From an uncultured Roseibacillus sp. (GTDB taxonomy: Bacteria > Verrucomicrobiota > Verrucomicrobiia > Verrucomicrobiales > Akkermansiaceae), in the NCBI GenBank assembly GCA_937949965.1, contig CALFBF010000108.1, positions 1-35,683 of the forward strand: a DNA stretch of 35,683 nt, in the 5' to 3' direction. The notes below the pieces were generated by a model. The model was not told the DNA's origin and did no database searches. It saw only the letters and a list, made by a program, of their open reading frames with translations. Shown piece after piece: positions 1 to 35,683 of the stretch (the first letter of the stretch is position 1; each line of letters starts with the position of its first letter). A program made the position numbers and the translations under genes.

Positions 1-2
1 CT

Positions 3-185
3 CAAGGTGAGATTCCTCTTAGGTTTAGTGTAGATTCTAATTTCGAAGGTAGACTCGAAAGTGCTATATCAGGCCTTTTTGAGACAGAACTAAGCGGTCC
101 ATTTGTTCAAATACCGGAGCCTTCGAGTGCGGTAATGATGCTGATAGGCGGTTTCTTCTTTCTTAGGAGAATGCGTCGAATCTGA
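3..185 (+). CDS. C-terminal end of a PEP-CTERM protein (5' cut by window)
   Basis: The open frame entering from the left edge ends at TGA 183-185 and is not in the ORF track. The last residues read I-PEPSS, then a hydrophobic stretch (AVMMLIGGFFFL), then RRMRR, which is the three-part PEP-CTERM sorting signal. Family knowledge: such tails are recognised by an exosortase (EpsH/XrtA type) in the inner membrane, and the mature protein goes to the envelope or the extracellular matrix. The visible part upstream of the tail has no recognisable domain, so the function of the body of the protein is unknown. No exosortase gene is in the window. Confidence 0.85.
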   Translation, partial: QGEIPLRFSVDSNFEGRLESAISGLFETELSGPFVQIPEPSSAVMMLIGGFFFLRRMRRI

Positions 186-221
186 ATGTGTTTAGAGCAG
201 AACTTGAAAAATTGAAAAGCG

Positions 222-839
222 ATGTCGTTAGAAGGCGAATCTCAAATAAAGAACATCCTTGCGACATGGCTGTCCGCTATCGTTGTGATGCTTTCTTTGG
301 GCGAAGCACGCGCCGAATTCTTCTGGCACGAGGATGGTCGGCTCGATTACTTAATCCGACCCAATGGCACGGAGCGTCGGATGCACTTCGATAGTTTGGT
401 GCGCTTGAGCGGGATTACCGAGCGCGATGCGGCGGGGGAATTGCTCTTAACCTATCAGCTCGGCTACAAGCCCAGTGACGAGGTGGACCATCGCTTCTAC
501 TGGCCGCGCAATCCGTCTAACCAGACCTTTCATGCCATTAGCAGCGGGGCGCATGATGGTGATAATTCCATCACGAGTCTCAATGGCGAGAGCTTCGTCT
601 ATGATGCCGATGGCAATCTCACCGAAGGGTTTTTCAACGACCCTGCGGTGATGGAGACCGCTAGCTGGGATGCGCGCAATCGTCTCACAGGCATAGGCAC
701 GACGAGTTACCGCTACGATATGGAGGGGCATCGCGTGGAGGTGACTCATGAGGGAGAGACGACGCAGGCCCTCATCGATCCGCACAGTGGCCCGGTTTTG
801 TCGCTGTGCATTTATGCTGAGGGCTTTACTATTGCCTGA
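222..839 (+). CDS. Truncated RHS/YD-repeat fragment, probably decaying
   Basis: The product is 205 aa. It has a hydrophobic segment near residues 14-31 ending in an ARA cleavage-like site, then YD/RHS-type repeats such as FVYDADGNLTEG and SYRYDMEGHRVEV, with the WDARNRLTGI segment between them. Full RHS proteins run to well over 1000 aa and have a core ending in a conserved motif followed by a variable tip. Here the number of repeats is very small, the core end and tip are missing, and the ORF stops one base before the convergent dxs stop codon. I read it as an orphan piece left by deletion or recombination from a larger RHS gene, still with an open frame. It may be expressed, but I see no intact function. 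Confidence 0.6.
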   Translation: MSLEGESQIKNILATWLSAIVVMLSLGEARAEFFWHEDGRLDYLIRPNGTERRMHFDSLVRLSGITERDAAGELLLTYQLGYKPSDEVDHRFYWPRNPSNQTFHAISSGAHDGDNSITSLNGESFVYDADGNLTEGFFNDPAVMETASWDARNRLTGIGTTSYRYDMEGHRVEVTHEGETTQALIDPHSGPVLSLCIYAEGFTIA

Positions 840-840
840 T

Positions 841-2802
841 CTAGGCCGAAGCGGCAACTGAGGGGAGGTGGGTACGAATTTTTGACAAGGCGTTGGCTAC
901 GGTGAGGCCGTGATTCTCACGCAAGATTTCGGGTTTGCCGTGCTCGACGAATTCGTCGGGCCAACCGATACGCTCTACAGGGACGTGCACTCCTCGATCG
1001 TGCAAGAGTTCGATAATACTAGCCCCAAAGCCGTTGGCTAAGACGTGATCTTCGTAAGTGCAAACGACTTTTGCCTTCTTGGCTTCGCTGACAATGAGCT
1101 CGGCATCGAGTGGTTTAATGAAGCGGGGATTAATGAGCCCGACACTGAGGCCGTCTTTGCTGAGTTCTGTCGCAGTCGCTTCTGCCATTTCAAATAGAGA
1201 ACCAAGACCGATGAGGCAGACGTCGCTGCCGGATTGGACCAGTTCAGCTTTACCCATTTCGAGTAGTTTGGGTTCGGTCTTTGGCTTTGCTCCTGTTCCT
1301 GCTCCTCGTGGATAGCGGATTGCGGTTGGGCCATCGTCGTAGTTGGCCATAGTCCAGAGCATGTCAACGAATTCGTCTTCATCCTTGGCTTGCATGTGGA
1401 TCAGGCCTGGAACGTGGCGAAGATAACCAATATCAAACAAACCGTGATGAGTGGGTCCGTCATCTCCGGAGAGGCCTCCTCGATCCATGCATAGGCGCAC
1501 AGGAAGGTTTTGCAAGGCAATGTCGTGCACAATCATATCGAATGCGCGCTGCATGAAAGTTGAGTAAATGGCGAGGAAGGGACGCATTCCTTGAGTCGCA
1601 AGGCCAGAGGCAAAGAGGGCGGCATGTTCTTCCGCAATCCCGACATCATAGTAGCGTTCAGGGAGTTCTTCCTTGAAGATGTCGAGCTTGGTTCCGCCCG
1701 GCATTGCTGCTGTGACTGCGACCATTTTCTGATCGTTCTTGGCGAAGTCAGTAATGCTACGACCAAAGATTTCGGAGAAAGTGGGTGCTCCTGTTTGAGT
1801 GGCTCCGTCTAATACGTTGTAGGGGCCGAGCCCGTGGAATTTTCCTGGTTTTTCGAGGGCTGGCTTGTAACCACGACCTTTCTCGGTGATAATATGGAGA
1901 ATGACAGGTTCGTCTTGCTTCTTGAGATACTCAAAGGTTTGGGTAAGGAGTTCGAGGTTGTGACCGTCAATGGGACCGAAATAACGGAGGCCAAATTTCT
2001 CAAATAGGACGTTGGGGAAGAGGAGATTTTTGGCCGAACGCTCGATCTTATGCGCGAATTTGCGGACAGATTCTCCCGCTACTTTTTCGACGAAATCAGA
2101 GGCTTTGTCTCGTACCGTTGAATAGGCAGAGTGTGTTTGGAGTGCGTTGAAGTACTTTGCGATCGCTCCTACGTTCTTATCAATGGACCATTCATTGTCG
2201 TTTAGGACGACGATGAAGCGCTTGGTGGTTTCGGCGATGTTATTGAGGGCTTCGAGAGTTGGTCCACAGGTGAAGGCTGCGTCGCCAGCTACCGCGACGA
2301 CGTGGGAGTTTTCTCCTTTTTGGTCCCGTGCGGCAGCCATCCCGAGAGCTGCCGAAAGAGCTGTCCCTGCATGTCCGGCACCGTAGGCGTCATGCTCGGA
2401 TTCGGTGCGGAGAAGGAATCCGTTCAGTCCCTGGTATTGGCGAATGGTACCGATTTTGTCGGCTCGTCCAGTGAGCATTTTGTGGACGTAGCCTTGGTGG
2501 GCTACGTCGAAGACGAACTTGTCCTCGGGAGTGTTGAAGACGCGGTGAAGGGCGATTGAGAGTTCAACCACCCCAAGATTAGGCCCAAGATGTCCTCCCG
2601 TATTAGCAAGGGAACGGATGAGAGTATCTCTGATTTCGGCTGCAAGTCCCTCAAGTTCTCCAGATTTCAGATTCTTGACATCCTCTGGTGACTGGATCCC
2701 TGGCAGTAACGGAGGGTCGGGCAGAGTGACGAGGTCAGTTTCGGTTTCAGGATTAGAGGAGTCGGATGTCATCGGGCGAGTCTTCGGAAGCAGGAGTCTC
2801 AC
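841..2802 (-). CDS. dxs: 1-deoxy-D-xylulose-5-phosphate synthase
   Basis: This thiamine-diphosphate enzyme condenses pyruvate with glyceraldehyde 3-phosphate to 1-deoxy-D-xylulose 5-phosphate, the first step of the MEP isoprenoid pathway, in the cytoplasm. Visible family motifs are GHLGPNLGVVELSIALH near the N-terminus, the GDAAFTCGPTLEALNN cofactor-binding stretch, GIAEEHAALFASGLA with the catalytic Glu region, and DRGGLSGDDGPTHHG. The length (653 aa) is normal for Dxs. The long ORF begins with GTG at 2802, overlapping xseB by 50 bases; an ATG at 2772 (MTSDSS) gives a 20-base overlap and is equally possible. Neither start has a clear Shine-Dalgarno. It is the last gene of the xseB run and would feed both the carotenoid genes and menaquinone side chains. 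Confidence 0.96.
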   Translation of the reverse strand: MRLLLPKTRPMTSDSSNPETETDLVTLPDPPLLPGIQSPEDVKNLKSGELEGLAAEIRDTLIRSLANTGGHLGPNLGVVELSIALHRVFNTPEDKFVFDVAHQGYVHKMLTGRADKIGTIRQYQGLNGFLLRTESEHDAYGAGHAGTALSAALGMAAARDQKGENSHVVAVAGDAAFTCGPTLEALNNIAETTKRFIVVLNDNEWSIDKNVGAIAKYFNALQTHSAYSTVRDKASDFVEKVAGESVRKFAHKIERSAKNLLFPNVLFEKFGLRYFGPIDGHNLELLTQTFEYLKKQDEPVILHIITEKGRGYKPALEKPGKFHGLGPYNVLDGATQTGAPTFSEIFGRSITDFAKNDQKMVAVTAAMPGGTKLDIFKEELPERYYDVGIAEEHAALFASGLATQGMRPFLAIYSTFMQRAFDMIVHDIALQNLPVRLCMDRGGLSGDDGPTHHGLFDIGYLRHVPGLIHMQAKDEDEFVDMLWTMANYDDGPTAIRYPRGAGTGAKPKTEPKLLEMGKAELVQSGSDVCLIGLGSLFEMAEATATELSKDGLSVGLINPRFIKPLDAELIVSEAKKAKVVCTYEDHVLANGFGASIIELLHDRGVHVPVERIGWPDEFVEHGKPEILRENHGLTVANALSKIRTHLPSVAASA

Positions 2803-3055
2803 CCGCGGATGTCTTGCTGGCTAGCTTGTTTTCAGACTGTGTTTCACCAGCTACTCGATTGAGTTGCACGACTTCGATGCGCTTGCGAGCATTTTCAACC
2901 ATTGTTTGACACTGTTGGAGTAGTTCGTGTCCTTCTTCGTAGTTGGAAAGGAGATCTTCGAGAGGAAGAGAACTCTCCTCCATATTACTTACGATGGTCT
3001 CTAACTGACTGAGAGACTCTTCAAAAGTAGCTTTAGTTGCGGCTTTGCGGGACAT
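2753..3055 (-). CDS. xseB: Exodeoxyribonuclease VII small subunit
   Basis: This 100-aa protein matches XseB, the small subunit that assembles with XseA to degrade single-stranded DNA in the cytoplasm. The diagnostic N-terminal half is present (FEESLSQLETIVSNME, then LPLEDLLSNYEEGHELLQQCQ), followed by a variable, Ser/Thr/Glu-rich tail that is longer than in short homologues. ATG 3055 lies three bases after the stop of the glycosyltransferase gene, and its 3' end overlaps the start of dxs, so the three genes look co-transcribed. XseB next to isoprenoid genes (xseB-ispA-dxs) is a common bacterial arrangement; ispA is absent here. xseA is not in the window. Confidence 0.93.
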   Translation of the reverse strand: MSRKAATKATFEESLSQLETIVSNMEESSLPLEDLLSNYEEGHELLQQCQTMVENARKRIEVVQLNRVAGETQSENKLASKTSAGETPASEDSPDDIRLL

Positions 3056-3058
3056 GTC

Positions 3059-4852
3059 TTAGAAATTGGAGTTACGAGAGGTGTAGAAGATCATGGGAGA
3101 ACCGCGGAAGATGAGGGGACGCACTTGAGGGTAACTTGTGTAGAAGGCCTTCAGGTCAGAGTCTTGTCGGCTCACAATGCTGAGATTACTCGAAGAACTA
3201 GTGGAGAAGGAGGCCCAGCCGTCGAGCATCAAGCTCATGTATTCGCCGTAGAAGCGAGCCGTCTGAGTAAGAGGGATAGTGCCACTAGAGATCGGCGAAA
3301 GAATGACGCCAACGATGGGAGTTTCCTCGTCTTCGGCAATGTTCTCAATCTCTTCTAGTTGCGTTAATTTCATAGGAATCCAGAGGGAGCGGCGATCCGT
3401 ATACCAAGCAACTGCCCACGGTTGATCAGATGCGATAATCTCGTCGGGTTCGGCGTAATCTACTACACTTTTATCAAGAAGGCTGGGAGCATAAGGCGGG
3501 TAGTTAGGGGGAAAATCATTTCCCGAGCGGATGGCGTAGACGGCGTCGAAGGGCATTCGCAAGAGGAAGGGGCTTGCGGAAATCGCAACAGCGAGAACCA
3601 AATGGGCATTGCTTAGGAAGGGTGCCGTAGGAGACAGCTGGAGGCGTGCCCAAAGCACACTCAACATCGCGAGCCCATAAGCTCCCATGAGAGGAGCAAA
3701 GAGGAGGTGAAGCTGGTTGGGTGAGGTTTCTCCTCCTTTGAGACCAAAAATAGCCATGCCGAGAGTGGAGAAAACCCACATGATGAGAAGAGTCCAGCGG
3801 AAGTGGCTAATAGAGATTTTCTTAAAAGGATGAAAGAGTGCGATGAAGAAGATAGGAGCGGCAACAATACTACCGAAGTAGGCATAGAGGTTGGTTGTTT
3901 GCGCAACCATCAGCTTCAAGATCGTGGTCGTTAACATCCTAAGGTTGAGCGGAACTGTGTCTAAGCTGCGCATCGCCCATGATTCTGCTCCGGAAAGGCC
4001 CTCAAAGAGAACGAGAACGGCTGTTCCTCCTGGATTCCCAGTGACTTTGATATTATGAATCACAGGCAATGCCGCTGCTAAGATAACGGCTGTAAGAACA
4101 ATAATGCCTGCTAAACCACGAGGCTTGATGAACATGGCTGCAGCAACGGCGTAACCAATAACGAGCCAAATCGCAATCCAGTGAGTGAGGCAGAGTAGTG
4201 CGAAGAAGATGGCGGCGAGAATGGCGGGAATCAAAGGCAGGCCTTCTTCTTCGCTGGATTCGATAGAACGGTAGGCAAAGTAGCACCCTGAGGTGAAAAG
4301 AAGTAGCATGAGCATCTGCGGTAGGCCGCTCATCGAGATGGTCCAGAAGAGTTCGCAGAAAAGCATCAAAAGAGCAGTTGCTCCGGCAATTTTGGAGTCA
4401 AAGATACGACAAACGAGGAGATAAGTCACCCCGATGGAAAGAAGGAGACAGACGATTGCAAAGCCAGCGACCACCCGATCCAATTGATAAATATACTCGT
4501 TTTCATCGGGCCGGAAGGATTCAAAATCGTTGGCTCCAATGGCCCGAAAGACTGCACCGAGGAGCAAGGGTTTGAGTGGAGCATGATAAGTATTTTGGCT
4601 CGCATCAGCGAGGGTAGCGTTATCACCGATATTTTCTCTGGTCTGGCGAATGGCCGCGGGCCGGATGACTTTAGTGACGAGTCCGTTACCGCGTGCGACT
4701 TCACGAGCAATAGCAGCCTGCTCCATGCCATGAGCAGAATCGAGCCCTTTGAAAAGGAAGGTGACATGTAGAGCTCCTAACGAGATCAGAAGAATGAAGA
4801 AGATTGCCCTCAGAGAGAGGGCTGCGATGTTGGATGAGCCTTGATTAGACAT
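3059..4852 (-). CDS. Polytopic membrane glycosyltransferase, GT39/ArnT-like
   Basis: The 597-aa product has an N-terminal transmembrane helix (about residues 13-32), an extracytoplasmic loop containing the acidic stretch FKGLDSAHGMEQAAIAREVARGNG, then roughly ten more hydrophobic helices up to residue ~430, and a soluble C-terminal domain of ~170 residues. The D/E pair after the first helix followed by AxxARxxxxGxG is typical of the GT-C fold of dolichyl-phosphate-mannose and ArnT-like transferases, which use a polyprenyl-phosphate sugar donor. The acceptor cannot be read from sequence. It starts 30 bases after the regulator stop and ends three bases before xseB, so it belongs to the same transcript. 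Confidence 0.75.
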   Translation of the reverse strand: MSNQGSSNIAALSLRAIFFILLISLGALHVTFLFKGLDSAHGMEQAAIAREVARGNGLVTKVIRPAAIRQTRENIGDNATLADASQNTYHAPLKPLLLGAVFRAIGANDFESFRPDENEYIYQLDRVVAGFAIVCLLLSIGVTYLLVCRIFDSKIAGATALLMLFCELFWTISMSGLPQMLMLLLFTSGCYFAYRSIESSEEEGLPLIPAILAAIFFALLCLTHWIAIWLVIGYAVAAAMFIKPRGLAGIIVLTAVILAAALPVIHNIKVTGNPGGTAVLVLFEGLSGAESWAMRSLDTVPLNLRMLTTTILKLMVAQTTNLYAYFGSIVAAPIFFIALFHPFKKISISHFRWTLLIMWVFSTLGMAIFGLKGGETSPNQLHLLFAPLMGAYGLAMLSVLWARLQLSPTAPFLSNAHLVLAVAISASPFLLRMPFDAVYAIRSGNDFPPNYPPYAPSLLDKSVVDYAEPDEIIASDQPWAVAWYTDRRSLWIPMKLTQLEEIENIAEDEETPIVGVILSPISSGTIPLTQTARFYGEYMSLMLDGWASFSTSSSSNLSIVSRQDSDLKAFYTSYPQVRPLIFRGSPMIFYTSRNSNF

Positions 4853-4882
4853 GAAATTATTTCGGGGGAGAGATAGTTTTGT

Positions 4883-6301
4883 TTATTCTTTCGTGGCCGA
4901 ATCCGAGGGGGATTCACTTAATTTTCTTTGGAGGGTTCTCCGGCTGATGCCCAAGAGTATGGCAGCTTGTGTTTTGTTTCCTTCGGTCTGATGCAGGGCA
5001 CGTTGGATGGCATCTGCTTCCAAGCTATGCAAGTTGAGTTCCGCGACCGGGGCAAGACTCTTTTGCGGAGCGGAACCTTCGGAGGAGGGTGAGGAGGAGT
5101 GAGGAGGAGGTTGCGCGATAAAGGCAGGGAGGTGTTTGGCCGTAATTTGATCCGAATTGGACATGATCACACCGTGCTCGATAGCGGTACGTAGTTCCCT
5201 TACGTTGCCAGGCCAATAGTAATTCCGAAGGAGTAAGAGCGCGTCGTCGGCAAAGGCTTTCGCAGGACGGTTGTTCTCTTGCGAAAACTCGGTGAGAAAT
5301 GAGTTCGCGAGGAGAATGACGTCTTCTGGCCTAACTCGCAGGGGAGGCATATCGATTTTGAGCACATTGAGCCGGAAGAAAAGGTCTTCTCGGAATTCTC
5401 CTGCGTCGACGAGTTCACGTAGACTTTTGTTCGTCGCCGCTACTAATCTGACGTCTATCGCAATCGGAGTATTGGATCCGACTCGTTCGATGGAACGTTC
5501 TGATAAGGCACGAAGAAGCTTTACTTGGGTGGTGGAGTCGATTTCGCCGATCTCGTCTAAAACAAGAGTGCCACCATGAGCTTGTTCGAAACGACCAATG
5601 CGTCGCTGGCTAGCTCCGGTGAAGGCTCCTTTTTCGTGACCAAAAAGCTCGGACTCAAGAAGCTGTGCGGAGAGCGCGGCGCAGTTCACGATGACAAATT
5701 TCTCCAAGGGGCGGCCAGAGAGGTCATGGAGGGCGTGGGCGACGAGTTCTTTGCCTGTGCCAGATTCACCTTCGATAAGTACTGTTGCGCGGGTTGCCGC
5801 AACTTGTTCTACCATCTCGGTCACTCGGCGGATGGCATCAGATTTACCGAGGATTCGATCCAAGCCCGAGGGCGCTTGCGAAGTCTTCTGACGAAGGCGG
5901 GCATTCTCCGTCTTGAGTTCGACGTTTTGTTTTTCGAGCTTTTGAGTGCGGACCGCACGTTGGAGGAGGTTTTCGACCTCATCGATGTTCAGTGGTTTGG
6001 TGACAAAATGGAAAGCCCCCCGGCGCATCGCTTCTACCGCCGTATCCACTGAGCCGTAAGCTGTCATCATCACCGCGACAGGTGGTTTGGGAAGGGCGAG
6101 CGCTTCTTCGATGAGGGTCATCCCTGATTCCGCACCCAGTCGCAGGTCCGTTAGCAGGAGATCGATATTTTCGTTTTTCAGGACTTCGCGTGCTTGCGAA
6201 AGGTCCGCAGCCACGTAGACATCAAAGGTCTCGTCCAGAGCCATCCGCAGACCATCGCGAGTGGGTTTTTCATCATCAACTATCAGGAGAATGGGCTGCA
6301 T
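4883..6301 (-). CDS. NtrC-family sigma-54-dependent response regulator
   Basis: Domain order from the chosen start is receiver (residues 1-120), AAA+ (about 145-380) and FIS-type helix-turn-helix (last 45). The receiver has the DD pair at 9-10, the phospho-acceptor Asp at 52 (LLLTDLRLG), MMTAYGS and FVTKPLN. The AAA+ domain has Walker A GESGTGKE, the sigma-54 contact motif GAFTGA, and Walker B GGTLVLDEIGEI. The C-terminus has NKTQAAILLGISRRTLQRKL. The ORF track extends to 6424, but the added 41 residues are not part of a receiver fold, so I start at ATG 6301. No histidine kinase is nearby, so its partner is unknown. It heads the minus-strand run that ends with dxs. Confidence 0.94.
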   Translation of the reverse strand: MQPILLIVDDEKPTRDGLRMALDETFDVYVAADLSQAREVLKNENIDLLLTDLRLGAESGMTLIEEALALPKPPVAVMMTAYGSVDTAVEAMRRGAFHFVTKPLNIDEVENLLQRAVRTQKLEKQNVELKTENARLRQKTSQAPSGLDRILGKSDAIRRVTEMVEQVAATRATVLIEGESGTGKELVAHALHDLSGRPLEKFVIVNCAALSAQLLESELFGHEKGAFTGASQRRIGRFEQAHGGTLVLDEIGEIDSTTQVKLLRALSERSIERVGSNTPIAIDVRLVAATNKSLRELVDAGEFREDLFFRLNVLKIDMPPLRVRPEDVILLANSFLTEFSQENNRPAKAFADDALLLLRNYYWPGNVRELRTAIEHGVIMSNSDQITAKHLPAFIAQPPPHSSSPSSEGSAPQKSLAPVAELNLHSLEADAIQRALHQTEGNKTQAAILLGISRRTLQRKLSESPSDSATKE

Positions 6302-6738
6302 CTCAGGCTCATGAAGATGAGAGGGAAGAGCGGTAACTGCAAGACACAAGCTTGTCCCGCTCTGACCATTCTCGGGAATTGATTTGGTTATTTCTTTCCC
6401 GGAGTAGAAGGGCCCCTTTGGCAACTTTTTTTGGAGGAAGTCGCGAAGTATTTTCTTACAGTGAGGTTGTCGGAGGTGCCCAGAACTTTATCTTGGTTTT
6501 AGCGTTCTGCAGAAGACAAGCCTTAAGAGAAGAACTCGCAACAAGGTGAGAGGGCCTAATCAGGCATTGCATAAGAAATCGAAAACACCTACCAAGTCCC
6601 TGCCTAGCACTTATCTCTTAACTCAATCTCTAATAAATTGAACTTAGGGAATCTCGTTACATTTCAAGATTCGGGAAGAGGGGCAAGTTGACTTCTTAGC
6701 TCTTGGGCTTTGAGTCTTGTTAGTGAAAATTTCGGAAG
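6302..6738 (+). other. Divergent intergenic region, no gene seen
   Basis: This gap separates the NtrC-type regulator (minus) from the RimB-type cassette (plus) and must hold both promoters. It is AT-richer than the flanking genes. A TTGACT at 6688-6693 could be a -35 box for the plus-strand cassette, but I see no convincing -10 at the right distance. I found no TGGC-N8-TTGC sigma-54 site. Short ORFs here look random. Confidence 0.4.
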
Positions 6739-7374
6739 ATGAACTTAACCACTCTCAGATTATTTATTTTTGGATTGTTTGGTTTAGTGCTGCCTCTTTT
6801 AAGTGATGAAAGTGAGGGGCCAGTAACACCACCCGAGTCGGCAACGACTACCACAGAACCTCTTATATCCGAACAAGAGAAAGAAGTGGAGGCAGAAGCT
6901 CAAGGAGAGAAAGATGAGCAGGAGGAGCCTGAAGTCGTCGAGATCCGTCAGATCTTTGGGTGGAAGGAGTGGGTGAAGATTGGTAGCAAAGCCGATGAAA
7001 TGCGAGCCAAGTTAGATAGCGGCGCTCGCACCTCATCACTCCATGCCGAAGATGTCGAAGAGTTCGAGCGAGATGGTCGGGAGTGGGTCCGTTTCACACT
7101 CTGTGATCCCACCAAGGAGGAGTCCAAGAGGATCGAAGTGAAGGCTCCCGTGCAACGGATTTCTCGCGTCAAAAATACGGATAAAACTGTGAGTAGCCGC
7201 TACGTGGTCGAACTCTCATTTGAATTGGGAGGAATGCAGCGAAGAGCGGAGTTTAACCTGAACGATCGCACCGGCTTCACTTGCCCGATTTTGTTGGGAA
7301 GGAACATTCTTCGCAAAATTGGCTGGGTGGATAGCCGTCGCGTGGATTTAGCAGAAAAGAAGATCTTCCGATGA
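6739..7374 (+). CDS. RimB-type retropepsin-like protease ('ATP-dependent zinc protease' family)
   Basis: The 211-aa product has an N-terminal hydrophobic helix (about 5-21), a low-complexity Pro/Thr/Glu-rich linker to residue ~68, then a retropepsin-like domain with the LDSGARTSSLHA motif in which Asp93 is the predicted catalytic residue, and a C-terminal RTGFTCPILLGRNIL stretch that matches the family. The family was named after a supposed Zn-protease but its fold is aspartic-protease-like. The helix and linker place the domain in the periplasm or envelope. It overlaps the next gene by ATGA, giving translational coupling with the transglutaminase-7TM and ATP-grasp genes. The substrate is unknown. 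Confidence 0.85.
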   Translation: MNLTTLRLFIFGLFGLVLPLLSDESEGPVTPPESATTTTEPLISEQEKEVEAEAQGEKDEQEEPEVVEIRQIFGWKEWVKIGSKADEMRAKLDSGARTSSLHAEDVEEFERDGREWVRFTLCDPTKEESKRIEVKAPVQRISRVKNTDKTVSSRYVVELSFELGGMQRRAEFNLNDRTGFTCPILLGRNILRKIGWVDSRRVDLAEKKIFR

Positions 7375-8882
7375 AGACGAAAAGCCTCCTCCTCTGGGTA
7401 ACCAATCTCTTCTTCATCGGGCTCGCAGTTAGTCTAGCTCTCTACAAGACGGTGAGCATGGAAGTGCCGTTCCTACCAGGGCAGAATCTCACCAATTGGA
7501 CGGTAGAAGCTCGTGTCCAAATGCAAGCCGTAGGAGGTCGGCTCAAGGCGGAGATGACCTTGCCCAGTTTTGAGCATGGCGGAGAAGTTGCCTCCCTAGG
7601 GTTTGGCTACATGGAGCGTAATCGGGGTCGAGAAAAGATTGGGGTATGGAGTGCTGCTGAGCGCACTGGAGAACAAGTGATTTATTACCAAGCTTCTGCT
7701 CGAGATTCTTCTTGGTTGGCGAGCAAGGAGCTAGCAGGACCAAAACCCCCGACTGAACAGAAGGTTCTGCCAGATGATGGGGCTGAAGCCGTTGCCTTGA
7801 AGAACCTGTTAGTTGAGGCCGAAGCTCGTTCAGCAGACTTGGAAACCTTTGTTGGTCAGGTCCAGTTGTTAGTTGAGGGGGAAGTTCTTTCTCAAGAGGC
7901 AGGCATTCTGCGCCGTTCATACGAAAAGAAGTACCGAGGAGCTTGGGTGCAACAACTTCTCATGGATTTGTTAGCCGCCAAGGGAGTTCCCGTGCGACGG
8001 GCTTGGGGAGTCGTTTTGAATGAAGACTTAGGACAACAGACGCCGATCCGAATGGTTGATGTTTATGAGGGAACGCGCTGGCGAGCTTTTGCAGTAGAGG
8101 CGAATAGGGAGCCTGGTCCACTCGCTGTTTGGTGTCGGGGAGAGGCTCTTCTCGATATTACCGGAGGAAAGAGCTCCGAGGTCTACTTCTATGTTACGAA
8201 AAGTCTAGTAAATCCCGAAACGGCTTCTTTGCTCAGAGATGCTCCCATTTGGGCTCCTTCTATTGCGATGTTGCCAGTGAGTGATCGACAGGTGTTTCGC
8301 TATATTGCCCTCATTCCGGTAGGGGCCTTTGTGATCGTCCTGTTGAGGAATCTTGTAGGTCTCTCAATGCTGGGAACTTTCATGCCCATTCTGCTGTCGT
8401 TATCGTTTTTGGAAATTCCCGTGGTGCCGGCATTACTAATGTTTGCCTTATTACTCGCCGTTGGCCTCGCCTTCCGCTTTTACCTCTCGCGTTTGAATCT
8501 GTTAGTCGTGCCACGAGTAGCCGCTTGCGTGGGGATCGTGTCTATTTTGATGATCATCTTTGCATTGTTATCTTATCGCTTGGGCTCGAATCTTGGGCTC
8601 AAGATTACCGCCTTTCCGATGGTGGTGATGGCGTGGTCCATCGAGCGGATGTCGTTGATGTGGGACGAAGAAGGCGCTTGGGATGCCATTCAACAAGTAC
8701 TCGGAAGCATCCTCGCTGCCATCGTAGGGTATCTGGTTATGAGAATGCCCGTCGTCGATTACTGGTCCATCTACTTCCCTGAGCTCTTACTCATTCTGAT
8801 GGCGGGAATCTTAATGGTCGGGCGCTATACTGGCTATCGCCTCATGGAGCTACATCGTTTCAATCGCTTCAGCCCCTCATGA
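7371..8882 (+). CDS. Inactive transglutaminase domain fused to seven-TM membrane domain
   Basis: The 503-aa product has one N-terminal membrane helix (about 6-25), a soluble domain to residue ~300 and seven closely packed hydrophobic segments from ~310 to ~495. This matches the family annotated as inactive transglutaminase fused to 7 transmembrane helices. The soluble part contains VQQLLMDLLAAKGVPVRRAWGV, where active transglutaminases would have the Cys nucleophile; no Cys is visible there, in keeping with an inactive domain. ATG 7371 overlaps the RimB-type stop by four bases and its own stop overlaps the ATP-grasp start by four, so the three proteins are made together. It may present or bind a peptide for the neighbouring protease and ligase; that is inference. 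Confidence 0.88.
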   Translation: MKTKSLLLWVTNLFFIGLAVSLALYKTVSMEVPFLPGQNLTNWTVEARVQMQAVGGRLKAEMTLPSFEHGGEVASLGFGYMERNRGREKIGVWSAAERTGEQVIYYQASARDSSWLASKELAGPKPPTEQKVLPDDGAEAVALKNLLVEAEARSADLETFVGQVQLLVEGEVLSQEAGILRRSYEKKYRGAWVQQLLMDLLAAKGVPVRRAWGVVLNEDLGQQTPIRMVDVYEGTRWRAFAVEANREPGPLAVWCRGEALLDITGGKSSEVYFYVTKSLVNPETASLLRDAPIWAPSIAMLPVSDRQVFRYIALIPVGAFVIVLLRNLVGLSMLGTFMPILLSLSFLEIPVVPALLMFALLLAVGLAFRFYLSRLNLLVVPRVAACVGIVSILMIIFALLSYRLGSNLGLKITAFPMVVMAWSIERMSLMWDEEGAWDAIQQVLGSILAAIVGYLVMRMPVVDYWSIYFPELLLILMAGILMVGRYTGYRLMELHRFNRFSPS

Positions 8883-9850
8883 CCTCACTGTTATCCTATT
8901 TTGCCAATCCCGCTAAGCTACGGAAGCTGGGCATTGTTGGGCTGAACGAGCGTAATGGTCGCTATCTTTTACCGAATAATCCGCGCCATCTTTATCGGGC
9001 TGTTGATGACAAGTTGCGGACCAAGGAGCTGGCAATAGCAGCCGAGATTGCCGTTCCCGAGCTCTACGGCGTCCTTCGTAGTCCTGGTGATTTGAGGAAG
9101 ATTGAGTCCCTTGTAAGCGAGCGTTCCTCCTTCGTGATGAAGCCTGCTATGGGCAGTGGCGGGAAAGGGGTTCTTGTGATTAAGGAGAAGAAAGAAGAAC
9201 GATTTCTCAAAGGAAGCGGGAGTTCTCTTTCTTTAGAAGAACTCAAGTTCCATGCCAGCAATATCTTGGGAGGTCTTTTTAGCCTAGGCGGCAAGCGTGA
9301 TGCCGTGATGTTAGAAGAGTTTGTGAGCTGTGAAGCCGGACTTCAATCCTACAGTTTTCAGGGTGCGCCTGATATCCGAGTAGTGATGTTGCATGGCTAT
9401 CCCGTCATGGCGATGATGCGCCTTGCGACACGGGCTTCGGATGGGCGCGCAAATCTCCACCAAGGAGCCGTTGGCGTCGGGATTGACCTTGGGACCGGAC
9501 GCACCACCCACGCGATTTGCGGTCGCGAAAGTGTGGCGAAACACCCCGACCTTGGAGTTGCCCTGATCGGTCAGCTCATTCCTCATTGGGGCGAGGTGTT
9601 AGAGCTGGCGAGCCGTTGTTATGACTTTGCTAATTTGGGTTATTTGGGGGCTGATGTCATGGTCTGTGAAGACCTAGGGCCGACTTTGATTGAGGTGAAC
9701 GCGCGGCCTGGATTGGCGATTCAGTCGGCTAACGGAGCGGGACTTCAGGATCGCTTCGAGAGGGTGCAAAGAGAGGCTGATCGGCTGAAGGGGCAGGCTG
9801 TGCTTGAGGAGAGAGTGGATTTTGCGATGCAAGAATTCACTGCCGGTTAG
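8879..9850 (+). CDS. ATP-grasp alpha-L-glutamate ligase-like protein
   Basis: The 323-aa protein matches the ATP-grasp group related to RimK-type glutamate ligases that is found with RimB-like and 7TM-transglutaminase genes. Visible signs are FVMKPAMGSGGKGVLVI (nucleotide-binding strand and loop), the ASDGRANLHQGAVGVGID segment and the Mg-binding LIEVNARPGLAIQSANGAGL near the C-terminus. ATP-grasp enzymes make an acyl phosphate and join it to an amine, so it probably ligates an amino acid or peptide in the cytoplasm; the substrate is not known. It is the last gene of the coupled cassette. Its TAG stop and the convergent TAA of the next gene share the bases TTAG at 9847-9850. Confidence 0.9.
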   Translation: MTSLLSYFANPAKLRKLGIVGLNERNGRYLLPNNPRHLYRAVDDKLRTKELAIAAEIAVPELYGVLRSPGDLRKIESLVSERSSFVMKPAMGSGGKGVLVIKEKKEERFLKGSGSSLSLEELKFHASNILGGLFSLGGKRDAVMLEEFVSCEAGLQSYSFQGAPDIRVVMLHGYPVMAMMRLATRASDGRANLHQGAVGVGIDLGTGRTTHAICGRESVAKHPDLGVALIGQLIPHWGEVLELASRCYDFANLGYLGADVMVCEDLGPTLIEVNARPGLAIQSANGAGLQDRFERVQREADRLKGQAVLEERVDFAMQEFTAG

Positions 9851-10941
9851 AGGTCTTCCGCATTGCGGTCAGGCGTCCACCAATCTGTGTTCCAGAAGAG
9901 ATGCATTTCCTCCGCGCTGGGAATTGCTACGGAGCGAACGATGCGAAATCCAACGTGCTGGCCATTAGTGTGATACCAGATGCTTTTGGGCACTTGCGGG
10001 TCGATCATTTTCCAATCCTTGGAGGACTTGGTCTGTGAGGTGATGGTTAGGTCTTCGGGGTCATCATCCCAGCTACCGCCTTTCACAATTCGTGGGTAAC
10101 GGGTTTCGGCAATACGCCAAGGATTCGTGGTGCCAGACTTGAGGGAACTTCGGTAGTTGGGATCGTGACCATCGAGAACCCATTCTGCGACATTACCATG
10201 CATATCGTAGAGACCCCAAGCGTTTGGCTTTTTCTGCCCTGTTTGGTGGTAAGTATCGTCACTATTATCGTAGTACCAAGCGTATTCGCCGATCTGATTT
10301 TCGTCGGAACCAAAGGAGTAGCTCGTAGTTGCTCCGGCACGACATGCATACTCCCATTCGGCCTCAGTGGGCAGGCGATAAAAGTTACCCGTCTGAGCCG
10401 TGAGCCATTGACAGAACTTAGACGCAGCATGATGGGTCATGTTCATGGCGGGATAATTAGGGCCATTATCAAATTGCCCGGAGAGAAACATGTCGTGATA
10501 CTGGGGTGTGGGCTGAGAAACCGCGTCGACGAGTGAAGTGTTCTTCTCGGGTTCTAACAAAGAGCCGTCCTTATTCCGTCCCAGATCGTTTTGATAATAG
10601 GCTTGGTAGAGAGACCAAGGAATCTCGATGGACGAGATCCAGAATGGAGAGAGTTCCACGGTACGTTTCTTATCTAGCGCTAAAGTGCCACCAGGAATGG
10701 CCACCATTGTGAGTTCTGCTCCTTTGGCCTTGGGAACAGTTTCACGGTAAGTTTCGTGTTTCGTTTTTGCGGTGGCATTCGCTTTCGCAACGACCTTTGC
10801 ATGGATTTTTTTTGTGATCGGAAGCTTTTGTGGTGCTGGGAGAGGGTAGTCCTCAGGAGTCGAGGAGGTTGTCGCTGGGAGCGTTTCTCCTCCTAGAAAA
10901 TTAGTAAGAAAGAAAAAGAGGAGAGGCTGAAGAGGGCGCAT
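9847..10941 (-). CDS. Secreted FGE-sulfatase (SUMF1-like) domain protein lacking the catalytic Cys
   Basis: From ATG 10941 the product has a signal peptide (MRPLQPLLFFFLTNFLGG), a basic, Ala/Lys-rich linker, then a formylglycine-generating-enzyme fold with MVAIPGG, YRLPTEAEWEYACRAG, YDMHGNVAEWVLDG and RIVKGGSWDD. True FGE carries Cys near the C-terminal GFRC; here the motif is HVGFRIVRS without Cys, so I do not expect sulfatase maturation. Such domains in this phylum often act as ligand-binding or lectin-like modules. The ORF track extends to 11019, but that overlaps the upstream gene and adds no signal sequence; from 10941 the gap to the oxidoreductase stop is 22 bases, which suggests an operon. 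Confidence 0.85.
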   Translation of the reverse strand: MRPLQPLLFFFLTNFLGGETLPATTSSTPEDYPLPAPQKLPITKKIHAKVVAKANATAKTKHETYRETVPKAKGAELTMVAIPGGTLALDKKRTVELSPFWISSIEIPWSLYQAYYQNDLGRNKDGSLLEPEKNTSLVDAVSQPTPQYHDMFLSGQFDNGPNYPAMNMTHHAASKFCQWLTAQTGNFYRLPTEAEWEYACRAGATTSYSFGSDENQIGEYAWYYDNSDDTYHQTGQKKPNAWGLYDMHGNVAEWVLDGHDPNYRSSLKSGTTNPWRIAETRYPRIVKGGSWDDDPEDLTITSQTKSSKDWKMIDPQVPKSIWYHTNGQHVGFRIVRSVAIPSAEEMHLFWNTDWWTPDRNAEDL

Positions 10942-10963
10942 GGATTCTAGTTTAAAAGAGAAA

Positions 10964-12256
10964 CTAGACGAGTTGATCAACTCCCGCTTTTGGCAGGGGC
11001 GCGATCGGGAATTCGTCATCGATACCTAGGGAGTCAGGGGCTAAGTCTTCGTTGGATTCGAAGAGTTGTTTCCAGGTGATTCGCTGTCCAGTGTGAGCCG
11101 CCTCACGTCCGAGGATGCCGAGCGCGGTCGAGTTTGCCATATATTCTCCCGTATTGATGTGCTTGCCCTCACGGAGAGCTGAGAAAAATTCGTTGTGGCA
11201 GACTTGATACATGTTCTGTTCTTCGCCATCGGCTGCCTTGTAACGCCAGATTCTTTTCCCGGTATGGTCAGTAATCTGACACCGACTAGGAGAGACCATG
11301 GTACCGCCTTCGCAACTCACTCGGTCGATGATTTCGTTGTGGCAATTGTGGAACTGGCGTTGACCCACGTGGCAGAAGACGTTGTCTGGGTATTCATAAG
11401 AGACCGAGTAGTTGTCATAGACATTGCCGGGATCAGTGCGTTGATGTTTTCCTCCGTTGCCAACAGCCGCTATCGGAGCGACGTCGTTCATCGCCCAAGC
11501 GACTTTATCGACGGTGTGAATGCATTGTTCTAAAAGCGGACCACCAGAAAGCCATTCGAAATTGATCCACTTCCAGAGTTGCCACCGCACATCTGCCATT
11601 CCCTGAGGCTTTTTTTCGTTATTGGCGAGAGCGCGGACTCGACCACTGTAGTAGGTCCCGTAGACGGAGGTGACCTTACCAATATCACCGGCGAGTACTT
11701 TGCCATAGGCCGCGCGAGTACCTGGCTGAAAGCGCCAACAGTATCCATGTTGGATGGAGATCTTCTTCTCGTCGGCAAGTTTGGCGGAAGCGAGGACTGA
11801 CTTGACCCCAGCCATATCAACCGCCATCGGTTTCTCGGCAAAGACGTGTTTCCCCGCCTTGATGGCCGCGTGGAGGTGTTGTGGCCGAAAGCCTGGAGGG
11901 GCTGCGATCAGAACGACATCGACTCCAGAGTCGATCAGTTCTTGGTAAGCATTGAAGCCAGAGAATTGGCGTTCGGCGGGAACCTCGATGCGTTTTTCGA
12001 ATGAAGGTTTCGCCGAGAGATTATTGAGAGACTTGGTGATCTTTTCAGGAAAAGCATCTGCCAGTGCCCAAAGGCGAACATTGGGATCAGCGGTCAGAGC
12101 TTGCACGACGGCACCGGTACCGCGGCCTCCGCATCCGATAAGGCCTATTTTAATGGTGTTATTGTTAGCCGTCTGCGCATTTGCGAAATAAGTAGATCCT
12201 ACGATAATGCTAGTAGCGGTAGTTGATTTAATAAATTGACGACGGTTTTTTGGCAC
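10964..12256 (-). CDS. TAT-exported Gfo/Idh/MocA-family oxidoreductase
   Basis: The 430-aa protein starts at GTG 12256 with a twin-arginine leader (NRRQFIKSTTATSIIVGSTYFANAQ), then a Rossmann fold with IKIGLIGCGGRGTGAVVQAL for NAD(P) binding, HVFAEKPMAVD (the conserved EKP motif with the catalytic Lys) and the alpha/beta C-terminal domain ending in GQRITWKQLF. Family knowledge: these enzymes oxidise or epimerise sugars and related alcohols with a tightly bound cofactor, and exported versions are very common in Planctomycetes and Verrucomicrobia. The sugar cannot be predicted. It is followed closely by the FGE-like gene, so the two are likely co-expressed in the periplasm. Confidence 0.93.
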   Translation of the reverse strand: MPKNRRQFIKSTTATSIIVGSTYFANAQTANNNTIKIGLIGCGGRGTGAVVQALTADPNVRLWALADAFPEKITKSLNNLSAKPSFEKRIEVPAERQFSGFNAYQELIDSGVDVVLIAAPPGFRPQHLHAAIKAGKHVFAEKPMAVDMAGVKSVLASAKLADEKKISIQHGYCWRFQPGTRAAYGKVLAGDIGKVTSVYGTYYSGRVRALANNEKKPQGMADVRWQLWKWINFEWLSGGPLLEQCIHTVDKVAWAMNDVAPIAAVGNGGKHQRTDPGNVYDNYSVSYEYPDNVFCHVGQRQFHNCHNEIIDRVSCEGGTMVSPSRCQITDHTGKRIWRYKAADGEEQNMYQVCHNEFFSALREGKHINTGEYMANSTALGILGREAAHTGQRITWKQLFESNEDLAPDSLGIDDEFPIAPLPKAGVDQLV

Positions 12257-12620
12257 AACATAGTTTTACGCTAGGGGAGATTTCATCTTACAGGCAAAAT
12301 GGTTGTTCCACATTGCCGTTTTTTGGCAAGAAGAGGTCAGTGAGAATATCCTTAATTTTCAAACGAATAGAGGGAACCATGGATTTCTCTTTCGATCTCT
12401 CCGTCAGGGGTTGGGAGTTTGGTTTTGAGCACGTAAGGTGCGTGCTGAATGAAGCCACTGGAGTGGTGAGTTGGCTAGCTCTACTATCTGTTGAGACGAT
12501 GCATTCGATGATCGTAAGTTCTTTCTCATTTTTAAGATCGGAGCCGTAAGTCTCTGATCGTTCGATAGTGTAGCTTTTGAGCGAAAAATGGGAGGGCTGG
12601 AGTTTGTCGGCCAGAATTCG
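12257..12620 (-). other. Intergenic region, no gene seen
   Basis: This stretch lies between the oxidoreductase start and the aquaporin stop, both on the minus strand. Two track ORFs (12250-12549 plus, 12404-12718 minus) have no recognisable composition or motif and I do not accept them. A small inverted repeat TTGCC-N7-GGCAA is centred near 12321, about 65 bases upstream of the oxidoreductase start, and could be an operator or part of the leader. Confidence 0.4.
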
Positions 12621-13382
12621 TTACGTTGGAGCAGAGAATACTTTTCCCGCAATTCTAGCTCCGAGGGGAGCACCGAGGAAGGGTGCAACGATGTAGACAA
12701 GGAACCAACTACTGCCATTAGCTTGGAAGGGATAGAGGCCCCAGCCTGCTAGGGTGGAAAAGAGACGAGGAGCAAAGTCCCGCGCGGGGTTGAAGCCAGC
12801 CATCGAGATTGGCGCAAAGATGGAAATGAGGATGGTGAGTGCAAGGCCAATCCCAACTGGAATGAACCAATTAGGGAAGGGACTACTACGGTGCTTGAAG
12901 ATGAGTCCAAAGACAAAGAAGGCGAGTAAGAGGGTGCCGAGGAATTCTGCTAGAAAAGCGTTCCAAAGTGGGATGTTAGAGGAGTGGAATTCCCCGAAAA
13001 TTTTTGCGGAGGCTTCACTCCCTGCCGACCCGCGTGTCAGTCCTTGGGCGGCTTCCAAGGCCGTAATGGAAGGACCGAACAAGCCGTAGAGAAGAGCTGC
13101 CGCCAGAAAGGCTCCCATGAACTGTCCTGCGAAGTAGTGGGGGATTTTTTTCTTTGAAAAACCGTCAACACTCACGAAAGCAATCGTGATCGCAGGGTTT
13201 AGATGAGCTCCGCTCAGTGATCCTGTTAGCGTAATCGCTAAGGCTACCGCGATACCCCAGATGGCAGCGATTTGGAACAGCCCTGAAAAGGCGTCAAAAC
13301 AAACAGCGCCTGCGACGGCCCCGCAGCCGAAGAAGACAAGGAGAAAGGTGCCCAGAAGCTCGCCAGTGAATTCTTTTTTCAT
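12621..13382 (-). CDS. glpF: Glycerol-facilitator-type MIP channel
   Basis: The 253-aa protein has six hydrophobic helices and the two NPA half-helices of the MIP family: HLNPAITI in the first half and GFNPARDFAPR in the second. The Asp directly after NPAR is characteristic of glycerol-conducting aquaglyceroporins and separates it from AqpZ, which has NPARS (as in the other MIP gene at 27850). The expected role is facilitated diffusion of glycerol and small polyols through the inner membrane. No glycerol kinase or regulator gene is beside it; it sits 86 bases downstream of secA on the same strand, so the placement does not explain its substrate. Confidence 0.92.
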   Translation of the reverse strand: MKKEFTGELLGTFLLVFFGCGAVAGAVCFDAFSGLFQIAAIWGIAVALAITLTGSLSGAHLNPAITIAFVSVDGFSKKKIPHYFAGQFMGAFLAAALLYGLFGPSITALEAAQGLTRGSAGSEASAKIFGEFHSSNIPLWNAFLAEFLGTLLLAFFVFGLIFKHRSSPFPNWFIPVGIGLALTILISIFAPISMAGFNPARDFAPRLFSTLAGWGLYPFQANGSSWFLVYIVAPFLGAPLGARIAGKVFSAPT

Positions 13383-13468
13383 CGCACGTTGTGGCAGATG
13401 TCACCGTGCGCAGAGGGATATGGCGAGCCAAATTTGTGAACTCGTATCCTAAAAGAATAGGGGGACGA

Positions 13469-16400
13469 TTATTCCTCTTTTCCGCAGCACGATTTGAACT
13501 TTTCACCCGAACCACAAGGGCAGTTATCATTACGACCCACTTTGACGGTAGGGCGACGCTTGGGAAGGTTGATTTTGAGTTCAGGTTTATCCGGTTTGAC
13601 ACTGCCAGCGTCGGTTGAGACCGACATGTTATTCTGCGCGATTTGACCCGGGCTCGGGGCCGTGCCACCGAGTTCGAGAGGTAGGTTTTGCAGGAAGTTC
13701 TCGTAAGCGTCCAAGTTCGTAGTCGAGCGGAAGAGATTACCTAGCGCTTCTTCCTCGATGTTAGCCATCAATTCTTCGAAAAGCTTGTAGGCCTCGTTCT
13801 TGTATTCGACGAGTGGATCCTTCTGACCCTGTGCTCGTAGGCTGATGCCGTCGCGGAGGGAATCCATATTGTAGAGATGCTGCTGCCACTGACGATCGAT
13901 CGCTACCAGAATGATCTGACGCTCGAGGTCGTCGAGGGCCTGCGGCACTTCGTGAGTAACCTTCAGTTCATAGGCCTGTTTCACTTTTTCCATCAAGAAA
14001 GTGGTGACCTCATCTGAGGTCATGTTCTCGAAGCCAACCGTGTCCTTATCGAGACGGAGGGGGAAAGTCATGTTGGCCCAACCAATGAGTTCTAACAGAT
14101 CAGAGGCTCCCTCATCACGCTGGTTCATGTAGAAGTCGACCTTCTCGGGGATGGTCTTGTCGATGACTTCGTAAATCAGTTCACGAGGATCTTCAGAGGT
14201 GAGAACTTCATTACGGTAGCCGTAAACTACTTCACGCTGATTGTTCATCACGTCGTCGAAGTCGAGGACATACTTACGCTGGCGATAACGGTGCTGCTCG
14301 ACACGCTTCTGCGCCGTTTCAACCGAGCGGTTCAGCCACTTGTGTTCAAGAGCTTCACCCTCTTCCATTCCGAACCGTTCCATCATGTTGGTCATGCGGT
14401 CAGCGGCGGCAAAGTTGCGCATGAGGTCATCCTCAAAGGAAATATAGAATTGCGACATCCCCGGGTCACCCTGGCGGGAGCAACGACCGCGGAGCTGGCG
14501 ATCGATTCGGCGAGATTCGTGGCGCTCGGTTCCGATAACGAAGAGCCCACCGAGGTCGGAGATGCCTTCGCCCAACTTAATGTCTGTTCCCCGACCAGCC
14601 ATGTTCGTCGCGACAGTGACCGACCCTTTCTGACCGGCTGCTTGCACGATCTCGGCCTCCTGACGGTGGAATTTGGCATTGAGAACCTTGTGCGGGATTT
14701 TCGCTCGCTTGAGCATCCGCGAGAGCGTTTCCGAGGACTCGACGGAAGCAGTTCCGCAGAGAACAGGTTGTCCCTTGTCGTGTGCTTCCTGAATCTTGGT
14801 AATAACCGCGTTATATTTTTCGCGTCTTGTCTTGAAGACCTGATCGTTGAGGTCTTCGCGCTGATTTGGTCTGTTCGTCGGTATAGGAAGCACGTCGAGG
14901 TCGTAGATGTCCTTAAACTCAGAGGCCTCCGTTTCTGCCGTTCCCGTCATTCCGGCCAGCTTGGCGTAGAGGCGGAAGTAGTTTTGAATGGTAATGGTCG
15001 CGTATGTCTGGGTTTCAGCCTCAATTTCGCAATTTTCCTTAGCTTCGACGGCCTGATGGAGCCCGTCTGACCAGCGGCGACCCGGCATCTCGCGACCCGT
15101 ATTCTCGTCAACGATAACGACCTTGTTTTGCTGGACCACGTATTCGACATCCTTCTCGTAGATACAGTAGGCCTTCAGCAACTGAGAGATGACGTGCATT
15201 TTTTCCCCCTGTTCGTCGAGGCGCACGGTGGCCTCTTCTTTCATGCGGGCGCGTGTCTCTTCGTCCAAGTCGAGCTTGGCGTCGATCTCGGCGTAAGCGC
15301 CAGCGAGGTCAGGCAAGATGAAGCTTTCGGGATCGTCAGGGGAGAGGAGTTCGCGACCCATTTCCATGAGGTCGGAATCATGAGCCTTCTCATCTATGGT
15401 GTAGTAGAGTTCCTCCTTGGCCGCATAGAGGTCCTTCTTTTGAGTATCTTGATACATTGCCAACTCCGCCTTTTCAACAATACGGCGGATATCAGGATCC
15501 TCCATGAAGCGCATGAACTGCCGGTTGCGTGGTTGCGCGAGCTTGAGCTTGAAGAGTGTCCGTCCTGCTTCTTCTGGTTCTTGATCGTCGAGCTGCTTCT
15601 GAGCTTCGGTAGCCAACTGGGCGCAGAGCATGTTCTGCTTCTTGACTAAGCCCTCAATGAGCCCCTTGTATTGAACGTATTTTTCGGTGGAAGTTGCTAC
15701 CGTAGAAGGACCCGAGATGATGAGGGGAGTTCGCGCTTCATCGATCAGGATGGAGTCTACCTCATCAATAATAGCGAAGTAGTGACCGCGCTGAACTTGA
15801 TCGAGGCTGGAGTGAGCCATGCCATTGTCGCGCAAATAGTCGAAGCCGAATTCGGCATTCGTCCCATAAGTGATGTCGCAGCCATAGTGTTCGCGGCGCT
15901 CTTGTGGCATGAGCGAGTTCTGGATGCATCCTACGGTGAGACCGAGGTAGCGGTAGAGAGAACCCATCCACTCCGAGTCCCGGCGAGCAAGATAGTCGTT
16001 CACCGTAATCACGTGAACCCCGAGACCAGTGAGCGCATTTAAGTAAACGGGCAGAGTCGCCACCAGAGTCTTACCTTCACCCGTTTGCATCTCCGCAATG
16101 AGACCGCGGTGCAAGCCCGTGCCGCCCACTAGCTGAACGTCGAAGTGAACCATCTCCCAAAGAATCTCCTGATCCGCGACATTGATGGTCTGACCACACA
16201 TCCGGCGGGCGCCGTTTTTGACCACAGCGTAAGCTTCCGGAAGGATGGTTTCTAAATACTTCTCCCGTAATTTAGGGAATTGATCTTCAATGTTTTGAAA
16301 GGCCTCCTTGGCTTCTTCGATGGAGGTGGTCGTCGCCGTGACCTTCGGCAAGCTTGGGAAGTCTGGGCGAAGAGCTTCGATACGGTCAGAAACGCTTTTG

Positions 16401-16639
16401 GTAAGCTCTGCTAAGGCATCGACATCCAGTTGCTCAATGGTGCGCTTGGTAGGCGTCTTGAGGGGGAGAAAGCGATGGAGATACTGCTGCCACTCGCGGG
16501 TTTTCTCCACCAAAACACTCTCAGGTTGGCTTTGGAGAGCCTCCTCAAGCTGATTAATTTTGGTCGCGACTGGGCGAAGCCGTTTTACTTCGCGTTGATT
16601 CTTTGTCCCGACGATTTTTTGGAGAGTCCACTTGAGCAT
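13469..16639 (-). CDS. secA: Preprotein translocase ATPase
   Basis: SecA is the motor that pushes unfolded preproteins through SecYEG. The motifs are complete: Walker A AEMQTGEGKT near residue 188, DEAD-box IIDEVDSILIDEARTPLIISG, VATNMAGRGTDI and GRCSRQGDPGMSQFYISFEDDLM in the second helicase half, and the Zn-binding SEC-C tail CPCGSGEKFKSCCG at the extreme C-terminus. At 1056 aa it is ~150 residues longer than E. coli SecA. The added length includes an N-terminal insertion of ~80 residues before Walker A and a helical insertion in the preprotein-binding region after LIISG. This pattern is known from Bacteroidetes and PVC-type SecA, so it is not abnormal. Many exported proteins in the window depend on it. 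Confidence 0.98.
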   Translation of the reverse strand: MLKWTLQKIVGTKNQREVKRLRPVATKINQLEEALQSQPESVLVEKTREWQQYLHRFLPLKTPTKRTIEQLDVDALAELTKSVSDRIEALRPDFPSLPKVTATTTSIEEAKEAFQNIEDQFPKLREKYLETILPEAYAVVKNGARRMCGQTINVADQEILWEMVHFDVQLVGGTGLHRGLIAEMQTGEGKTLVATLPVYLNALTGLGVHVITVNDYLARRDSEWMGSLYRYLGLTVGCIQNSLMPQERREHYGCDITYGTNAEFGFDYLRDNGMAHSSLDQVQRGHYFAIIDEVDSILIDEARTPLIISGPSTVATSTEKYVQYKGLIEGLVKKQNMLCAQLATEAQKQLDDQEPEEAGRTLFKLKLAQPRNRQFMRFMEDPDIRRIVEKAELAMYQDTQKKDLYAAKEELYYTIDEKAHDSDLMEMGRELLSPDDPESFILPDLAGAYAEIDAKLDLDEETRARMKEEATVRLDEQGEKMHVISQLLKAYCIYEKDVEYVVQQNKVVIVDENTGREMPGRRWSDGLHQAVEAKENCEIEAETQTYATITIQNYFRLYAKLAGMTGTAETEASEFKDIYDLDVLPIPTNRPNQREDLNDQVFKTRREKYNAVITKIQEAHDKGQPVLCGTASVESSETLSRMLKRAKIPHKVLNAKFHRQEAEIVQAAGQKGSVTVATNMAGRGTDIKLGEGISDLGGLFVIGTERHESRRIDRQLRGRCSRQGDPGMSQFYISFEDDLMRNFAAADRMTNMMERFGMEEGEALEHKWLNRSVETAQKRVEQHRYRQRKYVLDFDDVMNNQREVVYGYRNEVLTSEDPRELIYEVIDKTIPEKVDFYMNQRDEGASDLLELIGWANMTFPLRLDKDTVGFENMTSDEVTTFLMEKVKQAYELKVTHEVPQALDDLERQIILVAIDRQWQQHLYNMDSLRDGISLRAQGQKDPLVEYKNEAYKLFEELMANIEEEALGNLFRSTTNLDAYENFLQNLPLELGGTAPSPGQIAQNNMSVSTDAGSVKPDKPELKINLPKRRPTVKVGRNDNCPCGSGEKFKSCCGKEE

Positions 16640-16746
16640 GAGATTGTTGCGCTGGCTTAGAGCGCGGTTAAATACACTTGCCCAGCAGACAAGGCAAGGA
16701 AGGGCTGTGCCCTTTCTCGGCTAAGAGTGAGGAAAAATGGGGTAAA

Positions 16747-17187
16747 CTAGCGAATTAACCGGATAATTCCAGGAATCCGGAACCAGTTTCCCTCCGAGGC
16801 GCGAATGCAACCGATGATTCCGAGAACGTAAAATAAGATCACGAGCGGGAGGTAGAGAAAGCCGGCCAGTCCAAAAGTGATAATGGTGATAACCATAAGT
16901 GGGATGGAGTAGATAAAGAAGGTGATCTGTAAGTTAAGTGCCTCTTTGCCGTGGTGGTTGACGAACTGGGATTCATCCTTCTTGACCAGCCACAGAATGA
17001 GAGGTCCTAGGAATCCGGTGAGAAGACTGAGAAGGTGGATTAGCATTGCCTGAGTCCGTTCTTCGCTTGTAGGAGAGTAAGGTCCGGCCAGGGGATCTAA
17101 GCCGGGAACCGGAGCGCCTTGGGCAGGTTGCCCTGGTGGCGGTTGTGGAAGCTGGGGTGGGGCAGGGACGTCATGCTCATCAGACAT
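16747..17187 (-). CDS. DUF4870-family small membrane protein
   Basis: From ATG 17187 the protein is 146 aa: a Pro/Gln-rich cytoplasmic N-terminus (PPQLPQPPPGQPAQG), then the DUF4870 signature (SEERTQAMLIHLLSLL, LGPLILWLVKKDESQFVNHHGKEALNLQ) and three or four hydrophobic segments. Family members are small inner-membrane proteins of unknown function. The ORF track starts at 17229, adding 14 residues without known similarity; the internal Met directly before SDEHDVPAPP looks better. It is separated from secA by 107 bases that contain a 6-bp hairpin (AAGGGC/GCCCTT at 16700-16714). Confidence 0.85.
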   Translation of the reverse strand: MSDEHDVPAPPQLPQPPPGQPAQGAPVPGLDPLAGPYSPTSEERTQAMLIHLLSLLTGFLGPLILWLVKKDESQFVNHHGKEALNLQITFFIYSIPLMVITIITFGLAGFLYLPLVILFYVLGIIGCIRASEGNWFRIPGIIRLIR

Positions 17188-17262
17188 GCTCCAAAAGCTA
17201 GCGAACTCCCACCCAAGAAACGAGCACAATTACCCACTGCAATAGAGCTAGAGTTGTTTGTG

Positions 17263-17283
17263 GGGTCGACTTCCAGTCGACCC
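17263..17283. repeat. Perfect 9-bp hairpin GGGTCGACT/AGTCGACCC
   Basis: The two arms are perfectly complementary around a TCC loop. It lies in the gap between the thioredoxin-like gene and the DUF4870 gene. There is no T-run on either side, so it is not a standard intrinsic terminator. Sequences with a GACTGGAAGTC-type core look like members of a dispersed intergenic hairpin family, but only one copy is in this window. Confidence 0.6.
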
Positions 17284-17365
17284 ATCCTACCACTGCAAAC
17301 CACCACCCCCTCACTACCGCCCTAGGCCGATTTTCCAGATTCCCCAAAACGGCCTCATCCCAAAT

Positions 17366-17908
17366 CTATCGGCCGGTAGCAGGAACCTTACTCAGAAGTT
17401 CTTTCACTTGCTTCTGATAAAGATCACCATTGCCCCCATGATAGGGTCCCGCCATGTGATTATGGCGCAGTTTCCCTGTGTGATCGAAGATCAAGTAATA
17501 AGGAACATACTTCACCGGAGCACCAGGGAAATGGGTGTGATACATCACCGAGGTATTTTGCAGCTCTTTTGTCCAACCTTGCCTTTGCAACGCCGCCAGT
17601 GCGCCCTCTCGCGAGCCATGTTGGCAGTAGGAAGCGATCATGTGGAAAGGTTTGCCCTCGAGAGACTTGGCCAAACTGACCATGCCTGGGGTGAGTTGTC
17701 GGCAACCCACTCATCCTCCCCAGATCACGAGGAGGGTGACTTTTCCCTTCAGATCAACAGGTGCTTTCACTTCTGGTCCTGCCCAATGAAGCCCCCACTC
17801 AATGCCTTTAGCAGAGCCTTCGACTTTCGTATTATCCTGCCGACCCGCATGTAGCGGCAGCGTGAGAAGAAGGGAGTAGAGCAGGGAACGAAGCATCATA
17901 ATATTCAT
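17366..17908 (-). CDS. Exported thioredoxin-fold protein, candidate selenoprotein (in-frame TGA at UxxC)
   Basis: The ORF track splits this gene at TGA 17713-17711 into 65-aa and 114-aa pieces, but they lie in the same frame with nothing between them, so the full product is 180 aa. It has a signal peptide (MMLRSLLYSLLLTLPLHAG), a KGKVTLLVIW strand leading to GG-U-VGC-RQLTPGM, and a VPYYLIFDHTGKL segment that looks like the cis-Pro loop of thioredoxin folds. The TGA is residue 66 and Cys69 completes a U-x-x-C redox pair. Coding similarity to a thioredoxin/TlpA-like fold continues well past the TGA, unlike a true stop. The expected role is thiol-disulfide or peroxide chemistry outside the cytoplasm. 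The alternative is a nonsense mutation of a Cys codon. Confidence 0.78.
17663..17687 (-). promoter_or_regulatory. Candidate bacterial SECIS hairpin of the thioredoxin-like gene
   Basis: In the mRNA, AGGC-A-UGGUC pairs with GGCCA-A-GUCU (nine pairs around one A-A mismatch) and closes a loop AGUUU. The loop begins 34 nt after the UGA, inside the 16-37 nt range described for bacterial SECIS elements, and has a G within its first two bases as the bSECIS model asks. The pairing includes two G-U wobbles. Function requires SelB binding, which cannot be judged here. Confidence 0.5.
17691..17710 (-). other. Perfect 8-bp hairpin directly after the in-frame UGA
   Basis: GUGGGUUG and CAACUCAC pair (one G-U) around the loop CCGA, starting with the first base after the UGA. 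It is too close to the UGA to be a standard bSECIS, but it could stack beneath the one at +24 to +48 or slow the ribosome at the recoding site. Confidence 0.45.
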
Positions 17909-18482
17909 CGTTGAGTAGTTAGTTGTGTGGAAAGTAAGACAAGTAGAGCCAAGTTTTTATTCCTCGCGCGTTTGAAAAACCTTCATTGGTCGAACCTGTC
18001 GAAAGATAAGGAGAATGCTAACGAATAGTATTCAGGTTTACTGCATTTCAGAAATTACTCGTCTTATGAACTGAACAAACAAGGGGATCGTGAATACCTT
18101 GCCCCCATGGCTTGGGCTTCAAATCATTTCTTTCGCAATTAGTTTGTTGCCCATCCGAGCTAAGAATTGCACTTCGCAGAAAAAGTTCTTCGATCGAAGC
18201 AAACTCGGAAGAAACTCGCGTCAAGGGCAGCTGCTGCAATCGCACTGAAGTGGTCTCCTTATAAGCTAAGAGTGTAATAGGGCTGTTGCCGGCAATATCT
18301 CATAAATGTTTCCTCCATTCTTGCAGGGCGGATTCAAGTGTCCGTATCAACTTACCGCTACAAATTTTTGGTAAGTAGTGGATTGTTCGGGAGTTCTGTT
18401 AGGCAAGGTTCTGTTAGGATGTCTTTCGTTCGCCGAGACATCATGCGATCCTGACGAAGAACCGTCTTTCTTTCACTAGCTA
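17909..18482 (-). other. Intergenic region with an imperfect dyad, no gene seen
   Basis: This 574-base gap separates the thioredoxin-like gene from the Fur-family gene, both on the minus strand. Track ORFs here look random. At 18013-18033 there is a dyad GAATGCTA-N5-TAGTATTC, about 105 bases upstream of the thioredoxin-like start, that could be a regulator site; it is not a classical Fur box. Near 18393-18419 the sequence GTTCTGTTAGG occurs twice as a direct repeat, just downstream of the Fur gene. Confidence 0.4.
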
Positions 18483-18986
18483 TTACTTCTTCCGTTTCGG
18501 CAGGCGCTTCCCTTCCAAGCGGGCTTGGATGAGGTTGGGGCATTGGCCTTTGGAGCGGAGCTGTTCGCAGGAGGCTTCGATGCGGAGGGATTGTTTGACG
18601 GGCCGGAAGCCGAGACGACGGGTGAGGCAGTCGTTGAGGACTTCGAGATGATCGTCCTCGAACTCGAGCACTTTGCCGCAATCGATACAGACGAGATGAT
18701 TGTGGGTCGGGCGGTCGAGGAAGTTGGGATCGTAAGTGGTCTGGCCGTCACCGAGGTCGATCTCGTGCAGGAGGTCGGCTTCGACGAGGAGAGAGAGGGT
18801 GCGGTAGACCGTGGCCCGGGAGGCAGAGGAGCCTTGTTTGCGAAAGCGGTCAAAGAGTTCTTCGGCAGTAAAGTGTTCGTCAGAGGCAAAGATGAGTTCC
18901 ACAATGGCATCGCGCTGTGCTGTTTGACGGAGTCCTTTTGAACGGATAAAGGCGTCGAGTTTTTCGCGAATAGAAGGAGGCATCAT
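18483..18986 (-). CDS. Fur-family metalloregulator
   Basis: The 167-aa protein has the winged helix of the family (residues ~15-90, with LRQTAQRDAIVELIF, ASRATVYRTLSLLVEADLLHEI) and the metal/dimer domain with HNHLVCIDCGKVLEFEDD, which provides the His-x-His and CxxC structural Zn site. The second Cys pair is widely spaced (CEQLRSKGQC) compared with the usual CxxC, and the tail is very basic (KRLPKRKK). It would repress genes when bound to its metal; Fe (Fur), Zn (Zur) or peroxide (PerR) sensing cannot be settled. Two consecutive ATG codons (18986, 18983) are possible starts. Confidence 0.9.
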   Translation of the reverse strand: MMPPSIREKLDAFIRSKGLRQTAQRDAIVELIFASDEHFTAEELFDRFRKQGSSASRATVYRTLSLLVEADLLHEIDLGDGQTTYDPNFLDRPTHNHLVCIDCGKVLEFEDDHLEVLNDCLTRRLGFRPVKQSLRIEASCEQLRSKGQCPNLIQARLEGKRLPKRKK

Positions 18987-19041
18987 GATGATGCCCTAAT
19001 CAGTAATTGAGGAAATGAGAATTGGGAAGAAAGATTGGGAA

Positions 19042-19494
19042 ATGAAAGCGTTCTTCGCAGCGGGTTGTCTCGCATTGATCTTAGTGAGCTGTGGCTCGCG
19101 TGAACCACTAGTAGTCAGGCAGTTCACATTACGAGAGACGGATCCTGATTGGAGTGATGACCGTCTCATTCGGGGAGAAATCCAGAAACGCCTCTACGGT
19201 GCCGTTGAGCAGTCCGAACGCGAGAAGCGTATCGGGCAATACTATACCGCTCGTTGGCGAGTGGATCCAGCGGCAGGTCCCATTGAGGTCGGTTTTTATT
19301 ATCGCCAAGCATCGACTGGCAGCAAAGTGCAGAAGTTGACTCAAAAAGTGCAACCGAACAAAGAAACCGGGGTGGTCGAATTCTCGGTTACAGGGGATTC
19401 GTATCTCAAGGGTGGGCGCGTTCTGGCTTGGCGAATGGAGCTGAGGCGGAGTGGGCAATTGCTGGGGGAAAAGAAATCTTTTCTCTGGGAGTAA
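19042..19494 (+). CDS. Small lipoprotein, function unknown
   Basis: From ATG 19042 the product is 150 aa and begins with a lipoprotein signal, MKAFFAAGCLALILVSC, with Cys17 as lipidation site and GSRE following. The ORF track start at 19015 adds nine residues (MRIGKKDWE), which would also work but gives a long n-region. The mature part is soluble, charged and predicted mainly beta; I recognise no domain. The Fur-family gene is divergent, 55 bases away, so the two may share a control region. No acidic residue follows the Cys, so outer-membrane sorting is not excluded. Confidence 0.8.
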   Translation: MKAFFAAGCLALILVSCGSREPLVVRQFTLRETDPDWSDDRLIRGEIQKRLYGAVEQSEREKRIGQYYTARWRVDPAAGPIEVGFYYRQASTGSKVQKLTQKVQPNKETGVVEFSVTGDSYLKGGRVLAWRMELRRSGQLLGEKKSFLWE

Positions 19495-19548
19495 AGGTCA
19501 TCGTAGCATGGTTGCGAATAAAATGACTACTGCAGCGGTCTAACCTCT

Positions 19549-20208
19549 ATGATGAAGCGGGAAAGTGCTCTTCCGCCGGAGACGGTAAAAAGCGTGTCTC
19601 CATTCTCAGCTTTCATTGACGATTTCGCTAATATTTCTTACCTTTCTCACGTTGATTCTCAGGTAACTCGATTACCGGAACATGTGACAAAAGCAGACTC
19701 CATAGCGGTAGGTAAGGTTGATGACTCTCAATGGGTAAGAGTCCATGGCAAAGGAAACTTCATGAGTAGTCCTCGCCTCAAAGAATACGTGGAAGAGTGT
19801 CTCGAATCAAATGATTGCAAGAGCGTGGTCATTGATCTCGATACCTGTCCTGCGATGGATTCGACCTTTATGGGGACGCTTGCAGGTTTTGCGAGTCGCC
19901 TTTTAGCGCGCAAAGGTCGGCTTGTGGTTGTAGGACTTTCAGCGCGTAATCGCAGTTCTCTCGTTGATTTGGGGCTCGATGGGGTCTTGCAGTTAGAGGA
20001 AGAGGGAGGAAGTTCTCCGTGGAGTTCACAGCTACCCGCGATTCGAGAGGGACTCATCACTTGGAAGGGTAGCCAGAATGGAGCGGCTGCAGCAGAAGAG
20101 GTGTTAGAAGCTCATCGTAAGCTCTGCCAAGTCGATAATCGCAATCAGGAAAAATTCGATGCCGTGCTAGACCTTCTCCAGCAGGAATGTGATTCCAAGC
20201 GCGATTGA
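19549..20208 (+). CDS. STAS-domain protein (anti-sigma-factor-antagonist type)
   Basis: The 219-aa ORF holds a STAS fold between about residues 48 and 150: SQWVRVHGKGNF, CKSVVIDLDTCPAMDSTFMGTLAGFASRLL and GRLVVVGLS. The segment DSTFMG contains the Ser that is phosphorylated in SpoIIAA-type antagonists, so partner switching with an anti-sigma kinase is the likely role. The first ~45 residues do not look like the domain; GTG 19684 (VTKADSIAVG) could be the real start. A C-terminal ~65-residue extension is predicted helical. No kinase or phosphatase partner is in the window. Confidence 0.85.
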   Translation: MMKRESALPPETVKSVSPFSAFIDDFANISYLSHVDSQVTRLPEHVTKADSIAVGKVDDSQWVRVHGKGNFMSSPRLKEYVEECLESNDCKSVVIDLDTCPAMDSTFMGTLAGFASRLLARKGRLVVVGLSARNRSSLVDLGLDGVLQLEEEGGSSPWSSQLPAIREGLITWKGSQNGAAAAEEVLEAHRKLCQVDNRNQEKFDAVLDLLQQECDSKRD

Positions 20209-20476
20209 TCCTGACCGTCAGCTTATGCATTGAGCGAAGTGGAGACACTAGCGGAGGACGTTCATAGAAGCTGAAGCTGAAGAAGGTCGCAGGTGACGGC
20301 CTTTTGACTACTTCTTGACTGCGGAGATCGTAGCAGAGATCACATTTCATGCCAGCAGTTGCACCGCGAGCATTACCGTGGGTGGGGAAGACTTCAACAT
20401 TGGCTTTGGGGAGATTTTCTCTACCGATCATCAAATATCCACCGAATCTTCCGTGAAGATGCATAATGTCACCTGG
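20209..20476. other. Non-coding stretch before the Fic remnant
   Basis: No accepted gene. A minus-strand ORF (20057-20464) crosses this stretch and runs back into the STAS gene; its upstream half has a slightly protein-like composition (FGGYLMIGRENLPKANVEVF) and could be a remnant or a dispersed repeat, but I cannot support it as a gene. Confidence 0.3.
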
Positions 20477-20507
20477 TTGAGGGATAAATTTCTAAAATAT
20501 CCCTCAA
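20477..20507. promoter_or_regulatory. Operator-like inverted repeat TTGAGGGATA-N11-TATCCCTCAA
   Basis: Two perfectly complementary 10-base arms with an 11-base spacer lie just upstream of a perfect TATAAT at 20515-20520. The half-site TATCCCTC recurs at 20542-20549, directly before the remnant ATG, and once more inside the gene at 20827-20834. This looks like an autoregulatory operator of the now broken Fic gene, whose C-terminal winged helix would be the natural binder. Confidence 0.6.
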
Positions 20508-20514
20508 ATTTTCT

Positions 20515-20520
20515 TATAAT
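20515..20520 (+). promoter_or_regulatory. -10 box of the Fic remnant
   Basis: TATAAT matches the sigma-70 -10 consensus exactly, 30 bases before the ATG at 20550. No good -35 is seen at 16-18 bases; the inverted repeat occupies that position. Confidence 0.45.
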
Positions 20521-20549
20521 GTGAGCCTTAACCGCTCATTATATCCCTC

Positions 20550-21228
20550 ATGCGTTGGAATTGTCAGAAAGACGACTGGCCCCATTTTGCCTACCAGGCT
20601 GAAGTTTTTCGTGAATTCGAGAATGATTTCTTGGCTCTATCAGGGCAAGTGTTGGGAGCATTTGAGCATCTCTCGCGAGAGATCCTGACCCTTTGACTTT
20701 AGCTTCAATCACGCACCTTTGGTTTGAAAGTATTCATCCCTTTCCAGATGGAAATAGTCGAGTCGGTCGCACCCTCGTAGAATATTCTCTTTCTTCTTTC
20801 TAAATCGTTGGGACGGCCTGCAATCATATCCCTCTTTTCTGCAATAGAGAAGGGGAGCAAACACTACTACGAGACTCTTGAGCGAGCTAACAAAGGCAAC
20901 GATATTACTCATTGGATTAAATACTTTATCTCGACTTTGCTTAAAGCTCAAAAATTCAGCCTTACTACTATCGAGTTCGTAGTTTAAAAAAAGGAAAGTT
21001 CTATCAGAGGCATGATCATTATCTGAATGAGCGGCAAAAAAAGTGGTGAGTCGCGTTTTTAGGGAAGGGGTTGATGGGTTTGTCGGTGGCCTCAGTGCTG
21101 CAAACTACATCAGTATTACCCAGACTTCACCTGCTACCGCTACTCGTGATCTCAATGACCTTGTCACAAAGGGAGTTTTTCGGAAAACGGGTCAGAAAAA
21201 ATCTACACGATACTGGATAGTGTTGTGA
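20550..21228 (+). pseudogene. Decayed Fic-family gene (DUF4172-type N-terminus, winged-helix C-terminus)
   Basis: The gene reads through at least four frame changes. 20550-20696 gives MRWNCQKDDWPHFAY and SGQVLGAFEHLS, the N-terminal domain. The next piece, in another frame, has THLWFESI and the Fic motif HPFPDGNSRVGR (20735-20770). 20799-20984 gives LGRPAIISLFSAIEKG and NDITHWIKYF. The last pieces give HYLNERQKK and the winged helix SAANYISITQTSPATATRDL up to TGA 21228. About 100-150 residues between the N-terminal domain and the Fic motif are missing. Intact Fic proteins move AMP or related groups from nucleotides onto target proteins; the Asn replaced by Gly-Asn-Ser (usual DGNGR) also departs from consensus. 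It is clearly dead. Confidence 0.88.
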
Positions 21229-21572
21229 TCTGTTAAAAAAGCATCTCGCTAGGTCGAAAGCTTTTCTGAATGGGCCGCCTGCTTAAGGAATCCTCAGAAC
21301 GCTCTATGTGTGGGAGTCTTCCTCACTCCTCCTCATTGCCCGTTGTCGCTAACACGATCAAGAGACCTAAAAGCCACGTGGACTCTTTTCGTAAGGAGGT
21401 GCGCAAGGTGCAGAGCGAGAAGACTGCGCTTTTTATCATCGTCCCATCTCAAAGCCTCAAGCACTACTGCTATCTCTTAATCTTCTCTACACTGACTTCT
21501 TCAGCCAAATGATAAAGATGTTTCCAAGCTATGCTCGCCGCTAAAGCTTAGGCCCTGTCACTACAAGGGCAT
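21229..21572. other. Intergenic region, no gene seen
   Basis: The ORF at 21270-21512 has no recognisable features. Near 21552-21570 there is a second small hairpin (GCCCT-N9-AGGGC) next to the tRNA terminator. I see nothing else. Confidence 0.35.
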
Positions 21573-21594
21573 AAAAAAGACCGGTGAGCCGGCC
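21573..21594 (-). terminator. Intrinsic terminator of tRNA-Val
   Basis: On the minus strand GGCCGG-CUCA-CCGGUC forms a six-pair stem with a tetraloop and is followed by six U residues, 32 bases downstream of the tRNA 3' end. Confidence 0.8.
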
Positions 21595-21625
21595 TATCGT
21601 TTGGGGAAGGGGATGAGGTGAGGAA

Positions 21626-21700
21626 TGGTGCTCGATGCGGGATTTGAACCTGCGACCCCCACAATGTCAATGTGGTGCTCTACCCCTGAGCTAACCGAGC
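21626..21700 (-). tRNA. tRNA-Val (anticodon GAC), CCA encoded
   Basis: The minus strand folds into a cloverleaf: acceptor GCTCGGT/ATCGAGC (one G-U), D-arm GCTC-AGGGGTA-GAGC, anticodon stem CCACA/TGTGG with loop TTGACAT, and T-arm GCAGG-TTCAAAT-CCCGC with one A-C mismatch. The anticodon GAC decodes GUC and GUU (Val). The 3' CCA is in the DNA (21628-21626). A promoter and an intrinsic terminator flank it, so it is transcribed alone. Confidence 0.95.
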
Positions 21701-21718
21701 GTTCCTTACGGGGCGGGG

Positions 21719-21747
21719 AAGCTATGAGCAATCCGAGATAAAGGCAA
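21719..21747 (-). promoter_or_regulatory. Likely promoter of tRNA-Val
   Basis: On the minus strand TTGCCT and TAGCTT are spaced by exactly 17 bases, and a start about seven bases later would lie ~10 bases before the tRNA. Both boxes are imperfect (4/6 and 3/6). Confidence 0.4.
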
Positions 21748-21834
21748 TGTCTTTTTTGCTCGAAAATACGGCTCGCGGGGATTCGGCGAGAAGAGGGTAG
21801 ACGGGATGTATTGCTCTCGTTAAAGCTACTCCTC

Positions 21835-22749
21835 ATGGACCGTCGTCAATTTGTCACCACTGTTGGATCTGCCTTCGCTTTAGCCGGAACAAGTTCACTC
21901 GCGAGAGGGGAAAAAGTTGCCGCTTCAGGAGGGGCTGAGAGCAAGCCCTTCAAGGTGCAGTTCGCTCCTAGTCCGCGTCATTTCAAAAAAGTGAAGACGA
22001 TCGAAGGCTATCTTGCTGCCATGCAGCAGGCTTACGATCATGGGTTCCGAGCTTGGGAGGATAACCGCTTGCCGACTCGTTCCCCCGAAGACCAGGAAAA
22101 GGTGGGCGAGTTCCTCAAAAGCAAGGGGATGACGATGGGGGTGAGTGTAGTGACCACCGGAGGCGGCGCTCGTTGGTTTGAGCCTACCAAGGAGGAGGCT
22201 GAGAAGGCGGTGCAAGATTGTAAGGATGCGGCTGAGGTTGCGAAACGAGTCGGTCACAAGTGGCTGACCCTGATCCCCGGTGCGCGTGATGAATCCCGTC
22301 CCTACCAACCCCAGTTAGAAGGGGCCGTTGATTTGATGAAGCGTTGCTGTGATGTCTTCGACGAAGCGGGGTTAATCTTTGTGCTAGAACCTCTTTCCCA
22401 CAATATGGGCGGGCAACCGGTGTTGCTGAGGACTTTTAAAGAAGGTTTTGATTTTTGTAAGCTCGTGAACCGCCCCTCCTGTAAGCTGCTTGCAGACTAC
22501 TTCCACCAACAGCAGATGGGTGGCGACTTGATTAAAAATACCGACGACTGTTGGGATGAGATCGCTTATATCCAGTATGGCGATGTTCCGGGGCGGAATC
22601 AGCCGGGAACGGGTGAGATTAATTACGCGAATGTGACACGCCATATTCGGGATAAGGGATTCACCGGAATCTATGGCATGGAGCACGGGATCGATGGCTC
22701 CTTTGAAGATTTGGTGAAGTCTTATCGCGAGATCGACGCGGCGCTTTAA
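21835..22749 (+). CDS. TAT-exported TIM-barrel protein, hydroxypyruvate-isomerase/sugar-epimerase-like
   Basis: From ATG 21835 the protein is 304 aa with a twin-arginine leader (MDRRQFVTTVGSAFALAGTSSLA). The track start at 21811 would put eight residues before it and is less likely. The body is a xylose-isomerase-like TIM barrel: LIFVLEPLSH and YGMEHGID hold the two Glu expected to bind the metal and catalyse proton transfer, LLADYFHQQQMGG gives the Asp/His pair, and IAYIQYGDVPGRNQPGTGEI matches the hydroxypyruvate isomerase branch. The substrate is unknown, probably a sugar or a hydroxy-keto acid in the periplasm. It is followed by a separate peptidase gene and looks monocistronic. Confidence 0.88.
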   Translation: MDRRQFVTTVGSAFALAGTSSLARGEKVAASGGAESKPFKVQFAPSPRHFKKVKTIEGYLAAMQQAYDHGFRAWEDNRLPTRSPEDQEKVGEFLKSKGMTMGVSVVTTGGGARWFEPTKEEAEKAVQDCKDAAEVAKRVGHKWLTLIPGARDESRPYQPQLEGAVDLMKRCCDVFDEAGLIFVLEPLSHNMGGQPVLLRTFKEGFDFCKLVNRPSCKLLADYFHQQQMGGDLIKNTDDCWDEIAYIQYGDVPGRNQPGTGEINYANVTRHIRDKGFTGIYGMEHGIDGSFEDLVKSYREIDAAL

Positions 22750-22821
22750 AAAGGAGAAGAGGAGAGAAGGTTTTCGTTTTTTACTGAAGACTTCTTTCGC
22801 GCTTTCCGTTCAAGGTCGATA

Positions 22822-23775
22822 ATGAGAGTTTGCGCAACGATGCGAGGCATTTCAGTATTAGTAGGTTTAGCGAGTTTGATGAGTATGATGGCCTGTGCCC
22901 CCGTGCCGGGCTCATTTCCATCATCTGCGCCTGGGGTGTCAGTCGCGCCGCAGGGTAGCAGTCTTGCTCCGGTTCTTGCTCCGCCAGTGGCTCCTCCTAC
23001 AGGGCTGCTCCCAAACAATCCTGTGCCGCCGATCACCTCTGCGGCAGCGGTGGTGATGGATGGGGTGACGGGACGCATCTTGGCCGCTAAGAATCCGGAT
23101 GAGCGCCGCGCGGTGGCCTCGACTCAGAAGATTCTAACTGCTCTCGTAACTCTCGATAATGGTCCCCTCAGTGATCCGGTGACCGTGGTGACGGGGGACA
23201 CCCAAGTAGAGCCTTCTAAGGTCTACATTCGCGCGGGCGAAACTTACACTCGTGCCGCCTTGGTCAAGGCGTTGATGGTGAAGAGTGGCAATGACGTTGC
23301 GAAGGCATTAGCGCGTGATGTGGCGGGGAGTGAAGAGGCCTTTCTAGCCTTGATGAATGCGAAGGCGCGGTCTCTTGGGATGCGGAGTTCGCATTTTAAG
23401 AATCCCCATGGCCTCACGGAAGAGGGGCAGTATTCCACCGCACGCGATATCGCAATTCTAGGTCGAGAGGCTTACCAATCTGCGGTGATCCGTGGTTTCG
23501 TGCGGACGAAGAGTTATTCCTTCTCCCGCCCGAGCGGGGAGACGAAGACTTTGACCAATACCAATCAGTTACTACGACGCATCTCGTATTGCACTGGGAT
23601 GAAGACTGGCACGACGCGCGCTTCGGGTCGTTGTCTGGTCTCGACGGGAGAGCTCAATGGTCGTCTCGTCGTCATTGTCGTGCTAGGAGCGAGTAGCGAG
23701 TCCGTTCTCTATCAGGACTCGGAGGCCCTGATGAGATGGAGTCTGGAGCGGACGACCGAGCCCGCTCTTAATTAA
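22822..23775 (+). CDS. D-alanyl-D-alanine carboxypeptidase (S11 family), lipoprotein-type
   Basis: The 317-aa protein trims the terminal D-Ala of peptidoglycan stem peptides in the periplasm. The three penicillin-binding motifs are intact: STQK at 100-103 (catalytic Ser100), SGN at 155-157 and KTG at 261-263. The N-terminus has a hydrophobic signal ending in SMMAC, so Cys25 may be lipidated, followed by a long Pro/Ser/Ala-rich linker to residue ~70. It lacks the C-terminal amphipathic membrane helix of DacA/PBP5, so the lipid would be the anchor. It converges on menB with only seven bases between the stops. Confidence 0.92.
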   Translation: MRVCATMRGISVLVGLASLMSMMACAPVPGSFPSSAPGVSVAPQGSSLAPVLAPPVAPPTGLLPNNPVPPITSAAAVVMDGVTGRILAAKNPDERRAVASTQKILTALVTLDNGPLSDPVTVVTGDTQVEPSKVYIRAGETYTRAALVKALMVKSGNDVAKALARDVAGSEEAFLALMNAKARSLGMRSSHFKNPHGLTEEGQYSTARDIAILGREAYQSAVIRGFVRTKSYSFSRPSGETKTLTNTNQLLRRISYCTGMKTGTTRASGRCLVSTGELNGRLVVIVVLGASSESVLYQDSEALMRWSLERTTEPALN

Positions 23776-23782
23776 GTGCTAT

Positions 23783-24601
23783 CTACGGCACGCGAGGAAA
23801 TTGGCTAAAGTCAGGAGCTCTCTTTTCGAGGAAAGCGTTTTTACCCTCTTTTCCTTCTTCACTCATGTAATACATCAGGGTGGCGTTGCCAGCGAGGTCG
23901 AGGAGACCCATCTGGCCATCGCAATCGGCATTGAGCGCTGACTTGAGGCAACGCAGCGCGAGGGGGGAGTGGACCAGCATTTCACGGCACCACTTGAGAG
24001 TTTCGTTTTCCATTTCAGCGTAGGGCACCACGGTATTGACGAGGCCCATATCAAGCGCCTCTTGGGCGTCGTATTGACGACAGAGGAACCAGATCTCGCG
24101 AGCCTTCTTTTGGCCAACGATACGGGCTAGATAACTGGAACCGAGACCGCCATCAAAGGAGCCCACCTTGGGGCCAGTCTGACCAAAGCGAGCATTGTCG
24201 GCGGCGATGGTGAGGTCGCAAACGACGTGCAGCACGTGTCCACCACCGATGGCGTATCCAGCCACCATCGCAACGACAGGTTTGGGGAGAGAGCGAATCT
24301 TTTTCTGCAAATCTAACACATTGAGACGAGGGACACCATCGTCACCCACGTAGCCGGCATGTCCGCGTACTTTCTGATCGCCACCGGAGCAGAAGGCTTT
24401 TTCTCCTTCACCTGTTAGAATGATCACTCCGACAGTAGGGTCTTCATGGGCCATGTCGAAGGCGGCGAGTAGCTCTCGCACGGTGAGGGGGCGAAAGGCG
24501 TTTCTGACCTCAGGGCGATTGATGGTGATTTTGGCAATGGCACCCTCGTCGGTGGTCTCGTAGCGGATGTCTTCGAATTCAGCTTTGGTAGTCCAGCTCA
24601 T
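23783..24601 (-). CDS. menB: 1,4-dihydroxy-2-naphthoyl-CoA synthase
   Basis: This crotonase-fold enzyme closes the naphthoquinone ring of O-succinylbenzoyl-CoA in menaquinone synthesis. MenB markers are [30 protein letters not shown], the oxyanion-hole segment [34 protein letters not shown] and the C-terminal [17 protein letters not shown]. The 272-aa length is normal. The other men genes are not in the window. Its presence implies menaquinone respiration, with a prenyl tail supplied from the dxs pathway. It is divergent from the Cys-rich protein gene. Confidence 0.97.
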
Positions 24602-24691
24602 GTGCGCCTATTCTAGTTCGAAATGGGGGCGTGTCGAAGCGGAATTGTCAGCTTTGCTCACTGTCGGATCGCTCTTGGGGCGTTCTTGTGA

Positions 24692-25336
24692 TTGATTCCT
24701 GAGGTGGCGCTGACCGGATTTCCTATTCTCGAACGAGACCTCGCTCTCACCATGCGCGAGGCCGCTCTCGATCATGAGAGTTTTCAAACTCCGATTCGAG
24801 CCTGTGAGCTGTCTCGTTGTCGAGGGATGTGCTGCCACGATGGTGTCTTTGTGGGAGGAGAAGAGCGGCGCGTGATTGCGGAGCTGTTAGAGGGAGTGGA
24901 AGGAGATTATTTTGAAGAGAAAGAAGGTCGCTGGAAGACCCGCACCCTCACTGCGCGAGAAGATCAACTGGGCGAGGACTATCCTTCCCACTTTCCTCGC
25001 ACGAGATGCCAATTTCTCGATGAGAATCATCACTGCCGTCTCCAGAGCAGGGCTCTCAAGGAAGAGCAACATCCTTGGTTCTGGAAGCCCTTTCCCTGTT
25101 GGTTACACCCGCTGAGTTTTCGGCGAGAGGCGGCTTCGGGGCGTCCCGTGCTATCGCTACCTCGCCTGGGAAAGGACCCGGCGGCAGAGCCTGGTTATGA
25201 TGGCTTCGCCTCATGCACTACCTGCGGTCGGGCCGAGTCTACGGGGGAGCCTGCTTGGCAGGTTTTGGCCCCCGAGCTTTCCTTCTTGTCAGAACTCAGT
25301 GGTCGCGACTTATTACGTGAATTGGGTGATGAGTAG
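24692..25336 (+). CDS. Cys-rich protein, YkgJ/DUF3109-like putative metal-binding
   Basis: The 214-aa product carries a cysteine pattern like that of YkgJ/DUF3109-type proteins: CELSRCRGMCCHDGVFV with four Cys, then TRCQFLDENHHCRL, PFPCWLHPL and CTTCGR, giving nine Cys in all plus nearby His. Such proteins are thought to bind Fe-S or Zn, but their role is not established. There is no signal peptide or membrane helix. The track start is TTG 24692; GTG 24704 and ATG 24752 are also in frame, the last leaving out the conserved-looking VALTGFPILERDL, so I keep an early start. Confidence 0.7.
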   Translation: MIPEVALTGFPILERDLALTMREAALDHESFQTPIRACELSRCRGMCCHDGVFVGGEERRVIAELLEGVEGDYFEEKEGRWKTRTLTAREDQLGEDYPSHFPRTRCQFLDENHHCRLQSRALKEEQHPWFWKPFPCWLHPLSFRREAASGRPVLSLPRLGKDPAAEPGYDGFASCTTCGRAESTGEPAWQVLAPELSFLSELSGRDLLRELGDE

Positions 25337-25371
25337 CATCGTTCAATGGATAACTTATTAACTGTAATACT

Positions 25372-26019
25372 ATGAAAATCGTTGTTTCTTTCGTTTCTGT
25401 TTTCACCGTTTTTTTGTGGGCGGAGATTACGATGGCAGAAGAGAGTGCGGTTGAGCTGGGACTCCTGACCAGTCACCCTTCAGCGGAGGTCCGGTTAGCG
25501 GCGGTGGAATCTCTGCGAGCATTAAGGGCCGAAGAAGTGGATCGTTTTTTCAATGACCGGAGTGTCGAGATTCGAGAAGCCGCAATCAAAGCTGCTTACG
25601 ACGAGGGTATCGAAGCCGCGCTGCCGTCACTCGCGCGGTTAGCCCCTCTGATTGCGCGCTCGATAGGGGCGGGAAACCAAGAGTTGCTGCCAATCGCACA
25701 AAGAGCGGTTTATGCCGCTTGGAGGACAGGCCGCGAAGCTGACCTTGCTGCTGTGATTACGATTGCACGTGACCGCGCGATCGATGGGCAAATCAGGCGG
25801 ACGGCGGTGGATGTTTTGAATCTTTGGAATGAACCGCCAGCTGAGGATCCATTCCTCGGAATTATGTGGAAGTTTTCCGACGAGAGAGTTCTTCTGAAAA
25901 GAGAAGCCCTGAGTTGGTTAGGTGAATTCTTAAAAAATAAGGAAGAGGCTAAGCCCCTCTGGAAGGAGTTCACTCAATTGGCTCGTCAGTTTGGTTACAC
26001 TTCTTCTTCAATGTGGTGA
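25372..26019 (+). CDS. Exported HEAT-like repeat protein
   Basis: The 215-aa protein has a signal peptide (MKIVVSFVSVFTVFLWAEITMA) and then helical repeats resembling HEAT/PBS motifs (HPSAEVRLAAVESLRAL, DRSVEIREAAIKAAYD, DGQIRRTAVDVLNLW). Similar helical segments occur in the C-terminal parts of large Planctomycete/Verrucomicrobial secreted proteins, but no catalytic or haem motif is present here. Role unknown, likely protein-protein contact in the periplasm. It starts 35 bases after the Cys-rich gene stop. Confidence 0.7.
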   Translation: MKIVVSFVSVFTVFLWAEITMAEESAVELGLLTSHPSAEVRLAAVESLRALRAEEVDRFFNDRSVEIREAAIKAAYDEGIEAALPSLARLAPLIARSIGAGNQELLPIAQRAVYAAWRTGREADLAAVITIARDRAIDGQIRRTAVDVLNLWNEPPAEDPFLGIMWKFSDERVLLKREALSWLGEFLKNKEEAKPLWKEFTQLARQFGYTSSSMW

Positions 26020-26082
26020 CAATGATTTCAGAGCTTTTTTTTGAATGTGAGTAAGCTTGTGTTACAGTTCTCCTAATAAACC

Positions 26083-26484
26083 GTGGTTCAATCAATTACA
26101 GCCTTGTTTCTGGCGATTCTCATCGGAAATCCGATGTGTTTTGGGGTCGCTCTGAAGATGCTCGTTGAGAAGAACGCTTCTTCCACAAACTGCTATTCGA
26201 GCTGTTGTGAACATGAGCTTGCAAGGGAGTTAGAGGAAGAGGGACCGGAACCGATTTCGTGTCTCTGTTTCCTCGACAAGGAAGAGATTTCTCCTGAAGC
26301 GAACCCCATCTGGGTGAAACCTCCTCAAGAGGAGAAGCTGAGAGCATTGGGGGTGTTTGATCGAGAACTCGTTCGGATTCACCTTTCTTCGGCAGTGAGC
26401 CACGTTAGTAAGTGGCCTCCCGATCGTTTTGTCGTAATCCAGCATCGAGAGCGTCTTTCTCTCCAAGGGTGCTACCTCCTTTGA
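26083..26484 (+). CDS. Small secreted Cys-rich protein, unknown function
   Basis: The 133-aa ORF starts with GTG 26083 and has a hydrophobic N-terminus (ITALFLAILIGNPMC), followed by cysteine clusters NCYSSCCEHE and SCLCFLDKEE, and a C-terminus ending in hydrophobic CYLL. The pattern resembles short verrucomicrobial secreted proteins of the type NPxCC...CxC, which have no assigned function and are plausible metal-binders. It sits 269 bases upstream of the TGA-containing beta-barrel gene. An open frame continues past its TGA for ~390 bases, but without Cys context or a hairpin, so I treat TGA as the real stop. Confidence 0.6.
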   Translation: MVQSITALFLAILIGNPMCFGVALKMLVEKNASSTNCYSSCCEHELARELEEEGPEPISCLCFLDKEEISPEANPIWVKPPQEEKLRALGVFDRELVRIHLSSAVSHVSKWPPDRFVVIQHRERLSLQGCYLL

Positions 26485-26752
26485 GGTTTTGGTTTTTGTC
26501 CCTGTATCTGTCTGCGTCCGCACCGTTCACTTTCGTGCCGTGGTCTTCTAGTTCTCTTTGTTAGAACGGACTCATCGCTTCTGTTAGTTAGGCGTTTCCC
26601 AATGTCTCTTTGGGCTTGCAACTCTGCGGTCCTACCGACTCTGACGAACGTGGATTATCCGTCTGCGCTCACCTTTTTCTTTCTCCTCTGCAAGAGATGC
26701 GGTGGAGAAGCAAAACCAAGATTTTATCCCTTTCACCTACCTCAAAGAAACA

Positions 26753-27655
26753 ATGAAATTTACCTCATTGCTTGCCGCTATTTTCTTTCTCCCATTTTCC
26801 GCCTTTGGATGAGACGGCTGAAAACTCATCGCACCGCCAGTTGGCGGTGCTACTATTTCCCACGGCTCGGATTTTAGCCTTTCGGTCAATTATCAGTTTC
26901 GCAGAAACGACGATATTTTCAGGGGAGATTCTCGCGTGGCGAATGCTTCGGACTTTGCTGCGGAGCTCAATATTGTCGCGCTCTCTGGGAGTTACCGCTT
27001 GAATCGTCATTGGTCTTTTTCGGTCTTCGTTCCTTTTGTGGACGGAGTGACCGAAGAGCAAGGTCAGGCAGACATTAGAATCAATGGACTGGGTGATGTT
27101 TCGGTCTCCGCAATTTATTCTCCCTGGTCAGGCGAGGACTCTTGGTTGGCGGGGTTGGGCTTCAATGCCGGACTGATTCTTCCTACCGGAGAGTCCAGTG
27201 ATGATCCGAATGTGGGGGTAGTGAACCCCCATGTTTTTCAGCTCGGAACAGGGGCAACTCAGTTGACTTTGGGCGCGAGTTACTTTGGTCAAGTTGATGA
27301 GGATTGGTCTTACTTCACCAGTGTCGGAGTTTCCTTGCCGCTTCACGAAGGGAGGGATGATTTTCTTCCTGCAGAGACTTTCTCTTGGCAGCTAGGAACG
27401 AGTAGAAAGCTCACCGAGAATCTGAGTGCCAAGTTGACTCTGAGCCTCTTCCATGGCGAGAGAGATGAGTTCTTGGATCAAGAGATTGGAAACACTGGTT
27501 CGACCACTTTAAGCCTTGCTCCAGCCTTGAGCTATGCCCTCACCGATAAGCTCACTACTTCGCTATCGGTGACCATTCCGGTGTATCGCCGAGCTAATGA
27601 AACGGCCCTCGTCGTCGGCCCTCTGTGGTCAGCGGGAATGAACTACCGATTCTAG
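26753..27655 (+). CDS. Outer-membrane beta-barrel protein, candidate selenoprotein with UxxU after the signal peptide
   Basis: The ORF track starts at GTG 26936, but the same frame continues upstream through TGA 26819 and TGA 26810 to ATG 26753, where a signal peptide begins (MKFTSLLAAIFFLPFSAFG). The product would be 300 aa with residues 20 and 23 encoded by TGA: FSAFG-U-DG-U-KLIAPP. The body has alternating beta strands (FSLSVNYQF, WSFSVFVPF, LTLGASYFG) and a final Phe (AGMNYRF), as expected of outer-membrane barrels of the MetA/phenol-degradation transporter-like group. Without the upstream part the protein would have no export signal. The motif would be a redox or metal pair at the mature N-terminus. 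The alternative is a double nonsense mutation. Confidence 0.72.
26810..26821 (+). other. Two in-frame UGA codons (U-D-G-U)
   Basis: UGA at 26810-26812 and 26819-26821 with GAC GGC between. Coding in the same frame is clear on both sides: signal peptide upstream, barrel downstream. Cys at both places would give CDGC. Confidence 0.65.
26831..26850 (+). promoter_or_regulatory. Candidate bacterial SECIS hairpin of the beta-barrel gene
   Basis: GCACCGCC and GGCGGUGC form a perfect eight-pair stem closing the loop AGUU. The loop begins 17 nt after the second UGA and 26 nt after the first, so one hairpin fits the 16-37 nt window for both. The second loop base is G, as the bSECIS model asks. A dispersed intergenic hairpin repeat is the alternative explanation. 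Confidence 0.55.
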
Positions 27656-27693
27656 TCGGATGGAGAGATAAGGTCTTTACGAAATGAAAATCT

Positions 27694-27707
27694 ACTAGAA
27701 TTCTAGT
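27694..27707. repeat. 14-bp perfect palindrome ACTAGAATTCTAGT
   Basis: The palindrome has no loop bases and lies in the AT-rich gap between the barrel gene and aqpZ, with a short T-run after it on the plus strand. It could be an operator, or a weak terminator of the barrel gene. Confidence 0.4.
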
Positions 27708-27849
27708 TTTTGATTTAAGCGAAAGTAAGCTTCATGCTAACTGTTTAAAAATCATTAACTTAAGTAATGATTGCTCTTCAATTTATTTAAAATTTCTGAG
27801 CCAATCTTTTGTGGCTATTTCGTGAGAATGTGCGTCTACTCGCTTGCTT

Positions 27850-28536
27850 ATGAAAAAATATGTAGCGGAATTTATCGGGACCTTCTGGTTGGTATTAGGA
27901 GGTTGTGGTAGCGCAGTTTTGGCTGCCGGAGTGGCGGATGTCGGCATTGGGTGGGTCGGTGTTTCTTTCGCTTTTGGTTTGACTGTCCTCACTATGGCTT
28001 ATGCTATTGGTCATATATCAGGTTGTCATCTTAACCCTGCTGTTTCCATTGGTCTCTGGGCTGGAGGACGATTTTCTTCGAAGGAACTTGGACCTTATAT
28101 TGTGGCGCAAGTGGTGGGAGGAGCCTTGGGTGCGCTTGTTCTTTTCTTAATCATGTCTGGGAGAGAGATCGGTGGTTTCGCGACTAATGGTTTCGGCGAA
28201 ACATCTCCCGAAGGATTTGGGCTGATGCCTGCTTTTTTGACTGAGGTTGTGATGACCGCTTTCTTCCTCATTATTATTCTTGGTGCAACCGATGGCCGTG
28301 CTCCGGCAGGATTTGCGCCCATTGCGATTGGCTTAGGTTTGACCCTCATTCACCTCATCAGTATTCCGGTTACGAATACGTCCGTAAACCCCGCTCGAAG
28401 CACTGCCGTTGCACTCTTCGTTGGTGGAGCTGCCATGAAGCAACTTTGGCTCTTCTGGGTAGCCCCCATTATCGGTGGTTTCCTTGGTGCCGTGATTTAT
28501 AAGTTCATTGGTTCTTCCGACGACGCTAATAGCTAA
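27850..28536 (+). CDS. aqpZ: Aquaporin Z
   Basis: The 228-aa protein is a water channel of the MIP family. It has six hydrophobic helices with [11 protein letters not shown] in the first half and [12 protein letters not shown] in the second; Ser after NPAR and the NTSVNPARS context are AqpZ-type and contrast with the glycerol-type NPARD of the other MIP gene. I start at ATG 27850 ([24 protein letters not shown]); the TTG two codons earlier in the track is not needed. The preceding ~190 bases are AT-rich and probably hold its promoter. An intrinsic terminator follows. Confidence 0.95.
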
Positions 28537-28558
28537 AGCACATTAAACTTTCTAACCT

Positions 28559-28594
28559 CCCAGTTCTTCTTTTCTTGGAAGGCTGGGATTTTTT
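28559..28594 (+). terminator. Intrinsic terminator after aqpZ
   Basis: CCCAG...CTGGG with an inner CTTC/GAAG pairing forms a hairpin and is followed by A and six T residues. It lies 22 bases after the aqpZ stop and just before the convergent end of the carotenoid operon. Confidence 0.8.
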
Positions 28595-28609
28595 GTGGTT
28601 TCTGATCTC

Positions 28610-28939
28610 TTATTCGTCTTCTGCTAGGAGCTGCGCCAAGGCCTGTTGCGCTCGGACACGGAGAAGTTTGCGAATTCCGATAAGGAGTAAGATTGGGCAC
28701 ACGACCCAGGCTGAGAAGCGATAGAGATCCCCCGGGTGTTGTCCGATGAGGAGATGACTCTTTGGAGAAAGGTCCGCCAAGCTGCCTGCGATTCTGAAAT
28801 TGATGGCGCTGAAAGCGGTGCCCGCACAGGTCCAGACGGTGAGGGGCCAAGGTTGCTTACTGCGGAGGATTCCGAATAGGACTGCGAGGGGCACTCCGCC
28901 TAGGACTGCGATTTTAATGATGAGAGTCAGCCAGTCCAT
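28610..28939 (-). CDS. Small membrane protein at the end of the carotenoid operon
   Basis: The 109-aa product has three hydrophobic segments (about 5-23, 33-52 and 72-90) and a short charged tail (LLRVRAQQALAQLLAEDE). I do not recognise the family. It begins four bases after the stop of the acyltransferase gene, on the same strand, so it is probably co-translated with the carotenoid genes and could help in membrane placement or in the final steps. The frame is the only long one here and its composition is membrane-like, which makes me accept it as real. Confidence 0.6.
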   Translation of the reverse strand: MDWLTLIIKIAVLGGVPLAVLFGILRSKQPWPLTVWTCAGTAFSAINFRIAGSLADLSPKSHLLIGQHPGDLYRFSAWVVCPILLLIGIRKLLRVRAQQALAQLLAEDE

Positions 28940-28943
28940 GGGT

Positions 28944-29432
28944 CTAGTGGATGGGGGATTTGCGATGGGGGAGAACCTTGTTAAGGCGGGCGCGGGTATG
29001 ACGCTGTGACACGAGGCAGGGTAAGTTGGAGAGGATGGCGTAGACGATAATCACGGTGTTAGCAGGATAAGGATTCCAGATCACGAAAAGTAAGATGGCC
29101 GTCATCTGAACCCAATGAGAGAATTCTCCTCGGCAGGTCTCGATCCGAAAGTCGGTGAGATAAGCTTGGTCTCGGGATTGGAGGGAGCCTTTCGCAAAGC
29201 CCGAGAACCAACTAGCACCGTCGGGGAGTTTATCTTTCCAAGCTCGGACTCGGAAAAAACGCTCATAGAAGGTTCCGTGTTTTTCCCAAGTGCGAATTCG
29301 AAAGAGAGGGGACTGGGGCTGAAACCTTTCGCTGGCCAATCGGGTTGTTCGCCAAGCAATGAGGAGGTGGCTTACCGGAATCCCAATGACATTGAGGAGG
29401 ACGATAGCGAGGGCTGGCAGTTCAATAAACAT
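28944..29432 (-). CDS. crtO: CrtO-type glycosyl-carotenoate acyltransferase
   Basis: The 162-aa membrane protein resembles glycosyl-4,4'-diaponeurosporenoate acyltransferase, which in staphyloxanthin synthesis esterifies a fatty acid onto the sugar of the carotenoid glycosyl ester. Visible are an N-terminal membrane helix, the family-like stretch WEKHGTFYERFFRVRAWKDKLPDG and a C-terminal hydrophobic hairpin with IWNPYPANTVIIVYAILSN. Its ATG overlaps the end of the glycosyltransferase gene by 11 bases, so translation is coupled. The name CrtO is used here in the staphylococcal sense, not for carotenoid ketolase. Confidence 0.85.
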   Translation of the reverse strand: MFIELPALAIVLLNVIGIPVSHLLIAWRTTRLASERFQPQSPLFRIRTWEKHGTFYERFFRVRAWKDKLPDGASWFSGFAKGSLQSRDQAYLTDFRIETCRGEFSHWVQMTAILLFVIWNPYPANTVIIVYAILSNLPCLVSQRHTRARLNKVLPHRKSPIH

Positions 29433-30516
29433 CGCGTCCTTTCCAGTTGGTTTGGATGCCTAATTTTTTTTCTAACAGAGATGTGAAGAAAAGGATCTGA
29501 TAAAAGATGAGACCTAAGGGGAAGAGAAAAGCGTTCAGGAGAGAAAAGCTTCCTACTTGGCGAAAAGCCCACGCGCATTGGCTGGCGAAGAGAAGATACG
29601 CGAGGCTAACTACTAGTGTAAAAGAGGGCTCCGCAGAGGGGAGAAAGAAGAGACTGACGACGGTCATCATCCCTGCAGTGAGCCAGAGCGAGATGAGGAT
29701 GAGTGCTCGTGGTGCCGCTTGCTTAGCTCCAGAGGTGAACCCTTTTTTCCAGCTTCTCCAAAGTTCTAGGAACCCTCCCGAAAACATGCGCATGGAGAGG
29801 GTGCCTTTTCCCAAGAAGCAATTGCGGGAAAATCCTTCTTCTCGCAAAAAGGCTGCGAGGTGGAAGTTTTCGAGAATTTGGTTGCGAACTTTGTTATGTC
29901 CTTCGACTTGTTCGTAGGTTTTTTTGGCGATAAGAAGGCTTTGTCCGAAGAGGGCGGAGGATTGGCGACTGCGTGTAGGGTAGCCAAAGGAACTCGAACC
30001 AGCTGCCATGATGAGATTGAAGAAAGCAGAAAGCTCCTCGGTCCAGCTTGCGATGCGATGGTAAGGGCAGAGGGATGAGACTTGGGTGGGGTCACCAGTG
30101 AGAGCGAGAATTTTGACAAAGGCATCGGGCTCTAACCAGACGTCAGCATCGAGAAAAAGCAGCCACTCGCCAGTGGCTTGGTTGGCACCTTGTTGGCAGG
30201 CCCAGGGCTTACCTTTCCAGTCATCTGGGAGGGAAGGAGGAGTGATTACTCGGGCTCCGTTTTCGAGCGCGATGCGGGCGGTGTGGTCAGTAGAATCGTC
30301 GTCGACCACGATGATTTCGTGAGGCTGGTTCGAACCATGGTGAAAGGAGGTGAGGAGTTTTGGAAGGTTCGTTTCCTCATTACGAGCGGGGATGATCACA
30401 GAGATCTTCTGCGGAGAAGGAGCTACTGTGGGAGAAGTTAAGAAGCGTGGTTGCCCGAATACGAGCCTGATCGCAAAGGATAGCATGATAGCGAGAATGG
30501 GCGCGATGAGGAGCAT
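29422..30516 (-). CDS. crtQ: CrtQ-type carotenoid glycosyltransferase (GT2)
   Basis: The 364-aa protein has an N-terminal helix (residues ~2-20), a GT-A catalytic domain with ISVIIPARNEE, HEIIVVDDDSTDHT and the metal-binding LLFLDADVWLEPDAF, and two or three C-terminal helices that tether it to the membrane. PPSLPDDWKGKPWACQQGA is typical of the group around 4,4'-diaponeurosporenoate glycosyltransferase, which joins a sugar to the terminal carboxylate of a C30 carotenoic acid. It starts three bases after the desaturase stop and overlaps the acyltransferase start. The sugar donor cannot be read from sequence. Confidence 0.88.
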   Translation of the reverse strand: MLLIAPILAIMLSFAIRLVFGQPRFLTSPTVAPSPQKISVIIPARNEETNLPKLLTSFHHGSNQPHEIIVVDDDSTDHTARIALENGARVITPPSLPDDWKGKPWACQQGANQATGEWLLFLDADVWLEPDAFVKILALTGDPTQVSSLCPYHRIASWTEELSAFFNLIMAAGSSSFGYPTRSRQSSALFGQSLLIAKKTYEQVEGHNKVRNQILENFHLAAFLREEGFSRNCFLGKGTLSMRMFSGGFLELWRSWKKGFTSGAKQAAPRALILISLWLTAGMMTVVSLFFLPSAEPSFTLVVSLAYLLFASQCAWAFRQVGSFSLLNAFLFPLGLIFYQILFFTSLLEKKLGIQTNWKGRDVY

Positions 30517-30519
30517 CTC

Positions 30520-32019
30520 TTAAGCTTGCGAATGTTTGGCGACGATCCGATCCGCGACCTTTTGCCCGGAGAGAATCACCATCGGCATTCCTCCTCCAGG
30601 ATTGATGCTGCCTCCGCAGAAGTAGAGATTCTCATACTTACTACTCGTCTTGGGAGCCTTGAAACCTCGGTTTAATTTCCAGTCACTAACAACCCCGTAG
30701 ATAGACCCTTTGTGAGAGCGATACATGCGCTCGATGTCCACCGGAGTGAGGAAGTCTTCGGTGACGATGTGTTTACGCAGGTCGGGGCAACAGATGCGTT
30801 CCATCTTATCGAGGACGCGCTCGCGCAGTGCGAGGTAGTCCTCGTGAGTAATCGAGCCGTCATCGGAGAGAGGAGGGATGTGGGGCAGGATTTTGATGTT
30901 ATCGCAGCCTTCGGGGGCTTTGGAAGGATCGGTGCGTGTGGGCGCGACGACGTAGAGAGTGGGGTCATCGGGTAGTTGCCCTTTCTCGAAGACAGTTTTG
31001 AAGTGCTTGTGCTGATTCTGTGAATAAATGAAATTATGATGCGCTAGCTTGGGGTAGATGCAGTCGGTGCCGAGATGAATAACGAGCCCTGAGCAAGCGG
31101 GTTCGAACTTGTCGAATTTACCGAGAAATTTCTCCGACTCGCCTAGTAGTTTCTGGTAAGTAGGCACTACTTCCATGTTGCTCACCACCGTGTCGTAGGA
31201 GCGTTGTTGGCCACCTGCGAGAGTGATCCCAGTTACTTTTTTCCCCTGACGGTTAATGGCTGTCACGTCGGCGCTGAGGTGAATGTTAATTCCCATCTCG
31301 CGCATCAGTTTTTCTAATCCCTCTGCGAGGTGATACATGCCCCCACGGACATACCAAAGACCGTAGTCGAACTGGATGATGGGCATCATGTTCATATACC
31401 CCGGGGCAGCTAGGGCGGAGGAACCAACGTATTTGATAAAGTATTCGAAGATACTGCGCAGAGCCGGATCGGTGAACCGTTTCTCAATAGAACCCGCCAT
31501 CGTGGGGCGATAGTCGATTTCGCGGCCAAGGCGACTCAGGCCATAATGACGGATGAATTCCCAGAGACCGTCTAACCCTTCTTGCAGATACCCAGAGTCG
31601 ATGACCTTGTATTGCTGGCGGGCGTAGGCGAGGAAGTTCTGCAGCTCTTGCCAATGTTGCTCCGTATTGCCGGGTAGTTTGGCGAGTTCTTGACGCATGA
31701 GATCGGGCTCTTCGAAAAGATCAAGCGTGAGACCGTCTTCGAAAAAATTGCGCCAGTGGGGGGTGACGGAATCGAGCTGAAAGTAATCTTCCATTTTCTT
31801 GCCGGCACGCTGGAAGAGGTCTTGGAAGATCTGCGGAAGCGTGAAAATGGAAGGCCCCAGGTCAAAGGTGAAGCCGTCTTGTGCGAGGACGTTGAGCTTG
31901 CCTCCCAAGTGAGCATTTTTTTCGAAAAGATCGACCTCGTATCCTGCCGCTCGCAAGGAGATTGCGGCGGACATTCCACCCAGACCACCGCCGATTATCG
32001 CTACCCGAGAAGCTTGCAT
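30520..32019 (-). CDS. Carotenoid desaturase/oxidase (CrtN/CrtP/CrtI family)
   Basis: From ATG 32019 the flavoprotein is 499 aa, the usual CrtN/CrtP size. The N-terminus has the FAD dinucleotide motif VAIIGGGLGGMSAAISLRAAGYEVDLFEKN followed by GGKLNVL and FDLGPSIFTL; the C-terminus has NLYFCGGSINPGGGMPMVILSGQKVADRI. The track start at 32094 adds 25 residues before the FAD motif and overlaps the divergent gene. CrtN introduces double bonds into diapophytoene; CrtP oxidises the terminal methyl to an aldehyde. Sequence alone does not tell which it is; the dehydrogenase, glycosyl- and acyltransferase beside it need the aldehyde, so a CrtP-type role is attractive. It leads the minus-strand arm. 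Confidence 0.88.
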   Translation of the reverse strand: MQASRVAIIGGGLGGMSAAISLRAAGYEVDLFEKNAHLGGKLNVLAQDGFTFDLGPSIFTLPQIFQDLFQRAGKKMEDYFQLDSVTPHWRNFFEDGLTLDLFEEPDLMRQELAKLPGNTEQHWQELQNFLAYARQQYKVIDSGYLQEGLDGLWEFIRHYGLSRLGREIDYRPTMAGSIEKRFTDPALRSIFEYFIKYVGSSALAAPGYMNMMPIIQFDYGLWYVRGGMYHLAEGLEKLMREMGINIHLSADVTAINRQGKKVTGITLAGGQQRSYDTVVSNMEVVPTYQKLLGESEKFLGKFDKFEPACSGLVIHLGTDCIYPKLAHHNFIYSQNQHKHFKTVFEKGQLPDDPTLYVVAPTRTDPSKAPEGCDNIKILPHIPPLSDDGSITHEDYLALRERVLDKMERICCPDLRKHIVTEDFLTPVDIERMYRSHKGSIYGVVSDWKLNRGFKAPKTSSKYENLYFCGGSINPGGGMPMVILSGQKVADRIVAKHSQA

Positions 32020-32097
32020 GGCACGACCGTTTGCTGGGAATAACCCCTTGTCAATGGCTAGGCCGCTCTTAGTGTGAGGCGACCTCTTCCTCAAGCT
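32020..32097. promoter_or_regulatory. Divergent promoter region of the carotenoid genes
   Basis: Only 78 bases separate the two proposed starts, so both arms must be controlled from here or by promoters inside the flanking ORF ends. TTGTCA at 32048-32053 with a weak TAGTGT 16 bases later could serve the plus arm. Confidence 0.35.
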
Positions 32098-33474
32098 ATG
32101 GAACAGACGACTTTAAAGCAGTGTGATGACCTCTTACAGGCGCAAAGTTCTTACTTCGCGAGCGGTCAGACACGTGCTTTGGACGCGCGGTTAGAGGCTT
32201 TGGCTCGCTTTGAAGAGGTTCTGAGAGAGCGGGAGGAAGAAGTTCTAGCTGCGGTAGCGCAGGATCTGGGTAAGCCCACTTTGGAGGCTTTTCTCTCGGA
32301 ATATTACTTTGTCTTACAAGAGCTGCGGCTGGTTCAGAAGTCTTTGCGGCGTTGGCTTCGTCCGCGTCGAGCAGGCAGTCCTATTTACTTTTGGCCCTGT
32401 CGGAATGAGGTTCGGCGAGAGCCTTATGGTCAGGTGCTCATCATCTCGCCTTGGAACTATCCTATTCAACTGGCCCTTGCTCCCGTCATCGGTGCGATTG
32501 CGGCAGGTAATACCGTTCTCCTCAAGCCTTCAGAGGAGACCCCCACATGTGCGGCCTTACTTGCCGAGATTCTATCAGCAGTCTTTCCTCCCGATTGGGT
32601 TGCGGTGGTGCAGGGCGACGGGCCTTTTACTACTCAACTGTTAGAGAGGCGTTTTGATTTCCTCTTTTTCACCGGGAGCACCCAGATTGGGCACAAGGTC
32701 GCCCAGCAGGCGGCCTCTCATCTGACTCCTCATATTTTAGAATTAGGAGGAAAGTGTCCTTGTGTCGTGGATCGCACTGCTGATCTCAAGATTACCGCGA
32801 AGCGAATTCTGATTGGGAAACTGTTTAACGCGGGACAGACCTGTTTTGCGCCAGATTTCGTGGCGGTAGAGGAGTCGGTTTGTGAAGAATTGGTGGCCGC
32901 TCTTGTCGAGGTTTTGCGAGAATTGCCTTGGGAGGATGAGATGGCTCGCATCATCAACGATCGCCATTTTCAGCGTCTACAAGCACTCCTCTCTGAAGAG
33001 GCGAAAGTGACTTTCAAAAAAGGAGAGGATCAGATGGCGGATTGTCAGTTCGCTCCTCGTATTTTAGGGAAAGCCGATTGGGATGATGTCGTGATGAAGG
33101 AAGAGATTTTTGGACCTCTCTTGCCAGTTGTTTGCTACCGCGACTTGGCCGACCTCACTACTCGGCTTAAGAAATTTTCGGAGCCCTTAGCGCTGTATTG
33201 CTTTTCACGAGAGGAAGCTTTTGTTGCGGAATTAACCTCACGGATTCCGTCGGGTGGGGTCTGTGTGAACGATGTTGGCAAGCAAGCGACCAATCTACAC
33301 CTTCCTTTTGGAGGGAAGGGGAGTAGCGGGCATGGTCGTTATCGTGGGCGTTATTCCGTGAATGCCTTCAGCTATGAACGTGCCTATACTAGGCGCTATT
33401 TTGTAAAGGATCCTTTTGAATCATTGCCACCACGTCATCGGCAGAATGCCACCTTGCGAAAGTGGATGAAGTGA
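32098..33474 (+). CDS. Aldehyde dehydrogenase, probably carotenoid-aldehyde (AldH/CrtNc-like)
   Basis: From ATG 32098 the protein is 458 aa, the length of class-3-type aldehyde dehydrogenases. Motifs are VLIISPWNYPIQLALAPVIGAIAAGN and VLLKPSEETP for NAD(P), FFTGSTQIG, the Glu of ILELGGKCPCVV and the catalytic Cys of NAGQTCFAPDF. The C-terminal half ends in a basic RRYFVKDP stretch. The GTG at 32074 in the track is a possible but less likely start. Being divergent from the carotenoid desaturase/oxidase and beside a glycosyl-ester pathway, it probably turns the terminal carotenoid aldehyde into the carboxylate that CrtQ glycosylates. A general fatty-aldehyde role is the alternative. Confidence 0.88.
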   Translation: MEQTTLKQCDDLLQAQSSYFASGQTRALDARLEALARFEEVLREREEEVLAAVAQDLGKPTLEAFLSEYYFVLQELRLVQKSLRRWLRPRRAGSPIYFWPCRNEVRREPYGQVLIISPWNYPIQLALAPVIGAIAAGNTVLLKPSEETPTCAALLAEILSAVFPPDWVAVVQGDGPFTTQLLERRFDFLFFTGSTQIGHKVAQQAASHLTPHILELGGKCPCVVDRTADLKITAKRILIGKLFNAGQTCFAPDFVAVEESVCEELVAALVEVLRELPWEDEMARIINDRHFQRLQALLSEEAKVTFKKGEDQMADCQFAPRILGKADWDDVVMKEEIFGPLLPVVCYRDLADLTTRLKKFSEPLALYCFSREEAFVAELTSRIPSGGVCVNDVGKQATNLHLPFGGKGSSGHGRYRGRYSVNAFSYERAYTRRYFVKDPFESLPPRHRQNATLRKWMK

Positions 33475-33480
33475 GAAGGA

Positions 33481-34470
33481 TTGTCGCTGTTTTGCGATTT
33501 CGCCTTTCTGCGTGATGGAGACCGTTTACGCTCACTTTCCGCACTTGAGTTTATTGCTCATCTGCGGCATTGCCAACCCGTGGAAAAACGGATGGCACCA
33601 TGGTGGCAATGGCCCAACCTGCTGAGCTTGGACGCTCCGTTGGTCGCGGTCGCTTGGCTGTGGATGTTTTCCCACTTTTACTATATCGACTATCAGGATC
33701 CCGCGCTCTACTGGCTGTTGGGTGGAATGGTGTGGGTGGTCTATGTCCTCGACCGGCTCCGGGATGTCCGTAACGGCGATCAAGAGTTACGAGATCGTCA
33801 TCACTTCATTTGGAAGTATCGCAAAGTTTTTTACGGGCTCGTGACCTTAGTGCTCATTGGAGTCTTCTTCGGTTTCCTGCTTGGGGTTCCGTTCTCTATT
33901 CTGTGGGATTGGCCTCCGGGACTGCCCTTTGGGATTGCGGGGATCATTAGTGCTGCTTTCACACACGGCTTTGTGGTGGTTTTGTTTACGATCTTCTTTT
34001 TCCTCGCTGGTCGTCGTCAGGGATCGAGTATCGAGTCTGTGCTTTTCAAGAATATCTTGGCGGCACTGACCTTCTCCTTTGGCACTGCGATGGGAGCACA
34101 CTTCTATACCTGGAACGGAGTAATCAGTATGATGACTTCGTTCGAGGCCTTAGGCTTCGCGGCGTTGTGCTTGATGAACCTCAATGCAATTGACCTCTGG
34201 GAACGGGAGGAGAAATCGGGAGAGGACCATGTCCGACGAGACTTTTTGCTGACTTTGCCGCTACTCGTGATTGGGTTTTTCTCTCTCCTTGCTGCCACCT
34301 TTTGGCATGAGTATCAGAAGCCTTTTTTCTACTCCATGTTGGTGGCCTCTGCCGGGCTCTTGATGTTGGATCATTTTCGCTTGGCTCTCTCGGCTCGTCT
34401 CTTGCGCGTGTTGGCAGATGTCGCTTTGTTGCTCCCTCTCCCCATTTTTTGGCTCTGGTTCCAAAATTGA
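33481..34470 (+). CDS. Polytopic membrane protein, distantly UbiA-prenyltransferase-like
   Basis: The 329-aa ORF has about eight hydrophobic segments. Two acidic spots resemble the Asp-rich motifs of UbiA prenyltransferases: VYVLDRLRDVRNGDQE after the second helix and LMNLNAIDLWEREEKSGED after the fifth. Neither is a perfect NDxxDxxxD, so I call it only UbiA-like; it may be inactive or a different family. The track start is TTG 33481; ATG 33592 (MAPWWQWPNLLSLDAP) lies just before the first helix and may be the real start. It follows the aldehyde dehydrogenase by six bases, suggesting one transcript and perhaps a lipid- or isoprenoid-related role. Confidence 0.6.
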   Translation: MSLFCDFAFLRDGDRLRSLSALEFIAHLRHCQPVEKRMAPWWQWPNLLSLDAPLVAVAWLWMFSHFYYIDYQDPALYWLLGGMVWVVYVLDRLRDVRNGDQELRDRHHFIWKYRKVFYGLVTLVLIGVFFGFLLGVPFSILWDWPPGLPFGIAGIISAAFTHGFVVVLFTIFFFLAGRRQGSSIESVLFKNILAALTFSFGTAMGAHFYTWNGVISMMTSFEALGFAALCLMNLNAIDLWEREEKSGEDHVRRDFLLTLPLLVIGFFSLLAATFWHEYQKPFFYSMLVASAGLLMLDHFRLALSARLLRVLADVALLLPLPIFWLWFQN

Positions 34471-34503
34471 CGTAGGCTCTTTTATTAGGCATACAGCGGG
34501 GAA

Positions 34504-35475
34504 GTGAGTGAATGGGTGTTAGATTTGAAAGGGGTTCGCAAAACCTATCGCGGGGGAGTGGAGGCTCTTCGTGGGATTGATTTACAAGTCCCGAGAGGCA
34601 GTGTTTTTGGTCTGTTAGGTCCCAATGGCGCTGGGAAGAGCACTTTGGTGAAGATTCTCACCACCATCATCCGTCCCACAGCAGGAGAGGGGCAATTCTT
34701 GGGTGAACGAGTGGGCCACAAACCCACTTTGCGAAAGGTAGGTTACCTTCCTGAGCACGCTCGTTTCCCCGAATATCTAACCGCGCGTGAAGTGGTGAAG
34801 ATGACCGCAGGACTGTGCGGAATGAAGCCTGCTCTTACCAAAATCCGCTCAGAGGAACTTCTCAACAGAGTCGGTCTTGCGGATTGGCAGCATAAAAAAG
34901 TTGGCGGGTTTTCCAAGGGAATGAAGCAACGGGTAGGCCTTGCGCAAGCTCTTGTGAATAATCCCGAAGTGGTCTTTCTTGACGAGCCTACTGATGGCGT
35001 TGACCCCGCTGGTCGTCGCGATATTCGCCTCTTGTTAGAAGAGCTGCGAGCGGAGGGAAAAACTGTTTTTGTAAATAGCCATCTGCTCGGCGAACTAGAG
35101 ATGGTGTGCGACCGAGTGGCGATCTTATCAAAAGGAGAGATTAAGCTCGAAGGGCCGCTCACCGATCTGATGGGGCAGAAGGTGGAATACCGCGCGAGTT
35201 GCGGAAAGCTCACAAGTGAACTCCAATCGAGTTTAGAAAAAAAGGGCGGACGTTGGGAAGGGAGTCAGCTCGTCATTCCCGTCACCAAGGCCGAGGAGGC
35301 AATGCCTTACCTCGACCAACTCCGAGAAGCTGGTGTTGTGGTGGAGAGTTTCACGCGCAACTCCATGAGCTTAGAGGAGCTCTTTATGGAAACCGTTGGG
35401 ACTGACACTCCCGGAGCCTCTCCTCGTCCTCCGCAAACGAATCGTCAAGCACCTCCCTTACCACCAACATCATGA
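34504..35475 (+). CDS. ABC transporter ATP-binding protein
   Basis: The 323-aa ATPase starts at GTG 34504. Walker A is GLLGPNGAGKST, the Q-loop region is VGYLPEHARFPEYLTA (Pro-Glu where Gln is common), the signature is GFSKGMKQRVGLAQAL instead of LSGGQ, Walker B is VVFLDEPTDGVDP and the switch His is in NSHLLGE. The FSKGMKQR form is usual in ATPases of the ABC-2/DrrA/NatA export group. After residue ~220 comes a C-terminal extension ending in a Pro-rich tail (PRPPQTNRQAPPLPP). Its stop overlaps the start of the permease gene by ATGA. Substrate unknown. Confidence 0.93.
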   Translation: MSEWVLDLKGVRKTYRGGVEALRGIDLQVPRGSVFGLLGPNGAGKSTLVKILTTIIRPTAGEGQFLGERVGHKPTLRKVGYLPEHARFPEYLTAREVVKMTAGLCGMKPALTKIRSEELLNRVGLADWQHKKVGGFSKGMKQRVGLAQALVNNPEVVFLDEPTDGVDPAGRRDIRLLLEELRAEGKTVFVNSHLLGELEMVCDRVAILSKGEIKLEGPLTDLMGQKVEYRASCGKLTSELQSSLEKKGGRWEGSQLVIPVTKAEEAMPYLDQLREAGVVVESFTRNSMSLEELFMETVGTDTPGASPRPPQTNRQAPPLPPTS

Positions 35476-35683
35476 GAGAAACACTAACGATTCTATGGGA
35501 CTCCCTGAAGCTACTGCTCGCACGGAAGCTTTTCTGGATTGTGATGGGAGTCTCCCTGCTTGTCGGGCTCGTCTATGCCTCGATCGGCTTCAATGATTCT
35601 GGGATCACCGCCTTTTTTGGTCTGGCTAAGATTCCTAATGAGTTGGTGACCGAAGGTTCTGACTTTGCGAAGATGTTTTACCT
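35472..35683 (+). CDS. ABC transporter permease (3' cut by window)
   Basis: ATG 35472 overlaps the ATPase stop. The first 70 residues begin METLTIL-like (MRETLTILWDSLKLLLARKLFW) and continue into a membrane helix (IVMGVSLLVGLVYASIGF), then a soluble stretch. Start, coupling and topology fit an ABC-2-type permease partner of the ATPase. The rest lies outside the window; it is not in the ORF track because it runs off the end. Confidence 0.8.
   Translation, partial: MRETLTILWDSLKLLLARKLFWIVMGVSLLVGLVYASIGFNDSGITAFFGLAKIPNELVTEGSDFAKMFY

What the first reader, a model, noticed from the sequence alone, without database searches (positions are those of the whole stretch)
17663..17687. Same AGUU loop in the SECIS candidate of the thioredoxin-like gene
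The hairpin starting 24 nt after the UGA at 17711 has the loop AGUUU at +34, and the beta-barrel hairpin has AGUU. The two genes are unrelated and the surrounding stems differ, so a shared loop is what one would expect of a common SelB recognition signal. The stem here has an A-A mismatch and two wobbles.
Basis: partly seen in the sequence, partly recalled or inferred. Interest (0 to 1): 0.75.

Follow-up and report, generated by a model that had tools for sequence, protein, structure and literature searches.

The report
Ordinary selenocysteine hairpin in thioredoxin gene
A hidden thioredoxin-like gene in a Verrucomicrobia genome reads a UGA stop codon as selenocysteine with the help of a small RNA hairpin, and the loop it shares with a neighbouring selenoprotein gene is a variant of the well-known bacterial signal rather than a new one.

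Summary
The hairpin at 17687-17663 (minus strand) is real. It lies after an in-frame UGA (17713-17711) in a signal-peptide-bearing thioredoxin-fold gene (17908-17366) with active site U-V-G-C. Eleven distinct homologues, down to 46% identity, all carry UGA at that position. They keep the core UGGUC-(R)GU(Y)-UGGCCA intact even at synonymous codon positions, the strongest synonymous conservation among the codon windows tested. The genome has SelA, SelB with its mRNA-binding winged helix, and tRNA-Sec (UCA). SelB is present in 17 of 17 relatives with UGA-bearing homologues and in 0 of 9 relatives whose homologues lack UGA. Two corrections apply. First, the common signal is not AGUU: SelD, FdhA, peroxiredoxin and other thioredoxin selenoproteins of relatives use AGUU, GGUC, AGUCU, GGUCU, GGUUC and so on, i.e. 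R-G-U-Y. Four homologues of this very gene have GGUCU, the loop of E. coli fdhF. This is the published bacterial SECIS consensus. Second, the lower stem with the A-A mismatch is not conserved (43% paired); only the upper six base pairs are. What is new is a Sec-only thioredoxin subfamily with no NCBIfam or Pfam model. The SECIS itself is ordinary.

The parts
17366..17908 (-). Selenoprotein gene: exported thioredoxin-fold (ResA/TlpA/DipZ-like) protein, 180 aa with UGA read as Sec; start ATG 17908 (or 17899/17896), stop TAG. Standard gene callers see only the 114-aa ORF 17366-17710.
   Evidence: Translation with TGA=U; 11 homologues all with UGA; AlphaFold2 pLDDT 86, best PDB matches DipZ C-terminal domain and ResA; profile match to YkuV
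17711..17713 (-). In-frame UGA codon for selenocysteine, first position of the U-V-G-C redox motif (partner Cys codon at 17704-17702)
   Evidence: Invariant TGA in 11 of 11 distinct homologues; aligns with the first Cys of CxxC of thioredoxins
17668..17682 (-). Conserved SECIS core: UGGUC-A-GUU-U-GGCCA; six pairs 17682-17677 with 17673-17668 around triloop GUU 17676-17674 (or 5-nt loop AGUUU)
   Evidence: All six pairs kept in 11 of 11 homologues, closing pair A-U 7 / G-U 4; no synonymous change at Val, Ser/Gly and Ala codons, top-scoring synonymous conservation in the gene
17663..17687 (-).
   Evidence: MFE -10.0 kcal/mol; the lower stem is only 43% paired across homologues, so not part of the conserved element
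26753..27655 (+). Comparison gene: outer-membrane beta-barrel-like selenoprotein with two UGAs (26810-26812 and 26819-26821, motif U-D-G-U) just after the signal peptide
   Evidence: Two UGAs conserved in its close homologues L031-L042
26834..26847 (+). SECIS hairpin of the beta-barrel gene CCGCC-AGUU-GGCGG, 26 nt after the first and 17 nt after the second UGA
   Evidence: Loop AGUU in 11 of 11 distinct homologues, one compensatory pair G-C to A-U

Best explanation
The hairpin is a canonical-type bacterial SECIS element. It directs SelB to insert selenocysteine at UGA 17713-17711 of an exported thioredoxin-fold thiol-disulfide oxidoreductase with the active site U-V-G-C. The part SelB reads is the short upper stem with the loop R-G-U-Y; here the loop is A-G-U-U-U, in sister genes G-G-U-C-U. 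The gene shares this loop with the beta-barrel selenoprotein in the same window because the same SelB of the genome decodes both. Shown here: the conserved UGA, the RNA-level conservation of stem and loop, the presence of SelA, SelB and tRNA-Sec, and the co-occurrence with SelB. Inferred: actual SelB binding, Sec insertion, and the disulfide-exchange role in the periplasm.
For: In-frame UGA in a UxxC motif of a protein with a confidently predicted thioredoxin fold. All 11 distinct homologues from Akkermansiaceae/Verrucomicrobiales genomes keep the UGA. Synonymous sites of the core (GTC-RGT-YTG-GCC) are frozen while other codons vary. 100% pairing of the upper stem. The own genome has SelB with the SelB-wing_3 domain, SelA at 460 bits and tRNA-Sec with anticodon UCA. 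SelB is present in 17 of 17 genomes with UGA-bearing homologues and 0 of 9 with homologues lacking UGA. SelD of 13 relatives, including three of the same genus, is itself UGA-bearing; in 12 of them its R-GU-Y hairpins align and show strong covariation. FdhA of three relatives has GGCC-GGUCU-GGCC or a close variant. The loop, spacing (33-34 nt) and energy of the window hairpin fit the published bSECIS model (PMC13188914).
Against: selD is not found in the 90.6%-complete assembly of this genome. The core stem of this family never varies apart from A-U/G-U at the loop, so there is no compensatory change in it to prove pairing. The minimal hairpin of most homologues is only about -4 to -7 kcal/mol, weaker than the -7.5 cut-off of the published model. 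There is no protein or selenium-incorporation data.
Confidence: 0.93

Rival explanations
1. AGUU is a lineage-specific SelB recognition signal, distinct from the E. coli GGUCU type.
For: AGUU occurs in both window genes, in 11 of 11 beta-barrel homologues, 7 of 11 homologues of this gene, and several UxxC thioredoxins and peroxiredoxins of relatives.
Against: SelD, FdhA and TlpA-like selenoproteins of the same clade use AGUCU, GGUCU, GGUUC, GGUCC and GGUC. Four orthologues of this gene use GGUCU. Only GU is invariant across the families.
Confidence: 0.04
2. The gene is a pseudogene or the UGA is a sequencing error, and the hairpin is chance.
For: The assembly is fragmented (166 contigs, probably a MAG), and the frame is interrupted by only one codon.
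Against: 11 of 11 distinct homologues from independent assemblies carry the same UGA, and the downstream frame is conserved for over 100 codons. Hairpins of this quality follow random UGAs in 0.2-2% of cases.
Confidence: 0.01
3. UGA is simply reassigned to a sense codon in this genome.
For: Two genes of the window contain in-frame UGA.
Against: Seven of 25 window genes end in UGA. tRNA-Sec, SelA and SelB are present.
Confidence: 0.01
4. The nucleotide conservation of the hairpin is only a by-product of protein conservation (PGMVSLAK).
For: The encoded residues V-S/G-L-A are conserved.
Against: Val is GTC 11 of 11, Ala is GCC 11 of 11, Ser/Gly are AGT or GGT 11 of 11, although in the window's genes these codons hold only 31%, 32%, 16% and 27% of their families. 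Distant Cys homologues in SelB-less genomes have no RGUY loop at this place.
Confidence: 0.01

Closest known systems
Bacterial SECIS (bSECIS) consensus model, as given in PMC13188914
   Different: Most homologues have a shorter stem, weaker than -7.5 kcal/mol when only the conserved core is counted
SECIS of E. coli fdhF and of FdhA in relatives of the window genome
   Same: Loop GGUCU; four homologues of the window gene have UGGUC-GGUCU-GGCCA, nearly the same as the relatives' FdhA hairpin GGCC-GGUCU-GGCC
   Different: Loop sits 18 nt after UGA in fdhF/FdhA and 33 nt in this gene; the window copy has AGUUU; no bulged U equivalent to U17 is predicted here (the U at that place, 17682, is paired with A17668)
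Thioredoxin-fold selenoproteins with UxxC (Trx, TlpA-like, redoxin-like entries of the selenoproteome inventory in PMC13188914)
   Same: Sec at the first position of the CxxC redox motif of a thioredoxin fold; signal peptide suggests export
   Different: Own subfamily: below every Pfam and NCBIfam cut-off, motif WGGU(V/I)GC or WG(S/G)UPGC, conserved HxHMAGPxHGG tail in most members, and no close Cys-containing homologue found

Membership tests
bacterial SECIS (bSECIS) | Hairpin directly downstream of an in-frame UGA, loop 16-37 nt after it | tested here: met
   UGA 17713-17711; loop begins 33-34 nt after it in all homologues
[quoted passage not shown]
   AGUUU (or triloop GUU closed by A-U) in the window; GGUCU in four homologues
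bacterial SECIS (bSECIS) | Upper stem of 4-16 bp | tested here: met
   Six conserved pairs, 10 in the window copy
bacterial SECIS (bSECIS) | Energy at or below -7.5 kcal/mol | tested here: met
   -10.0 in the window; -8.4 in L012; the other homologues -4.0 to -6.9 when only the nearest hairpin is counted
bacterial SECIS (bSECIS) | Bound by SelB and needed for Sec insertion | not testable with these tools
   SelB with its mRNA-binding winged-helix domain is in the genome, but binding was not measured
selenoprotein gene | In-frame UGA conserved among homologues | tested here: met
   11 of 11 distinct homologues
selenoprotein gene | Homologues of the family with Cys at the Sec position | tested here: met
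   Only distant ones (about 30% identity; L015, L016, L019, L022), all in genomes lacking SelB; close relatives all have UGA
selenoprotein gene | Sec machinery SelA, SelB, SelC, SelD in the genome | tested here: inconclusive
   SelA, SelB and tRNA-Sec found; selD not in this incomplete assembly but in all 13 relatives tested
thioredoxin fold, ResA/TlpA-like | Fold with the redox motif at the N-terminus of the first long helix | tested here: met
   AlphaFold2 pLDDT 86.2, U66 just before helix 67-82; DipZ and ResA matches at E about 3e-8 to 6e-8
known NCBIfam or Pfam selenoprotein family | Score above the curated cut-off | tested here: not met
   Best NCBIfam hit 22.1 bits against a cut-off of 230; best Pfam Redoxin 14.8 against 26.6

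The most novel reading that the evidence does not exclude
SelB of this Verrucomicrobia lineage reads a minimal signal, any short stem carrying R-GU-Y and without the bulged U that E. coli needs, tolerant of spacing from 17 to 34 nt. That would let one hairpin decode two UGAs nine nucleotides apart in the beta-barrel gene and could explain a broad selenoproteome of exported proteins.
Probability: 0.3. Interest if true: 0.55.

Novelty: new member of a known kind. Interest (0 to 1): 0.35.

Why it matters
It adds a thioredoxin selenoprotein subfamily, apparently always with Sec and likely to be truncated by gene callers, to a group (Akkermansiaceae-type Verrucomicrobia) for which I found no paper in the held library describing a selenoproteome. 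It also gives a set of natural SECIS variants from one clade (thioredoxin, SelD, FdhA, peroxiredoxin, beta-barrel) in which only GU in the loop is invariant. That is a clean test bed for what SelB actually reads. The loop observation itself confirms established knowledge rather than changing it.

Tried and rejected
AGUU as a lineage-specific signal: rejected, since other families and orthologues use GGUC/GGUCU/AGUCU. Lower stem as part of the element: rejected, 43% paired across homologues. Code reassignment: rejected, UGA is used as stop. Whole-genome scan for SECIS with a covariance model (R1, 17 positions): too little information. On the window it ranks the thioredoxin hairpin first (a training sequence) and the beta-barrel hairpin third. 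On the own genome it gave two hits, neither with an in-frame UGA in reach, and its first filter even lost the window hairpin, so it says nothing about how many selenoproteins the genome has. FdhA of the own genome: three related oxidoreductase matches without UGA, so no test within the same genome; FdhA and SelD were tested in relatives instead. Rfam at gathering scores finds no SECIS in the window. U/C coupling of loop positions 1 and 4 (AGUUU/GGUCU) in this family was considered as pairing but is not seen in SelD, so it was dropped.

Full report
What was checked. On the minus strand, UGA 17713-17711 lies in frame in a reading frame from ATG 17908 to TAG 17366. The beta-barrel gene used for comparison is at 26753-27655 (+) with two UGAs (motif U-D-G-U) and the hairpin CCGCC-AGUU-GGCGG.

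More than chance. Of 1262 UGA triplets in the window, 23 are followed by a bSECIS-like hairpin at or below -7.5 kcal/mol, and only three have an AGUU loop: the thioredoxin UGA and the two UGAs of the beta-barrel gene. Synonymous redrawing of the codons after the UGA reaches the observed energy in 0.63% of draws and a GUY/RGUY loop at or below -7.5 in 0.25%. So the hairpin alone is suggestive. The comparative evidence decides.

The gene is a real selenoprotein gene. Homologues were found in genomes of the same family, and in named records labelled Akkermansiaceae bacterium, Roseibacillus sp. and uncultured Verrucomicrobiales. Eleven distinct sequences, the ten others 46-75% identical to the window protein, all carry UGA at the same codon. 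More distant thioredoxin-like relatives carry UGA in a UGPC motif or Cys. The own genome encodes SelB with the SelB-wing_3 domain, SelA and tRNA-Sec with anticodon UCA. It lacks selD in the present assembly, which is 90.6% complete, whereas all 13 relatives tested have it, itself with an in-frame UGA. SelB is present in 17 of 17 genomes with UGA-bearing homologues of the two window genes or their UGPC relatives, and in 0 of 9 genomes with homologues that lack UGA. The genomes are related, so a simple probability would overstate the independence. UGA ends 7 of 25 genes of the window, so it is not reassigned.

The RNA element. In the 11 homologues the six upper pairs UGGUC(R)/(U)GGCCA are kept in every sequence, and the closing pair is A-U in seven and G-U in four. 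The codons are GTC 11 of 11, AGT or GGT 11 of 11, TTG or CTG, and GCC 11 of 11. The mean synonymous identity of all eligible codons is 0.46, and windows over the hairpin are the top ones of 72. The four pairs beyond the A-A mismatch are kept in only 43% of cells, as in shuffles. The element is therefore a short hairpin with a GUY loop, and the lower stem of the window copy is probably incidental. There is no compensatory change in this stem, so its pairing rests on conservation. The same architecture in SelD of 12 relatives shows nine cells with changes on both sides and a covariation score above all 500 shuffles, including the pair that closes the GUY triloop (G-C 5, A-U 4, G-U 3).

Is AGUU the signal? 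Own-genome FdhA-like genes have no UGA and selD is not in the assembly, so the test was made in relatives. SelD has AGUCU, GGUCU, GGUUC, GGUCC and AGUUU, with AGUCU, GGUCU and AGUUU in the three genomes of the same genus. FdhA has GGCC-GGUCU-GGCC or a close variant at spacing 18. UxxC thioredoxins have CCAC-AGUU(G/A)-GUGG, peroxiredoxin-like proteins GUCAGC-AGUUG-GCUGAC, and TlpA-like proteins CGAGC-GGUC-GCUCG. Four orthologues of the window gene have GGUCU. In a cross-family alignment only G and U are invariant. The consensus is R-G-U-Y. E. coli fdhF, read here from NC_000913.3, has the loop GGUCU at spacing 18. A review reports that U17, G23 and U24 are the sites of the E. coli element that are not free to vary, and that U17 and G23 are the SelB contact sites (PMC8659212). 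The general bacterial model in the 2026 inventory is a loop N1-G-(G or U)-N-N2 with N1 and N2 paired, spacing 16-37 nt, stem 4-16 bp, energy at or below -7.5 (PMC13188914). The window hairpin meets all of these. So the shared loop is what SelB recognition predicts, and it is not a new signal.

What the protein is. A profile of the family finds YkuV, DipZ and other thioredoxin-like oxidoreductases in the PDB at E 9e-6 and weaker. AlphaFold2 gives pLDDT 86 and pTM 0.80, and Foldseek finds DipZ and ResA at E about 3e-8 to 6e-8. Sec is just before the first long helix, the place of the nucleophilic Cys. With a signal peptide (inferred from the sequence, a hydrophobic stretch ending LPLHAG) it is most likely a periplasmic thiol-disulfide oxidoreductase using a selenol. 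It falls below every Pfam and NCBIfam cut-off, and no close Cys homologue was found in 289 genomes of the order and 260 of the family. It is a new subfamily of a known kind.

Limits. No experiment was available. The number of selenoproteins in the own genome is unknown. Draft assemblies contain errors, but the same UGA in many assemblies makes an error very unlikely. The family name is inferred from the named relatives, not given for the window.

Noticed in passing
window 26753-27655 (+), UGAs at 26810-26812 and 26819-26821: Beta-barrel selenoprotein with U-D-G-U right after the signal peptide; two UGAs nine nucleotides apart are followed by a single conserved hairpin (17 and 26 nt away) in 11 of 11 distinct homologues, so one SECIS may serve two UGAs. 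Only distantly like MtrB/PioB and the known GSU2204 selenoprotein family (far below cut-off).
   Followed up: partly
L103-L120 (relatives G001, G002, G003, G231, G258, G275, G282): Many further UxxC, UPFC and UPPC thioredoxin and peroxiredoxin genes with in-frame UGA and R-GU-Y hairpins: the group has a broad selenoproteome.
   Followed up: partly
L142-L144, FdhA of G258, G282, G041: Formate dehydrogenase alpha subunits with UGA and GGUCU hairpins at spacing 18, like E. coli fdhF; the window's own genome has only UGA-free relatives of this enzyme.
   Followed up: yes
window 17682 and the same column of alignment A2: A U stands six nucleotides before the loop G, the place of the bulged U17 of E. 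coli, in 11 of 11 thioredoxin homologues (paired in the prediction) and in FdhA, but not as a rule in SelD or in the beta-barrel hairpins.
   Followed up: partly
L013, L014, L017, L018: Some members of the wider thioredoxin family carry an extra C-terminal SHD1-like domain (GWTN...FRMRNG...YPLEKLS); the name is from memory, not searched.
   Followed up: no
L131, L136, L137 (G412): One relative has three copies of the thioredoxin selenoprotein gene, two of them about 3.5 kb apart on one contig.
   Followed up: no
G000:C15:7264-7527 (in L121): A second beta-barrel gene copy in the own genome lies at a contig end and matches only the C-terminal part, so its N-terminus and any UGA are not seen.
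   Followed up: no
L130, end of the thioredoxin reading frame: The reading frame ends in SLIHISEPTRP, which looks like translated sequencing adapter at a contig end.
   Followed up: no
window 17366-17908, C-terminal part: HxHMAGPxHGG-type motif after the thioredoxin core, conserved in most members, possibly metal-binding.
   Followed up: no
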